A stretch of 64,000 nucleotides of DNA. It comes from Porphyrobacter sp. SLTP (GTDB lineage Bacteria > Pseudomonadota > Alphaproteobacteria > Sphingomonadales > Sphingomonadaceae). A program made the position numbers and the translations under genes. Positions 1 to 64,000 of the stretch are shown piece by piece. How positions within the stretch are numbered: position 1 is the stretch's first letter; every line of letters starts with the position of its first letter. The notes under the pieces are model-generated. The model worked only from the letters and a program-made list of their open reading frames with translations, had not been told where the DNA came from and searched no databases. Location: assembly GCF_009905735.1 (NCBI RefSeq), contig NZ_JAAALE010000011.1, forward strand, positions 1 to 64,000. The letters are read 5' to 3'.

Positions 1-58
1 CCCCTCCACCCCGACCCTGCGGGTCGCGGTCCCCCTCCCCTGAAGGGGAGGATCGCGC
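1..58. repeat. Palindromic intergenic repeat downstream of valS
   Basis: Two short perfect stems lie here: GACCC-TGC-GGGTC at 13-25 and CCTCCCC-TGAA-GGGGAGG at 34-51. The CCTCCCC/GGGGAGG core recurs in the larger repeat near 25.7 kb, so this looks like part of a dispersed REP-like element. The second stem also sits just past the valS stop and could act as a 3' hairpin, although it has no T-run. The element is cut by the window edge. Confidence 0.5.
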
Positions 59-2911
59 TCACCCCAGCCGCGCCAGCGCCGCGGTCAGCCGCTCGACTTC
101 GCCCGCATGGTGGGCGAGATCGGCGCGGGCCTTCTCGACCGCTTCGGGCTTGGCCTTTTCGGCGAAAGCGGGGTTGGAGAGGCGGCCGTCAAGGCTCTTG
201 GCTTCCTTGGTGCTGGCCGCGAGCGCCTTTTCGAGCCGCGCCTTTTCCGCCGCGATGTCGACGATGCCCTCGAGCGGGATCACGAACACGTCCTCGCCTG
301 CGGTCACCTGCATCGCGGGGCCTGCGGGAGCCTCGCCAATGGTCACCGGGGTCAGGCGGGCGAGGCGTTCGATGGCGGCGCTGCTGCGTTCGATGGTGCG
401 GGTCGCAACATCGGACGGCGCGGCAAGGAACGCCGCCAGCTTCGCGCCCGGCGCAATGCCGAGTTCGTTCTTGGCGCTGCGGGTGTTGGTGGTGAGGTCG
501 ATCACCCAGTCGATCGCGTCGGTCGCCTCTTTCGAGACTTCCGCTTCCGGCGCGGGCCATTGCGCGAGGATCAGCTCGTAGGGCCGCTCACCCAGCTTGT
601 GCCACAGCTCTTCGGTGATGAAGGGCATGAAGGGGTGCAGCATGACGAGAATCTGGTCGAGCGCCCATCCGGCAACCGCGCGGGTTTCGACCGCGGGCGG
701 GCTGTCGGCGTCCCCTGCGAAGACCGGCTTGATGAGCTCCAGATACCAGTCGCAGAACTTCGACCACGTGAACTGGTAGATCGCGTTCGCCGCTGCATCG
801 AAGCGCAGGTCGGCCATCGCCTTTTCGATCTCGGTCACGCAGGCCGCGACCTCGCCGATGATCCACTGGTTGGCGGCGAGCCGCGCGGTCGGAGCCTTCA
901 CGCTCGCCGAAGCACCGATTCCGTTTGACTGGCAGAAGCGCGCCGCGTTCCACAGCTTGGTGGCGAAGTTGCGGTAACCCTCGACCCGCTTCTCATCCAT
1001 CTTGATGTCGCGGCCCTGGCTCTCCATCGCCGCCATGAAGAAGCGCAGCGCGTCGGCCCCGTACTGGTCGATCAGGCCAAGCGGATCGACGACATTGCCC
1101 TTGGACTTCGACATCTTCGCCCCGTCCGCCGCGCGCACGAGGCCGTGGAGATAGAGCGTATCCCAGGGCTTCTGGCCCATGTTGTAGAAGCCCATCATCA
1201 TCATCCGCGCATCCCAGAAGAACAGGATGTCGAAACCGGAGATGAGGAGCGAGTTGGGGAAGTGCTTGTTCAGCAGCGGCGCGTCGTTGTCCGGCCACCC
1301 CAGCGTGGCGAAGGGCCACAGGGCGCTGGAGAACCACGTGTCGAGCACGTCTTCGTCTTGAAACACGACAGCTACGTTACGATCGTCCCCCAAACCCAGG
1401 GGGTGATGGATTGCTTTCTCCATCGTGTCGACGAACGTGACGGTTACGCCCTCGCCGTAGTATTCGCGGACTAGGGCGTTCAGCTCCGTCTCGTCCGTAG
1501 CGACGAACACTTCCGTAGCAAATGATGAGACGACACCGTTTTCGTCGCGCGATGGCCCAAACCACGCCGGAATCCGGTGACCCCACCACAATTGGCGCGA
1601 GACGCACCACGGCTGGATGTTCTCCATCCAGTTGAAGAAGGTCTTCTCCCACGACTTCGGCACGATGCCGATCTCGCCCGAGCGCACCGCTTCGATGGGC
1701 TTCTTGGCGAGCTCCGCCGCGTTCACATACCACTGGTCGGTCAGCCACGGTTCGATCACCACGCCGCCGCGGTCGCCGAAGGGGGTCTGGATCACGCGCG
1801 GTTCGGCGTCGTGCTCGATGTCTTCGCCGTCCTTGGACTTGGTCACGTGGGGGACGAGGAAGCCATCGGCCTTCAACCGTTCCACCACGGCCTTGCGCGC
1901 ATCGAACCGATCGAGGCCGAGGAACTCATCCGGGATCGGAGCCACAGGGTCATTGACCTGACACACCGCCGCATCGGCATCGAGCATATTGAGCATCTCG
2001 CCCGCCGCAATCCCGGCGCGCCGCCCCACCTCGAAGTCGTTGAAATCATGCCCCGGGGTGATCTTCACGCAGCCTGATCCCAGCGCCGGATCGGCGTGTT
2101 CATCAGCGATAATCGGAATGCGCCGCCCGGTGATCGGCAGGATGATATGCTTGCCGACCACGCTGGCGAAGCGTTCGTCTGCGGGGTTCACTGCCACAGC
2201 CATGTCGGCCAGCATGGTTTCGGGGCGGGTGGTGGCGACGATCAGGTGATCGGCCCCGGCATCCGTCTTCAGACCGTCCGCCAGCGGATAGCGGAACCGC
2301 CAGAAGCTGCCCTGAATTTCGCGGGTCTCGACCTCAAGGTCGGAGATCGCGGTCTTCAGCTTCGGGTCCCAGTTCACCAGCCGTTTGTCGCGGTAGATGA
2401 GGCCATCATTGTAGAGGTCAACGAAGGTCTTGATCACCGCCTTGGTGAAATGCGGGTCCATCGTGAACTGCTCGCGGCTCCAGTCCATCGAGCAGCCGAG
2501 GCGCCTCAGCTGGTTGGTGATGGTGCCGCCGCTTTCGGCCTTCCACTCCCACACCTTCGCCACGAAATCCTCGCGCGAGTAGTTCGTGCGTTTGTCCTGC
2601 CGCGCCTCAAGCTGGCGTTCGACCACCATTTGCGTTGCGATCCCGGCGTGATCGGTGCCGACCACCCACAGGGCGTCCTTGCCGCGCAGCCGCTCGTAGC
2701 GGATCACCACATCCTGCAAGGTGTTGTCGAGCGCGTGGCCGATGTGCAGCGACCCGGTCACGTTCGGCGGCGGGTTGACGATGGTGAAGGCCTCGGCATC
2801 GGGCCGCTCGGGCCGGAACAGGCCGTTCGCTTCCCAATGGGCATACCAGCGCGCCTCGATTTCGGCGGGGTCGAACGTGGTGGGGAGAGTGGGTTGCACA
2901 GTGTCGCTCAT
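59..2911 (-). CDS. valS: Valine--tRNA ligase (ValRS)
   Basis: Charges tRNA-Val with valine in the cytoplasm, as a class I aminoacyl-tRNA synthetase of about 950 aa, the normal length. Near the N-terminus it has the [17 protein letters not shown] segment carrying the HIGH signature. It also has the editing domain with [10 protein letters not shown] and the KMSKS loop as [15 protein letters not shown]-terminal coiled-coil arm rich in Glu, Lys and Ala ends the protein, as expected for ValRS. I chose the Met at 2911 (MSDTVQP) rather than the Met 13 codons upstream, because GGGG precedes it at normal spacing and homologues begin close to the FDP...RWY motif. It is divergent from the mla operon, with about 110 bp between them. 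Confidence 0.97.
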
Positions 2912-3022
2912 GATGCCCCGCGCCATGCCAGCACCTATGTTGCGATGCAATGATGGAAGCCAATTGCGGTTCGCCGCGAGAGCCTTGCCGGGGGCGAAAA
3001 ATCACCCCATAGCTTCCATCCG

Positions 3023-4135
3023 ATGCAGGACGCCGCGCAATATACGCTGGAGGAAGCAGGCGCGGATACCGCCCGGCTGGTGCTGTCAGGGCGGTTGACG
3101 CTGGCCAATATCGGCGCGATCGAGCCCGAACTCAAACGCATCGCGAGCCCGCTCGCCAGCATTGATCTGGCCGCCGTGGACGAGATCGATACAGTCGGCG
3201 CCTGGGTGGTGTGCCGGCTCGCACGCGAACACAATTGCGACATCACCGGCGCGTGCGAGGCGGCCGAGCGGCTGCTGGCCGCCATGCGCGGGATCGAAGC
3301 AGGCGGTAGCACGCGCGCGCACCGCCTGCCCGTATGGGAACGCGTGCCGACGGCGCTGGGCGAAAAGGTCTACGGCGCGCGCCGCGGCATTTACGGCGTG
3401 GTCGGCTTTTTTGGTCAGATTCTGCTCGGCGGGGCCAGTCTGCTCCGCCACCCGACGCGCTTTCCGATCAAGGCGCTGGTGCACCAGATGGAGCTGGTCG
3501 GCGTGACCGCGCTGCCGATCATCGGCCTGATGAGCTTCCTTATCGGCATCGTTATCGCGCAGCAGGGCTCGGTCCAGCTCGAACAGTTCGGGGCGGAAGC
3601 GCTGACGGTGAACCTGGTCGGCCGGATCACCTTGCGCGAACTCGGCGTGCTGATGACCGCGATCATGGTCGCGGGCCGATCCGGCAGCGCCTTTGCGGCG
3701 CAGATCGGGACGATGAAACTGACCGAGGAGATCGACGCGATGCGCACCATCGGCGTCTCGCCGATCGAGGTGCTGGTGATACCGCGCATTCTGGCGGCGA
3801 CCTTCATGATGCTGCTGCTGGGCTTCTATGCCTCGCTGATGGCGATCATTGGCGGCGCGGTGGTGGGCGATCTGACGCTCGGCATTCCGTTCGTCACCTT
3901 CCTGCTGCGCATTCAGGAAGTGGTGCCGACGCATGACCTGTGGGTCGGGTTGATCAAGGCTCCGGTGTTCGGGCTGATCGTGGCGCTGGCGGGCTGTTAC
4001 CACGGGATGCAGGTGCGCGGCGATTCCGAGGAAGTGGGTCGCCGCACGACGATGGCCGTGGTCTCGGCGATCTTTGCGGTGATCGTGCTCGATGCGTTTT
4101 TCGCGGTGTTCTTCACCGAAGTCGGGTGGGGCTGA
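3023..4135 (+). CDS. mlaE: MlaE-type ABC permease with N-terminal STAS-like domain
   Basis: Inner-membrane permease of an Mla-type phospholipid/lipid transport system. Residues 1 to about 95 form a soluble STAS-like domain, and the rest is the multi-spanning MlaE (DUF140) permease. The family's conserved stretch is visible as ELGVLMTAIMVAGRSGSAFAA followed by EEIDAMRTIGVSP. In E. coli the STAS protein MlaB is a separate gene; here it appears fused to the permease, a common arrangement in alphaproteobacteria. The gene is first in an operon with mlaF (3 nt downstream), mlaD and a lipoprotein gene. No good Shine-Dalgarno precedes the ATG, so the start is less certain than the family call. Confidence 0.9.
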   Translation: MQDAAQYTLEEAGADTARLVLSGRLTLANIGAIEPELKRIASPLASIDLAAVDEIDTVGAWVVCRLAREHNCDITGACEAAERLLAAMRGIEAGGSTRAHRLPVWERVPTALGEKVYGARRGIYGVVGFFGQILLGGASLLRHPTRFPIKALVHQMELVGVTALPIIGLMSFLIGIVIAQQGSVQLEQFGAEALTVNLVGRITLRELGVLMTAIMVAGRSGSAFAAQIGTMKLTEEIDAMRTIGVSPIEVLVIPRILAATFMMLLLGFYASLMAIIGGAVVGDLTLGIPFVTFLLRIQEVVPTHDLWVGLIKAPVFGLIVALAGCYHGMQVRGDSEEVGRRTTMAVVSAIFAVIVLDAFFAVFFTEVGWG

Positions 4136-4138
4136 GCG

Positions 4139-4945
4139 ATGGCGGGCGAATTTCATCAGGAGGATGCGAACTTCCCGATCGTGGTCGAGGGGCTGGTCAA
4201 CCGCTTCGGCGATGTGACAGTCCACGAGGGGCTCGATCTCAAGGTGCGGCGCGGCGAGATCCTTGGCGTGGTCGGCGGCTCGGGCACCGGCAAATCGGTG
4301 CTGATGCGCTCGATCATCGGCTTGCAACGGCCCAGCGAAGGGCGGATCGATGTGCTGGGGCGCACCATCACCGAACTGGATCTGGAACAGGGCATTGGCG
4401 TGCGCCGCCGCTGGGGCGTATTGTTTCAGGGCGGGGCGCTGTTTTCGACGCTGACCGTGGGCGAAAATGTCGAAGTGCCGCTCAGGAAGTACTATCCCGA
4501 TCTCGATCCAGCGCTGCGGACCGAGATCGCGCGCTACAAGGTGATCCTCACCGGCCTGCCCGAAGATGCGGTGGCCAAGTTCCCGTCCGAGCTTTCGGGC
4601 GGCATGAGGAAGCGCGCTGGCCTCGCCCGCGCCTTGGCGCTCGATCCGGAGTTGCTGTTTCTGGACGAACCGACCGCCGGGCTCGACCCCATTGGTGCGG
4701 CCAAGTTTGACCGGCTGACCCGCGAGTTGAAGGAAACGCTGGGCCTTACGGTGTTTCTTATAACCCATGATCTCGATACGCTTTACGAGATATGCGACCG
4801 GGTGGCGGTGATTGCCGAAAAGAAGATCATCGCCATTGGCACCATCCCCGAACTGATCGCGACGAAGCATCCGTGGATCGAGGAATATTTCGGCGGCCCG
4901 CGCGGCCGCGCTGCGCATGATGCGCACCTCAGGAGCCATGAATGA
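4139..4945 (+). CDS. mlaF: Mla-type ABC transporter ATPase
   Basis: ATPase that powers the MlaE permease for lipid transport across the envelope. The 268-aa protein has a complete nucleotide-binding domain: Walker A GGSGTGKSV near residue 50, ABC signature LSGGMRKRAGLARAL, Walker B LLFLDEPTAGLDP, and the H-loop ITHDLDT. It begins 3 nt after the mlaE stop and is followed by mlaD 50 nt later. The intact motifs contrast with the degenerate ABC protein at 19-20.8 kb. Whether transport is retrograde or anterograde cannot be read from sequence. Confidence 0.93.
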   Translation: MAGEFHQEDANFPIVVEGLVNRFGDVTVHEGLDLKVRRGEILGVVGGSGTGKSVLMRSIIGLQRPSEGRIDVLGRTITELDLEQGIGVRRRWGVLFQGGALFSTLTVGENVEVPLRKYYPDLDPALRTEIARYKVILTGLPEDAVAKFPSELSGGMRKRAGLARALALDPELLFLDEPTAGLDPIGAAKFDRLTRELKETLGLTVFLITHDLDTLYEICDRVAVIAEKKIIAIGTIPELIATKHPWIEEYFGGPRGRAAHDAHLRSHE

Positions 4946-4995
4946 GCCGGATAGTAATGGACAAGCGCGCCGCCCGCGCGTCATAGGAAACGCAC

Positions 4996-5946
4996 ATGGA
5001 AACCAGAGCCAATCATCTGTGGGTCGGTGCGGTGACGCTGGTGCTGCTGGCGGTGCTGGCCGCCTTCATCGTCTGGATCGCGCGGCTGGGCGAAGGAAAG
5101 CAGGACGAATTCGACATCTTCTACGGCCAGTCGGTCTCTGGCCTTGCCAAGGGCAGCCAGGTCAGCTTTGCCGGGGTGCCGGTGGGGCAAGTGACCGAAA
5201 TCGCGCTGGCCAAGGACAATCCCGAATTCGTCCGTGTGCGGATCAAGGTGGGGGAGGATGTGCCGATCCTCGTCGGCACGCAGGCGACCATTCAGGCGAG
5301 CTTTACCGGCGTGTCCACCATTCTGCTGGATGGCGCGCGCAAGGACAATCCGCCGATCACCTGTGAAACCACCGCCTGTCCTGAAGGCCGCCCGGTGATT
5401 CCCCCGGGGCGCGGCGGCTTTGGCGAGATCGTGGCGAATGCGCCGCTGCTGCTGGAACGGCTGGCGACGTTGACCGAGCAATTGAACACGATCCTCGGCC
5501 CGGAGAACCAGGAAGAACTGGCAGGCATCCTGCGCAATTCCAACCGCTTGACCGGCGGGCTGGCCGATGCGGCGCCGGAATTGACGGCCAACCTCAAGGA
5601 ATTCCGCGTCACCATGCAGGAATTCAACCAGACGCTGGATGCCGCCGAAAAGCTGGCGCTCACCACCGACACGCTGATGAGCAAGGAAGGCGAGCCGCTG
5701 GCGCGCGAACTGCGTGAGACGCTGAAGTCGGCCAATTCCGCGCTCGCCTCGCTCGCGGCGACGCTGGAGGACACCCGCCCGGCGGCGCGTCAGCTGCGCA
5801 CCAGTACGCTGCCCAATGCCGAGGCGACCCTGCAAGACCTGCGCGCCACCAGCCGCGCGCTCCGCTCGATCACCGAAAAGCTCGAAAGCGAAGGCGCGGG
5901 CGCCTTGGTGGGCGGCCAGTCCCTGCCCGACTACAAGCCGAAATGA
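4996..5946 (+). CDS. mlaD: MlaD-type MCE-domain lipid-binding protein
   Basis: Periplasmic lipid-binding subunit anchored in the inner membrane. One N-terminal transmembrane helix (about residues 9-29) is followed by an MCE domain starting at FDIFYGQSVSGLAKGSQVSFAG, with the typical GVPVGQV turn and VGTQATIQASFTGVSTILLDG. The C-terminal half (about 150-300) is long, helical and Glu/Leu-rich, longer than E. coli MlaD and typical of alphaproteobacterial and Mce-like relatives. An AGGAAA-like purine stretch lies just upstream of the ATG. The stop overlaps the start of the next lipoprotein gene. Confidence 0.9.
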   Translation: METRANHLWVGAVTLVLLAVLAAFIVWIARLGEGKQDEFDIFYGQSVSGLAKGSQVSFAGVPVGQVTEIALAKDNPEFVRVRIKVGEDVPILVGTQATIQASFTGVSTILLDGARKDNPPITCETTACPEGRPVIPPGRGGFGEIVANAPLLLERLATLTEQLNTILGPENQEELAGILRNSNRLTGGLADAAPELTANLKEFRVTMQEFNQTLDAAEKLALTTDTLMSKEGEPLARELRETLKSANSALASLAATLEDTRPAARQLRTSTLPNAEATLQDLRATSRALRSITEKLESEGAGALVGGQSLPDYKPK

Positions 5947-6560
5947 GGATGACCGCTTCCATGACCTTCCTGACCCGGCCGATCCTGTTTGCTCCGCTCC
6001 TGCTGCTGGCGCTGTCCGGCTGTATCAGCCTGGGGGGCGAGCCGCCTGAAAGCCTGCTGACGCTGAACCCTGAATCCCGCGCACCTGCCGGGCAAGGCAT
6101 CGCTCAGGGTGGCGAGCGGCCGGTGGTGGCGGTGCTGACCTTCGATACGCCTGCCAAGCTGGACGTGCTGCGCGTGCCGGTAGAGGTGAGCGCGACCGAA
6201 CTGGCCTATCTGCAAGAGGCGTTCTGGGTGGAGAAGCCCGCCCGCCTGTTCCGGCGGCTGGTGGGGGAAACCATCCGCTCGCGCGGCGCGGCGATGGTGG
6301 TCGATGGCGATGATACGGCGATGTTGGCGACCGTGACCTTGCGCGGCACGCTGATCGATATGGGCTATGACGCGCCGGGTTCAGCCGCGGTGGTGCGGTT
6401 CGATGCGGTGAAGGTGGGCAAGGACGGCGCTGTCGTAACCCGCCGGTTCGAAGCCCGTGAAACCGGCATCCCGGCCGAAACCCGCGCAGTGGGCGCGGCG
6501 CTCAATAGCGCAGCCAACCGCGTCGCTGCCGAAGTGGCGGATTGGGTCGCGGGGGGCTAA
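5943..6560 (+). CDS. ABC-type transport auxiliary lipoprotein (PqiC/LptE-like)
   Basis: Predicted outer-membrane or periplasmic lipoprotein of the ABC transport auxiliary family that accompanies MCE systems. The hydrophobic leader ends in the lipobox LALSGC (Cys about residue 26). The mature part has the family's LLTLNP start and an alpha/beta fold with repeated VE.S...AYLQ and WVEKPARLF segments. It starts within the mlaD stop (ATGA overlap); in-frame ATGs at 5949 and 5961 are alternatives, and either still leaves a complete signal peptide. It is probably the outer-membrane partner that replaces MlaA/MlaC, neither of which is in this operon. The stop lies 1 nt from the convergent ATP12 gene. 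Confidence 0.82.
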   Translation: MRMTASMTFLTRPILFAPLLLLALSGCISLGGEPPESLLTLNPESRAPAGQGIAQGGERPVVAVLTFDTPAKLDVLRVPVEVSATELAYLQEAFWVEKPARLFRRLVGETIRSRGAAMVVDGDDTAMLATVTLRGTLIDMGYDAPGSAAVVRFDAVKVGKDGAVVTRRFEARETGIPAETRAVGAALNSAANRVAAEVADWVAGG

Positions 6561-6561
6561 T

Positions 6562-7266
6562 TCAGCGCCGCGACAACCTCGCAAAGCCATGGGCGCGCAG
6601 GAAATCGGCTTCGCGCCGGGCGCGGCGTTCTTCGGCCTCCCAATCGCGGCCCCATAAATCGGCCTGCCATTCTTCCTCGAGACAGACCGCCTGCCACAAG
6701 GCGCGCGGTTCATCCTCATGCCCGGCATCAAGGGCGGCAAGCGCTGTCACCAGCGAGGCAGCAAGCGTGGTCATTGTCTCCACCCCCGCCAGCACGAAGG
6801 GATCGAGCGTCGCCAGCCGCTGACGCAGCATCGCCAGCGTCGCCTCCGGTTGCGGGCGGTGGAGCACACCGCTGACCCGCACCAGGGTGATGCCATGCGC
6901 CGCTTCGAACGCGGCAAGCAGCGGCTCCCACACCGCCTGCTGGTGTGCGTGGAGCGGCTCGTCGGGATCGGCACGGTAGCAGAGCGTATCGGTCTCGGCA
7001 TAGGCGATGAGGCCATCGGCAATCGCCGCCGGATCGGGCGTGACAATGTCGATCGCGTAGTCGGCCATGTCGCGCAGCGGCAGGCTGGCGGGGTCGATTG
7101 TCTCGCCCTGCCGCCGCCATTCGGCCGCCAGCGCCTCACCCAGTGCTTCCGTCGGGACGATCTGCGCCTCGCCGCCCACGGTCTTCACGCCGCGCCCGTC
7201 GAGCAGCACCTGATAGCCACCCGGCTGCGCTCCGAGCGTCACGTCCTTGTAGAACCGGCGGATCAT
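6562..7266 (-). CDS. ATP12-family F1-ATPase assembly chaperone
   Basis: Member of the ATP12 family, chaperones for the alpha subunit of F1-ATPase in mitochondria and alphaproteobacteria. The 234-aa protein has the N-terminal FYKDVTL...YQVLLDGRGVKT segment and the LPLRDMADYAID and ETDTLCYRAD motifs typical of the family. The C-terminal half is helical. It overlaps the upstream small membrane gene by 4 nt (start at 7266, upstream stop at 7263), which suggests translational coupling. It ends the minus-strand run that begins at crcB. Function is inferred from the family. Confidence 0.9.
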   Translation of the reverse strand: MIRRFYKDVTLGAQPGGYQVLLDGRGVKTVGGEAQIVPTEALGEALAAEWRRQGETIDPASLPLRDMADYAIDIVTPDPAAIADGLIAYAETDTLCYRADPDEPLHAHQQAVWEPLLAAFEAAHGITLVRVSGVLHRPQPEATLAMLRQRLATLDPFVLAGVETMTTLAASLVTALAALDAGHEDEPRALWQAVCLEEEWQADLWGRDWEAEERRARREADFLRAHGFARLSRR

Positions 7267-7502
7267 TTGGGCGTCCTGTCTCCGGCGTTCCAGCGGCGCG
7301 CGATGAAGCGCGGCAGGAAGAAGACCTCGAAAAAGCCAGCCACCGCAATGACCGCTCCCACCGCATAAGGCAGGTCAATGACCCCGCGCACGATGGCAAA
7401 GCCGAGCATCACCAGCGCAACCCCGCTGAACCGCACGAGGTTGATGATGATGAAGCCATTGCGGGCCCGTGCCTCGGCGAGGTCGCGGTCGGATCGGCTC
7501 AT
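7263..7502 (-). CDS. Small two-helix membrane protein, unknown function
   Basis: A 79-aa protein with a charged N-terminus (MSRSDRDLAEARARNG) and two predicted transmembrane helices (about residues 16-38 and 43-65), ending in a basic tail. It overlaps the HAD phosphatase gene upstream and the ATP12 gene downstream by 4 nt each, so it is very likely a translated member of the operon. I do not recognise a characterised family. The link to an F1 assembly chaperone is positional only. Confidence 0.75.
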   Translation of the reverse strand: MSRSDRDLAEARARNGFIIINLVRFSGVALVMLGFAIVRGVIDLPYAVGAVIAVAGFFEVFFLPRFIARRWNAGDRTPK

Positions 7503-8167
7503 GGCAGGACCTCCTCAAGCGCAGCGGCCAGCGCCTCGGCAGTGCCGACCACGCGGGCCGCGCCGCTCGCCAGCAATTCGGGCGCGGCGTGATAGCCCCA
7601 GCCGACGCCGATCCCGGCAACCCCGATGCTGCGCGCCATCAGCATATCGAAACTGGTGTCGCCGATCATCACGGCCTGTTCGCGGCTTGCGCCGGCTTCG
7701 AACAGGGCGGCCTCCAGCATGGCGGGATGCGGCTTGGACGGGTGGCGATCGGCGGTCTGGAGCGAGACGAACAGGTCGGCGATCCCATGCGTCGCAAGGC
7801 ACGCGGCGAGCCCGCGGTCGGACTTGCCGGTGGCGACCGCAAGGCTCCAGCCCGCGCCGTGCAGTTCGCGTAGCAGATCAGCGATGCCATCATACAGCGG
7901 CTCGTCGAGCAAGCCTTCCTCACGCCGCGCGCGGAAGCTGGAGCGGTAGAATTCGGTGACGGCGCGGTTCTGATCCTCGGTGAGATCGGGCGACAGCGTG
8001 CGCACAGCCTGTGGCAGGCTCAGCCCGACGGCGCGGCGCACGGCGGACACTTCGGGCGCGGGCAGCCCAGAACGGGCAAAGGCGCGTTCCATCGCCCAGC
8101 AGACATCCGCCTGCCCATCGACCAGTGTCCCGTCGCAATCGAACACCGCGAGCCGCACGCCGCTCAT
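7499..8167 (-). CDS. HAD-superfamily phosphatase (phosphoglycolate phosphatase-like)
   Basis: Cytoplasmic HAD hydrolase of subfamily IA. Motif I is VFDCDGTLVDG (nucleophile and acid Asp), motif II is AVATGKSDRG, motif III is the Lys in SKPHPAM, and motif IV is MIGDTSFDMLMA. A helical cap lies between motifs I and II. The overall pattern resembles phosphoglycolate phosphatase or pyrophosphatase PpaX relatives, but the substrate cannot be fixed. I start it at the ATG at 8167, which overlaps the upstream PaiB-like stop as ATGA; a Met 7 codons earlier is unlikely given that coupling. Confidence 0.88.
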   Translation of the reverse strand: MSGVRLAVFDCDGTLVDGQADVCWAMERAFARSGLPAPEVSAVRRAVGLSLPQAVRTLSPDLTEDQNRAVTEFYRSSFRARREEGLLDEPLYDGIADLLRELHGAGWSLAVATGKSDRGLAACLATHGIADLFVSLQTADRHPSKPHPAMLEAALFEAGASREQAVMIGDTSFDMLMARSIGVAGIGVGWGYHAAPELLASGAARVVGTAEALAAALEEVLP

Positions 8168-8763
8168 CCGGCCACGCTCCGCACCCAATCGGCGAGCGCG
8201 GGCGAACCCGCCTCGGTTAGCCCGTCAGCGATCCGGGCGCGGGTTTCGGGCGGTTTGTTCTGCGACAGCTTGTAGGTCGGCCGCCGTGCCGCGACGGTCA
8301 GCTCGAAGCCGACGATCCCGCGGAACAGGCCTGCCCACATTGCCTCGGAGGATTCTTCCGCGCGCCAAGGTTCGCCGCCCAGCCGCGTCTCGTGCTTGGC
8401 GATGGCGGCGTGGAGGAAGGCTTCGAGCCCATCGTCGTCCATCCGCCGCACCGGGCCTTCCAGCTCCAGCGTGACGTAATCCCAGGTCGGCACGGTGTTG
8501 CGATCATCATACCAGCGCGCGGAGACATAGGCGTCCGGGCCGTTGACCACGATCAGCGCGGTGGCGCCATCAAGATGCCGGGCGAGGGCGTTGTTGCGGG
8601 CGAGATGGAACTGCACCGCTCCGCCCTCCGTCATCAGCAACGGCGTATGCGCCACGCGCGGCCCATCGGGCGTGGCGGCGAAGACCATGCCGAAGCCGAT
8701 CTGGCCGACCAGCGCTGCGTCAGCCGCAGTGTCATCGCTGCGGTAAAGCGGATTGGGATGCAT
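8164..8763 (-). CDS. PaiB-family FMN-binding protein
   Basis: 199-aa protein of the PaiB/FMN-binding negative transcriptional regulator family, a split-barrel flavin-binding fold. Family features are the MHPNPLYR start, the LVGQIGFG.VFA strand, HLARNN, VNGPDAYVSARWY and TVPTWDYVTLE segments, and a C-terminal KLSQNKP motif. Bacillus PaiB is linked to repression of sporulation and protease genes, but the role in this genus is unknown and enzymatic functions are possible. It lies between the pseudouridine synthase (1-nt overlap) and the HAD gene (ATGA overlap). Confidence 0.88.
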   Translation of the reverse strand: MHPNPLYRSDDTAADAALVGQIGFGMVFAATPDGPRVAHTPLLMTEGGAVQFHLARNNALARHLDGATALIVVNGPDAYVSARWYDDRNTVPTWDYVTLELEGPVRRMDDDGLEAFLHAAIAKHETRLGGEPWRAEESSEAMWAGLFRGIVGFELTVAARRPTYKLSQNKPPETRARIADGLTEAGSPALADWVRSVAG

Positions 8764-10025
8764 CAGCGGCCCGTCCGCTTGCCGCCGCCTTTGGGAGCGG
8801 GTTTGGGAGTCGGCCTCGCCCGGTTGGCGGGGGCTTTGGTCGCGGGTTTTCCGGCAGGCTTGCCAGCGGATTTGGCCGCCGGCTTTTTCGCCTTGGGCTT
8901 GGCCGCAGCATCCCCGCGCGCACGGCGGGGTGCACGGGCTTCTTTCCGCGCCTGTTTGAAATGGCGGCGGGCGGCCTGCTTCTTTTCCTCACCCGTACGC
9001 TCCGGCGCTTCGTCGCCCATGGGCGAAGCGTCGGACAGGCCCTGGTCAAAGCCGAGCACTTCCATGCTCATGGCAAAGTGCGGGGGGAGTTCGGCGGTCA
9101 CATCCAGCTTGCCGCCGGTTCCTTCACCCACCTTGGGTTCGGAGATGATGAGGCGGCGCGCGTGCAGGTGCATCTTGCGGCTGACTGCGCCGGTGAGGAA
9201 GGAATCCGGCCCGCCATACTTGCCATCGCCCACAATCGGGTGGCCGATCGCGGCCATGTGGACGCGCAGCTGGTGCGTGCGGCCGGTGAGGGGTTCAAGC
9301 TCGACCCAGGCGGCACGCTGGCCCGCCCGCTCCACCACGCGGTACCGGGTTTTGGCGGCCGCGCCGTTTTCCTCGTCGATATGCATCTTCTCGCCGCCGG
9401 TGCCCGGCTGCTTGGCGAGCGGGGCGTCGATCACGCCTTCGGACAGCTTCGGCACGCCGACCACCAGCGCCCAATAGACCTTGCGCGCCGAACGGCCAGC
9501 AAACCGCTTGGAGAAACTCGCAGCAGCCCCGGGCGTGCGGGCGATAAGCAGGACTCCGCTCGTGTCCTTGTCGAGCCGGTGGACCAGCCGCGGGCGCGGG
9601 GTCTTCTCGGTTTCGACAAAGGCATCGAGCAGCCCGTCGACATGCTTGGTCGTCTTGCTGCCGCCCTGGGTGGCAAGGCCGGGGGGCTTGTTGAGCACGA
9701 TCGCGCTTGCCGTCTCGCGGATCACCATGCCCTTGGCTTCGGCGATCTGTTCAGGGCTCAGGGTGCGCAGACGCGGCGCGGCTTTCTTGGTGGCGGGCGT
9801 ATCTTCGCCGCCGGGGGGCACGCGCAGGACCTGGCCTTGCTCCAGCCGATCCTCCGGCTTGGCGCGCTTGCCATCCACGCGGATCTGCCCGGTGCGCGCC
9901 CAGCGCGAAACCGTGGCAAAGCCGATCTGCGGCAGATTGCGCTTGAACCAGCGGTCGAGCCGGATGCCGTCGTCATCTTCGCTGACGGTGAATTGGCGGA
10001 CGTTATCGGTCGGGGTCTCGGTCAT
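8763..10025 (-). CDS. RluC/RluD-type 23S rRNA pseudouridine synthase with basic tail
   Basis: Isomerises uridines in rRNA. An N-terminal S4 RNA-binding domain (about residues 13-75, beginning IRLDRWFKRN) precedes the catalytic domain with the HRLDKDTSGVLL motif, whose Asp is the nucleophile. Further conserved segments are GRTHQLRVH and HPIVGDGKYGG. After the catalytic fold there is an unusual tail of about 95 residues, almost all Lys, Ala, Pro, Arg and Gly with KPA/AKP repeats, probably an RNA-binding extension. I start it at 10025, where ATGA overlaps the crcB stop; reading further upstream would run through crcB in another frame. RluC and RluD cannot be told apart here. Confidence 0.9.
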   Translation of the reverse strand: MTETPTDNVRQFTVSEDDDGIRLDRWFKRNLPQIGFATVSRWARTGQIRVDGKRAKPEDRLEQGQVLRVPPGGEDTPATKKAAPRLRTLSPEQIAEAKGMVIRETASAIVLNKPPGLATQGGSKTTKHVDGLLDAFVETEKTPRPRLVHRLDKDTSGVLLIARTPGAAASFSKRFAGRSARKVYWALVVGVPKLSEGVIDAPLAKQPGTGGEKMHIDEENGAAAKTRYRVVERAGQRAAWVELEPLTGRTHQLRVHMAAIGHPIVGDGKYGGPDSFLTGAVSRKMHLHARRLIISEPKVGEGTGGKLDVTAELPPHFAMSMEVLGFDQGLSDASPMGDEAPERTGEEKKQAARRHFKQARKEARAPRRARGDAAAKPKAKKPAAKSAGKPAGKPATKAPANRARPTPKPAPKGGGKRTGR

Positions 10026-10435
10026 GATGCACTCTGCGCGGCGACAAGGCCGATGATGACCGCTGCCATGCCGGCGACCAGCGAGGCGGCCGCATAGCCC
10101 ACGGCCAGCAGCGCTTGCCCGCGATGCAGCAGGGTGACAAGCTCGGCGCTGAAAGCACTGAAGGTGGTGAACCCGCCGAGCAGGCCGACGCCGATCAGCA
10201 ACCGGACATTCTCGGCCGTCTGGGCCTCGGCGCTGCCGCGCGCGAGCCAGCCCACCAGCACGCCCATCAACAAGCTGCCGAGGATATTGACGCCGAGCGT
10301 CCCCCACGGGAAGGCGTTTTCCGGCCCGGCCAGATGCGTGACAGCGCGGCCAGCATGATAGCGCAGCACAGAGCCCGCAGCGCCGCCGACAGCGACATTG
10401 AGGCTTGCCATGAGAGGGGAGATTTCACCGGACAT
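10022..10435 (-). CDS. crcB: CrcB/FluC fluoride ion channel
   Basis: Small (137 aa) four-helix Fluc-type fluoride exporter that acts as a dual-topology dimer in the inner membrane. Diagnostic motifs are GGAAGSVLRYHAG near the N-terminus, WGTLGVNILGS in the second helix, and GVGLLGGFTTFSAFSAE, where the Phe and Thr/Ser residues line the pore. The ATG at 10435 is taken, although the internal Met nine residues in (10411) is also possible. I looked for a fluoride riboswitch in the upstream 240 bp and could not recognise one. It is first in the minus-strand run toward the ATP12 gene. Confidence 0.92.
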   Translation of the reverse strand: MSGEISPLMASLNVAVGGAAGSVLRYHAGRAVTHLAGPENAFPWGTLGVNILGSLLMGVLVGWLARGSAEAQTAENVRLLIGVGLLGGFTTFSAFSAELVTLLHRGQALLAVGYAAASLVAGMAAVIIGLVAAQSAS

Positions 10436-10674
10436 CGCGCGGCCATAGCGAGCGCCGCGCGATCTGCCTAGCGCAGCTGAAGAACGATTGCGCCGGGACG
10501 AGCACGCTGGCGGGTTGCCTTTGGGACGATGTTGGACTATCGGGGCGCGGTTTAGTGGGCGGTCCTGAAAGGGAATCGCCCCTGTATCATTGGTGTTTCA
10601 CAGGCAATTCACCGCGTATCCCCGCGTGATTCGGGCGGGCTCTGGCGTTTGGAAAATTGAGGTAGTCGTCGTTT
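10436..10674. promoter_or_regulatory. Divergent crcB/rpsU intergenic region
   Basis: About 240 bp between divergent genes. It must contain both promoters, but I see only a weak plus-strand candidate: TTGCCT and TATCGG with a 17-nt spacer, near 10516-10544. The rpsU-proximal half has a purine stretch (GGAAAATTGAGG) about 12 nt before the ATG. I found no open reading frame, riboswitch or strong hairpin that I would defend. Confidence 0.3.
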
Positions 10675-10881
10675 ATGCAAATCATGGTTCGCGATAACAA
10701 TGTCGATCAGGCCCTGCGCGCGCTCAAGAAGAAGCTGCAGCGCGAAGGCGTTTATCGCGAAATGAAACTGCGTCGCCACTTCGAAAAGCCCAGCGAAAAG
10801 CGCGCCCGTGAAAAGGCTGCTGCTGTGCGCCGCGCCCGAAAGATGGAGCGCAAGCGGATGGAGCGTGACGGGAGCAAATAA
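10675..10881 (+). CDS. rpsU: 30S ribosomal protein S21
   Basis: Small-subunit ribosomal protein of 68 aa, very basic. The sequence begins [20 protein letters not shown] and continues with the conserved [21 protein letters not shown] core and a Lys/Arg-rich C-terminus, as in alphaproteobacterial S21. S21 binds near the 3' end of 16S rRNA and aids initiation. The first ATG is preferred over the Met at codon 4 because S21 homologues start MQI. It is monocistronic, followed by a strong intrinsic terminator at 10946-10972. Confidence 0.97.
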
Positions 10882-10945
10882 TCCCGTTGCCAAGCGCACT
10901 CTGCCTCGCAGAAGCGCTTGAATCCCCCTTTCCGATCAGTCATCA

Positions 10946-10972
10946 GGGCGCGGCTTATTCCCGCGCCCTTTT
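10946..10972 (+). terminator. Rho-independent terminator after rpsU
   Basis: A perfect 8-bp GC stem GGGCGCGG/CCGCGCCC with a 7-nt loop is followed by TTTT. It lies about 65 nt after the rpsU stop and before the FKBP gene. Confidence 0.85.
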
Positions 10973-11018
10973 GCCGTCATAACGTGGCGCCAATGCGCCG
11001 CCCATCAGGACCGTACCC

Positions 11019-11633
11019 ATGACCGAGATTACCCGCGTTCCGATCAAGCCTGTGGCCAAGGGCTCGCTCACCAAGCTGTGGATCGGGGTCGCGCTTGCGA
11101 TCGCGGTGGGCGGCGGGCTTGCCTGGTCGGCCGTGCCGCGCGGGCTTGACCTTGATGTCGAAGTCGCAGGCACGGGCAAGACTGCGGCCAAGGGCGATGT
11201 CGTGTTCGTGAAATACAAGGGCAAGCTGGCTGCCGATGGCACGGTGTTCGACGAATCGCAGAACATCCCGCTGCCGGTCCAGGGCCTGTTCCCCGAAGGC
11301 AATCCCTTCCCGGTTGAAGATGGCGCGACCATTCCGGGCTTCTTCCAGGGGCTTCAGCAGATGCAGAAGGGCGGCAAGTACACGCTCTTCATCCCGGCCG
11401 ATCTCGCTTACGGTGCAACGCCGCCTCCGGGTACGCCGATCCCGCCCAACGCCGATCTCGAATTCGAGATCGAGGTGATGGACATCATGAGCCGCGCGAC
11501 CTTTGACCGCAATCTGCAGATCCTCCAGCAGACGATGCAGCAGCAGATGGGCGCTGCCCCGGGCGGCGCTCCCGGTGGTGCAGCGCCGGGCGGCGCGCCA
11601 GAGGGTGCGCCTCCGGTGGCTCCGGGCCAGTAA
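11019..11633 (+). CDS. Membrane-anchored FKBP-type peptidyl-prolyl isomerase
   Basis: Cis-trans prolyl isomerase predicted to sit on the periplasmic face of the inner membrane. It has a short cytoplasmic N-terminus, one transmembrane helix at about residues 20-38, then an FKBP domain (about 45-150). The domain is recognised from [21 protein letters not shown]-like spacing, VIPGF-equivalent [12 protein letters not shown], and [23 protein letters not shown]. The C-terminal 30 residues are a Gly/Ala/Pro repeat ([17 protein letters not shown]) likely to be disordered. It precedes gatC by 14 nt and may be cotranscribed with gatCAB. Confidence 0.92.
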
Positions 11634-11647
11634 GGGGCGGACGCGCA

Positions 11648-11950
11648 ATGTCGGTCGACAAGGCAACCGTTGCCAAAATCGCCTCGCTGGCGCGCATCCG
11701 CATGGATGACGCCGCGCTGGAACAGATGGTGCCGGAATTGAACGGCATCCTGCAATGGGTCGAGCAATTGGGCGAGGTGGACGTGACCGGGATCGAGCCG
11801 ATGGCGGCCGTGATCCCCAACACGCTGCGTCTGCGCGCTGACGTGATCGACGCCGATCCGCTGACCGGCGGCGGCAGGCAGGGCGATATCCTCGCCAACG
11901 CGCCTGCGGCCGAGCACGGGTTCTTCGGCGTGCCCAAGGTGATCGAGTAG
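11648..11950 (+). CDS. gatC: Asp-tRNA(Asn)/Glu-tRNA(Gln) amidotransferase subunit C
   Basis: Small stabilising subunit of the GatCAB amidotransferase, which converts misacylated Glu-tRNA-Gln and/or Asp-tRNA-Asn to the correct forms. The 100-aa protein has the family pattern [14 protein letters not shown] near the N-terminus, [19 protein letters not shown] in the middle, LRADV, and the C-terminal [18 protein letters not shown], which wraps around GatA. It is separated from gatA by about 120 bp containing an inverted repeat. Confidence 0.96.
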
Positions 11951-11969
11951 GAAAGGGCCTTCACCCTTT

Positions 11970-12060
11970 CCGTTCGGGCTGAGCTTGTCGAAGCCCCGCA
12001 TTTCTTTTCTGCTCTTGCGCCCGAAGAAGGACAGCCCTTCGACAGGCTCAGGGCGAACGG
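11970..12060. repeat. Sphingomonad-type inverted repeat pair between gatC and gatA
   Basis: Two copies of a roughly 26-nt repeat face each other. The first is at 11970-11996 (core GGCTGAGCTTGTCGAAGCC). The second, inverted, is at about 12034-12060 (core CTTCGACAGGCTCAGGGCGA). They differ at a few positions and are separated by about 37 nt, so the transcript could form a long hairpin. This sequence family is a common REP-like repeat in alphaproteobacterial genomes. Confidence 0.75.
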
Positions 12061-12069
12061 TTGGAAACA

Positions 12070-13551
12070 ATGACTGACCTAACTCAACTCGGTGTAAAAG
12101 ACATTCGGGACGGCGTGCGCGCCGGGGACTTCACCGCGCGCGAAGTCGCCGAAAGCTTCAACGCTGCCGTCGCTGCGGCGGCGAGCCTCAATGCCTTCAT
12201 CGTCACCACCCCCGATCATGCGCTGGCCGCCGCCGATAAGGTCGACGCCGCGCGCGCTGCGGGCGAGCCGCTGGGCGCAATGGCGGGCGTGCCGATCGGC
12301 ATGAAGGATCTGTTCGCCACCCACGGCGTGCAGACCACTGCGGCGAGCCACATCCTCGAAGGCTTCACCCCCCGCTACGAATCCACCGTCAGCCAGAAGC
12401 TGTGGGACGCGGGCGCGGGGATGCTGGGCAAGCTCAACCTAGACCAGTTCGCGATGGGCTCGTCCAACGAGACCAGCTATTTCGGCAACGTCACCTCACC
12501 GTGGAAGAAAGCCGGGTCGAACGCCGCGATGAGCCCCGGCGGCTCTTCGGGCGGTTCGTCCTCGGCGGTCGCCGCGCGGATTGCGCCTGCTGCGACCGGA
12601 ACCGACACCGGCGGCTCGATCCGCCAGCCCGCCGCCTTCACCGGCATCTGCGGGATCAAGCCGACCTATGGCCGCTGCTCACGCTGGGGCATCGTCGCCT
12701 TCGCGTCGTCGCTCGATCAGGCAGGCCCGATGGCCCGCAGCGTCGAGGATTGCGCGATCATGCTCGGCGCGATGGCGGGGTTTGATCCCAAGGATTCGAC
12801 CAGCCTCCAGATGGACGTGCCCGACTGGGAGGCCGCTTTGAACAGCGATCTGCGCGGCAAGAAGGTCGGCATTCCGCGCGAATACCGGATGGAGGGCACC
12901 GATCAGGCGATCCTCGATTCGTGGGAGCAGGGCAAGGCATGGCTCAAGGACGCGGGCGCGGAAATCGTCGACGTCTCGCTGCCGCACACCAAATATGCGC
13001 TACCCGCCTATTACATCGTCGCCCCGGCTGAGGCTTCGAGCAACCTCGCCCGCTATGACGGGGTGCGTTACGGCCTGCGCGATCTGCCCGAGGGCGTCGG
13101 CCTGCAGGACATGTACGCCGCCACCCGCGCCGCCGGGTTCGGCGACGAGGTCAAGCGCCGCATCCTGATCGGCACCTATGTGCTCTCGGCCGGTTTCTAC
13201 GACGCCTATTACACGCAGGCGCAGAAGGTCCGTGCGCTCGTCGCCCGCGATTTCGAGCGCGCCTTCGAGCAGTGCGATGTGATCCTCGCTCCGACCACGC
13301 CGACGGCGAGCTTCCCGCTGGGTTCGATGAATGAAGACCCGCTGACGATGTATCTCAACGACGTCTTCGCCGTGCCCGCCTCGCTCGCTGGCCTGCCTGC
13401 GATGAGCGTGCCCGCGACGATCAACGCTGATGGCCTGCCGCTCGGCCTCCAGCTGGTCGGCCGCCCGTTCGACGAGCAGGGCGTGCTCAATGCAGGCCTC
13501 GCCATCCAGCAACGGGCAGGCTTCACCGCCAAGCCGGAGAAGTGGTGGTGA
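12070..13551 (+). CDS. gatA: Asp-tRNA(Asn)/Glu-tRNA(Gln) amidotransferase subunit A
   Basis: Glutaminase subunit of GatCAB, an amidase-signature enzyme that releases ammonia for transamidation of misacylated tRNAs. The Ser-cisSer-Lys catalytic triad is visible: Lys in [10 protein letters not shown] (about residue 79), cis-Ser in [13 protein letters not shown], and the nucleophilic Ser in [14 protein letters not shown]. It is 493 aa, the usual length. The ATG at 12070 is preferred to an in-frame TTG 9 nt upstream. Its TGA overlaps the GTG of a 52-codon membrane ORF, which in turn overlaps gatB. Confidence 0.97.
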
Positions 13552-13706
13552 ACGCCGATCTGCCGCTGTGGATTGCCGGACTGGCAATCGCCGCTGCGGT
13601 GCCGGTGACCTTCATGGTCGCCAATTGGGTCAGAAAACACGTCGATCATGGCGAGATGCGCTTCGGGCCGGATGGCAAGGTGATCGAGGACGAGGACAAG
13701 CAATGA
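13548..13706 (+). CDS. 52-aa membrane micro-protein between gatA and gatB
   Basis: Small ORF starting with GTG at 13548 and ending TGA at 13706. The start overlaps the gatA stop (GTGA) and its stop overlaps the gatB ATG (ATGA), which is strong evidence for translational coupling. The product has one hydrophobic helix (about residues 6-28, [18 protein letters not shown]), then a polar, acidic tail ending EDEDKQ, so it is a predicted single-pass membrane protein with a cytoplasmic or periplasmic tail. I do not recognise a family. It is not a known GatCAB component; the membrane helix is surprising within a soluble enzyme operon. Confidence 0.72.
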
Positions 13707-15199
13707 GCAACTACCGCATTCAGGGTGCTACGGGTGAATGGGAGGTCGTGATCGGCCTTGAAGTCCACGCGCAGGTGACGTCGCAGTCCAAGCTGTTCTC
13801 GGGCTCGGCCACCGCGTTCGGCGCCGAGCCGAATTCGCAGGTCAGCCTGGTCGATGCCGCGATGCCGGGGATGCTGCCCGTGCCCAACGCCGAGTGCATC
13901 CGTCAGGCGGTGCGCACCGGCATGGCGATTGACGCGCAGATCAATGCGTGGAGCCGTTTCGACCGCAAGAACTACTTCTACGCCGACTTGCCGCAGGGCT
14001 ACCAGATCAGCCAGCTTTATCATCCGATTGTCGGCGAAGGTTCACTCCTGATCGAGGCGGATGAGAAGGCGGGCATCCCCGAAGACAAGATCATCGGCAT
14101 CGAGCGCATCCATGTCGAGCAGGACGCGGGCAAGCTGATGCATGATCAGCACCCGACCATGTCCTATGTCGACTTGAACCGTTCGGGCGTGGCGCTGATG
14201 GAAATCGTCAGCCGTCCCGACATGGCTTCGCCCGCTGAAGCAGGGGCTTACCTGCGCAAGCTGCGCGCGATCCTGCGCTATGTCGGTTCGTGCGACGGCA
14301 ACATGGAAGAAGGCTCGATGCGCGCTGACGTGAACGTCTCTGTGCGCCGCGTAGGCGAGGGGCTGGGCACCCGCACCGAGACCAAGAACGTCAATTCGGT
14401 GCGCTTCGTGATGCAGGCGATCGAGCATGAGGCGATGCGGCAGGTCGATGTGATCGAAAGCGGCGGAAAGATCGTGCAGGAAACCCGCCTGTTCGATCCG
14501 GGCACCGGGACGACCCGCACCATGCGCAGCAAGGAAGACGCGCACGATTACCGCTACTTCCCCGATCCCGACCTTTTGCCGCTGGTGCTGGAAGACGACT
14601 TCCTCGCCGAATGCCGCGCCAGCTTGCCCGAACTCCCGGACGCCAAGCGCAAGCGTTACGTCGAGGTTCTGGGCCTCACGCCGTATAACGCGCGCGAGCT
14701 GACGGCCGAGGTCGAGACCTTTGCGCGGTTCGAGACGCTGCTGGCCGAAACCGCCAAGGTTACGGCCAAGGACGAAGCCAAGGTCGCCACGCAGGTCGCC
14801 AACTGGTCACTCTCGGTTGCGCCGGGTGTGATCAAGGCGCTGGGCGATGACGCCGACCTCGCCAACGCCACGGCGGCTGCACAGGCGAGCATCCTCGCAA
14901 TGGCCGACAAGGGTGAGATCAGTGGCGGTCAGGCCAAGGAAATCTTCGAAATCGTCCTCAAGACCGGCCGCGATCCCGCTGAAATCGCGGAGGCCGAAGG
15001 GCTGAAGCAGGTCAGCGACACCGGCGCGATCGAAGCTGCGGTCGACGCGATCATCGCCGCCAATGCCGACAAGGTCGAACAATATCGCGGCGGCAAGGAA
15101 GCGCTGTTCGGCTTCTTCGTCGGCCAGACGATGAAGGCGATGCAGGGCAAGGCCAATCCGGGCGTGGTGAACCAGCTGCTCAAGGACAAGCTCGGCTAG
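13703..15199 (+). CDS. gatB: Asp-tRNA(Asn)/Glu-tRNA(Gln) amidotransferase subunit B
   Basis: Kinase/transamidase subunit of GatCAB, 498 aa. It begins [24 protein letters not shown], and the family-typical [50 protein letters not shown] and [11 protein letters not shown] motifs follow. The YqeY-like tail domain ends [19 protein letters not shown]. The start at 13703 is fixed by the ATGA overlap with the small ORF upstream; the frame is open further 5', but that would overlap gatA. The gene completes the gatCAB unit. Confidence 0.97.
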
Positions 15200-15216
15200 A
15201 CCCCGGAGCCAAGGCT

Positions 15217-15978
15217 TTGCGGCCCGTCACGCTCTATTTCCACGGGTTGCCGGGATCGGCGGCGGAGCTTTTGAACTTCGGCCCGGAAATCGCCGCGCAG
15301 GTCGGGCATTTCCATGTCGTCGATCGCTCCGCAGCGCCGGGTGAAGGGTACTTCTCGCAGCTTGCCGCAAGGATCGCTGCGACATTTCCCGATGAGCCGC
15401 TGCGCCTCGTCGGCTTCTCGCTGGGCGCGGCGGCGGCCTTGCAGGTGGCTCCGCATTTGGGGGCCAGCGTCGAGCGGATCGACCTCGTCTCGCCCGCCGC
15501 GCCGCTCCAATTGGGCGACTTTCTGCCCGGAATGGCAGGCGCGCCCGTGTTCCGCGCGGCGCTGTCGGGGCGGATGCCGTTCGCGGCGCTCACGTTCATG
15601 CAGGCGCAGGTCGCCCGGATTGCTCCCGCAAAGATGGCCGAAGCGCTGATGGCGAAGGCGAGCGGGGCTGACCGCGCGCTGGCCGGCGATCCACAGTTCA
15701 TCGCGGGGCTTGCGCAATCGCTGCGCCAAAGCCTGCTGGCTCAGCGCGCCGCCTATACGGCCGAAATCCGCGCCTATGTCGCCGATTGGACGAGAGTGCT
15801 TGTCGAGGTCCATCAGCCGGTCACGATCTGGCAGGGCAGTGAGGATGACTGGACCCCGCCTGCGATGGCCGAGGCACTCGCCGCGCAGCTGCCCGGTGCG
15901 CCAGCCATGCAGATGCAGCCCGGCTTCTCGCACTTCTCGACCTTGCGCGCCTATCTCGCAGCAGAGCCGCGCCCATGA
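15217..15978 (+). CDS. Alpha/beta-hydrolase family protein
   Basis: 253-aa predicted alpha/beta hydrolase. The N-terminal LYFHGLPGSAAEL forms the oxyanion-hole HG motif, the nucleophile elbow is GFSLGAAAA (Ser near residue 69), and a late His lies in GFSHFSTLRAY. An acidic residue is available in GSEDDWTP. The start is TTG with GGAG 8 nt upstream; no ATG lies close by in frame. It begins 17 nt after gatB and its end overlaps the trmL start, so it may belong to the gat transcript. Substrate unknown. Confidence 0.78.
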   Translation: MRPVTLYFHGLPGSAAELLNFGPEIAAQVGHFHVVDRSAAPGEGYFSQLAARIAATFPDEPLRLVGFSLGAAAALQVAPHLGASVERIDLVSPAAPLQLGDFLPGMAGAPVFRAALSGRMPFAALTFMQAQVARIAPAKMAEALMAKASGADRALAGDPQFIAGLAQSLRQSLLAQRAAYTAEIRAYVADWTRVLVEVHQPVTIWQGSEDDWTPPAMAEALAAQLPGAPAMQMQPGFSHFSTLRAYLAAEPRP

Positions 15979-16430
15979 CCGCCATCGTACTCGTCCAACC
16001 CGAAATCCCCGGCAACACCGGCTCGGTCGGGCGCACCTGCGTGGCCCTGGGGATGGAGCTGATCCTGATCCACCCGCTGGGCTTCGAGATCACCGATACG
16101 CGGGTCAAGCGCGCGGGGCTGGACTACTGGCCGCATGTGCACCTCACCGAATATGCGAGCTGGGACGCGTTCCTCGCCGCGCGCACCCCGCGCGCCGATC
16201 AGCTATTCCTGTTCGAGGAATTTGGCGCGAAGAGCTTCTACGAGCCGGACTACCCGGATGATGCGATGCTGGTGTTCGGCAAGGAGACCACAGGCATCCC
16301 CAAACCCATCATCGACCGCCACGCCGACCGCCTGGTCAAGCTGCCGATGCGCTCGGACGTGATCCGGTCATTGAACCTCGCCAACACGGTGACAGCCGCG
16401 GCCTATCAGGCGCTGCGGGGCAAGCTGTAA
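15975..16430 (+). CDS. trmL: tRNA (cytidine(34)-2'-O)-methyltransferase
   Basis: SPOUT-class methyltransferase that modifies the wobble position of tRNA-Leu isoacceptors, using S-adenosylmethionine. The 151-aa protein starts with IVLVQPEIPGNTGSVGRTC and has the trefoil-knot motifs LVFGKETTGIP and MRSDVIRSLNLANTV near the C-terminus, all characteristic of TrmL/YibK. It overlaps the preceding hydrolase by 4 nt. Convergent with the exporter operon, with 88 bp between, in which I see no clear terminator. Confidence 0.93.
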   Translation: MTAIVLVQPEIPGNTGSVGRTCVALGMELILIHPLGFEITDTRVKRAGLDYWPHVHLTEYASWDAFLAARTPRADQLFLFEEFGAKSFYEPDYPDDAMLVFGKETTGIPKPIIDRHADRLVKLPMRSDVIRSLNLANTVTAAAYQALRGKL

Positions 16431-16518
16431 TCCGACTATTGTTGTTCGGGCCTAAGGGTCACGCAGGGCCGCTGGGTCGCAGGCGCCCGCGTATTTCACT
16501 TCACGGTGCGGTAGGCGG

Positions 16519-18018
16519 CTACTCCAGCCCCAGCGCGCCAAGGTTCATCGTTGCCGCGTTGTAGCTCGCTTCGGCTAACCGCCCGGCAAGCTCTGCGCGG
16601 ATAGCGTTGATTTGCGCGTTGGCGGCGGTTTCCTCGCGCTGGTTGACGAAGAAGAAATCGCCAGCGCCCAGCCGGAACCGGGTGCGTTCGGCCTGCACCA
16701 TCTGGTTGGCCTGCTTGACCTCGGCATCGGCGAGGTCGGCTTGCTTCAGTGCGGTGTTGAGATTGACGAGGATGTTGCCGACCTCGGTGGTGATCTGATC
16801 GGCAATGCGGCGCTGGCGCAGCTCGGTCTCGCGCAGTTCGGCTTCGGCCCGCTGCACTGCGCCGCGCGCTGTGCGGCGTTGCAGGGGGACGCTGAAGGTC
16901 AGGCCTACCACGGTGTCGGTCGAATCGAAGCCCGGCCCGCCCGGCCCGATCTGGCCGAAATCGCGCGACAGTTCGACGCTGGCATTGAGCGAGGGTTCCA
17001 GATCATTGCGGCGCAGCGCCACGCGGTTGTTCGCGCGTTCCAGCGCCAGCTTGAAGGTCTGGAGCTCGGGGCGGCTCTGGATCACGTCGCTCAGCGGTGC
17101 CGCCACCAGCTGTTCGACCGGCGCAATCGCTTTCATGCGGGACAGATCAGGCAACATCTCGCGGGTGGGGATCACCATCCGCCCGTCGCTGCCGCGCAGA
17201 TAGAAGCCGAGGCTGTTGGCGGCGGTGAGGAAGTTGCGTTTGGCCTCCTCCAGCAGCGAGCGGCGGCGCAGCAGGTTCTGCTCGTTCTCGGTCAGCGCGA
17301 TGCGGGCGCGGGCGCCTTCATTGACTTCGCGGGTGAGGCCGATCTGGCGGGCTTCGGCGATTTCGAGCAGTTCTTCGAACACCCGGATTTCCTCGCCCGC
17401 GCCGACCCAGCGCCAATAGGCGCGCAGCGCTTCGTGCTGGACGTTCAACTGCACCAGCAGCACATCAAGCCGCGCCTGACTGGCGGCGAGGCGGGTGTCC
17501 TCGATCGCGAAACGGCGGCTGTCGATGTCGCGGTTGCGCAGCAGCGAGAACAGCGCGCCGACCTTTATCTCGCCGAGATTGTTGGTGTAGTTGTAGTTCT
17601 CGTAGATCGGGAAATCGCCGTTGGAGACGCGGTAGGAGCCGAATACTTCCGCGCCGTACGGCCGCAGCGGCTGGCGCGCTTCGACCTTGCCGAACCCGCC
17701 GGAATAGTAGCCGGTGAGACGGTCGTAATATTCGCCCTTCAGCATCAGGTCGAAAGCACCATCGGCGCTGAGCTGGTCGGAACGCGCTGCCGCCTCACGC
17801 TCGAAGGATTCGAGGATCGACGGAAAGGTGAGTGCCGAGGAGCGGAGCACTTCATCCGGCAGCAACGGCCCAGTAGTCAGCGCCACGTCGAGCGGATCGC
17901 CTACCGGCGCGATATCCTGCGCCGCCGCAGCCACCGGAGCGAGCGCCAGCAGCGCTGCACCGATAGCGGCGGGGCCGAGCACCGTGCCCAGCCGGATCAA
18001 GGCCGTCCTGCGCTTCAT
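16519..18018 (-). CDS. TolC-family outer-membrane efflux protein
   Basis: Outer-membrane channel of 499 aa for a tripartite exporter. It has a cleavable signal peptide (about residues 1-34, ending AAAAQD), then the two-fold helical repeat of TolC-like proteins with long Ala/Glu/Arg-rich helices. Examples are RQIGLTREVNEGARARIALTE-type segments and QRAEAELRETELRQRRIAD. It is last in a three-gene operon after HlyD (2-nt gap) and an ABC half-transporter, so it should form the exit duct. The cargo is unknown; no adjacent toxin or bacteriocin gene is visible. Confidence 0.87.
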   Translation of the reverse strand: MKRRTALIRLGTVLGPAAIGAALLALAPVAAAAQDIAPVGDPLDVALTTGPLLPDEVLRSSALTFPSILESFEREAAARSDQLSADGAFDLMLKGEYYDRLTGYYSGGFGKVEARQPLRPYGAEVFGSYRVSNGDFPIYENYNYTNNLGEIKVGALFSLLRNRDIDSRRFAIEDTRLAASQARLDVLLVQLNVQHEALRAYWRWVGAGEEIRVFEELLEIAEARQIGLTREVNEGARARIALTENEQNLLRRRSLLEEAKRNFLTAANSLGFYLRGSDGRMVIPTREMLPDLSRMKAIAPVEQLVAAPLSDVIQSRPELQTFKLALERANNRVALRRNDLEPSLNASVELSRDFGQIGPGGPGFDSTDTVVGLTFSVPLQRRTARGAVQRAEAELRETELRQRRIADQITTEVGNILVNLNTALKQADLADAEVKQANQMVQAERTRFRLGAGDFFFVNQREETAANAQINAIRAELAGRLAEASYNAATMNLGALGLE

Positions 18019-18020
18019 CC

Positions 18021-19052
18021 TCAGTTGGCCGATCCGGTGCTTTCCGCGACCGGCAGTTCAGGCGGGAAATTGTTGAGCTGACGCCAGATTTCGTAACCCA
18101 CCGGCACGGTTTCGAGCAGCACCCAAGCCTGCACCACAGCGCCGAAGCGGACGTAGCGTTCTTCCGGCCAGCGATGAAGCTCGCTCCGGTCCTCGGCAAT
18201 CAGCACACGGAACCGGCCATTGATCTGGGCCGACTGGTCGACCGAGATCACCCGCCCGCCAAAGGTGCCGACCGCGACCGAGGGCCAGCCGGAAAACTGC
18301 ACCGCCGGCCAGCCTTCGAATTGGATGCGGGTCTTGTCGCCGGGACGCACCAGCGCGACATCGCGCCCGTCGATGAAGATCTCGATCACGCGTTCGGCCC
18401 CATCAGGCACGAAGGTCGCGAGCACGTCGCCAGCGTTGATATAGGTGGCAGCGTCCCCGGCATTGAGGCTCTGGATGAAGCCGTCACGCGGGGCACGGAC
18501 GATCTGTTCGGACTGGCGCGCGATGTTGGTGTCGGCGCGGTTGAGATCGGCCTGCGCTGCGGCCACGCGGCCCTGCATGTCAGCAACCTTGATCTGCGCC
18601 AATTCGTAATCGCGGCGTGCGGCAAGCCCAGCTTCGAACAATTCGCGTGACCGGCGCTCGTCAATCTGTGCCGTGGCGAGCGCGGACTGCGCGGCTTGCA
18701 ATTGCAGTTCCATCTGCCCCCGTTCGGCCTGCAACCGGTCAAGCAGCTGCGGATCGATATCGGCAATGCGGACAATCGGATCGCCCTTTTTCACCGAGCT
18801 ACCGTCGCGCACGTACCATTCCTCGATCCGGCCCGGCACCAGCGCGTTGATATCCTGCTTGCGCTCATTGGGGCTGAGCGTCGTCACCACTCCGCGGCCC
18901 GAAGTGGTCTGCACCCACGGCACGTAGATCAGGAAAGCCAACGTGATGACGATCGCCGCCAGCAGCATGAAAAACACCGCCCGCATCACGCGCGGCGTCT
19001 TGATTGACGCCAGCGTGGTGAAATGCGCCATGTCTTCCTTGAGCGTTGCCAT
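18021..19052 (-). CDS. HlyD-family membrane fusion protein
   Basis: Periplasmic adaptor of 343 aa. It has a cytoplasmic N-terminus (about 25 residues), one transmembrane helix (about 26-47), a lipoyl-type beta domain (ALVPGRIEEWYVRDGSSVKKGDPI), an alpha-hairpin (about 105-180, Gln/Ala/Arg-rich), the returning half-lipoyl APRDGFIQSLNAGDAATYINAGD, and a beta-barrel and membrane-proximal domain. It is shorter than hemolysin HlyD, as in many MFP adaptors. It starts 2 nt after the ABC gene and ends 2 nt before the TolC gene, which argues for one transcript and one complex. Confidence 0.87.
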   Translation of the reverse strand: MATLKEDMAHFTTLASIKTPRVMRAVFFMLLAAIVITLAFLIYVPWVQTTSGRGVVTTLSPNERKQDINALVPGRIEEWYVRDGSSVKKGDPIVRIADIDPQLLDRLQAERGQMELQLQAAQSALATAQIDERRSRELFEAGLAARRDYELAQIKVADMQGRVAAAQADLNRADTNIARQSEQIVRAPRDGFIQSLNAGDAATYINAGDVLATFVPDGAERVIEIFIDGRDVALVRPGDKTRIQFEGWPAVQFSGWPSVAVGTFGGRVISVDQSAQINGRFRVLIAEDRSELHRWPEERYVRFGAVVQAWVLLETVPVGYEIWRQLNNFPPELPVAESTGSAN

Positions 19053-19054
19053 GA

Positions 19055-20800
19055 TTATGCGCCTCCCTCGGCAATCGGGGCGCCGGTATAGGGCGCGGGG
19101 CGGTTCATCGCGGCGCTGAACTCCTCGAAATTGTCGAAGTACCGCTGTTGGTGCGCTTCGAGATAAAGGAAGCGGTCAAAGCCCAGATCGATGCGGCGGT
19201 TGGAGAAGTAGATCACGGTCGAATAGGCCTGCGCCCGCAGCTCCGTCACGGCGCGGGCGATGGGTTCGGGGTCGATCAGATCGAACAGCCGGCTGAGCAC
19301 CAGAATGCGCGGGCGCTCCAGCAATGCATTGGCGAGCTTCAGCTGCTGCAACTCCACGGCCGAGAGCGGATAGCCGGTCGCCGCCAGCGGGGTATCGAGG
19401 CCCTTGTCCAGCGTCGAGATCATGGTCGCCAGCCCCACCGTCTCCAAGGCGCCGATCATGCGCTGCGGCGCGGTGTCGGGGCAAGACAAGGCGAGATATT
19501 CGCGGATCGTCATTTCGACGATGCTCGGCCGGTCGAGCACGTGGACGTTCTTGCGCAGGTGGTGCGCCTCGATCGCTTTCATGTCGACCCCGCCCAGCGT
19601 CGCAAAGCCGGACTGCGGCAGAGCGTGCATCTTGAGCAGGTTGGTGAACAGACGTTGCACCCCATGCTGGCTGGCCGCGGCCATGATGATCGAGCCCGAG
19701 GGGATCTCCAGATCGAATTGCGCCTCTTCATGCCGCGCCTTGCCGCGCACGCCCTTCATCACGATGGCGTGATCCGGCCCCTCGAACGGATCAGCGCCCT
19801 TGGGCTGTTCCTGCTCGACATCGTAGAATTGCGAGATTTCCTCAACCGCGGCGAAGAGGTCGTAGAAATAGCCCAGATAGCTGCCAAGCTGCGCCACGCC
19901 GAAGAACGCTGCCGACAGCACCAGTTCGGCCGCAACCAGCTGACCGAGCGTGAGCTGGTTCTGGATCACCAGCCAGCCGCCGAGGCCGAGCAGCGCCGCG
20001 CTGGCGGCGGCATACATCAGCAGGAAGGCGATGGTCTGCGCAAACAGGTGGCGGAAATGACGCTTACGATCGGTGATGTACTGGCGGGTGTAATCATCGG
20101 TCTTGTCGAGCGCGTAGTCGATCCGGCGCTGGGATTTGAAGAAGCCATTCGATCCGCCGATGGTCTGCAACCAGGCGGCGGTCTTGTGTTTGGCGTGACT
20201 GAGATCGACCCCGGTGCGCAGCGCGCGGCTGCCCCAGGTCAGCCACACGACCCAGATCAGCGCGATCATGATCAGCGTGAAGCCGAGGAAATAGGGGTGG
20301 TAGAGGCTCACCAGCACAAAGCCGACCGCGATCTGCAACAGCGTGGTGAAGCCACCGATGAACAGGATCGGGATCGCGGTCTGGACATAGACCACGTCGA
20401 AATAGCGGTTGAACAGGTCGCCCTTCTTGGCGTCGTCGAAAAACGGATTCTGCGCATAGACCGAGATCAGCGAAATCTCGGCGACCATGCGGGCGTAAAA
20501 GCGCCGCGCGAACAGCTCCATCAGGTGGACCCGTAGCGCGTAGAGCATGCTGGAAATGAACAGCAGGCCGAACAGAGTGAGCGACAACACCACCAGGGGC
20601 GCAGTGAGCGCGGTGTTGGCGATGGTGTTGATCAGCATCTGCACCGAAATCGGCGTCGCCAGGCTGAGCAAGCTGATGCCGATCCCGTAGACGGCCGCGA
20701 GCCAGTAGAAATTCGCTTCGGGCTTCAGGATATCGAAGAAAATCCTGAAGAATTTTACCAGCGAAATCTGCGAGCCGTAACTTTGGCCTTCTCCTGCCAT
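19055..20800 (-). CDS. ABC half-transporter with degenerate nucleotide-binding domain
   Basis: 581-aa protein with an ABC type-1 transmembrane domain (about residues 20-320, six helices) and a C-terminal ABC-ATPase-like domain (about 345-550). Walker A has no GxxGxGKS; the equivalent reads IIMAAASQHGVQRL at about 371-384. The signature LSGGQ is replaced by LSAVELQQL at about 479. Walker B ends ILVLSRLFDLIDPE, where Ser and Arg replace the catalytic Asp and Glu. The H-loop His is replaced by Asn in YFSNRR. The domain outline is clear, but ATP hydrolysis by this chain is unlikely. First gene of an operon with HlyD and TolC homologues. It may pair with another ATPase elsewhere, or work without hydrolysis. 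Confidence 0.82.
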   Translation of the reverse strand: MAGEGQSYGSQISLVKFFRIFFDILKPEANFYWLAAVYGIGISLLSLATPISVQMLINTIANTALTAPLVVLSLTLFGLLFISSMLYALRVHLMELFARRFYARMVAEISLISVYAQNPFFDDAKKGDLFNRYFDVVYVQTAIPILFIGGFTTLLQIAVGFVLVSLYHPYFLGFTLIMIALIWVVWLTWGSRALRTGVDLSHAKHKTAAWLQTIGGSNGFFKSQRRIDYALDKTDDYTRQYITDRKRHFRHLFAQTIAFLLMYAAASAALLGLGGWLVIQNQLTLGQLVAAELVLSAAFFGVAQLGSYLGYFYDLFAAVEEISQFYDVEQEQPKGADPFEGPDHAIVMKGVRGKARHEEAQFDLEIPSGSIIMAAASQHGVQRLFTNLLKMHALPQSGFATLGGVDMKAIEAHHLRKNVHVLDRPSIVEMTIREYLALSCPDTAPQRMIGALETVGLATMISTLDKGLDTPLAATGYPLSAVELQQLKLANALLERPRILVLSRLFDLIDPEPIARAVTELRAQAYSTVIYFSNRRIDLGFDRFLYLEAHQQRYFDNFEEFSAAMNRPAPYTGAPIAEGGA

Positions 20801-21065
20801 GGCAGCCTTTCAATCCGAAATCTGCGTTCAAGGTCCGGGTTGTCCGGCTTGGACAACTCGCGACCGAACGTGAGTGCAACTCTTGCAACATTACCGCGCC
20901 GCAAGCGATCAATCATTCAACACGCCGACGGTTCCAGCGACAAAAAAGGTGCTGCAACTTCTTGAAGATATGAAGTATTGAAGGCTAATGCGAAGCAATG
21001 TCGTGTGGCCGCCCCGTTAGCGTCCAAAGCTTGCGGATAGCTGAACCAAGGCCGATGAAGCGAGC
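20801..21065. other. Divergent intergenic region, exporter/flavoprotein
   Basis: About 265 bp between the exporter operon and the NDH-2-like gene. It is more AT-rich than the surroundings, with A-runs near 20940, and should hold two divergent promoters. I see no convincing -35/-10 pair, hairpin or ORF. Confidence 0.3.
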
Positions 21066-22199
21066 ATGATGACACGGCAGAATGCCTCGGCCGGTGCAGA
21101 AACCGTGATGCTGCTGGTGGGCGGTGGCCATGCACATGTCGCGGTGCTGGCGGACTGGGCGAAGCGCGGCGCGCCTGCGGGTGTGCGGACGGTGCTGCTG
21201 ACGCCGGAGCGGCACTTGCGCTATTCCGGGATGGTGCCCGGCTGGATCGCGGGGCAGCATGCGCAGGATGATGGGCTGGTGGATCTGGCTGCGCTGGCAG
21301 CGCGCGCAGGCGTGGCGCTGGTGCTGGATCGTTGCACCGGCCTCGACCCTGACGCGCAACTGGTCCGCACTGCAGCGGGCGAGGCGATCCGCTTTGACAT
21401 CGCTTCTTTCGATACTGGCGGGGAAGGGCAGGCGGCCAAGCTGCTGGGCGATGATCCGCGCCTGATCGATGTGCGACCCATCGGCGCTTTCGTCGACCGC
21501 CTTGCCGCGCTCGGCCCACTGACGCGGATCGTGGTGGTGGGCGGCGGGGCAGGGGGCGTGGAACTGGCTTTTGCGCTGCGCAATCGCGCTGGGGTCAGCC
21601 TGCCACCCGAAGTCACCCTTGCGGCGGGGCGCGCCGGATTGCTCCCCGGCTTCGCGCCTGCCGTGCAAGCCCGCGCCGCCCAAACGCTGGCGCGGGAGGG
21701 GATCGTAGTGCTGGCCGCCGATGCGCGTTTCGCGGGCGGCGCAATTGTCGCAGGCGAACAATCGTTGGAACCCGCCGATTGCATCATCGCCGCCACCGGC
21801 AGCGCTGCGCCGGCATGGGTGCGAGCGAGCGGCATCGCCACCGATGCGGTGGGCTTTCTCGCGGTGGATGCACACCAGCGCTCGACCTCACACCCGCACA
21901 TCTTCGCCGCCGGGGACGTCGCTGCGCGCACGGACCGACCACTTGCCCACTCCGGCGTTCATGCCGTTTTCGCGGGCCCGGTGCTCGCCGCCAACCTGCG
22001 CGCCGTGCTGGCGGGCGAAGCTCCGCGCCGCACCTATCGCCCGCGCTGGAACAACCTTTATCTGATGAACACCGGCGACGGCAGCGCGATTGCCAGCTAT
22101 GGCCCGCTCGCCGCCGAGGGCCGCTGGGTGCTGGCGCTCAAGCATTGGATCGACAAGCGCTGGATTGCGCAATACGTCCGCCTTGCGCAGATGGCGTAA
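21066..22199 (+). CDS. FAD-dependent pyridine nucleotide-disulfide oxidoreductase (NDH-2-like)
   Basis: 377-aa single-domain flavoprotein. The N-terminal Rossmann motif is LLVGGGHAHVAVL, the NAD(P)H-binding motif IVVVGGGAGGVELAFAL lies near residue 155, and the FAD C-terminal motif HIFAAGDVAARTD lies near 280. There is no redox-active CxxC pair. The GGGHAHV variant is typical of the flavoprotein family that is sometimes fused to selenophosphate synthase in other bacteria, and is also close to type II NADH dehydrogenases. The next gene begins 41 nt downstream with another flavin disulfide reductase, suggesting a shared membrane redox role. The electron acceptor is unknown. Confidence 0.8.
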   Translation: MMTRQNASAGAETVMLLVGGGHAHVAVLADWAKRGAPAGVRTVLLTPERHLRYSGMVPGWIAGQHAQDDGLVDLAALAARAGVALVLDRCTGLDPDAQLVRTAAGEAIRFDIASFDTGGEGQAAKLLGDDPRLIDVRPIGAFVDRLAALGPLTRIVVVGGGAGGVELAFALRNRAGVSLPPEVTLAAGRAGLLPGFAPAVQARAAQTLAREGIVVLAADARFAGGAIVAGEQSLEPADCIIAATGSAAPAWVRASGIATDAVGFLAVDAHQRSTSHPHIFAAGDVAARTDRPLAHSGVHAVFAGPVLAANLRAVLAGEAPRRTYRPRWNNLYLMNTGDGSAIASYGPLAAEGRWVLALKHWIDKRWIAQYVRLAQMA

Positions 22200-22240
22200 C
22201 CCTCGCAGCAGCTTGCGCGAATGTGCAGGCAGGAGACCGT

Positions 22241-24382
22241 GTGAAAAAGCTTGCCATCCTCGCCGTGCTGGCCGCCATCATCGCGGCCTATTTCATCTTC
22301 GATCTCGGGCAATATCTCACGCTTGAGGGGATCAAGCAGTTGGTCGCCCAGTGGGAGGCCTTCTACGCCGAAAACCCGGTGATGGTCATCGCCGGGTTCT
22401 TCGCTGCCTATGTCGCAGTAACGGCAGCGTCGCTGCCCGGTGCGGCGATCATGACGCTGGCGGCGGGGGCGCTGTTCGGGGTGGTGACAGGGACGATCCT
22501 GGTCTCCTTCGCCTCGACCCTAGGGGCCACGCTGGCGTTCCTGTCCTCGCGCTATGTCCTGCGCGACACGATCGAGGCGCGCTTCGGTGAGCGGCTGAAG
22601 GCGATCAACGCCGGAATGGAGCGCGACGGGGCGTTCTACCTTTTCAGCCTGCGGATGATCCCGGCCTTCCCCTTCTTCGTGGTCAATCTGGTGATGGGCC
22701 TGACCCGCATCCGCACCCTGACCTATATCTGGGTGAGCCAGATCGGGATGCTGCTGGGCACGGCGGTCTATGTGAATGCGGGGACGCAGCTGGCGCGGAT
22801 CGAGAGCCTCTCGGGCATCGCCTCACCCGGCGTGCTGGGCAGCTTCGTGCTGCTGGGCATTGCGCCGTGGCTGGCCAAGCTGGTGATCGGCCTGATCAAG
22901 CGGCGCAAGGTCTATGCAGGCTTCACCCGGCCCAAGAGCTTCGACCGCAATCTGGTGGTGATCGGCGCAGGCTCGGCGGGCCTGGTGTCGGCGCTGATCG
23001 CCGCGACGGTCAAGGCCAAGGTGACGCTGGTCGAGGCTAACGAAATGGGCGGCGATTGCCTCAACACCGGCTGCGTGCCGAGCAAGGCGCTGATCAAGAG
23101 CGCCAAGGTGGCGGCGATGATGCGCGGTGCGGACAAGTACGGTCTCACCCCGACCGAGCCGGATGTGCCATTCCGCGCCGTGATCGCCCGCGTGCTGGGC
23201 GCGGTGAAGGCCATCGAACCGCATGATTCGGTCGAACGCTACGAAGGTCTCGGCGTCGACGTGGTGAAGGGCTATGCGACAATCATCGACCCCTGGACGG
23301 TCGCAATCGCGCGCAATGATGGCGGCACGCAGCGCCTCACGACCCGCAGCATCGTGATTGCCAGCGGTGCGGAGCCGGTGGTGCCGCCGATCCCCGGTAT
23401 CGATAGCAGCGGCTACCTCACCAGCGAGACGATGTGGGACGCCTTTGCCCAGATGGACACAGCCCCTGCGCGCGTTGCGGTGCTGGGCGGCGGGCCGATC
23501 GGGTGCGAGCTGGCGCAGGCGCTGGCGCGGCTGGGTTCGCAGGTAACGCAGGTCGAAATGGCCGACGCGCTGCTCGGGCGCGAGGATGCGGATGTGTCGG
23601 CGCTCGCCCGCAGCGTGCTGGAGGCAGACGGCGTGCGCGTGCTGACGGGCCACAAGGCGGTGCGGATCGAAGACCGCACGCTGATCGCCGAACAAGGCGG
23701 GCAGGAGGTGCGCATCCCCTTCGATGTGCTGCTCGTCGCCGTCGGGCGCAAGGCGCGGCTCACCGGGTTCGGGTTGGAGGATATCGGCGTCGACACCGCC
23801 AAGACCGTCGTCACCGATGAATTCCTCGCCACCAAATTCCCCAACATCTTTGCCGCCGGAGACGTCGCCGGGCCGTTCCAGTTCACCCACACCGCCAGCC
23901 ATCAGGCCTGGTACGCCAGCGTCAACGCGCTGTTCGGGAGCCTGCGCAAATTCAAGGCGGATTACCGCGTGATCCCTGCCGTCACCTTCCTCGACCCGGA
24001 ATTTGCCCGCGTCGGCCTTAACGAACGCGAGGCGGCCGAGCAGGGCATCGCGGTCGAAGTCACCCGCTACGACCTCGACGATCTCGACCGCGCGATTGCC
24101 GAGAGCGAGACCAGGGGCTTCGTCAAGGTCCTGACCCCCGCAGGCGGCAAGGACACAGTGCTGGGCGCGACTATCGTCGGCGCGCACGCGGGCGAATTGC
24201 TCGCCGAATATGTGCTGGCGATGAAGCACGGGATCGGGCTCAACAAGATTCTCGGCACAATCCACGCCTATCCCACCATGGTCGAAGCGAACAAGTTCGC
24301 GGCCGGAAACTGGAAGAAGGCGCACAAGCCCGAAGGCCTGCTCAACTGGGTCGAGCGCTATCACACCTGGATGCGGGGCTAG
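22241..24382 (+). CDS. TVP38/TMEM64 membrane domain fused to mercuric reductase-like flavoenzyme
   Basis: 713-aa fusion. Residues 1 to about 225 are a TVP38/DedA-like membrane domain with several helices and the family motif ASLPGAAIMTLAAGALFG. From about 237 a class I pyridine nucleotide-disulfide oxidoreductase follows, with GxGxxG as VIGAGSAGLVS and a redox pair in GGDCLNTGCVPSKAL (Cys273, Cys278). A second dinucleotide motif (VLGGGPIGCELAQAL), the FAAGDVAGPFQFTH segment and a C-terminal active-site His in IHAYPTMVEA complete it. It lacks the HMA domain and C-terminal Cys pair of true MerA, so mercury reduction is not supported. The start is GTG with AGGAG 5 nt upstream. Possibly a membrane-tethered thiol or quinone reductase. 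Confidence 0.85.
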   Translation: MKKLAILAVLAAIIAAYFIFDLGQYLTLEGIKQLVAQWEAFYAENPVMVIAGFFAAYVAVTAASLPGAAIMTLAAGALFGVVTGTILVSFASTLGATLAFLSSRYVLRDTIEARFGERLKAINAGMERDGAFYLFSLRMIPAFPFFVVNLVMGLTRIRTLTYIWVSQIGMLLGTAVYVNAGTQLARIESLSGIASPGVLGSFVLLGIAPWLAKLVIGLIKRRKVYAGFTRPKSFDRNLVVIGAGSAGLVSALIAATVKAKVTLVEANEMGGDCLNTGCVPSKALIKSAKVAAMMRGADKYGLTPTEPDVPFRAVIARVLGAVKAIEPHDSVERYEGLGVDVVKGYATIIDPWTVAIARNDGGTQRLTTRSIVIASGAEPVVPPIPGIDSSGYLTSETMWDAFAQMDTAPARVAVLGGGPIGCELAQALARLGSQVTQVEMADALLGREDADVSALARSVLEADGVRVLTGHKAVRIEDRTLIAEQGGQEVRIPFDVLLVAVGRKARLTGFGLEDIGVDTAKTVVTDEFLATKFPNIFAAGDVAGPFQFTHTASHQAWYASVNALFGSLRKFKADYRVIPAVTFLDPEFARVGLNEREAAEQGIAVEVTRYDLDDLDRAIAESETRGFVKVLTPAGGKDTVLGATIVGAHAGELLAEYVLAMKHGIGLNKILGTIHAYPTMVEANKFAAGNWKKAHKPEGLLNWVERYHTWMRG

Positions 24383-24387
24383 CCCGC

Positions 24388-25659
24388 GTGGAATTGTTCG
24401 ACCAGCTGCGCGGGATCATCGGCATTGCGGTGCTGATCGGAATTGCATGGGCCATCAGCGAGAACCGCAAGGCCCATCCCGGCTGGCGCTGGATCGCAGG
24501 CGCACTCGCCTTGCAAGGCGTGCTGGCGGTGCTGATCGTGCGGGTGCCGATCGTCTGGCAGGCGGTCGGCCTCGTCAATAATGCGGTCAGCGCGGTCGAG
24601 GCGGCGACGCTCAAGGGCTCGTCCTATATGTTCGGCTATCTGGGCGGAGCGGAGCTGCCGTTCGCCTTGAAAGACGGCGCGCAGCCGCCGCTGGTGATCG
24701 CCTTCCAGATCCTGCCGCTGGTGATCGTCTTTTCCGCGCTCGCCGCGCTGCTGTGGCACTGGGGCGTGCTGCGCTGGATCGTGAATGGCTTGAGTTTCCT
24801 GCTGCGCCGATCGCTTGGCGTCTCGGGCGTCGTCGGCCTGTCGGGCGGGGCGAGCGTGTTTCTGGGCGTGGTCGAAGCGCCGCTGGTCACCCGCGCCTAT
24901 TTCGCGCGGATCAGCCGAACGGAACTGTTCCAGATCATGACGCTGACCATGGCGACCATCAGCGGCGCGATCCTGATCCTCTACGCCACCACCCTGCGCG
25001 ACACTGTGCCGGACGCGGTTGGCCATATGATCTCCGCCTCGCTGATCTCGCTCCCCGCTGCACTGCTGATTGCGCGGCTGATGGTGCCGGGGGCGCCCGA
25101 CGATGTTGCGACCGAGGTCGAAAAGGAAGACCCGGGCCTGCGTTACGAGTCGAGCATCGACGCCATCGTCAAAGGCACCATGGACGGGATGCAGCTGTTC
25201 CTTGCCGTGATCGCGGTGATCATCACGGTGTTTGCGCTGGTGGCGCTGGTGGACATGGCGCTGGCGCTGCTGCCGCTGGTGGATGGCGATCCGCTCAGCC
25301 TCAAGCGGTTGCTCGGCTGGGGGCTGGCGCCGTTCATGTGGTTGCTTGGCGTGCCGTGGAGCGAGGCGCAGGCGGCGGGGGGATTGATGGGCACCAAGGC
25401 GGTGCTCAACGAATATGTCGCCTATCTCGAACTCGCCGCATTGCCGGACGGGACGCTGGGGCCGAGGAGCCTGCTGATCGTCACCTACGCCCTGTGCGGC
25501 GTGGCGAACCTCGCCAGTGTCGGCTTGCTCGTCTCGACCATCGGGACGCTCTGCCCGGAACGCCGCGCCGAGGCGGCGGGGCTGGGGATGAAGAGCTGGA
25601 TTTCCGGCAACCTCGCCAGCGCGATGACGGGGGCGTGGATCGGGCTGGTGACGTGGTGA
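24388..25659 (+). CDS. Concentrative nucleoside transporter (CNT/NupC family)
   Basis: Inner-membrane nucleoside importer driven by H+ or Na+, 423 aa with about ten hydrophobic segments. The CNT signature region is clear: GLSGGASVFLGVVEAPLVTRAYFARISRTELF, followed by LTMATISGAILILYA. The second half contains GLMGTKAVLNEYVAYLEL and YALCGVANLASVG, both conserved in the family. The start is GTG 5 nt after the preceding stop, so it is probably in the same transcript as the redox genes. Nucleoside specificity is not resolved. Confidence 0.9.
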   Translation: MELFDQLRGIIGIAVLIGIAWAISENRKAHPGWRWIAGALALQGVLAVLIVRVPIVWQAVGLVNNAVSAVEAATLKGSSYMFGYLGGAELPFALKDGAQPPLVIAFQILPLVIVFSALAALLWHWGVLRWIVNGLSFLLRRSLGVSGVVGLSGGASVFLGVVEAPLVTRAYFARISRTELFQIMTLTMATISGAILILYATTLRDTVPDAVGHMISASLISLPAALLIARLMVPGAPDDVATEVEKEDPGLRYESSIDAIVKGTMDGMQLFLAVIAVIITVFALVALVDMALALLPLVDGDPLSLKRLLGWGLAPFMWLLGVPWSEAQAAGGLMGTKAVLNEYVAYLELAALPDGTLGPRSLLIVTYALCGVANLASVGLLVSTIGTLCPERRAEAAGLGMKSWISGNLASAMTGAWIGLVTW

Positions 25660-25673
25660 GGGTGAGGAAGGTT

Positions 25674-25808
25674 ACCCCTCCGTCAGCGCTTCGCGCTGCC
25701 ACCTCCCCATCCTTTCAGGACGGGGAGGAACTCGCTCCGTCTCGTCCCTCCCCGTTGCAAAGCAATGGGGAGGTGGCAGCGCCGCACGGCGCTGAAGGAG
25801 GGGTTTCC
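25674..25808. repeat. Large imperfect inverted repeat (REP/BIME-like)
   Basis: The region opens with CCCCTCCGTCAGCGCTTCGC and CTGCCACCTCCCC and closes with GGGGAGGTGGCAGCGCC and GGCGCTGAAGGAGGGG, so the two ends are near-complements over about 35 nt. Inside are two smaller GGGGAGG/CCTCCCC hairpins, around CAGGACGGGGAGG and CCCTCCCCGTTGC. The same CCTCCCC core occurs at 34-51. It lies between two plus-strand genes and could fold as a long hairpin. Confidence 0.75.
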
Positions 25809-25812
25809 CCTC

Positions 25813-26418
25813 ATGCTTGACGCCCGGCTGCGCCCCTTGATCGACCCGCCCCTCAACGCTGTCGGTCGCGTGCTGGCAGGCGCAGGCGTGACCGCCAATG
25901 CCCTGACCTTCACCGGCCTCGCGTTGGGCCTTGGCGGTGCCGGGGCCATCGCACTGGGCCATCTTGGCTGGGGCCTGGCGCTCATCATCGCCAATCGCAT
26001 CGCTGACGGGCTCGACGGCGCGGTGGCGCGCGTGCGGGGGCCGAGCGACCTTGGCGGCTATTTCGACATCGTCGCTGACTTCGCCTTCTACGTCAGCATC
26101 CCCGTCGCTTTCGGCATCCTCAGTCCCGCCAACACCCTGCCCGCGCTGGTGCTGGTGGCGAGCTTCGTGCTGACGGGGGTGAGCTTCCTCGCCTTCGCGG
26201 TGATCGCGGGCAAGCGCGGCGCGACCACCGAGGCGCATGGGAAGAAGAGCTTCTTCTACTCCACGGGGCTCGCCGAAGGGGCCGAGACCATCGCCGTCTT
26301 CATCGCCATGTGCGCCATGCCCGAATGGTTCGGGGGGTTGGCCTATGCCTATGCCGGCCTATGCGTGCTCACCGTGATCCAGCGCAGCGCGATGGCGGTC
26401 AGCACGTTTCGCGATTAG
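25813..26418 (+). CDS. CDP-alcohol phosphatidyltransferase family protein
   Basis: 201-aa integral membrane enzyme of the CDP-alcohol phosphotransferase class, which transfers a phosphatidyl or related group from a CDP-activated donor to an alcohol. The catalytic motif D-G-x2-D-G-x2-A-R-x7-G-x3-D-x3-D is complete: it starts DGLDGAVAR and ends GGYFDIVAD, near residues 60-85. Six hydrophobic helices are expected. I start at the ATG at 25813 (MLDARLRP) because the open frame upstream lies inside the repeat. The alcohol acceptor is unknown. The stop overlaps the convergent DUF1499 gene by 4 nt. Confidence 0.9.
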   Translation: MLDARLRPLIDPPLNAVGRVLAGAGVTANALTFTGLALGLGGAGAIALGHLGWGLALIIANRIADGLDGAVARVRGPSDLGGYFDIVADFAFYVSIPVAFGILSPANTLPALVLVASFVLTGVSFLAFAVIAGKRGATTEAHGKKSFFYSTGLAEGAETIAVFIAMCAMPEWFGGLAYAYAGLCVLTVIQRSAMAVSTFRD

Positions 26419-27227
26419 CGACTGGCCGCGCCCAGCAGCGCCTCTGTCCGCGCGCGCAGGTCGATGATCCGCGCGGTGTTCGCGCCGAGATCGCTGATGC
26501 CGACGCGGCTGACCGAACGGAAGTCGATCTGGCTGTCACCCACGCGGGCGACGACATCATCCTTGAAGCCGAACCAGAAGCTGCTCGCGACGCCCTCAAC
26601 GATGCCGATTTCGTTATCGGTGCGGATGTCAGTGAGGCCCATCGCTGCCATGGCCGCCGCAACCGCTGCTAGACCTTCCTGCTTGCTCGCACCGCCAAGG
26701 GGCAGCGGGGCGGGGCGATCCTTGCGGTCGGTGATGATCTGCGCGTGGGATTTGACCGCCAGCTCGGGCGAGACCCGTTCCTTGTAAAGTTCCAGCTGAC
26801 CCAGCGGGATCTGGTAATCGCTCAGCGGATTGGCCCCAGCCTCAGCGCGCGCATCCAGCGTCGCGGCGGAAAACAGCGGCGGGTTGCCGGTGTCGGTGGC
26901 GATGTCGTGGATCGGGTTCTGTTCGGCCTTGCCGCCAGCGCTCATGAACATGACCAGCGCAGCGCCCGGCGCCAGCAGGCCGAGAATCGCTGCGGCCAGC
27001 GGGCCGTTGCGGCGCGGTTTGGCGCGGGCCGACAGGATTAGCGAAACCAGCGCGACCAGCGCAGTCACCCCCAGCACGATCATGCCGCCGAAGAAGGTCA
27101 GCGTCATCAATCCGATCTGCCAGCTCCAGATCCCGACTTTGGTGCCCAGCGCGGCAATCGCGAAATAGAGCGGGATGAATGCCAACAGGGCGAGAACGAG
27201 CTTGGTGTGCTTGGGCAGGTTTGTCAT
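26415..27227 (-). CDS. DUF1499 domain membrane protein
   Basis: 270-aa protein with three hydrophobic helices in the N-terminal 110 residues, then a soluble DUF1499 domain. The domain shows LPLGGASKQEGLAAV and the characteristic EGVASSFWFGFKDDVVARV and IDFRSVSRVGISDLGANTARI segments. DUF1499 is widespread in proteobacteria and plants, with no agreed activity. I start at the Met at 27227 (MTNLPKHTK); Mets at 27239 and 27257 are alternatives. It is convergent with the CDP-alcohol phosphotransferase gene. Confidence 0.83.
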   Translation of the reverse strand: MTNLPKHTKLVLALLAFIPLYFAIAALGTKVGIWSWQIGLMTLTFFGGMIVLGVTALVALVSLILSARAKPRRNGPLAAAILGLLAPGAALVMFMSAGGKAEQNPIHDIATDTGNPPLFSAATLDARAEAGANPLSDYQIPLGQLELYKERVSPELAVKSHAQIITDRKDRPAPLPLGGASKQEGLAAVAAAMAAMGLTDIRTDNEIGIVEGVASSFWFGFKDDVVARVGDSQIDFRSVSRVGISDLGANTARIIDLRARTEALLGAASR

Positions 27228-27429
27228 GCCCGCAGTCATAACGTCAGGTGCGCGCATGGCAATCTTTGTGGCACGGGCCTGAAACCCTTTGCGGGCCTGC
27301 GCGTTGCTGGATTACGGTATCTGGGGAGAGGGCCTTGGCACACGTGAAGTCCCGCTTTCCATGCCCGAAAATCTGGTTTAAAGCCCGCTGGGATGCGGGA
27401 GGAACAAGTTGTTCAGAGGACAGATAACC

Positions 27430-27939
27430 ATGAAGCGTAATTTCCTGATGGGCGCGGCCGCGCTGGCGAGCCTCGTTACCCTTTCGGCTTGCGGCGGCGG
27501 TGCTGGCGGCGACGCCAACGCTCCGGCCCCGGCGGCTACCGAAGATGCCATGGCCGTCGAAACCCCGGCGGCGGCAGAAACCCCGGCGGCGGCTGCTGCT
27601 GATGGTGCCAAGGTCGAATATGCCAGCTTCACCACTGACGCCGCAGCCGGCGAAAAGGTGTTCGCGGCTTGCCGCACCTGCCACGTGTTCGACGAAGGTG
27701 TGAACCGCGTCGGCCCGTCGCTGCACAAGATCGTTGGCCGCAAGTCGGGCTCGGTTGCTGGCTTCAGCTACTCGGACGCCAACAAGAACAGCGGCATCAC
27801 CTGGACGCCGGACGTGCTGTTCGCGTATCTTGAAGATCCCAAGGGCTACATCCCGGGCACCAAGATGGCCTTCCCGGGCGTCAAAGACGCGCAGAAGCGT
27901 GCTGACCTGGTCGCCTATCTGGAAGCCCAGTCGAAGTAA
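27430..27939 (+). CDS. Class I cytochrome c, lipoprotein-like leader
   Basis: 169-aa periplasmic electron carrier. The leader ends in a lipobox-like LSAC, followed by a Gly and Ala/Pro/Glu linker of about 40 residues, then a monohaem domain. Haem is bound at CRTCH, with the axial Met in GTKMAFPG and the mitochondrial/c2-type GPSLHKIVGRKSG and SGITWTPDVL segments. The Cys suggests it is lipid-anchored like a membrane-tethered c2/cy. In a phototroph, such a protein could carry electrons from the bc1 complex to the reaction centre or to the oxidase, but this is inference. The ATG at 27430 has GAGGA about 11 nt upstream. A strong terminator follows. Confidence 0.9.
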   Translation: MKRNFLMGAAALASLVTLSACGGGAGGDANAPAPAATEDAMAVETPAAAETPAAAAADGAKVEYASFTTDAAAGEKVFAACRTCHVFDEGVNRVGPSLHKIVGRKSGSVAGFSYSDANKNSGITWTPDVLFAYLEDPKGYIPGTKMAFPGVKDAQKRADLVAYLEAQSK

Positions 27940-27965
27940 TTCATCGCCCCCGGGCGAGAATGATG

Positions 27966-27996
27966 GGGCGGCGCGGGACACTGCGCCGCCCTTTTT
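27966..27996 (+). terminator. Rho-independent terminator after cytochrome c gene
   Basis: A perfect 9-bp stem GGGCGGCGC/GCGCCGCCC with an 8-nt loop is followed by TTTTT, 26 nt after the cytochrome stop. It also separates this gene from the convergent halogenase-like gene. Confidence 0.9.
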
Positions 27997-28043
27997 CGTG
28001 GGCGGTTCGGCGCGGCAAGGCGTTTCCGCTTGAGGGGTAAGCC

Positions 28044-29564
28044 TCAGGCGGCCAGCAAGCTCGCGTCGGCGGGGCAGTGCTGGCGCAGATAGTCCTCATG
28101 AGTCGGCAGGCTGGCGATGCTGCGCGCAATCAGGGTGCGCAGGTTGGCGAGGAATTCGGTGAGCTGCTGCGGCGCGATCTGATCGGCCATCGGATCGTAA
28201 TCCGCCGGCATGATACCTTGGCCCAGCATCACCTGCACCCAGCTCGCATCACGGAACAGATCATCGTGATCACGCCCGACTCGGCCTGACGCGGCAAACA
28301 GCGCCAGCTTGTGCGTCAGGCTGTCGGGCACGTCCATATGCTTGCAATAGCGCCAGAATTCCGAATCCTCGCGGTCTGTCCGGTGGTAGTGCAGGATCAG
28401 GAAATCGCGGATTTGCGCGAACTCGGCGGTGCAGCGGCGATTATATTCGTCCCGCATCGGCGCCGGATCGCCGGCCCGCGGGAAGAGCTGGATCAACCGG
28501 CTCACATGCGCCTGGATCAGGTGGATCGAGGTCGATTCGAGCGGTTCGAGGAACCCGCTCGACAGGCCAATCGCCGCGCAGTTGTGCGCCCAGAAGGTCT
28601 CGCGCCGCCCGGTGGTGAAGCGGATCGGGCGCGGATCGCCCAGCGCCTTGGTGTCGAGACCCGCCATCAGCGTGTCGGCGGCGGCCTCGTCTGTAGTGAA
28701 GCCGCTCGAATAGACGTGCCCGTTGCCGGTGCGGTGCTGCAAGGGGATGCGCCACTGCCAGCCTGCGTCCTTCGCCGTGGCGCGGGTGTAGGGCACCAGC
28801 GTCGGCAGCCGCTCGCTCGGCACGGCCAGCGCGCGGTCACACGGGAGCCAGCGCGACCAGTCCTCATAACCCACCCCCAGCGTCTCGCCCAGCAGGAGCG
28901 AGCGGAAGCCGGTGCAATCGATGAAGAAATCGCCTTGGACGCGCGTGCCATTCTTCAGGGTGATCGCGGTGATGTCACCGGACTCGCCATCGCGCTCGAC
29001 GGCATCGACGATCCCCTCGGTCCGCGTCACCTCGCGCTTTTCGCTATAGGCGCGCAGGAACAGGGCATAGCGGCTGGCGTCGAAATGATAGGCATAGGCG
29101 AGGCCCGTCATCGCCGTATTCCCGACCCGGTCGAGCTTGCCGAAGCGGGCCTGGGATGCCGCCTGCTGGTGCAGCGAATAGTCCCACAGGCCCTTGGGAT
29201 CGGGCGTGTCGCCTGCGCTGCGCCGCCAATAGTGGTGGAAGGCGACATTGCCGAGGTTCATGCCCGTATCGCCGAAGGTGTGGAGATAGCGGCTGCCCTT
29301 CTTGCCCCAGTCGACGAATTCAATCCCGAGTTTGAAAGTGCCCGAAGTCGCGCGCAGAAACTCATGCTCGTCGATACCGAGGATCGTGTTCAGCCGGATG
29401 ATTTGCGGGATCGTCGCCTCGCCCACGCCGACCGTGCCGATCGCCTCGCTCTCGACCAGTTCGATGGTCAGGCGTTCGCCCAGCAAGCGGCTGAAGGCGG
29501 CGGCGGTGATCCAGCCCGCCGTCCCGCCGCCGACAATCACGAGTTTCCTGACCTCTGGTTGCAT
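28044..29564 (-). CDS. Flavin-dependent tryptophan halogenase-like protein (first copy)
   Basis: 506-aa member of the FAD-dependent tryptophan halogenase family. It has the dinucleotide motif VIVGGGTAGWITA at the N-terminus, the catalytic-Lys motif in GTFKLGIEFVDW (Lys78, matching Lys79 of PrnA by position), the diagnostic WQWRIP, and GFLEPLESTSIHLIQ, which carries the conserved Glu. Halogenation uses reduced FAD from a partner reductase; none is adjacent. Relatives from Brevundimonas and Xanthomonas sugar/TonB loci halogenate indole in vitro, but natural substrates are unclear. It follows the putative oxygenase gene by 20 nt, with AGGGACAGGA before its ATG, so the two are cotranscribed. A second paralogue lies at 33743-35260. 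Confidence 0.88.
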   Translation of the reverse strand: MQPEVRKLVIVGGGTAGWITAAAFSRLLGERLTIELVESEAIGTVGVGEATIPQIIRLNTILGIDEHEFLRATSGTFKLGIEFVDWGKKGSRYLHTFGDTGMNLGNVAFHHYWRRSAGDTPDPKGLWDYSLHQQAASQARFGKLDRVGNTAMTGLAYAYHFDASRYALFLRAYSEKREVTRTEGIVDAVERDGESGDITAITLKNGTRVQGDFFIDCTGFRSLLLGETLGVGYEDWSRWLPCDRALAVPSERLPTLVPYTRATAKDAGWQWRIPLQHRTGNGHVYSSGFTTDEAAADTLMAGLDTKALGDPRPIRFTTGRRETFWAHNCAAIGLSSGFLEPLESTSIHLIQAHVSRLIQLFPRAGDPAPMRDEYNRRCTAEFAQIRDFLILHYHRTDREDSEFWRYCKHMDVPDSLTHKLALFAASGRVGRDHDDLFRDASWVQVMLGQGIMPADYDPMADQIAPQQLTEFLANLRTLIARSIASLPTHEDYLRQHCPADASLLAA

Positions 29565-29584
29565 CGTCCTGTCCCTGTTGTGCC

Positions 29585-30319
29585 CTATCCCGCCGCCGGG
29601 CGGAAGAAGGCATTGATCGTCAGCCGACCCTCGGCAGGGTCAGCGCTCAATGGCGCGGCATTGTCGATCACCCCGCTGTGCAGGATGTTGCCGCGATAGA
29701 AGACCGCACTGTTGAACGCGCCGGGGACCGCGTGAACCCGCTCGAAATGCGGGGCGCCATCGGTGGGGTAGGCGGCTGGCGGCAGTCCGGCGCGCGCGAC
29801 CTCAGCCTGCACCGCAGCCGCATAGCGCGGGAAGTCATTGGCAGTCAGCGACTCGAGCCCGGTCGTCCGGTGGCGGAAGAACGCCGTACCGCCGTGTCCG
29901 GTGCGGTGAAGGTAGAGCATCATCGCAATCTGCGTCGGATCGGTGCCATCGACATGCGGCAGGCACTGGATCGGCGCGAGCTTGGCGGGCGGGGTGGTCA
30001 CCAGCGAATACCACGCCTGCATCTCCCACGGGCGGCCATAGGGCCCAAACCACTGATCCAGCAGCGGTGTCAGCTTGGTGATCCAGGCGCGGCAGATTGC
30101 CGGATCAAGCGGTGCCCGCACCCCGGGATATTGCGGTGTGATTTCTGCAAAATCTTGCAAATTGGCTTGTGAAATGACTGTTTCAGGCGCTTCGAGAAAT
30201 CCGTCTATGCTCACAAGCGTATGATTAGACGCCGAAAATGCCCCAGTCTGCACGTGCGCGAGGGAGACGCCCCATCCTTCGGGGGCTGATTGTTGGATAG
30301 AAGTGGGCGATATGGCCAT
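29585..30319 (-). CDS. DUF6445-like protein, putative Fe(II)/2-oxoglutarate oxygenase fold
   Basis: 244-aa protein divergent from the TonB receptor. It resembles the DUF6445 family found beside halogenase-like genes in this group. Its residues fit a prolyl-hydroxylase-like facial triad: HVD (H122, D124) in LPHVDGTDP, a distal His (H214) in NILHSGVI, and an Arg about 18 residues later (R232) in GRLTINAFF that could hold a co-substrate. This assignment is my inference. The start at 30319 has TAGG upstream; an in-frame ATG at 30355 gives 12 more residues. Substrate unknown. Confidence 0.7.
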   Translation of the reverse strand: MAISPTSIQQSAPEGWGVSLAHVQTGAFSASNHTLVSIDGFLEAPETVISQANLQDFAEITPQYPGVRAPLDPAICRAWITKLTPLLDQWFGPYGRPWEMQAWYSLVTTPPAKLAPIQCLPHVDGTDPTQIAMMLYLHRTGHGGTAFFRHRTTGLESLTANDFPRYAAAVQAEVARAGLPPAAYPTDGAPHFERVHAVPGAFNSAVFYRGNILHSGVIDNAAPLSADPAEGRLTINAFFRPAAG

Positions 30320-30355
30320 GGAGGCAAGCCTATCAAACTCCGGGATACAGTCCAT

Positions 30356-30692
30356 CTGGAAAGTCTAGACCAATGAAATAACTAGGAAATAGCGCGCATT
30401 TTGCGGCGTCAAAAGCCATCCAGCCGCGAGGTGATCAGGCTTGTGTCCATGCTGCACTGCGGCATCGACAAAAACTGTGTCAAACTGGCAACATTTCATC
30501 TCGTTGCAATGCGCGAAAGCCTATGTGAACGTTGCCAAAAATCTCGCAAAACATTGAAATAGCACAGTTATATACAAATTTTCCGTTGATCCTCCGCATC
30601 TGCTTTTTCGCGATTTACCTGAGGTTCATGTTGGGCTATGAAAAAAACTGCAAAAGCGCACGTTGAGGGGCGCTTGCGGGAGGGGATTTCTG
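30356..30692. promoter_or_regulatory. Divergent control region, DUF6445 gene/TonB receptor
   Basis: About 340 bp, clearly AT-richer than its surroundings. It contains TTGCAA at about 30503 and the pair GTTGCC...CTCGCAAAAC at about 30529-30552, both loosely similar to the TTGCAA palindromes at 39.9-40.0 kb, but no perfect long palindrome. The stretch ATTGAAATAGCACAGTTATA may contain a -10 (TTATAT), without a well-spaced -35. The receptor's ribosome-binding site is GGGAGGGG, just before 30693. I see no ORF here. Confidence 0.45.
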
Positions 30693-33497
30693 ATGAAAGC
30701 GAATGGCATCAATGCAACCGCGCGCCTGCTGTGCGGGGCCGCAACGTTCCTGGCACTGGCCGTCACCGGCACGCCGGTCATGGCGCAAGAGGCTGAAGAG
30801 CCGGCTGCCGTCGAAGGCGAGGGCGACGACATCGTCGTCACCGGCATTCGCGGATCGATCCAGTCCTCGCTTGATGCCAAGCGCGAAGCGACCTCGATCG
30901 TCGAAGTGATCACCGCTGAAGATCTCGGCCTGCTCCCCGACCTCTCGATTGCCGATACCCTCGCGCGCCTGCCCGGCGTCACAGCCCAGCGCGTGCGTGG
31001 CCGTTCGCAGTCGGTCTCGATCCGCGGCCTCGGTCCGGACTTCTCGCTCGCGTTGCTCAATGGCCGCGAAGTCGTGTCAGCGGGTAACAACCGCGGCATC
31101 GAGTTCGACCAGTTCCCGTCCGAACTGATCGGCACCGGCGTCGTCTACAAGACCGGTGACGCCCAGCTCGCCGCGATCGGCATCGCCGGTGCGGTCGATC
31201 TGCGCACCATTAAGCCGCTCGATTCGAAGAAGCGCCAGATCACCGTGTCGGGCACCTACACGATCAATGACAATGGCTCGCTCAACCCCGATTTCGGCGC
31301 TGACGGCTATCGCTTCTTCACCAGCTACATTGATCAAAACGCCGATGGCACCATCGGCTGGTCGATCGGCGCCACCACCCAGGCGATCCCGACCCAGATC
31401 ATCCAGCGCGAACTGAAAACCAACAACGGCCAGACCGCCCGCACCCCCGCTGGCGTCATCTTCCCCCGCGACAACCCGCGTCAGGGTTCCCAAAGCCGCG
31501 AATTCAAGCGCACCTCGGTCGCCGGCAGCTTGCAGTTCGAGCCGACCGACCGCTTCTCGCTGACGGTCGATTCGTTCTACACCAAGACCGAGGACGCCGG
31601 CATCTTCCGCGGCACCGAGACCCCGATCGCTTCGTGGAGCTTCGATGGCGGTGCCCAGGTTGACCAGGTGACCGGTTCCGGTCCCTTCGCTGAGAGCGCG
31701 ACCTATTCCAACGTCTATCCGATCCTGCGCACCGACACTGAGGGTGCCGATACCGAAATCTTCGCGATCGGCGGGAACATGGAATGGAAGGCGACCGACA
31801 ACCTCGGCTTCGTGCTCGATTACGGCTATTCGACACTCAACCGTAACGATATCGACTATGAATCCTATGCCGGCACCGGGCCCAACGGCACCGGTCCGGC
31901 CGACAGGCTGACCTTCACCTTCCCGGAAGACGGTCAGTACACGATCGACACCCAGCTCGATTACACCGATCCGGGCAACTTGCTGCTGATCGATCCGGGC
32001 GGCTGGGGCCAGGTCGGCTTCCTGCGCGTGCCGGAAACCAATGACGAGCTCCACCAGCTGCGTGCTGAAACCTACTGGGAGTTCGATGGCGGCTTCATCG
32101 ACCGCATCGTCGCCGGCTGGCTCTACACCGACCGCAGCAAGGATTTCGACAACAACGGTATCTTCCTCCGGGCGGGTGCGGGCTTCACCAACGGGCCAGG
32201 CGGCAACAGCGCGCCGATCCCCAGCAGCCTCATCATCGGTTCGAGCGACTCCAAGGGCATCGGGCTTGATATCCTTGCCTATGACCCCACTCCGCTGCTG
32301 ACCAATGGCACCTATGTGCAGCAGGCCGCGACTGACGATACCGAATGGCTCGTGGAAGAGAAGGTCCACAACTTCTACATCCAGGCCAATATCGACGGCG
32401 ACCTCGGCTCGGTGCCGGTGCGCGGCAATATCGGCCTGCGCTATGTCGATACCGAGCAGTCCTCGGTCGGCACACTCTCGGGCGGTGCCATCAACGACGT
32501 GAGCTTCAGCTACGACAACTGGCTGCCGAGCGCGAACCTCGCCTTCGAGGTGATGGAGGACACCTTCATCCGTGTCGCCTTCGCCAAGACGATCACCCGC
32601 GCGCGGCTCGATCAGCTGGCGGCCAACCAGAACCTGACGTTCAATCCGCTGGTCTGCCGTGACACCAACGGCGATCAGGTGCCGGATTCGATCGTCCCCG
32701 GGGCTTTCAACCCGCCCGCCAACGTGTGCTTCACCGTCAGTGGCGGCAACCCGACCCTCCAGCCTTACCGCTCGACCTCGTTCGACGTTTCCTTCGAGAA
32801 GTATTTCTCGCCCGGCACCGCGATCATCGTCGCCGCGTTCCACAAGGACCTGTCGGACTGGGTAATCAATCAGCCGGCCGTGATCGACTTCACCCAGCAG
32901 ATCGAGAACGCCGGGTTCGGCTCGATCCTTCAGTCGGCGCCGGACATCGCGGTCGGTGCCTTCGACGGTCCGGTCAACTTCTCCGACGGCAAGATCACCG
33001 GGATCGAAGGCACGTTGCGCCTGAACTTCGGTGACTTCAGCGATGCGCTCGACGGCTTCGGCGGGTTCTACTCGATCACCTATTCGGATGCCGAAATCAC
33101 CCCCCCGGGCAACGACCCGATCTCGATCCCGGGCTATTCGGACCTGACCTGGTCGGGCGACGTCTTCTACGAAAAGTACGGTTTCCGTGCCAAGCTCGCC
33201 GCGCGCTATCGTGGTGGCTTCCTGTCGGAAGTCCCGAACTTCTCGGGCGGGCTTGAAGGTGCCGAGGCACGCAGCGAGACGATCCTCGACGCGCAGATTG
33301 GCTACACCTTCAGCAACGAAGGCAGCTTCCTCAACGGGGTGCAAGTTCTCGCGGAAGTGTTCAACCTGACCAATCAGCCCTTCGTGACCCAGAACCCGCT
33401 GCGCAACGCTGCCAACACCGAGACGATCGGCAACTTTGCGAGCCGCCACGAGCTCTACGGACGGACCTTCCAGTTCACGCTCCGCAAGACGTTCTGA
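30693..33497 (+). CDS. TonB-dependent outer-membrane receptor (maltodextrin type)
   Basis: Outer-membrane active transporter of 934 aa, energised by TonB-ExbBD. The signal peptide covers about residues 1-32 (cleavage after VMA). The plug domain begins DDIVVTGIRGSIQSSL, followed by IVEVITAEDLGLLPDLSIADTLARLPGVTAQRVRGR, the usual plug pattern of sphingomonad/Caulobacter sugar receptors. Many Tyr/Phe-rich beta strands follow, and the C-terminus ends FQFTLRKTF, a standard barrel terminal Phe. By context it should import maltodextrins for the GH13/GH97 enzymes. GGGAGGGG lies 7 nt before the ATG. It is followed by two hairpins and the convergent second halogenase. Confidence 0.92.
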   Translation: MKANGINATARLLCGAATFLALAVTGTPVMAQEAEEPAAVEGEGDDIVVTGIRGSIQSSLDAKREATSIVEVITAEDLGLLPDLSIADTLARLPGVTAQRVRGRSQSVSIRGLGPDFSLALLNGREVVSAGNNRGIEFDQFPSELIGTGVVYKTGDAQLAAIGIAGAVDLRTIKPLDSKKRQITVSGTYTINDNGSLNPDFGADGYRFFTSYIDQNADGTIGWSIGATTQAIPTQIIQRELKTNNGQTARTPAGVIFPRDNPRQGSQSREFKRTSVAGSLQFEPTDRFSLTVDSFYTKTEDAGIFRGTETPIASWSFDGGAQVDQVTGSGPFAESATYSNVYPILRTDTEGADTEIFAIGGNMEWKATDNLGFVLDYGYSTLNRNDIDYESYAGTGPNGTGPADRLTFTFPEDGQYTIDTQLDYTDPGNLLLIDPGGWGQVGFLRVPETNDELHQLRAETYWEFDGGFIDRIVAGWLYTDRSKDFDNNGIFLRAGAGFTNGPGGNSAPIPSSLIIGSSDSKGIGLDILAYDPTPLLTNGTYVQQAATDDTEWLVEEKVHNFYIQANIDGDLGSVPVRGNIGLRYVDTEQSSVGTLSGGAINDVSFSYDNWLPSANLAFEVMEDTFIRVAFAKTITRARLDQLAANQNLTFNPLVCRDTNGDQVPDSIVPGAFNPPANVCFTVSGGNPTLQPYRSTSFDVSFEKYFSPGTAIIVAAFHKDLSDWVINQPAVIDFTQQIENAGFGSILQSAPDIAVGAFDGPVNFSDGKITGIEGTLRLNFGDFSDALDGFGGFYSITYSDAEITPPGNDPISIPGYSDLTWSGDVFYEKYGFRAKLAARYRGGFLSEVPNFSGGLEGAEARSETILDAQIGYTFSNEGSFLNGVQVLAEVFNLTNQPFVTQNPLRNAANTETIGNFASRHELYGRTFQFTLRKTF

Positions 33498-33506
33498 CGT
33501 CGGCGC

Positions 33507-33557
33507 CCTCAGGTCGCTTTGAGGGTTGCAGGGGGCTCGCCAGCAATGGCGGGCCCC
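33507..33557 (+). terminator. Tandem hairpins after the TonB receptor
   Basis: CCCTCA/TGAGGG forms a 6-bp stem (about 33507-33526). GGGGCTCGCC/GGCGGGCCCC forms a 10-bp stem with one G-T-type mismatch (33532-33557). There is no T-run, so the role in termination is plausible but weaker than at 10946 or 27966. Confidence 0.5.
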
Positions 33558-33742
33558 TCACCATATCCGCCAGGCAGGTGTTAACTTACGCGCATGGATG
33601 GTGGCAGAATGGCGAACATGACCCGCGCTCGCCCCGTGCTGCCCGATGCATATGCGGGTCTGCGCCGCGCGCGGATTTTCGTCCCTGAACAGTGTCTCAG
33701 GTGTCTCCAACAGGCGTGTGCGCTGCCGGGAAGACGCAGGCC

Positions 33743-36294
<2,552 letters not shown>

Positions 36295-37977
36295 TCAGCT
36301 GCCCGTCACCACAGCCCAATAGCCGGTGCCGGGGGCGAGATCGTGCGACAAGGCGGCCGCCGTGTCGACTGTGTTTTGGGTAGCGATCACACTCACGCTG
36401 CCAAGTTCCGACGGAGGGCTCCACCGGACAGGCGCTTCGCCGAGGTTGAAGACGCAGAGCACCGCGCCGCTTTCGTCCTGGCGCAGGAAGGCGAGGATAT
36501 CTTCCGGGCTGTCGATCAGCGCAATATCGCCATGCACCAGCGCCGGATGGGTCCGCCGCAGGCGCAGCAGCTGGCGCGCGTAACCGAGGGTCGAGGCGGG
36601 GTCTGATGCCTGACTGTCGACAGCAAAGCCGGTGTGCACCGGATCAAGCTTGAGCCAGGTGCGGTTGGCGTTCGAGAACCCCGCTTGCGGGGCATTGGCC
36701 GACCATGGCATCGGGGTGCGGGCACCGTCGCGGCCCAAGGTGTGCGGCCAGTTGGCGATGGCTTCGGGGTCTTGCAGGTCTTCGAAGGCGACCTCGCCCT
36801 GCGGCAAGCCCAGTTCTTCGCCCTGATAGATGATCGGATTGCCGCGCAAGGAAAGGAGCAGCAGCAGGTTGAGCCGCGCGGCGCGCGCCATGTCGCCATC
36901 CAATGTCCAGCGCGTCACCGCGCGCGGGGCATCATGGTTCGAGAACGCCCAAGACGGCCAGCCTTCGCCCGGTTCCCCGCTCCATTGCGACAGACTGGCG
37001 CGGACCACGCCCGCCGTCAGGCGCGGGGCGTAGAGGAAGTCGAAGTTGTACGCGGAATCGAGCCGCTTGCCGCCTTCGGTAAAGGCCTTCATTTCCGCCA
37101 GCGGCTCCGGCCCACCGACCTCGGCAACGGTGAAGCGGCCGGGGAATTCGTCGATCGTCGCCCGGATGCGTTCGAGGAAGCCGGTGATGTCGGGGTGCGA
37201 CTGGTTGTACTGCTTGACCTGCATGTCGAACGGGCGGGTTACCAGTTCCATCGGCAGCCCGCTGGGCGGATTGTCGCGCAGGTCGGGGTCATGCATCGAG
37301 AAGTTGAGCGCATCCAATCGGAACCCGTCCACCCCTCGGCTGAGCCAGAACCGCGCCACATCCAGCAGCGCATCCTGCACTTCGACGTTATGGACGTTGA
37401 GGTCGGGCTGGCTGGTGAGGAAGTTGTGCAGGTAATACTGCTTCCTCGGCCCATCCCACTGCCACGCCGAACCGCCGAACACCGACTGCCAGTTTGACGG
37501 CGGCGAGCCATCGGGCTTGGGATCGGCCCAGACATACCAGTCGGCCTTGGGATTGGTGCGATCGGCACGGCTTTCCTGAAACCACGCGTGCTCGTCCGAT
37601 GTGTGCGAATAGACCTGATCGATAATGACCTTCAGGCCGAGGCTGTGCGCCTTGGCGATGATCCGGTCGAAATCGGCGAAGTTGCCGAAGCTGGGGTCGA
37701 TCCCGCAATAATCGGCCACATCATAGCCGAAATCCTTCATCGGCGAGGTGAAGAAGGGCGAAATCCAGATGCCGTCAACGCCAAGATCGGCGATGTAGTC
37801 CAGCCCCTCGGCAATCCCGGCAAGATCGCCGATCCCGTCGCCGTTGGTGTCGCGGAAGCTGCGCGGATAAATCTGGTAGATGACAGCGCCGCGCCACCAG
37901 GCCCCCAAGCGATCGGTGTCGCTGGCGGCGGTATCGACGGCGGCTTGCGGGCCAGCGCAGGACTGGGCGGATGCCAT
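36295..37977 (-). CDS. GH13 alpha-glucosidase (oligo-1,6/maltase type), cytoplasmic
   Basis: 560-aa glycoside hydrolase family 13 enzyme without a signal peptide. The N-terminal WWRGAVIYQIYPRSF, followed by DGIGDLAGI, is typical of maltase/oligo-1,6-glucosidase enzymes. Catalytic residues: nucleophile Asp222 in GFRLDALN, acid/base Glu286 in FTVAEVGG, and the transition-state Asp349 in FSNHDAPR. Likely cleaves imported maltooligosaccharides to glucose. The start overlaps the amylase stop by 1 nt (TAATG), and lacI follows by 6 nt, so it belongs to the operon amylase-glucosidase-lacI-halogenase. Confidence 0.9.
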   Translation of the reverse strand: MASAQSCAGPQAAVDTAASDTDRLGAWWRGAVIYQIYPRSFRDTNGDGIGDLAGIAEGLDYIADLGVDGIWISPFFTSPMKDFGYDVADYCGIDPSFGNFADFDRIIAKAHSLGLKVIIDQVYSHTSDEHAWFQESRADRTNPKADWYVWADPKPDGSPPSNWQSVFGGSAWQWDGPRKQYYLHNFLTSQPDLNVHNVEVQDALLDVARFWLSRGVDGFRLDALNFSMHDPDLRDNPPSGLPMELVTRPFDMQVKQYNQSHPDITGFLERIRATIDEFPGRFTVAEVGGPEPLAEMKAFTEGGKRLDSAYNFDFLYAPRLTAGVVRASLSQWSGEPGEGWPSWAFSNHDAPRAVTRWTLDGDMARAARLNLLLLLSLRGNPIIYQGEELGLPQGEVAFEDLQDPEAIANWPHTLGRDGARTPMPWSANAPQAGFSNANRTWLKLDPVHTGFAVDSQASDPASTLGYARQLLRLRRTHPALVHGDIALIDSPEDILAFLRQDESGAVLCVFNLGEAPVRWSPPSELGSVSVIATQNTVDTAAALSHDLAPGTGYWAVVTGS

Positions 37978-39815
37978 TAGTCGTCAGTCTCCAGAATGCA
38001 GGCGGCAAAGCCGAAAGCGGGCAGCGCAATAGCGACCGTTCCCGGCGCGGTGAGGGCGGTCGGACAATTGCCGATGAGCGGCGCGACACCGCTCGCCCGG
38101 TAGCTTACCTCGACATGGTGCGAAAGCGCCGATGCGCTCGTATTGAACACCGCCAGCACCCGCTGTCCGGTTTCGGGATCATACCGCTCGACCGCGAGCA
38201 GGCCGGGGGCGGTTTCGGTGAAAGCGCGCACTTCGGACAGGCCGCGCCGCAGCGCCGGGCTGGCCGTGCGCGCCGCCGACAGATCGGCGATCAGGCGATA
38301 GAGCGGGTGGGCGGTGTCGAAGTTGCTCTGCGCCGTGGTGGCTGTGGTGCCGATCAGCCTGTTGTCGTTATAGACCGCGACCTTGCTGGGGAACATGTCC
38401 TCGCGTGCCAGCTGGTCATTGCCGTCCGAGATGAAGCCCTGTTCGTCGCCGTAATAGACCGTCGGCACGCCGCGCAGCAGGAACATCATCGCATGGCCAA
38501 GCTTGACCCGCGCCAACAGGGCCTCGGCATCATCCGAACCGCTCATGTCGCGCACGAACATCGAAAAGCGGCCGAAATCGTGATTGCCGAGGAAGGTCGG
38601 CAGGCCCAGCGCGGTTTTTGCGCCGCCGGGGTAAATCGCGTCCTGCTGGAGGAATTCGGCCATCAGCCGCGGCCCGGCCTTGCCGCTCGCAACCAGCTGC
38701 GCGGCCTTCGCAAAGCCCATGTCGAGCGCATAAGGCAGCTGGCTTTCCGCCATCACCTGCGCAGCGAGCGTGGCGGTGGGTTCTTCGTAAGCGATCTCAC
38801 CGAAGATGTGGAAGTGGTCGATCCCCTTGGCCTTGGCGCGGGCCAGAATGGGAGGGACGAAGGCCTGCCAGAACTCCGGGTTCACATGCTTGGCCGTGTC
38901 GATCCGGTAGCCGTCGATCCCGTAATCGTCGATCCACTGGCCGAAGATGTCGATCATGCCCTCGACGACGCGGGGATGCTCGGTCGCGAGATCATCAAGG
39001 CCCGAAAAGTCGCCATAGACACTGCTTTCCCCCACCCAGTGCGAATTGCCGCGGTTGTGGTAGAGCGTCACGTCATTCAGCCACGCGGGCACTTTCACGT
39101 TTTTCTCTGCTGCGGGCACCACGGGGGTATAGGCGAAGGCGGGGTCGGTAAGCTTGGCCCAATTGGCGGGATCGGCGTTTTCGTCCCCCGCAAAGCCCGG
39201 GTTGATCGGCGCGCCGGTCGGACCGCCCTTGCGCCCGTAGGGATAATCGCCCTTGCTGCGATAGGCATAGCCGTTGGCCGGCCCCTCGGCATAGTCGATC
39301 ACATCGGCGGTGTGGTTGATGATGATGTCCATATAGACCTTCATCCCGCGCGCATGGGCGGCATCGACGAAGGCCTTGAATTCGGCATTGGTGCCGAAAT
39401 GCGGATCAATCTGCGTGAAGTCCGTCACCCAGTAACCGTGGTAGCCCGCGCTTTCCTGACCGGGGAGCCCTTGCACCGGCTTGTTCTTGAACACCGGCGC
39501 GAACCAGATTGCTGTGACGCCCATGCCCTGAATGTAATCGAGCTTGGCGGTCAGCCCCTTGAGGTCACCGCCGTGGTAGAAGCCTTTGTGGGTCGGGTCG
39601 AAGCCGTGATCGAACACGCCGCCCTTGATCCCGCCGCGGTCGTTCGAGGTGTCCCCGTTCTCGAACCGGTCGGGCAGGACGAAATAGATGATCTCGTCTT
39701 CAAGCTGGCGCTCGGAAATGGGGGCGGCGCCCGATGGTTCGGCCGCAACCGGCGCTCCCGCCAAAGCGGTGCCCGCGCACAGCACAGCCGCTAAGCTCAC
39801 GAAGATTCGCGTCAT
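37977..39815 (-). CDS. Secreted GH13 alpha-amylase/cyclomaltodextrinase-like enzyme
   Basis: 612-aa exported GH13 enzyme. The signal peptide covers about residues 1-25 (hydrophobic core AAVLCAGTALAG). The TIM barrel begins at IIYFVLPDRFENGD. Catalytic residues: Asp306 in GYRIDTAKH, Glu340 in FHIFGEIAYE and Asp413 in FLGNHDFGR. The C-terminus is a beta-sandwich (about 520-612). Probably cleaves starch or dextrin in the periplasm or at the surface. First gene of its operon; a TTGCAA palindrome lies about 44 nt upstream of the ATG. An alpha-amylase call is preferred, but pullulan or cyclodextrin activity cannot be excluded. Confidence 0.9.
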   Translation of the reverse strand: MTRIFVSLAAVLCAGTALAGAPVAAEPSGAAPISERQLEDEIIYFVLPDRFENGDTSNDRGGIKGGVFDHGFDPTHKGFYHGGDLKGLTAKLDYIQGMGVTAIWFAPVFKNKPVQGLPGQESAGYHGYWVTDFTQIDPHFGTNAEFKAFVDAAHARGMKVYMDIIINHTADVIDYAEGPANGYAYRSKGDYPYGRKGGPTGAPINPGFAGDENADPANWAKLTDPAFAYTPVVPAAEKNVKVPAWLNDVTLYHNRGNSHWVGESSVYGDFSGLDDLATEHPRVVEGMIDIFGQWIDDYGIDGYRIDTAKHVNPEFWQAFVPPILARAKAKGIDHFHIFGEIAYEEPTATLAAQVMAESQLPYALDMGFAKAAQLVASGKAGPRLMAEFLQQDAIYPGGAKTALGLPTFLGNHDFGRFSMFVRDMSGSDDAEALLARVKLGHAMMFLLRGVPTVYYGDEQGFISDGNDQLAREDMFPSKVAVYNDNRLIGTTATTAQSNFDTAHPLYRLIADLSAARTASPALRRGLSEVRAFTETAPGLLAVERYDPETGQRVLAVFNTSASALSHHVEVSYRASGVAPLIGNCPTALTAPGTVAIALPAFGFAACILETDD

Positions 39816-39858
39816 GACCCAACTCCCTCCGGCAGCTTTTCTGACACTTCAAAAGAGA

Positions 39859-39868
39859 ATTTGCAAAT
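39859..39868. promoter_or_regulatory. Palindromic site ATTTGCAAAT before the amylase operon
   Basis: A perfect 10-bp palindrome centred about 48 nt upstream of the amylase ATG (minus strand), close enough to overlap its promoter or leader. Its TTGCAA core is shared with the site at 39984-40001, so both are candidate LacI-family operators. Confidence 0.45.
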
Positions 39869-39983
39869 CTTTGTGAAAAGTCGAAGTGGGCTACGGATCA
39901 TGCATCAAATCATTGAAAAACAACGATAACAAAGCACAACGGAAAGGTAAGCGGTAAATTTTATTGAGATTATCGGAAAGTTT

Positions 39984-40001
39984 CTTGCAAATTTTTGCAA
40001 G
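39984..40001. promoter_or_regulatory. 18-bp palindrome, candidate LacI-type operator
   Basis: CTTGCAAATTTTTGCAAG: perfect 8-bp arms (CTTGCAAA/TTTGCAAG) around a 2-nt centre. It lies in the AT-rich divergent region between the amylase operon and the MFS-GH13-GH97 operon (39816-40127), about 127 nt before the MFS start. This 312-bp region has no ORF that I would support. Confidence 0.6.
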
Positions 40002-40127
40002 GCGTCCAGACTATGGCCCGGCATCGTGCAATGTGTCACCCGGCGACAGATCCGGGAGCCTACGCGATGCCGGGAGCTGCGTCACCTCCGTGCGGATGGT
40101 GGTGCGGGGGAGAGGGATGATACGATC

Positions 40128-41708
40128 ATGACGCAAGCCGGCCAAAAGCCTGCGCTGAACGCGGGCCAAATCTGGAACATGAGCTTCGGCTTCCTCGGAA
40201 TCCAGATCGGGTTCGAGCTCCAGAACGGCAATGTCAGCCGCATTTTCCAGACGCTGGGCGCGGATGTCGGTGAGCTGGCGATCCTGTGGATTGCCGCGCC
40301 GATGACCGGGCTGATCGTGCAGCCGATTATCGGCCACCTGTCGGACAAGACCTGGAGCCCCCGCTTCGGCCGCCGCCGCCCCTATTTCCTCATTGGCGCG
40401 CTGCTGGCGACCTTTGCGCTGTTTGTCATGCCCAATGCCCCAGTGCTGTGGGTCGCGGCGGGGATGCTGTGGATCATGGACGCCTCGCTCAACATCACGA
40501 TGGAGCCGTTCCGTGCCTTCGTGGGCGACAATCTCCCAGACCGGCAGCGCACGATGGGCTATGCAATGCAGAGCTTCTTTATCGGCACCGGCGCGGTAAT
40601 GGCAGGGGCGCTCCCGTGGGTGATGACCAACTGGCTGGGCCTCAGCAACATCGCGCCGGTGGGCGAGATTCCGGAAACGGTGCGCTGGTCGTTTTATATC
40701 GGCGGGGCGGCATTGGTGGCGGCGGTCGCGTGGACGGTGTTCTCGACCAAGGAGTATTCCCCGCAAGACCTCGCCCGGTTCGAAGCCGCACGCGGACCTG
40801 CCGCTGGCGCAGCGCATGGCAATGTGGAGCGTACCGCGCGGCAGTTTTCCAATGGCGGGATCGTCTGGATCATCGCCGGTCTCGGCCTTGCTGCGCTGGT
40901 GGCCTTTGCGCGGGGGGAGAACCGCCCGGCGTTCCTTGGCGACATTGAAGTGGCCAAGGATATCTATGTCCTCGCGGGCTTGCTGGCAGGCTTCGGCGTG
41001 ATCCAGCTCGTCGCTGCATCCTTGCGCGGGCAAGGGCGCAATGACAGTGGCTTCATGGAGGTGGTGAGCGATCTGTTCGCCATGCCCAAGACCATGCGCC
41101 AACTGGCGGTGGTGCAGTTTTTCAGCTGGTTCGGGATGTTTGCGTTGTGGATTTACGGCACGCCGGGCGTGACCGAGTATCACTTTGGCGCGGCCGACGC
41201 GGCGAGCGCCGCCTATCAGGATGGGGCGGACTGGTGGAGCCTGATGGGATCGGTGCGCAACGGCCTGGCCGCTGCCGCCGCGCTCGGGTTCGTGATGATC
41301 GCCGCGAAGATCGACCGCTGCCGGTTACACGCGATCAACCTGCTAATGGGCGCGGCGGGCTTTGCTGCGGTGCTGCTGGTGCGCGATCCGGCGCTGCTGT
41401 GGATCCCGCAGATCGGGATCGGCATCGCCTGGGCCTCGATTGTAGCGCTGCCCTACGCGATCCTGGCAGGCTGCGTCCCGGCGGAAAAAATGGGCATTTA
41501 CATGGGGGTGTTCAACATCTTCATCGTCGTGCCGCAGCTGCTCGCCTCGACGTTGCTCGGCTTCCTCGTCACCAACCTGTTCGGCGGTGAGCCGATCTAC
41601 GCGATGGCGATTGCGGCGGTGAGCTTCGTGCTGGCAGCGACGGCGACCCTGTTCGTCACTGATGGCGAGGCGCGAGGCGTTCCCGCTCTGCGGGCGGGGG
41701 AAGCGTGA
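40128..41708 (+). CDS. MFS maltodextrin/glycoside permease
   Basis: 526-aa inner-membrane transporter of the major facilitator superfamily, in the GPH/SLC45-like sugar group found in Caulobacter-type maltose loci. It has about 12 hydrophobic segments. Between helices 2 and 3 lies GHLSDKTWSPRFGRRRPYFL, a MFS-type basic loop. The ATG at 40128 gives MTQAGQKPALNAGQIWNMSFGFLGIQIGFELQ, a usual family start, with GAGAGGG upstream; longer readings have no leader sense. Presumed to import maltooligosaccharides released in the periplasm. First of a three-gene operon; its TGA overlaps the next ATG. Confidence 0.88.
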   Translation: MTQAGQKPALNAGQIWNMSFGFLGIQIGFELQNGNVSRIFQTLGADVGELAILWIAAPMTGLIVQPIIGHLSDKTWSPRFGRRRPYFLIGALLATFALFVMPNAPVLWVAAGMLWIMDASLNITMEPFRAFVGDNLPDRQRTMGYAMQSFFIGTGAVMAGALPWVMTNWLGLSNIAPVGEIPETVRWSFYIGGAALVAAVAWTVFSTKEYSPQDLARFEAARGPAAGAAHGNVERTARQFSNGGIVWIIAGLGLAALVAFARGENRPAFLGDIEVAKDIYVLAGLLAGFGVIQLVAASLRGQGRNDSGFMEVVSDLFAMPKTMRQLAVVQFFSWFGMFALWIYGTPGVTEYHFGAADAASAAYQDGADWWSLMGSVRNGLAAAAALGFVMIAAKIDRCRLHAINLLMGAAGFAAVLLVRDPALLWIPQIGIGIAWASIVALPYAILAGCVPAEKMGIYMGVFNIFIVVPQLLASTLLGFLVTNLFGGEPIYAMAIAAVSFVLAATATLFVTDGEARGVPALRAGEA

Positions 41709-43072
41709 TGCGGCTGGTATTTGCCCTGCTGGCGGGCGCGCTGGTCGCTACCCCTGCGCTGGCCCAGCCCGATTACACCCCGCGCGATGTGGTCCAGGTG
41801 CCAAACGCCGAGTGGACGCGCGACGCGGTACTGTATCAGCTCAACACCCGGCAGTTCACCAGCGAGGGCACCTTTGCCGCCGCGCAGAAGCAGCTGCCGC
41901 GGCTCGCAGCGATGGGGGTCGATATCATCTGGCTGATGCCGATCCACCCGATTGGCGAGGCGAACCGCAAGGGCAGCCTTGGCAGCCCCTATGCCGTGCG
42001 CGATTACCGCGCGGTCAATCCCGAATTCGGCACCGAGGCCGAGTTCCGCGCCTTTGTGGACGAGGCGCACCGGCTGGGGCTGAAGGTCATCCTCGACTGG
42101 GTCGCCAACCATTCAGCCACTGACAATCCGCTGACCCTGAGCCACCCGGAGTGGTACACCCGCACGCCCGAAGGCGCGCTGATGTCGCCCGCCGGCACCG
42201 ACTGGTCGGACGTGGCGGACTTCGATTACAGCCAGCCCCGCCTGCGCCAGTACATGACCGAAAGCCTCGTTTATTGGGTGCGCGAATTCGGCATCGACGG
42301 GTATCGCGCGGACGTGGCGGGGTATGTCCCGACCGATTTCTGGGACACCGCCCGCGCCGAACTCAACAAGGTGAAGCCGGTCTTCATGCTCGCCGAATGG
42401 GAGCAACGCGATCTCCACGCCCGCGCTTTCGACGCCACCTATGGCTGGGGCTGGAAGGAGGCGATGCAGCGCCTCGTCAAGGACGGCAGCGGGGCAGGGG
42501 CGATGCGCGGTTACTATGCCGGGCAGTCGGAAACCTGGCCCCACGCCGCGATGCGCATGGTCTATACCGAGAACCACGACCAGAATTCGTGGGACGGAGT
42601 GGCAGCGAACATCTACGGCCCGGCTTATGAGGCTGCGATGGCGCTGTCCTTCACCGGCCTCGGACTGCCTCTGATCTACAATGGGCAGGAGGCGGATAAT
42701 GACCGGATGCTCAAGTTCTTCGAGCGCGATCCGATCGTCTGGCGCGAAGGCAAGCACGCCGCGCTGATCGCCAAGCTGATCGCGCTCAAGACTGACAACG
42801 CCGCGCTCCACAACGGGCGCTTTGGCGCGCCGCTGTTGGAAGTGCCGACCAATGCGACGGCAGATGTCTTCGCCTTCACGCGCGGGTCTGCGGGCGAACG
42901 GGTGTTTGCGGTGTTCAACCTCAGCCCCCGGCCGCAGCAGGTGACCTTCCAGCACGCGCGCCATCATGGCGGCTATGCCGACGCGCTCAACGGCGAGGCG
43001 ATGACCTTCGCGAGCGGCGAGGCGCTTGCGCTTGCGCCGTGGGGCTACCGGATTTTCACAGAGACCAAATGA
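41708..43072 (+). CDS. Secreted GH13 alpha-amylase-family hydrolase
   Basis: 454-aa GH13 enzyme with a signal peptide (about residues 1-20, ending PALAQ). The barrel starts at AVLYQLNTRQFT. Catalytic residues: Asp202 in GYRADVAGY, Glu230 in FMLAEWEQ, and Asp291 in YTENHDQNS. Compact, with a short C-terminal beta domain, similar to neopullulanase/maltogenic relatives. The ATG at 41708 shares its first base with the MFS stop (TGATG), so it is translationally coupled; the GTG one codon earlier is less likely. Likely periplasmic and acts on dextrins before MFS import. Its exact bond specificity is not visible. Confidence 0.88.
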   Translation: MRLVFALLAGALVATPALAQPDYTPRDVVQVPNAEWTRDAVLYQLNTRQFTSEGTFAAAQKQLPRLAAMGVDIIWLMPIHPIGEANRKGSLGSPYAVRDYRAVNPEFGTEAEFRAFVDEAHRLGLKVILDWVANHSATDNPLTLSHPEWYTRTPEGALMSPAGTDWSDVADFDYSQPRLRQYMTESLVYWVREFGIDGYRADVAGYVPTDFWDTARAELNKVKPVFMLAEWEQRDLHARAFDATYGWGWKEAMQRLVKDGSGAGAMRGYYAGQSETWPHAAMRMVYTENHDQNSWDGVAANIYGPAYEAAMALSFTGLGLPLIYNGQEADNDRMLKFFERDPIVWREGKHAALIAKLIALKTDNAALHNGRFGAPLLEVPTNATADVFAFTRGSAGERVFAVFNLSPRPQQVTFQHARHHGGYADALNGEAMTFASGEALALAPWGYRIFTETK

Positions 43073-43100
43073 GCGCTCCGATGGGCGTGGGAGAGGACGC

Positions 43101-45173
43101 ATGACGAAGCTTTGGACCCGGATGATCGCGGCGGCGGCAGTGGCATGGGCAGCGGCGCCTGCCTATGCCGAGACGTTGGAAGTGACCTCGCCCGACGGCA
43201 AGATCACCGTCACGGTCAAGGATGATGGTGGCCAGGCGACCTATGCCGTGAGCTTCGAGGGCGAGCAGGTCATCGCTCCGTCCAAGCTCGGGATGCTGTT
43301 CGCCGAACATCACGGCTTTGAACGCGGCCTCGCCATCGCCGGATCGGCCCGCGCCTCGCAAAACACCACTTGGGAACAGCCGTGGGGCGAGCGCCGGCTG
43401 GTGCGCGATCAGCACAATGAACTCAGCGTCACCTTCCGTGCCGCCGAGGGCCCCGACCGGCAGATGACGGTCCGCTTCCGCGCCTTCGATACCGGCATCG
43501 GATTCCGCTACGAGCTGCCCGAACAGGCGGCGCTGCAAGGTGACATCGCCATCGTCGAGGAGCTGACCCAGTTCGGCGTCGGCGACAAAACGACGATGTG
43601 GTACACGCCGTCCGACGAATACAACCGCAACGAGTATATCTACCGCGTCGCCCCCGCAGGCGAGGTTGATGACGCGCACACCCCGTCCACCTTCCGCACC
43701 ACCACCGGCATCCACTTCGCGATCCACGAGGCGGCGCTGGTCAATTACTCCTCGATGTCCCTCGATCAGCTGCGCCCCGGCAATTTCCAGGCGAACCTGC
43801 GCAATTGGTCGGGCGGGCCGAAGGTGAAGACCAAGGCGCCGTTCACATCCCCGTGGCGCACCATCCAGATCGCGCGTGAGGCGGTGGGCCTGATCAATTC
43901 CGACATCATCCTCAACCTCAACGAACCCAACGCGCTGGGCGATGTCTCCTACGCCAAGCCCGGCAAATATGTCGGCATCTGGTGGGCGATGCACATCAAT
44001 GACCGCACCTGGGCGAGCGACAAATATCACGGCGCGACCACCGCCGAGACCAAGCGCTATATCGACTTTGCCGCCAAGCACGGCTTTGCCGGCGTGCTGG
44101 TCGAAGGCTGGAACAAGGGCTGGGACGGCGACTGGTTCAACAATGGTGATCTGTTCAGCTTCACCGAGCCCTATCCCGATTACGACATCGCGGGCCTGAG
44201 CAAATATGCCGCCGCCAAGGGCGTCCAGCTGATCGTCCATCACGAAACCTCGGCCAACCTCACCAATTACGAAAAGCAGCTGGCGGCAGGCCTTGATCTG
44301 GTGCGCAAGATCGGCTCGCACTACGTCAAGTCGGGCTATGTTTCCGACGCGGGCGATGCGGTGTGGGTCGATGACAAGGGCATCCGCCACTACGAATATT
44401 ACGACAGCCAACGCATGATCGACCACCACATGACGGTGATCAAGGCCGCCGCTGAGCGCCAGATCGCGATGGACACCCACGAGCCGGTCAAGGACACCGG
44501 CCTCAGGCGCACCTACCCCAACTGGATGACCCGCGAAGGCGCGCGCGGGATGGAGTTCAACGCCTGGGGCACGCCGCCCAATCCGCCTTCGCATGAGCCG
44601 ATGCTGGCCTTCACCGCGCTGCTGGCCGGGCCGTTCGACTATACCCCCGGCATCTTCGACCTGCGCCCCAACGAGCGCCCGCCGGTGCGCCCCGACATGC
44701 CGCGCGGCGATCCGAAGAACCGCCCGCAGACCACGCTGGCCAAGCAGCTTGCGACCTATGTGACGATCTACTCGCCGCTCCAGATGGCCGCCGATCTGCC
44801 AGAGAATTACGAAGCGCGGCCCGAAGCCTTCCAATTCATCAAGGATGTGGAAGCCGACTGGGAGGAGTCGATCGCGCTCGCCGGTGAGGTTGGCCAATAT
44901 GTCGCCTTCGCGCGGCAGGGGAGGAAGTCCAAGGAATGGTTCCTCGGCGCGGTGACCGACCACGAGCCGCGCGATCTGTCCCTGCCGCTGTCCTTCCTTG
45001 AAACGGGCCGCAAGTACCGCGCGCAGATCTACCGCGACGGGCCGCACGCGCATTGGGACTACAACCCCTATGACATCGTGATCGAGGAGAAGGTGGTCAC
45101 CGGCGGGGACACCTTCGCGGTGCGGTTGGCGGCGTCAGGCGGGGTGGCGGTGCGCTTCATTCCGGTGAAGTAA
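43101..45173 (+). CDS. GH97 alpha-glucosidase (SusB-like), secreted
   Basis: 690-aa exported glycoside hydrolase family 97 enzyme. The signal peptide ends near residue 23 (AYAET). An N-terminal beta-sandwich (about 25-280) precedes a TIM barrel (VGIWWAMHIN onward) and a C-terminal beta domain. SusB-type catalytic glutamates align: Glu382 in HHETSANL, Glu461 in MDTHEPVKDTG and Glu485 in GARGMEFNAWG, with the last two 24 residues apart as in SusB. This pattern predicts the inverting, calcium-dependent subgroup. It removes glucose from maltooligosaccharides. GAGAGGA lies a few nt before the ATG at 43101, 28 nt after the GH13 stop. Confidence 0.92.
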   Translation: MTKLWTRMIAAAAVAWAAAPAYAETLEVTSPDGKITVTVKDDGGQATYAVSFEGEQVIAPSKLGMLFAEHHGFERGLAIAGSARASQNTTWEQPWGERRLVRDQHNELSVTFRAAEGPDRQMTVRFRAFDTGIGFRYELPEQAALQGDIAIVEELTQFGVGDKTTMWYTPSDEYNRNEYIYRVAPAGEVDDAHTPSTFRTTTGIHFAIHEAALVNYSSMSLDQLRPGNFQANLRNWSGGPKVKTKAPFTSPWRTIQIAREAVGLINSDIILNLNEPNALGDVSYAKPGKYVGIWWAMHINDRTWASDKYHGATTAETKRYIDFAAKHGFAGVLVEGWNKGWDGDWFNNGDLFSFTEPYPDYDIAGLSKYAAAKGVQLIVHHETSANLTNYEKQLAAGLDLVRKIGSHYVKSGYVSDAGDAVWVDDKGIRHYEYYDSQRMIDHHMTVIKAAAERQIAMDTHEPVKDTGLRRTYPNWMTREGARGMEFNAWGTPPNPPSHEPMLAFTALLAGPFDYTPGIFDLRPNERPPVRPDMPRGDPKNRPQTTLAKQLATYVTIYSPLQMAADLPENYEARPEAFQFIKDVEADWEESIALAGEVGQYVAFARQGRKSKEWFLGAVTDHEPRDLSLPLSFLETGRKYRAQIYRDGPHAHWDYNPYDIVIEEKVVTGGDTFAVRLAASGGVAVRFIPVK

Positions 45174-45454
45174 GGGACGCCGCAGCGGGATGGGCGGTTT
45201 TCGCCTTCCTTCATCGCCCCGTAGTTCGATCTGGCGCATGGTTAAGCGGAAGCTAGGATTTTGATGGCATAAGGCGCCATCAGATCGAGGGCCGCTTGCC
45301 ACCCATAACCGTGTCATTCAGTCAAAGCGGCCTGCGACAAAATGCACCCGCACACAAGCCGGGATCTGGCCGACAATCCTATGGCGGGGCCAGTATCAGA
45401 AGGACTGATCGAAATTATATTCGTCCCGCTTCGATACCTTAAAACGATGAATCC
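45174..45454. other. Intergenic region before the hybrid kinase
   Basis: About 280 bp separating the GH97 gene from the kinase. A 6-bp hairpin GATGGC-ATAAGGC-GCCATC lies at 45263-45281, well after the GH97 stop. There is no T-run and no ORF that I would support; the kinase promoter must be here but is not recognisable. Confidence 0.35.
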
Positions 45455-46993
45455 ATGAGCCAACCTCCCGTCCAAGACTCGGCCGCGCTCCGCCTGTTGT
45501 TGAGCACAGTCCTCGACGCAGCGGTCGCCATCGATGCGGAAGGGAAGGTCGTCGGCTGGAATCGTGCGGCGGAGCAAACCTTTGGATGGTCTCGGGCCGA
45601 GGCCTTGGGGCAAAATCTCAATGATCTGATTGTCCCATCCAGGCATCAGCAGGCCCACGCTCACGGTATGCACCGCTACCAGCAAACCGGTGTGGCCCAT
45701 GTCGTCAATCGTCGGATCGAGATCGAGGCGCGGGCAAAGTCCGGGCGTGAATTTCCCATCGAGCTCTCGATCACCGAGGCGCATGATGGGAGCGGGGCTG
45801 CCTTTGTGGGATTTATGCGCGATATCAGCGAGCGCATCGCGATGGAACGCAGACTACGCGAGAGCCAGAAGCTGGAGGCGGTGGGACACCTCACCGGAGG
45901 CATTGCGCACGATTTCAACAATTTGCTTACAGTGATCCTGGGCAATGCAGAAATCCTCGCCGAGAGCATAACCGATCCGGAACTCAAGCCCTTGGCCGAG
46001 GTGACGCTTTCGGCGGCGGAGCGGGGGGCCGAGCTGACCAATCGCCTGCTCGCTTTCGCCCGCCGTCAGCCGCTCGATCCGAAGCCGACGAACGTCAACC
46101 AGCTGGTGGGGGCGATGCAGGGGATCGTCCGGCGCACCCTGCCCGAGAGTATCGATGTGGAATTCCATTCCGATCCTGATCTCGGACTCATCGAAATCGA
46201 CGCTGGCGAACTGGATTCAGCGCTCCTGAACCTCGTGGTCAATGCCCGCGACGCGATGGAAGACGAAGGCAAACTGGTGATTGAGACCGCCAACACAAGG
46301 CTGGGACCTGATTACGCTCTCAGATATCCGGAGGTGGTGCCCGGGGAGTACATCATGCTCTGTGTGACCGACACGGGCACTGGCATGGATGCTGTCACGG
46401 CCGGGCGGGCCTTTGAGCCGTTTTTCACCACCAAGCCCGTTGGCAAGGGGAGCGGACTTGGATTGAGCATGGTGTTTGGCTTCACCAAACAATCGGGCGG
46501 ACATATCGAGATTTGCTCCGAGCCTGGTGTAGGCACCAAGATCAAGCTGTATTTCCCGCGCCTGCCGATCGGCCAGCCAGCGAAAGCTGACCTGCCTTCG
46601 GATGTGCAACCCCAAGGCGGTACGGAGAAGATCCTCATCGTCGAGGATAATGCCCTGGTCCTCAGCCATTTGCAGCGGCAATTGGTTTTGCTGGGCTATC
46701 GCGTCAAGACCGCGATGTCAGGCCGCGAGGCGATGGTCCTTTTGCAAGCGGACGACGAGGTGGACCTCCTGCTCACGGATATCGTGATGCCAGGAGGCAT
46801 GAACGGAACCGAGCTTGCCGATTGGGCCCGGACTTTTCGACCCTCGCTCAGGGTGCTCTTCACCTCGGGCTACACCGATAACGCCATCGACCGACACGGC
46901 CGCCTTGACCCTGGTGTTGATTTGCTCAGAAAGCCCTACACCCGACTGGAACTGTCGAAGAAGGTGCGAGAAGTCCTTCAGCGGGAAATCTAG
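45455..46993 (+). CDS. Hybrid sensor histidine kinase (PAS-HisKA-HATPase-REC)
   Basis: 512-aa soluble hybrid kinase with no membrane segment. A PAS domain (about 10-125, DAAVAIDAEGKVVGWNRAAEQTFGW) is followed by the phosphoacceptor H-box GGIAHDFNNLL (His152), an HATPase with N-box LLNLVVNARDAM, G1 DTGTGM, F-box EPFFTTKP and G2 GSGLGLSM, and a C-terminal receiver (EKILIVEDNALVL) with phosphoacceptor Asp442 in LLTDIVMPGG. This HDFNNLL kinase class often phosphorylates its own receiver or a partner response regulator. No partner is adjacent. It sits at the edge of the photosynthesis cluster, but the PAS lacks the LOV cysteine motif. Signal unknown. Confidence 0.92.
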   Translation: MSQPPVQDSAALRLLLSTVLDAAVAIDAEGKVVGWNRAAEQTFGWSRAEALGQNLNDLIVPSRHQQAHAHGMHRYQQTGVAHVVNRRIEIEARAKSGREFPIELSITEAHDGSGAAFVGFMRDISERIAMERRLRESQKLEAVGHLTGGIAHDFNNLLTVILGNAEILAESITDPELKPLAEVTLSAAERGAELTNRLLAFARRQPLDPKPTNVNQLVGAMQGIVRRTLPESIDVEFHSDPDLGLIEIDAGELDSALLNLVVNARDAMEDEGKLVIETANTRLGPDYALRYPEVVPGEYIMLCVTDTGTGMDAVTAGRAFEPFFTTKPVGKGSGLGLSMVFGFTKQSGGHIEICSEPGVGTKIKLYFPRLPIGQPAKADLPSDVQPQGGTEKILIVEDNALVLSHLQRQLVLLGYRVKTAMSGREAMVLLQADDEVDLLLTDIVMPGGMNGTELADWARTFRPSLRVLFTSGYTDNAIDRHGRLDPGVDLLRKPYTRLELSKKVREVLQREI

Positions 46994-47286
46994 CACCCTT
47001 GTCGGCCATGCGGGGATGTCTCCCCATCATCGCCGCACTCTGCCGTAACGCAGCGGCGAGGCGCCCTCGGATGATCCCGCCCACCCAGACGCAAAGGAGG
47101 GCGGACGCCTCGCCTAAGGCATCCACCCTCCACTCCCGTCCAAGGGAGAGCTGCTGAAAGTCAGAGCATTGTGCTGCGCGGCTGCGGGATCACAAGATCC
47201 GGCGCACGACCCATGCAGCCGCCCCTTTCGGTGCCCGTCAGGCAAGCGGAGCGGCGCGGCGGCGTGCAGGACCGGTTGGGCGGGGT
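46994..47286. other. Convergent intergenic region, kinase/hemA
   Basis: About 290 bp between converging genes. It contains a long imperfect hairpin at 47055-47114: GGCGAGGCGCCCTC pairs with GAGGG...CGCCTCGCC around a 28-nt loop, with one 4-nt bulge. It could end either transcript. No ORF supported. Confidence 0.5.
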
Positions 47287-48507
47287 TTAAGCCGCCTGTT
47301 CCATCCGGGCCAGTTCGCAATGCGACCAGATCTCGGACAGCGCCTTGATCAGCCGGTCGATGTCGCCATCGGTGTGCACGGGCGAGGGCGTGACGCGCAG
47401 TCGCTCGGTCCCCACCGGCACGGTCGGGTAGTTGATCGGCTGTACGTAGATGCCGTGGTTGTCCATCAGCCAGTCGCTGATCATCTTGCACTTCTTGGCA
47501 TCCCCAACCATCACCGGGATGATGTGGCTCGGGTTGTCGAGGTGCGGGATGCCCATGATGTCGAGCGCGCGGCGGACCTGCGCGACGCGCTTCTGCTGAA
47601 GCTCACGCTCGGCGCTGCTGTTCTTGAGGTGGCGGATGCTGGCCGCCGCGCCCGCCGCGATGGCGGGGGGCAGAGCGGTCGAGAAGATGAAGCCACTGGC
47701 GAAGCTGCGCACAAAATCGACGAGGTTGGCCGAGGCCGCAATGTAACCGCCCATCACGCCGAACGCCTTGCCCAGCGTCCCTTCGATGACGGTGATCCGG
47801 TCCATCAGCCCTTCGCGCTCGGCAATCCCGCCGCCGCGCGGGCCGTAGAGGCCGACCGCGTGGACCTCGTCGATATAGCTCATCGCGCCGTGCTTTTCGC
47901 AGACGTCGAGGATGTCGGCGATGGGGGCGATGTCGCCATCCATCGAATAGACGCTCTCGAACGCGACCAGCTTGGGCACGTCGGGGCCGTACATCGACAG
48001 GAGTTCGTCGAGATGCTCCGCGTCATTGTGGCGCCACACCTTGTAAGGCGCGCGGCTGTGGCGGATGCCTTCGATCATCGAGGCGTGGTTGAGCGCGTCC
48101 GAGAACACGACGCAGCCGGGAATCTTCGACGCCAGCGTGCCGAGACCTGCCCAGTTGGAAACATAGCCGCTGGTGAACAGCAGGGCCGCTTCCTTGTTGT
48201 GGAGATCAGCCAGCTCAGCCTCAAGCAGCACGTGGTGGTGATTGGTGCCCGAAATGTTGCGCGTGCCGCCCGCACCTGCGCCGCATTCGTCGAGGCATTC
48301 ATGCATCGCGTCGAGCACGTCGGGGTGTTGGCCCATGCCGAGATAGTCGTTCGAACACCACACGGTCACCGCCTGGGTTTCGCCTTCGACAAAGCGCGTC
48401 GCGTGCGGGAAGCGGCCGCGATGGCGCTTGATATCGGTGAACACCCGGTAGCGGCCGTCGGCGCGCACAGTGTCCAGCTCGCCGGCGAAGTAGGCTTCGA
48501 AGTCCAT
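47287..48507 (-). CDS. hemA: 5-aminolevulinate synthase
   Basis: PLP enzyme that condenses glycine and succinyl-CoA to 5-aminolevulinate, the first step of haem, B12 and bacteriochlorophyll synthesis in alphaproteobacteria. The 406-aa chain has the substrate-binding [25 protein letters not shown] and the PLP-lysine motif [14 protein letters not shown] (Lys247). The Met at 48507 (MDFEAYFAG) has AGGGA 6 nt upstream and gives the standard length; a Met at 48528 is a possible alternative. It is the last gene of the 15.6-kb photosynthesis operon, 31 nt after puhE, which links precursor supply to pigment synthesis. Confidence 0.96.
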
Positions 48508-48538
48508 CGGGGTTCCCTCTGTCGTCATTGTCTTGCTT

Positions 48539-49348
48539 TCAATCTGGATTGATCTGCGCCGCAGTCTTCCGCTGCGGCCCAGTCCGTTTTGGCATGGCCC
48601 AGCCCCACAGCATCCCGTCACGGAATGGCAGGGCGAGGAAAAGGTGTTCGAGCACGCCGAGCAGGCTCAGGGTGGTCAGCAGGCTCGCGCCCACCATCTC
48701 GGCGCTGCCCACAGGTGCTGCGAGCGCGAGGCTGGCGAACCATGCGGTCACTGCCGCAATCCCGGCGACCGACAGCACCAGCAGCACCGTCATGCGGTTC
48801 GGGCCGAAATAGGTCTTCAGGTAGGCGAGCTGCTCGGGCAGCATTTCAGACGTGGAATTGGGCACGCCGACAAACAGGTTGATCTTCGAAATCAGCCGCA
48901 TAGCGAACATCAGCACGAACACGGTCGCGCCGATCTGGTTGGGCACGCTCCACGACAGCGAGATCAGCAGCAGTGCGGTGAGCGCCAGAGCGACCTCGTG
49001 ATGCATCACGGTCGCGGCGGCCTGCCGGAAGCGGGCGACGCCGGTCAGCGACGGATCGGCCAGCCCGCGGCGCGGCCCGGCTGATGCGCCGGTCAGGAAC
49101 GAAAGCTCATGCCAGCCCCACACCATCAGCGCGCCGATGAAGGCCAGGTACACCGCCCACACCTCGGCCGAGAGCGAAGCGACGAGGATTACCACGAGCC
49201 CGGCAATCCCGGCGATGCTGCCGATCAACAGGCTGGTGGAAAAGGTCGCGCGCTCACGGTTGTCCGCCCAGGCAATCAGCCCGGTTGCGACAAACCAGAT
49301 CGCGACCGTCACGATGAACGGCACAATATGGCCGCTCCAACTTACCAC
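48539..49348 (-). CDS. puhE: Photosynthetic complex assembly protein PuhE
   Basis: 269-aa polytopic membrane protein (about 7-8 helices) of the PuhE/DUF3623 family, encoded only in purple-bacterial photosynthesis clusters. Segments such as [13 protein letters not shown] and the conserved [19 protein letters not shown]-like stretch near residue 170 are typical. PuhE is reported to influence reaction-centre assembly and bacteriochlorophyll levels in Rhodobacter. It overlaps acsF by 7 nt and precedes hemA. Confidence 0.9.
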
Positions 49349-50403
49349 GCGGGCTGGAGCCGGATCGAAGCGGGCAGAGTGTTCGACTTGGGCTTTTGCA
49401 GATACATCTTGGCAAAGGCGAGGCCAGCGCCGGCCATGCCCGAAGCGCGTTGCAACAGACCGCCGATCCCACCGCGCGCCTTGCCTTCTTCGATGCGTCC
49501 GGCCGCGAGGCGCAGCTTTTCCATCTGAGTGCGGAAGGCCGGCGCATCAATGTCCAGTTCCACCGGGAAGACCTGGCGGCTGATCTGGTTGCAGATCGCG
49601 AACACCTTGTAGCCATACTCGGTCGGATCGACGCCGAGGGCGGCGTGGAACAGCGGGCGGTTGTGATCGCGCACATACATGGTGGCGTAGACCGACAGCA
49701 GGAAGAAGCGCACCCACAGCTTGTTGGCGCCTTCCAGCAGCTTGGGATCGGCGCGCAACAGCATGGCGAAGGCCTCACCATGGCGGAACTCGTCATTGCA
49801 CCATTCCTCGAACCAGTCGAAGATCGGGTGGAACTTGTACTGCGGGTTCTGGGCCAGATGGCGGAAGATGGTGATGTAGCGCGCGTAGCCGATCTTCTCT
49901 GACAGATAGACCGCGTAGAAGATGAACTTCGGCTTGAAATAGGTGTATTTCTTGGTCTTCGTCAGATAGCCCAGATCGACGCCGATGCCCGCATCCTTGA
50001 GGCTTTCATTGATGAAGCCGGCATGACGGCTTTCATCGCGGGCGAGCAGGCGGAACAGCTGCTTCACATCCGGGTTCTTGGTGCGCTTGGCGATTTCGGC
50101 ATAGAGCACGCAGCCTGAAAACTCGCTCGTCATCGAACTGACGAGGAAATCGGTGAACTCCTTGCGCAGCGCGGGTTCCAGCCCCTCGATCACACCCTTG
50201 AAGCGGTCCGAGTGCTTGAAGTGCAGCTTGTTGGGATCACCCACCATGTCGGCGATCAACTGGTCCCATTCGCGCCGCACGCGGCTGATGTCGATGGCAT
50301 CGAGCGCGTCATAGTCGGTGGTGTAGAAACGCGGGGTCAGCATCGTGTCCTGCGTCGCGATCGCCATCGCCTCTTCGCTGGTCATCGGCTTGTAGGCGTT
50401 CAT
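49342..50403 (-). CDS. acsF: Mg-protoporphyrin IX monomethyl ester oxidative cyclase (aerobic)
   Basis: Di-iron, O2-dependent cyclase that forms the fifth ring of bacteriochlorophyll (to protochlorophyllide). The 353-aa protein has the two diiron ExxH motifs: E124-x-x-H127 in [10 protein letters not shown] and E205-x-x-H208 in [10 protein letters not shown], plus further carboxylates around residue 94 and EEWCN. The oxygen-dependent route fits an aerobic phototroph; the anaerobic cyclase bchE is not in this window. It overlaps the 100-aa ORF upstream by 4 nt and puhE by 7 nt. Confidence 0.95.
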
Positions 50404-50702
50404 TTGATCCTCCCGGCATTGAAACTGACTTCGTAGAGTTCGGCCAGATCGAAATAGGCGGCCAAGCGCGTGAGCGCGCGGGCCAGCGGGCTGGCGCGGG
50501 TCACAGTGGCGCGGCGTTCAAACACCTGGCGCGTGCCAAACGGGATCTGGATCGGAGCGCCGTGAACGCGGACCTTGTCGCCCGGCTGGATAATCACCTC
50601 GTCGGCCAGTTCGACATGAGCGTGGAAATGCTCGGGGCTCTGCTCGACCGTGATCGTGCAGGGCGTTTCGAACGAGCGTGCGGTGATGAAGGAGAATGCC
50701 AT
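50400..50702 (-). CDS. Conserved 100-aa protein of the puh operon, unknown function
   Basis: Small soluble protein starting [15 protein letters not shown]. It has a beta-rich middle ([25 protein letters not shown]) and a helical C-terminal part ([17 protein letters not shown]). It shares one base with the puhC stop and overlaps acsF by 4 nt, so it is surely expressed with them. A gene of similar size is usual between puhC and acsF in aerobic phototroph clusters. I see no membrane helix, metal motif or characterised domain. It may help AcsF or reaction-centre assembly; that is position-based inference. Confidence 0.78.
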
Positions 50703-51190
50703 TACTGCGCCGCGGTCTTCGCGGTGAGCAGGTTGGCATAGACGGCGCGGTTGTCCGGTCCGAAGGAGCTGACTTCCACACTGCGTCCGGTCACCGGATC
50801 GCTCAGCGTGAGCGTGTCATTCTCCCATCGGGTGAGAGTGAAGGGCACCGCCGGTCCTTCGCCGCGGATACGGCGTTGGTGGACGAGGCTGCGCACGGTG
50901 GCGCGGATGAAGCCGCCTTCGCCCGGGCCAAAGCTGCCGAGCACTTGCGCCGTCGCGCCGTCTTCAACGCGGACCGTGCCGTCATCCTCGTCGAAGAAGC
51001 GCAGTGTCACTTCATCTGCGGCCTTGATCCCGGCGGCGGCCCGCGCCTCAGCCGGAACCGACTGACGCTCGAAAAAGCCGAGGGAGACAGCCGAGGTCAA
51101 TGCCAGCGCGATGGCCACCATCCCGCCCATCAGCAACAGCGGCGCCTTGTGGACGGTGACCTCGTCCTTCTCGTATTCGCGAACGATCAT
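50702..51190 (-). CDS. puhC: Photosynthetic complex assembly protein PuhC
   Basis: 162-aa protein with a cytoplasmic N-terminus (MIVREYEKDEVTVHKAPL), one transmembrane helix (about residues 18-38), and a periplasmic beta-rich domain including FFDEDDGTVRVED and FIRATVRSLVHQRR, all family features. In Rhodobacter, PuhC is needed for normal amounts of LH1-reaction-centre complex. It overlaps puhB by 4 nt. Confidence 0.9.
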   Translation of the reverse strand: MIVREYEKDEVTVHKAPLLLMGGMVAIALALTSAVSLGFFERQSVPAEARAAAGIKAADEVTLRFFDEDDGTVRVEDGATAQVLGSFGPGEGGFIRATVRSLVHQRRIRGEGPAVPFTLTRWENDTLTLSDPVTGRSVEVSSFGPDNRAVYANLLTAKTAAQ

Positions 51191-51954
51191 GCTGGTGCTC
51201 CCTCAAGACCCTGTCCGGCCCGGCCCATGACCGGAGCGAGACGTCCGGCCACAGCCGCACCTGCGCCCTGACCGGCGTGTTGGACGCTGGCAGGGGCGGC
51301 TTCCTTGATCTCGGTCAAATTCCGATCGATCGCGCCATATTGCGCGCGGGCTTCGGCGATCATCTGTGCGACGTGGGCCGCGTCAGGAACGGCGCGCAGC
51401 ATCGGCTGGGGCATCGCATAGTGGAACGGGCGGACATGCGGCCACAGCAGCAGCGTGCTGAGCAGTCGCTCACCGGCCAGTTCAAAGGCAATGTCGCCGT
51501 GATCCTTGCCGCGTGCGCGGAAGTTGGCGGCCGTGATCTGCTTCAAGGGCAGGTTGATCCGCGTCTCGATCGCCATGCCGATGCGCATGATCATACGCGC
51601 GTCGGTCAGGATGTAGAGCGTCGTGCGCGCGCTCGCCCAGGCGAGCAGGTAGAGCAGTCCAACCAGCACCAGGCCCAGCCCTGCAACGACCAGCGCAGCC
51701 GTGGAATTGCCCGTCAGCACCGCGATCACCGCCAATGCTGCCATGTAGGCGCCGGCTTTGTGGGCATGGAACGCCGAGCGCGCCAGCAGGCTGACCGTGG
51801 GACGGCCCTTCCACAAAACCTTTTCCTCAGGTGCCGGCGTGCCGATCCGGTCGCCGAACGCCTTGGGCCCGTCATTCTCAAGCGAGGCGTGATCGAGGCC
51901 GGGTAGCAGCGACGTTTCCGTCGCTGCTGCACCTGCGGTTGGGTTCAGATCCAT
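51187..51954 (-). CDS. puhB: Photosynthetic complex assembly protein PuhB
   Basis: 255-aa membrane protein involved in reaction-centre assembly. A cytoplasmic N-terminus with EEKVLWKGRPTVSLLARSAFHAH, a bacterial PH-domain-like opening, precedes two or three helices (about 68-110). The soluble part then has TTLYILTDARMIMRIGMAIETRINLPL and the family's HGDIAFEL. The C-terminal 60 residues are Ala/Gly-rich. The start overlaps the last codons of puhA by 10 nt. Confidence 0.9.
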   Translation of the reverse strand: MDLNPTAGAAATETSLLPGLDHASLENDGPKAFGDRIGTPAPEEKVLWKGRPTVSLLARSAFHAHKAGAYMAALAVIAVLTGNSTAALVVAGLGLVLVGLLYLLAWASARTTLYILTDARMIMRIGMAIETRINLPLKQITAANFRARGKDHGDIAFELAGERLLSTLLLWPHVRPFHYAMPQPMLRAVPDAAHVAQMIAEARAQYGAIDRNLTEIKEAAPASVQHAGQGAGAAVAGRLAPVMGRAGQGLEGAPA

Positions 51955-52751
51955 GCTTCAGACCTTTCCGGAGTCGCATACATGTAACCGCCGCCGAAAT
52001 AGGCCTGGACGCGGTCTTCTTCGTAGCGGGTGATGATGCCAGCGGTTTCGAGCGTCGGTGCGTTCTCGAACTGCGCGGCGGTGATGGCGTCGATCTCCAC
52101 GAACTTGGGCTTGTCCTCGATGATCGGCAGCAGCGCGTCGATCAGGCCGTTGCCGTGGACCGTGGCGACCATCATCGGCGCCAGCACCTTCTTGCCGGTG
52201 GTGGTTTCGACTTCGAGGTAACGGATCAGGTGTTCGGCCTGATCGACCCAGATATCGCTGACCTTGCCCACGGTCACGCCGTCGGCAGCAACCACCGGCC
52301 AGCCGACCAGCTGCGGATCGTTGGGCGAGACGATGATCTCGTGGCTTTGCGCGATCGGAACGATCCGCGGACGACCATCGAAGGTGAGGTCGGGATACTT
52401 CGAGCGGTTGGCAAAGGCAGCCGGGCCCATGCCGTCGAGCATCGGATCGCCCGTCGGCACCAGCGGCGCTCCAGCGGAGCGGAAGGCCGGGACGCCGGGG
52501 ACGTTGATGTCATCGCGGGCGACGTCTTCCGGCACATAGGTGCCGCGGCCGTTCGGCAGCTGGAAGGTCTTCTTGCCTGCGTCAAACAGGCTGCCGGGGT
52601 GAATCTTGCCGGTGCCCTCATCTTCGAGCGGGTAGCCCTCGCGGCGGCTTTCGCGGTTCAGGTAGAACACCAGCGCGATGAAGAATCCGAAAAACAGCAG
52701 GAAGGTGAGTTCGGCAACATCGAAGGTGCCGACGATATAGGCAGCGTTCAT
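51945..52751 (-). CDS. puhA: Photosynthetic reaction centre H subunit
   Basis: 268-aa H subunit that caps the cytoplasmic face of the type II reaction centre and assists proton transfer to QB. One N-terminal transmembrane helix (about residues 13-32, LTFLLFFGFFIALVFYL) is followed by the characteristic YLNRESRREGYPLE and the cytoplasmic PRC-barrel domain (VGWPVVAADGVTVGKVSDIWVD). AGAGGA lies a few bases before the ATG. It follows lhaA by 73 nt, the largest gap in the operon. The L and M subunits (puf) are outside the window. Confidence 0.96.
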   Translation of the reverse strand: MNAAYIVGTFDVAELTFLLFFGFFIALVFYLNRESRREGYPLEDEGTGKIHPGSLFDAGKKTFQLPNGRGTYVPEDVARDDINVPGVPAFRSAGAPLVPTGDPMLDGMGPAAFANRSKYPDLTFDGRPRIVPIAQSHEIIVSPNDPQLVGWPVVAADGVTVGKVSDIWVDQAEHLIRYLEVETTTGKKVLAPMMVATVHGNGLIDALLPIIEDKPKFVEIDAITAAQFENAPTLETAGIITRYEEDRVQAYFGGGYMYATPERSEAWI

Positions 52752-52824
52752 TTCATATTCCTCTCATGGAACAATCCGGCTGAGGCGGAGCCGGGCAAGG
52801 ATCGGGACGGGCGGGCACAGGTAA

Positions 52825-54264
52825 TCATGTCGGAAACTCAACGAGCCCAAAGGGCTGGGCGAGCGGGTCTTCGGCGTCGTCCGGCAGGCGGCGCTGGTGG
52901 CTGACCAGCGGGCCGATGGCGGCAAGGCCGATAAGCAGAAGAGCGATTTCGAGGATGTAGACCGAGCCATATCCGGTGGCGCGCATGGCGATGCTTGCGG
53001 TCTGATCGCCGCTTTGCAGCAGGGCTGCGATCCCGTCGCGCAGCAGGCCGCCGATGGCGATACCCAAGCCGGCGCAGGTCGCCTGCACCGCGCCCCATGC
53101 GCCTAGCGCAAGGCCCGCAGTCTGGTGCTTGGCCAGGCTCATCGCTTCCATCAGCGTGCCGACCGAGAACAGCCCGAGCCCGACCCCGATGGTCAGCGCA
53201 CCGGCGTACAGCATCAACGGCGCGCCGAAGGGACCAGCAAACAGCACCAGCAGGAAGGCGTTGATCCCGACCACCAGGCCGGCCCCGGCGAGCCGGAGCG
53301 GATCCCAGCCGCGTGCCAGCGCCCGGCCCGAAAGCATGAAGCCGAACAGCGAGCCGAGCGCCCAGGCGCCCGTCAGTCCCGTGGTCGCACCGACCGAAAG
53401 GCCGAGGATTTCTCCGCCATAGGGCTCAAGCAGCGCATCCTGCATGGCGAAGCCTGCCGCGCCAATGCCGATCGCGGTCAGGAGCCGAGCGTTGCGGCCA
53501 TCGGTGATGAAGGCCTGCCAGATTTCCCTGAACGTCGCCGTCTCGCGATCAGGGGCGGTAACAGCGGGGTTGCGCGCTTCCTGCTTCCACAAGGCGATCA
53601 CGTTGAGAATGACAGTCAGCAGCGCACAGCCCTGGATCACCTGCACCAGCTTGGTCTCGCTATAGTCGGACAGCACGCCGCCGATCACGAAAGCGGAGAA
53701 CATCATGCCGACCAAGAGCATCACGTAGAGCAGCGCGACCGCGCGCGGGCGCTTGTCTTCGGGCGCAAGGTCGGTCGCCAGCGCAAGGCCCGCGGTCTGC
53801 GTGACATGGAAGCCGGTGCCGGTCAGCAGGAAGGCAGCGGTCGCCGCGACCAGCCCGATTTCGAAGCGATCTACGGTGCCCAGCAGCAGAAGCGCGAAGG
53901 GCATGATGGCAAGGCCGCCGAACTGCATCAGCGTGCCGAACCAGATATAGGGCACCCGCCGCCAGCCGAGCACCGAACGGTGCGTGTCGGACTTGTGGCC
54001 GATCAGCGCGCGGAACGGCGCAGCAAACAGCGGCACCGCGATAAGCAGCGCAACCAGCCATGTGGGCGTGCCAAGCTCGACCACCATGACCCGGTTCAAG
54101 GTGCCGTTGAGCAGCACCATCGCCATGCCGACGCTCACCTGAAACAGCGCGAGGCGCAGCAGGCGGGGCAGCGGCAGGTCCACACTCGCCGCATCCGCAA
54201 ACGGCAGCAGCTGGAAAACCAGCGCTGTCCAATGCGGTTTGGGAGGGCGGACGGGCTGGGTCAT
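52825..54264 (-). CDS. lhaA: LhaA/PucC-family light-harvesting complex assembly protein
   Basis: 479-aa, 12-helix MFS-like protein of the bacteriochlorophyll delivery (BCD) / PucC family. It is located between bchM and puhA, as lhaA is in purple bacteria, and is thought to help assembly of LH1 or deliver bacteriochlorophyll. Visible family segments include LIAVPLFAAPFRALIGHKSDTHRSVLGWRRVPYIW and GTGFHVTQTAGLALATDLAPEDKRPRAVALLY. The start overlaps the bchM stop by 4 nt. Confidence 0.93.
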   Translation of the reverse strand: MTQPVRPPKPHWTALVFQLLPFADAASVDLPLPRLLRLALFQVSVGMAMVLLNGTLNRVMVVELGTPTWLVALLIAVPLFAAPFRALIGHKSDTHRSVLGWRRVPYIWFGTLMQFGGLAIMPFALLLLGTVDRFEIGLVAATAAFLLTGTGFHVTQTAGLALATDLAPEDKRPRAVALLYVMLLVGMMFSAFVIGGVLSDYSETKLVQVIQGCALLTVILNVIALWKQEARNPAVTAPDRETATFREIWQAFITDGRNARLLTAIGIGAAGFAMQDALLEPYGGEILGLSVGATTGLTGAWALGSLFGFMLSGRALARGWDPLRLAGAGLVVGINAFLLVLFAGPFGAPLMLYAGALTIGVGLGLFSVGTLMEAMSLAKHQTAGLALGAWGAVQATCAGLGIAIGGLLRDGIAALLQSGDQTASIAMRATGYGSVYILEIALLLIGLAAIGPLVSHQRRLPDDAEDPLAQPFGLVEFPT

Positions 54265-54964
54265 CCGTGGCGCACCAGTTCCAGCGCCTGCGAGGTGTAG
54301 AACCCGCTGCTGATGCGCTGGGTACGGCCGATGCTCCAGCCTTGCAGGCGGGCGAGCCGTTCGCGCAGATCGCCCTCGGCGGTCGGGACGATGGCTGGCG
54401 AACGGTCTGACTTGGGGAAGAACTTGCCGACTTCGTGCATCGCGCTCAGCAAGCGCGTGCGCGGGGCGAAGGTGAACAGGATCGATCCGGTGGTGCGCTG
54501 CGCCAGCTGGGTCAGCGCATCGACGAGATCTTCGGGCTGATAATGGATCAGCGAGTCCATCGCGACCACATGGGCAAAGGTGCCCAGCTGCGGATCAAGC
54601 ATGTCGCCCGAGCGCCAGTGGATGCGGCCATGGCCGATGAATGAAGGCGTGCGTTCGCGGGCGACTTCAACGAGGCCCGCGGCGACATCGATCCCGGTGA
54701 CTTCGGCGCCGCGGCAGGCGGCTGCAACCGCCAGCGAACCGGTGCCGCATCCGGCATCGAGCACCTTGGTGCGGCGCAGGTCGGTCGGCAGCCAGTCCAG
54801 AAGGTTGGCACGCATCGCATCGCGCCCGGCGCGCACGGTCGCGCGGATGCCGCTGACCTTCGCGTCGGAGGTGAGGTCGATCCACGCCTGACGCGCGGTG
54901 CTGTCGAAATAGGTCGCCAGCGCCTCGCGCCGGTGATCATATTCGGATGAGTGCCGGGTCGCCA

Positions 54965-54965
<1 letters not shown>
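54261..54965 (-). CDS. bchM: Mg-protoporphyrin IX O-methyltransferase
   Basis: Transfers a methyl group from S-adenosylmethionine to Mg-protoporphyrin IX. The 234-aa protein has the SAM-binding motif VLDAGCGTGSLAVAAA (near residue 65), the acidic loop GIDVAAGLVEVARER, and the family's AMDSLIHYQPEDL and LFTFAPRTRLLSAMHEVGKFFP region. The start shares one base with the bchL stop (TAATG). It is followed by lhaA with a 4-nt overlap. Confidence 0.94.
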
Positions 54966-55867
<902 letters not shown>

Positions 55868-55880
55868 CTATCCCTTGAAT

Positions 55881-58800
55881 TCATTCTGCCGGGAACACGC
55901 CTTCGAGGCGGTCCTCCAGCTCGTCATTGGCTTCGCGCAAGGCGGCGAGAGTGGCTTCGTCCGGCGCCCACAAGTTGCGGTCGCAGGCTTCCAGCAGCCG
56001 GTTCGCCACGCGGCCCGCGCTCTTGGGGTTGAGCGCCGACATCCGCCGCCGCATCTCGGCATCGAGCACGAAGGTCTCGGAAATCTTCTGGTACACCCAC
56101 GGCGCGACTTGCCCGGTGGTGGCCGACCAGCCCAGCGTGCTGGTCACATGGCCTTCAATCTGGCGCACGCCTTCGTAACCATGTTCGAGCAGGCCTTCGA
56201 ACCACTTGGGGTTCAGCGTGCGGGTGCGGGTTTCAAGGTCGATCTGTTCGCCCAGCGTGCGCACCTTGGTGCTGCCGCGCGTCGCATCGAGGATATAGAC
56301 CGGCGTTTCCGCCCCCTTGGCCCGCGCGACCGAGCGGGTCACGCCGCCAAGCCCGTCAACATACTGGTCGACATCATTGATGCCGAGTTCGACGCTTTCG
56401 AGGTTCTGGTAGGTGAAATCGACCGTGCTGAGCGCGCTTTGCAGCAATTCGCGCTGCTGCACCGGCTTGCCCGAAACGCCGTAGGCAAAGCCCTTGTTGA
56501 TCTCGAAGGCATTGGCGAGTTCATCGGGATCGGCCCAGACGCCGCCTTCGATCATCTGGTTGACGTTGGCGCCATAAGCCCCCTCGGCATTGGAGAAGAC
56601 GCGCAAAGCGGCGGTCTCGAGGTCGCAGCCGTGCTTTTCCATCTGCGCCAGCGTGTGCTTGCGGACGAAGTTGGCTTCAATGGCCTCGTCCTCGGCCTGG
56701 CTGGCGAGCAGCGCGGCTTGGGCGAGCATCCGGGTCTGCATCGGCAGCAGATCGCGGAAGATGCCCGACAGCGTCATCACCACATCGATCCGCGGACGGC
56801 CGAGTTCGGCGAGCGGGATGAGTTCCGCGCCAGCCAGACGGCCATAGGAATCGCGGCGGGGCCGTGCGCCCATCAGCGTCATCGCTTGCGCGATCTGGAC
56901 GCCTTCGGACTTCATGTTGTCGGTGCCCCACAGCACCATCGCGATGCTTTCGGGGAAGGGCTCGCCGCCGTTCACATGGCGGGCGATCAACTGCTCGGCC
57001 TGTTCGTTGCCGAGGCGGCAGGCATAGGCCGACGGCATCAGGAACGGATCGAAGCCGTGGATATTGCGGCCGGTGGGCAGCACGTCGGGGTTCACCACCA
57101 CATCGCCGCCGGGGGCGGGCTGAACATAACCGCCATCCAGCGCGTGGATCAGCGCGCCCAGTTCGTCCGAGGAATCGAGCTTGGCCGCCAGCACCGCGCG
57201 TTCAGGCGTCGGGCCATCAAGGCTCCCGGCTTCCATCATCGCATCAAGCATGTCTTCGCGCTCGATCCCCTGCGGGTTGCGGCCGAGGACATGCAGCCCA
57301 TGCGGGATCAGCGCCGCTTCCATCTCGTAAAGCCGCGCGGGCAGCTCGCCGATATCGGCATAGGTGATGTCGAGCGCTTCGCACTGATCGGCGACCAGTT
57401 GGGCAAGGTCAGCACGCTCTGTGGCATGGTCAGCATCGTCAATCGTGGTGCGCCAGCGTTCGACGGTGGCCTTGAGTTCGACCAGGCCCTTGTACAGCCC
57501 GGCCTGCGCGAGCGGCGGGGTAAGATAACTCACCAGCGTCGCGCCAGAGCGGCGCTTGGCCAACATCCCTTCGGACGGGTTGTTGGCGGCGTAGAGGTAG
57601 AAATTGGGCGTGTCGCCAATCAGACGATCCGGCCAGCACTTGCCCGACATCCCGGCCTGCTTGCCCGGCATGAATTCGAGCGCGCCGTGCGTGCCGAAAT
57701 GCAGGATGGCGTGAGCGCCGAAGTCTTCGCGGATCCAGCGGTAGAAGGCGCTGAAGGCGTGGGTGGGGCTGAACGTGCCCTCGAACAGCAACCGCATCGG
57801 ATCGCCTTCGTAGCCGAAGCCCGGTTGCACGCCGACGAAGACATTGCCGAAATGCGCGCCCTGAATGAGGATGTTGCCGCCATCGGACAGCTGCTTGCCG
57901 GGGGCAGGGCCCCATGCGGCCTCGATTTCGGCGAGGTGCTTTTCGCGCCGCACGTGTTCATCGGCCGGGATACGGTGGGCGACGTTGGCATCGGTGCCAT
58001 AGCGATCGGTATTGCCCTTCAGCAGAGCGTCCCGCATCGCATCGACGCTTTCGGGGACGTCGACCGCATAGCCATCGGCGCTGAGGCGCTGGAGCGTGGC
58101 GTAGAGCGATTCGTGCACTGCCATGAAGGCGGCGGTTCCGGTGGCTCCGGCATTGGGCGGGAAGTTGAAGACAACGATGGCGAGCTTGCGGGCCGCACGC
58201 TCGCTTTTGCGCAGCTGGATCAGTTTGACCGTGCGAGCAGCCAGCGCCTCGGCGCGTTCCGGGCAGGCCTGCATCGGGCGGGCCTTGTGCGAGGCGGGGC
58301 GGGCGCAATTGCGATCGCAGCCAGTGCAGCCCTTGTCCGAATTGCCCGCACGGCCGCCGAACACGCTCGGCACGGTCGAACCGTCAAGTTCCGGCATGGC
58401 GACCATCATCGTCGATTCGAGCGGCAGCAGGCCCTGCGGACGGTGCGCCCAATCCTCGATTGTCTGGAACTCGATCGCGTGGGCAGCGAGGTAGGGCAGA
58501 TCGAGCTTGCCCAGCACGTCGCGTGCGGCCTGCGCATCGGAATAGGCGGGGCCGCCGACGAGGCTGAAGCCGGTGAGGTTCACCACCGCATCCACCGTGG
58601 GCTTGCCATCCGGGCCGACGAAGAAGGCTTCGATCGCCGGACGCGCATCGAGCCCGCTGGCGAACACCGGGACAACCTTGAGACCCGCAGCTTCAAAGGC
58701 AGCAATCGCGCCGTCATAATGCGCGCAGTCACGGCCGAGCAGGTAGGAACGCAGCAGGATCAGCCCGACCGTGCCGTGCTTGCCTTCCTCGCGCGGGAGC

Positions 58801-59522
58801 AGGCGCAGGCTTTCGGAAATGCGTTGCTGGGTGCGCGGGTGATAGACCCCGGTCTCAGGATATTCGAGCGGGGCTTCGGCCTTGGTGATCCCGCGGCGAT
58901 AGAGCCGCTCACCGGCCGCATAGCGGTCGATCAGCGCGCGGACCATGGCGACGACGTTCTCGTCCGAACCGGCCAGCCAATATTGCAGCGTCAGGAAATA
59001 GGCGCGCACGTCCTGCGCGGTGCCGGGAATGAAGCGCAGCAGTTTGGGCAGTCGGCGCAGCATCTTCATCTGCCCCGCGCCCGAATTGCCGCCGGGCTTG
59101 CCAGCATTGCCGCGCAGCTTCTTCAGCAGTGCGAGCGGGCCCTTGGCCGGCGCGTCCATCCGGTAGGCACCCATCTTGGTCAGGCGGACGACTTCACCCG
59201 CCGACATCAGGCACACCATCGCATCGCAATCTTCGCGCCGCGCTTCGAGCGAGGGGAGGATCGCGCGGATGTGATCGTCGAGGAACAGCATCGTCGCGAT
59301 GACAATGTCGGCTTCGGCGATGGCTGCCTTGCAATGCTCAAGCTCGCCCGCGTCGCTGCCCCATTCGGATGCTGCATGCAGGCTGAGATCGATACCCTCT
59401 GCCGCCAGTGCTTCCTCGGCCCGGTCCACTGCGCCTTTGAGGTGATTGTCGAGCGTGACGATCACGACCCGGACAGGCGCGCGGGGGTCCAGCGTGGAAG
59501 CGGAGGCGACATTACCGTGCAT
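55881..59522 (-). CDS. bchH: Magnesium chelatase subunit H
   Basis: Porphyrin-binding subunit that inserts Mg2+ into protoporphyrin IX with BchI and BchD, which are not in this window. About 1,213 aa, normal for the family. It is a CobN/Mg-chelatase-like fold, with the N-terminal [16 protein letters not shown] segment and conserved [18 protein letters not shown] and [15 protein letters not shown] segments. The C-terminal region ends [12 protein letters not shown] use the ATG at 59522 (MHGNVAS), because AAAGG lies 6 nt upstream; the ATG at 59540 would add six residues. It overlaps bchB by 11 nt. A long antisense frame opposite it is not a gene. Confidence 0.96.
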
Positions 59523-61083
59523 AATGCGCCTTTGCGTCATAGAGAGTTTCGAGATCGATCTGGCGGCGACCCTCGGCAGCGGCGAAGTTCTCGGTGTTGC
59601 GGCGAGCCTTGCCGCGCACGAAGAACGGGATCTTCTTCAGCTCACGCTCGGCCTCGACGGTCCAGAGCGTGCCGTCAGCATCCGCCATTGCAGATGAGGG
59701 GATGTCCTCGACCGGCGCTTCCGAGACGGCCTGCACCGATGCCTTGCGGGGTGAGTGCGCTGCGTGATGCGATGCGCCCGCTTCGTCAGAGAATTCGAAG
59801 TCCTCGCGGAACATGGTGAGCAGGTGCTCTTCAAGGCCCATCACCAGCGGGTGGACCCAGGTGTCGAAGATCACATTCGCGCCTTCAAAGCCCATCTGCG
59901 GCGAATGGCGCGCAGGGAAATCCTGCACGTGGACGGGCGAGCTTATGACCGCACAGGGGATGCCGAACCGCTTGGCGATGTGGCGTTCCATCTGCGTGCC
60001 GAGCACCAGTTCGGGCGCAGCGGCAGCGATAGCGTCTTCGACCGCGAGATGATCATCGGTGATCAGCGCCTCGATCCCGCAGCGGGCCGCTTCGGCGCGC
60101 ACCTCACGGGCGAATTCGCGGCTGTAGCAACCGAGGCCGCAGACTTCGAAGCCCAGTTCCTCGCGAGCGATCCGGGCGGCGGCGACCGCGTGGGTCGCAT
60201 CGCCGAAGATGAAGACGCGCTTGGAGGTCAGGTAGGTCGAATCGACCGACCGTGACCACCAGGGCATCCGGGAAGAGGTGTCGCCGAGGGCAGGCGTGGG
60301 ATCTGCACCTGCCAGCTCGGCGACGTCGGCAATGAAGGAGCGGGTGGCTCCCACGCCGATAGGGACGGTCCGCACTGCTGGTTGATCGAAAGTCTTTTCG
60401 AGCCAGCGGGCGGCCTCATCTGCGATTTCGGGGTAGAGGACGATGTTGAAATCGGCGTGGCCGATCCGGGTAATGTCCTCCGGGGTGGCACCCAGCGGAG
60501 CGACGAGATTGACCTCGACACCCAGCAGGGCAAGAATCTTGCGGATCTCGACGAGATCGTCGCGGTGGCGGAAGCCCAAGGCGGTGGGGCCGAGAATGTT
60601 GACGCGGGCCGCACGGCCTTCACGCGGCTCGCGCACCACCGACTTGTCGGCGAGGGTGCGGACGATCTGGTAGAAGGTTTCCGCCGCGCCCCAGTTTTCT
60701 TTCCGCTGATAGCTCGGCAATTCGAGCGGGATGACCGGGCAGGGCAGGCCCATGGCCTCGGACAGGCCGGCCGGATCGTCCTGGATCAGTTCAGCGGTGC
60801 AGGACGCGCCGACGATGATCGCCTGCGGCTTGAACCGCGCGACCGCTTCGCGTGCGGCATCCTGGAAGATTTGCGCCGTGTCCTTGCCCAGATCGCGGGC
60901 TTCGAAGGTGGTGTAGGTGACCGGGGGGCGCTTGCCGCGCCGTTCGATCATCGTGAACAGCAGGTCCGCGTAAGTATCACCTTGCGGTGCGTGCAGCACG
61001 TAGTGGAGTTTCTCCATCGCAGTCGCGACGCGCATTGCGCCGACATGCGGGGGGCCTTCATATGTCCAGACAGCCAGTTGCAT
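59512..61083 (-). CDS. bchB: Light-independent protochlorophyllide reductase subunit B
   Basis: Catalytic subunit that, with BchN, reduces ring D of protochlorophyllide. The 523-aa protein begins [20 protein letters not shown]. Asp36, the unusual fourth ligand of the NB [4Fe-4S] cluster, is present in [10 protein letters not shown]. Other conserved features are [15 protein letters not shown] and [21 protein letters not shown] low-complexity linker (about 430-475) precedes the C-terminal domain [17 protein letters not shown]. It starts 3 nt after bchN. Confidence 0.96.
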
Positions 61084-61086
61084 CGC

Positions 61087-62945
<1,859 letters not shown>

Positions 62946-62976
62946 GTGATGCGTTAGCCTTTTCTCTCAGACTCGG

Positions 62977-63016
62977 AGATTACCCTTTCCAACTTGAGTG
63001 TCAACTAGATTGGACG
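62977..63016 (-). promoter_or_regulatory. bchF promoter with PpsR/CrtJ-like operator
   Basis: The minus strand has a perfect -35 TTGACA (62999-63004) and, 16 nt on, TAATCT (62977-62982) as a weak -10. Overlapping the -35, the plus strand reads TGT-N12-ACG (62999-63016), one base off the PpsR/CrtJ consensus TGT-N12-ACA. This arrangement would let a PpsR-type repressor block bchF transcription. Confidence 0.6.
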
Positions 63017-63186
63017 TTTAGTTTTGTTGACGATTACAGATTCCCCGGTAAGGTCATTTGCGCCATGCCGGGAAAAAGCGTATTTAGAGTCGCTGGCCCT
63101 TGGGGATCAGGGCTGCTGCCGATCGATGTTGGGTTGGTACACCTCCTGCGGAAGGTTCGTCCGCAAGACCTGGGAGGGTCTGACGA

Positions 63187-64000
63187 ATGGGAGAGTCCAA
63201 GGCTTCGAGCATGTTTGGTGCGGGATCGGCGGTCCTGCGGGGGGTCATCTCGGCGCCGCTTGAAGCGGTGCGACGACGCGGTTCTGTTGCCAGCCCCGAT
63301 CAGCCCGATTCCGTCAATGCGATCATCGAGGGTGAGATCATTCCGCGCCTGTTGATGGCGCACACCAGTTCAGACGCTCAGGCCCGGTCGAAACGATCCC
63401 GAACCATTTCTGCGGACGAGGCTTCGCGCTTCGCCGTTTTGCCCTTGCGGCTCGAAGCGGCGAGCCTCCTTGAAGAGGTCGATGCCTTCATCACCAAGGG
63501 CGCCAGTGTCGAGACAATCTGCCTCGATCTGCTCGCCCCTGCCGCCCGCAAGCTGGGCGAGATGTGGGAATCGGATGAGTGCGATTTCCTTGATGTTACA
63601 ATGGGCTTGTGGCGGTTGCAGGAAGTGATGCGCGAAGTCGCAGCACGCTCGCCCGCCGTGATGGGCGGGATGAGCCTCCCTTACTCGGCGCTGTTCTCGC
63701 CGATGCCGGGAGACAACCACAATTTCGGCACGCTGATGATCGAGGAAGTCTTCGCTCGCGGCGGCTGGCGCAGCGAAGCGCTGGTCAAGCCTGAGCGGCG
63801 CGAATTGCTGGATCGCCTCGCGCGGCAACCCTTCGATCTCATCGGATTGACCCTCGCCCGCGATTGTCCTAGCGCAGCCCTTGGTAACCTCATCAAGGCG
63901 GTACGCAACGTATCGGCCAACCCTCATATCATCGTGCTTGTCGGCGGACGAATGATCAACGAAAACCCCGGAGTTGCGATCGAAGTGGGTGCCGATGGTA
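63187..64000 (+). CDS. ppaA: PpaA/AerR-type cobalamin-binding regulator (truncated by window end)
   Basis: Divergent from bchF, running off the right edge; 271 codons are visible. Residues about 80-160 form a helical B12-binding cap (LGEMWESDECDFLDVTMGLWRLQ). A Rossmann domain then begins with the B12-ligand motif D-x-H-x-x-G in GDNHNFGTLM (His178), followed by IGLTLAR and VLVGGRM. This architecture, next to bchF, matches PpaA/AerR, which works with PpsR/CrtJ to control photosynthesis genes in response to light and oxygen. An in-frame stop at 63181 and GGGAGGG upstream fix the start. The C-terminal end is not seen. Confidence 0.85.
   Translation, partial: MGESKASSMFGAGSAVLRGVISAPLEAVRRRGSVASPDQPDSVNAIIEGEIIPRLLMAHTSSDAQARSKRSRTISADEASRFAVLPLRLEAASLLEEVDAFITKGASVETICLDLLAPAARKLGEMWESDECDFLDVTMGLWRLQEVMREVAARSPAVMGGMSLPYSALFSPMPGDNHNFGTLMIEEVFARGGWRSEALVKPERRELLDRLARQPFDLIGLTLARDCPSAALGNLIKAVRNVSANPHIIVLVGGRMINENPGVAIEVGADG

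Follow-up and report, generated by a model that had tools for sequence, protein, structure and literature searches.

A conserved, predicted membrane microprotein encoded between gatA and gatB in Erythrobacteraceae

Between gatA and gatB, the 64,000-nt stretch of DNA analysed here (the window) carries a small reading frame that is conserved in relatives, is under purifying selection, is linked to gat genes and overlaps both of its neighbors, at a junction whose contents vary. We consider it fairly probable that this frame encodes an independent single-pass inner-membrane microprotein with a working tail, a passenger in the slot between the two genes that is translated by reinitiation and hands ribosomes on to gatB where it is docked there. 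The arrangement of the genes points to the relay of ribosomes, and selection points to a separate role for the peptide, which would act independently of GatCAB catalysis. With it, a small essential operon gains a protein family that is conserved and unmatched in the libraries searched.

The microprotein and its relatives

The features of the window on which the analysis draws are as follows.

11648–11950, + strand: gatC, a 100-aa ORF
12070–13551, + strand: gatA, 493 aa, ending in Lys-Trp-Trp-TGA
13542–13551, + strand: GTGGTGGTGA, three in-frame GTG start candidates overlapping the gatA end
13548–13706, + strand: gene of the predicted membrane microprotein, 52 aa (profile matches and dN/dS)
13557–13640, + strand: predicted transmembrane helix, codons 4–31 (AlphaFold2 model)
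13650–13685, + strand: conserved hairpin-like tail, codons 35–46 (family pattern GE.[RQ]F, then Gly)
13703–13706, + strand: ATGA shared by the stop of the microprotein frame and the start of gatB (sequence)
13703–15199, + strand: gatB, 498 aa

An earlier note on this DNA had described an ORF at 13548–13706 with 4-nt overlaps at the gatA stop and the gatB start, and with one hydrophobic segment and an acidic tail in its 52-aa product. That description was accurate throughout: the frame has 52 codons, its GTG (13548–13550) overlaps the gatA stop TGA (13549–13551), it closes with a TGA that overlaps the ATG of gatB at 13703, and segment and tail are both present. Because gatA ends TGGTGGTGA, GTG codons at 13542, 13545 and 13548 are all candidate starts in this frame, and the product would be 52–54 aa long. 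Upstream of gatA, gatC was found in all 75 relatives examined (tblastn, window GatC as query).

One membrane helix followed by a short cytosolic tail is the predicted layout of the protein. An AlphaFold2 model built from 21 aligned members (mean pLDDT 83.7, pTM 0.47) places a helix at residues 4–31, with block means of 97 and 95 at residues 11–30 and lower confidence in the tail, where two short bridges, RF and VI, are modeled around PDGK. By the positive-inside rule, the more positive flank of a membrane helix lies on the cytoplasmic side. Mean net charge is -0.60 in the first 5 residues and +1.08 in the 10 residues before GE (higher in the latter in 49 of 63 rows), so the tail is predicted to lie in the cytoplasm and the N-terminus outside.

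The tail is also where conservation is concentrated. All 21 aligned members have G35, E36 and F39. In the codon alignment a Gly follows GE.[RQ]F in 58 of 63 rows; since rows entered that alignment by way of the GE motif, the motif count is partly circular, and one relative, L127, lacks the strict pattern and was excluded. The Gly is lost in five aligned copies (L019, L032, L033, L037 and L045). Since the helix drifts while the start of the tail and the Gly stay, we take the tail to be the likely working part. By eye, L044 and L127 encode two-helix proteins with the same GEARF tail, which suggests a modular tail that has been combined with more than one kind of membrane anchor.

Searching with one sequence gave too low a figure for the spread of the gene (21 of 61 genomes), and a profile of 25 members raised the count to 72 of 81 genomes of the window's genus, or 60 of the 67 that are of high quality; the nine same-genus genomes with no profile match include seven of high quality. 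Across the family, 25 of 249 sampled genomes have a match, of which three are weak and have no gat gene nearby; these three tail-only matches (L124–L126) were treated as probable chance. Matches came from two of 289 genomes in a class-wide sample, both of the window's genus, and a plasmid search returned one weak partial match, in Iodobacter (E 0.3). Among sampled gatA-gatB junctions of the window's GTDB family the gene is present in 36 of 173, comprising 27 of the 75 selected for similarity in GatA and 9 of the 98 selected for similarity in GatB. When mapped onto a tree of GatA from 75 relatives, its presence needs at least 10 gains or losses (shuffled mean 22.3), and it is missing from all 16 rows with the names Novosphingobium, Sphingorhabdus or Sphingopyxis. 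Within this sampling, then, the gene is confined to the Erythrobacteraceae lineage, where it has been lost or replaced in places. In two Pelagerythrobacter relatives, L041 and L051, the gatA-gatB gap is only 13–14 nt, and the bases at the start of gatB (GACGATGAG) resemble the final codons of the lost microprotein.

In kind, the product is familiar, a small single-pass membrane protein; as a family it is conserved and has no significant match in Pfam, NCBIfam or PDB. The window protein hit no family in Pfam and none in NCBIfam, the best Pfam and NCBIfam matches among the 25 members (E 0.011 and 0.013) each involved one member, and the best PDB match had E 0.36, which is not significant. CcoS/FixS, a protein of cbb3 oxidase maturation, is alike in layout only, with about 50 aa, one N-terminal helix and a short acidic tail (PF03597). 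The window genome, however, has its own FixS elsewhere (C1:281053), hhalign against 16 FixS proteins from 20 loci gave 4.7% probability over 21 helix columns only, and PF03597 is absent from the seven Pfam families matched by any of the 25 members at E up to 1. We rejected this candidate.

The gatA-gatB junction as a slot

Compared with gatC-gatA, the gatA-gatB junction is peculiar in the size and variety of its inserts. The comparison began from 237 loci, of which 10 without a gatB match and 6 without a same-strand upstream gatA were dropped, leaving 221; removal of loci selected for the ORF and of duplicates left 173, the window's own junction included. Resemblance to the window's GatA (75) or to the N-terminus of its GatB (98) decided which junctions were drawn, so the 173 are not a random sample of the family, and the 1.5-kb flanks with which loci were fetched could conceal very long spacers. 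Among them, 43 have a gatA-gatB gap of at most 20 nt and 85 a gap above 260 nt. Of 144 gatC-gatA junctions, 90 have a gap of at most 20 nt and 54 a longer one, none of them above 260 nt; in the subset with 3-kb flanks the gap never exceeds 249 nt (75 of 75). Elsewhere in Alphaproteobacteria the gatA-gatB gap is at most 20 nt in 21 of 25 loci with gatA in reach, in a comparison that took 29 of the best-matching loci of 113 genomes, one of them from the window's own family.

The inserts are diverse. Outside the microprotein family, 88 ORFs of at least 30 aa are docked on the gatA stop. BLAST at E 1e-4 groups them into 54 clusters, an upper figure, as 20 of the 88 have only 30–59 aa and some may be chance frames. 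The L044 ORF, one of the 88, has the GEARF tail and probably belongs among the relatives of the microprotein family. Occupants of the slot also include repeat-like inserts, seven proteins that look like acyltransferases (by reading, not by family search) and a family of 100–126-aa proteins with 11 members, 10 of which have a predicted membrane segment. This last family (L034, L036, L047, L048, L054, L056 and five more) has a YPEYRD-like stretch and docks on the gatA stop, and 8 of the 11 bridge to gatB too; a Pfam scan of two of them gave nothing above cut-off. In two Novosphingobium loci, L080 and L084, an AbrB-like and PIN-like pair, VapBC-like by eye, lies between gatA and gatB, and its second ORF overlaps the gatB start.

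A related situation has been reported in another order. In Caulobacter, Brevundimonas and Phenylobacterium, genes called X, Y and Z lie between gatA and gatB (PMC4221894), so that the same gat junction is interrupted by lineage-specific genes that vary among close relatives. The two cases differ in that no microprotein family figures in the available portion of PMC4221894, where gatA and gatB of Caulobacter K31 are reported to have different promoters. Our comparison with X, Y and Z is by description, as that portion gives no details of their sequence, size or overlaps.

Tentatively, and at somewhat less than even odds, we suggest that the sphingomonad gatA-gatB junction is a ready-made cradle, in which the GEARF microprotein is one occupant that became fixed and conserved while the other docked ORFs are mostly younger. 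A stop-free insert of the right length would be born translated and coupled here, because both ends are held constant by constraint on the proteins: the Trp-Trp-stop end of gatA gives GTG starts and the ATGA of gatB gives a stop. This neighbor-supplied start and stop is a more unusual point than the small single-pass membrane protein itself. The slot also lends itself as a natural comparison series for the effects of inserted ORFs on expression of a downstream subunit gene. Within the window, the gatC-gatA spacer holds two facing REP-like core copies at 11979–12051 (CTGAGCTTGTCGAA ... TTCGACAGGCTCAG); no inverted repeat was reported in 11940–12080.

GatCAB and the relay of ribosomes

The earlier note had also proposed that a membrane protein within this operon could tether or regulate GatCAB. 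The first half of that idea is supported, in that a conserved, predicted single-pass membrane protein is present, and the specific link to GatCAB has genomic position as its sole backing. In such a scheme the cytosolic tail would bind GatA or GatB and bring the amidotransferase (or the transamidosome) to the membrane, or adjust it. Consistent with this, gat genes adjoin 22 of the 25 family matches (gatA and gatB both in reach in 18, only gatB in 3, only gatA in 1) and stand beside all 28 further same-genus loci, of 74 matches listed, with both genes in 27; the tail is conserved and predicted to be cytosolic; and production of the microprotein would keep pace with that of GatA and GatB. Apart from the weak tail-only matches L124–L126, no member of the family turned up at a distance from gat genes, as a functional link to GatCAB predicts, but a gene inherited in place would show equal linkage. 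The slot, moreover, holds unrelated ORFs in sister species, nine of 81 same-genus genomes have no profile match, the GatA tree demands its 10 or more gains or losses, and other inserts can stand between the microprotein and either of its gat neighbors, or on both sides of it (33 of 64 junctions). An accessory factor would be expected wherever gatCAB is kept, and the 36 of 173 family junctions with the gene depart from this. Because the slot accepts many unrelated genes, position is weak evidence for joint work with GatCAB, and since position is also what bears on physical association, we regard tethering as possible and, on balance, unlikely. Among the literature matches listed, no paper was pertinent to the microprotein or to a link between gat and the membrane, those on gat genes with membrane association being judged by title and the opening of the abstract.

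Under the reading that we prefer, the gat operon would instead have a permissive slot in which the gene rides as a passenger. The conserved tail, with its GE.[RQ]F and the Gly-Lys-like turn after it, would most likely bind one cytosolic partner at the membrane, and it is through this tail that the peptide would have a conserved role of its own there. Ribosomes finishing gatA would reinitiate at the overlapping GTG and translate the microprotein; where the 3' overlap is present, as it is in the window, a second round of termination and reinitiation would pass them to gatB, and a docked ORF would in this manner keep gatB coupled to gatA across the spacer. We propose the relay because, without an ORF across it, an insert at this junction would break the coupling of gatB to gatA.

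Several observations bear on such coupling. Both junctions in the window, with their 4-nt overlaps, lie within the -8 to +10 nt criterion for coupled pairs. According to the available portion of PMC10666635, coupling by termination-reinitiation is nearly gone at distances of about 20 nt, and short gene overlaps are enriched among subunits of heteromeric complexes. Pairs of that type share the 4-nt stop-start overlaps seen here, and differ in that here an unrelated ORF stands between two subunit genes and coupling is read from arrangement (PMC10666635). Where the gatA-gatB spacer is 101–420 nt long, a single ORF is docked at both ends in 53 of 61 cases, against about 9.1 expected from shuffles. 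In control spacers of 101–160 nt between gatC and gatA, however, 37 of 46 are bridged, against 13.7 expected from shuffles, and bridging, which is thus not peculiar to the gatA-gatB junction, may partly reflect open-frame repeats and general operon compaction. We rejected the idea that the bridging of gatC-gatA spacers proves relays to be under selection, because on visual inspection the core of the repeat seems to leave more than one frame open. In favor of the relay, SD-like matches before gatB with a docked ORF do not surpass those of shuffled upstream sequence of mixed loci (3.59 against 3.6); the value is 4.16 where gatA and gatB adjoin. In Caulobacter K31 the report of different promoters for gatA and gatB (PMC4221894, available portion) implies that coupling is not universally kept.

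In its extreme form, the relay could be the whole story, with an ORF that only carries ribosomes from gatA to gatB and a peptide without a role. Double docking in 31 of 64 junctions fits this, as do the inserts, repeat-like by eye, that docked ORFs span in L091, L164, L173, L195, L200, L212 and L224. Mycobacterial interspersed repetitive units (MIRUs), inserts described as carrying an ORF proposed to relay translation, offer a precedent (PMC12548453, available portion). MIRUs, though, are repetitive sequences, whereas the microprotein is a single-locus gene under purifying selection; protein-level searches of its own genome for MIRU-like copies gave one profile match and, with the tail as query, one further match at E 1.3. 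For a pure relay an open frame would suffice, whatever its sequence, yet dN/dS is 0.23 and the tail motif is kept even in copies undocked from gatB. A relay alone leaves the tail unexplained, because among aligned undocked copies GE.[RQ]F is present in 25 of 25 and the subsequent Gly in 23 of 25; some of these copies lie 0.4–2.1 kb away (L027, L039, L043, L044, L052, L074 and L116). Two repeat-like inserts, L049 and L233, are unbridged, and the 33 of 64 junctions without one or both dockings mean that relay, absent in about half, cannot be the sole role. We judge a pure relay to be quite improbable.

Selection on the reading frame and the two overlaps

As grounds on which the gene could be refuted, the earlier note had named an unconserved frame and near-neutral ratios, and neither was found. 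The frame is kept, and median dN/dS is 0.228 among 33 unique Erythrobacter-type sequences (476 of 528 pairs scorable, none at or above 1), compared with 1.35 and 1.8 when the same DNA is read in its two shifted frames. A first-pass pooled pN/pS, from 20 sequences, was higher than this median at 0.351 (bootstrap 0.199–0.473). For the flanking segments of gatA and gatB, dN/dS is 0.09 and 0.11; the microprotein evolves faster than its neighbors, yet is clearly constrained.

Constraint could in principle act on a conserved RNA or a gatB leader element instead of on a protein, and in the docked forms the tail does lie directly upstream of gatB, where adjacency could constrain nucleotides. Variation is nonetheless greatest at third codon positions (fractions of non-majority letters 0.117, 0.081 and 0.227 at positions 1, 2 and 3), and the motif residues use varied synonymous codons (E as 32 GAG and 31 GAA; R as 28 CGC, 17 CGG and 15 CGT), which argues that selection acts on the protein. 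The motif also survives in copies undocked from gatB, and a search of Rfam with E up to 0.1 returned a single sub-threshold match, outside the ORF, and none above gathering score in 11000–16500. An RNA or leader element is a very unlikely explanation.

The two overlaps tell less than the earlier note had supposed in calling double coupling unlikely by chance. An exact GTGA...ATGA ORF was remade in 1429 of 5000 dinucleotide shuffles of the 151-nt window spacer (61.6% GC, length fixed), and with length left free the rate would be about a third of this. The chance argument fails because the Trp-Trp-stop end of GatA spells in-frame GTG starts and the ATGA of gatB supplies a stop: across the 173 sampled junctions, GatA ends in Trp-Trp in 158, the last bases of gatA are GTGGTGA in 89, and gatB begins with ATGA or GTGA in 167. 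Stop-start overlaps can thus come from the conserved ends of neighbors, and neither a gene nor a functional link should be read from an overlap alone. Of the frame and the two overlaps, whose conservation the earlier note had proposed to check, the frame is conserved, and the overlaps occur together in just 31 of 64 distinct junctions with the gene (gatA only in 13, gatB only in 8, neither in 12; two copies, L006 and L022, come from one contig). Double overlap is common, yet not required; the evidence for a gene is conservation, and the conclusion that there is a gene was right where the statement about chance was wrong. A chance open frame in GC-rich spacer DNA, with no effect by translation, can reproduce the double overlap as the shuffles do, but is scarcely credible against the conserved frame, the purifying selection, the frame-shift controls and the presence in 72 of 81 genomes.

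Individual same-genus copies depart from the usual form. Two, in G763 and G026, have an internal stop codon and are possibly decaying, and G779 has two tandem profile matches, the second weaker and directly adjoining the first.
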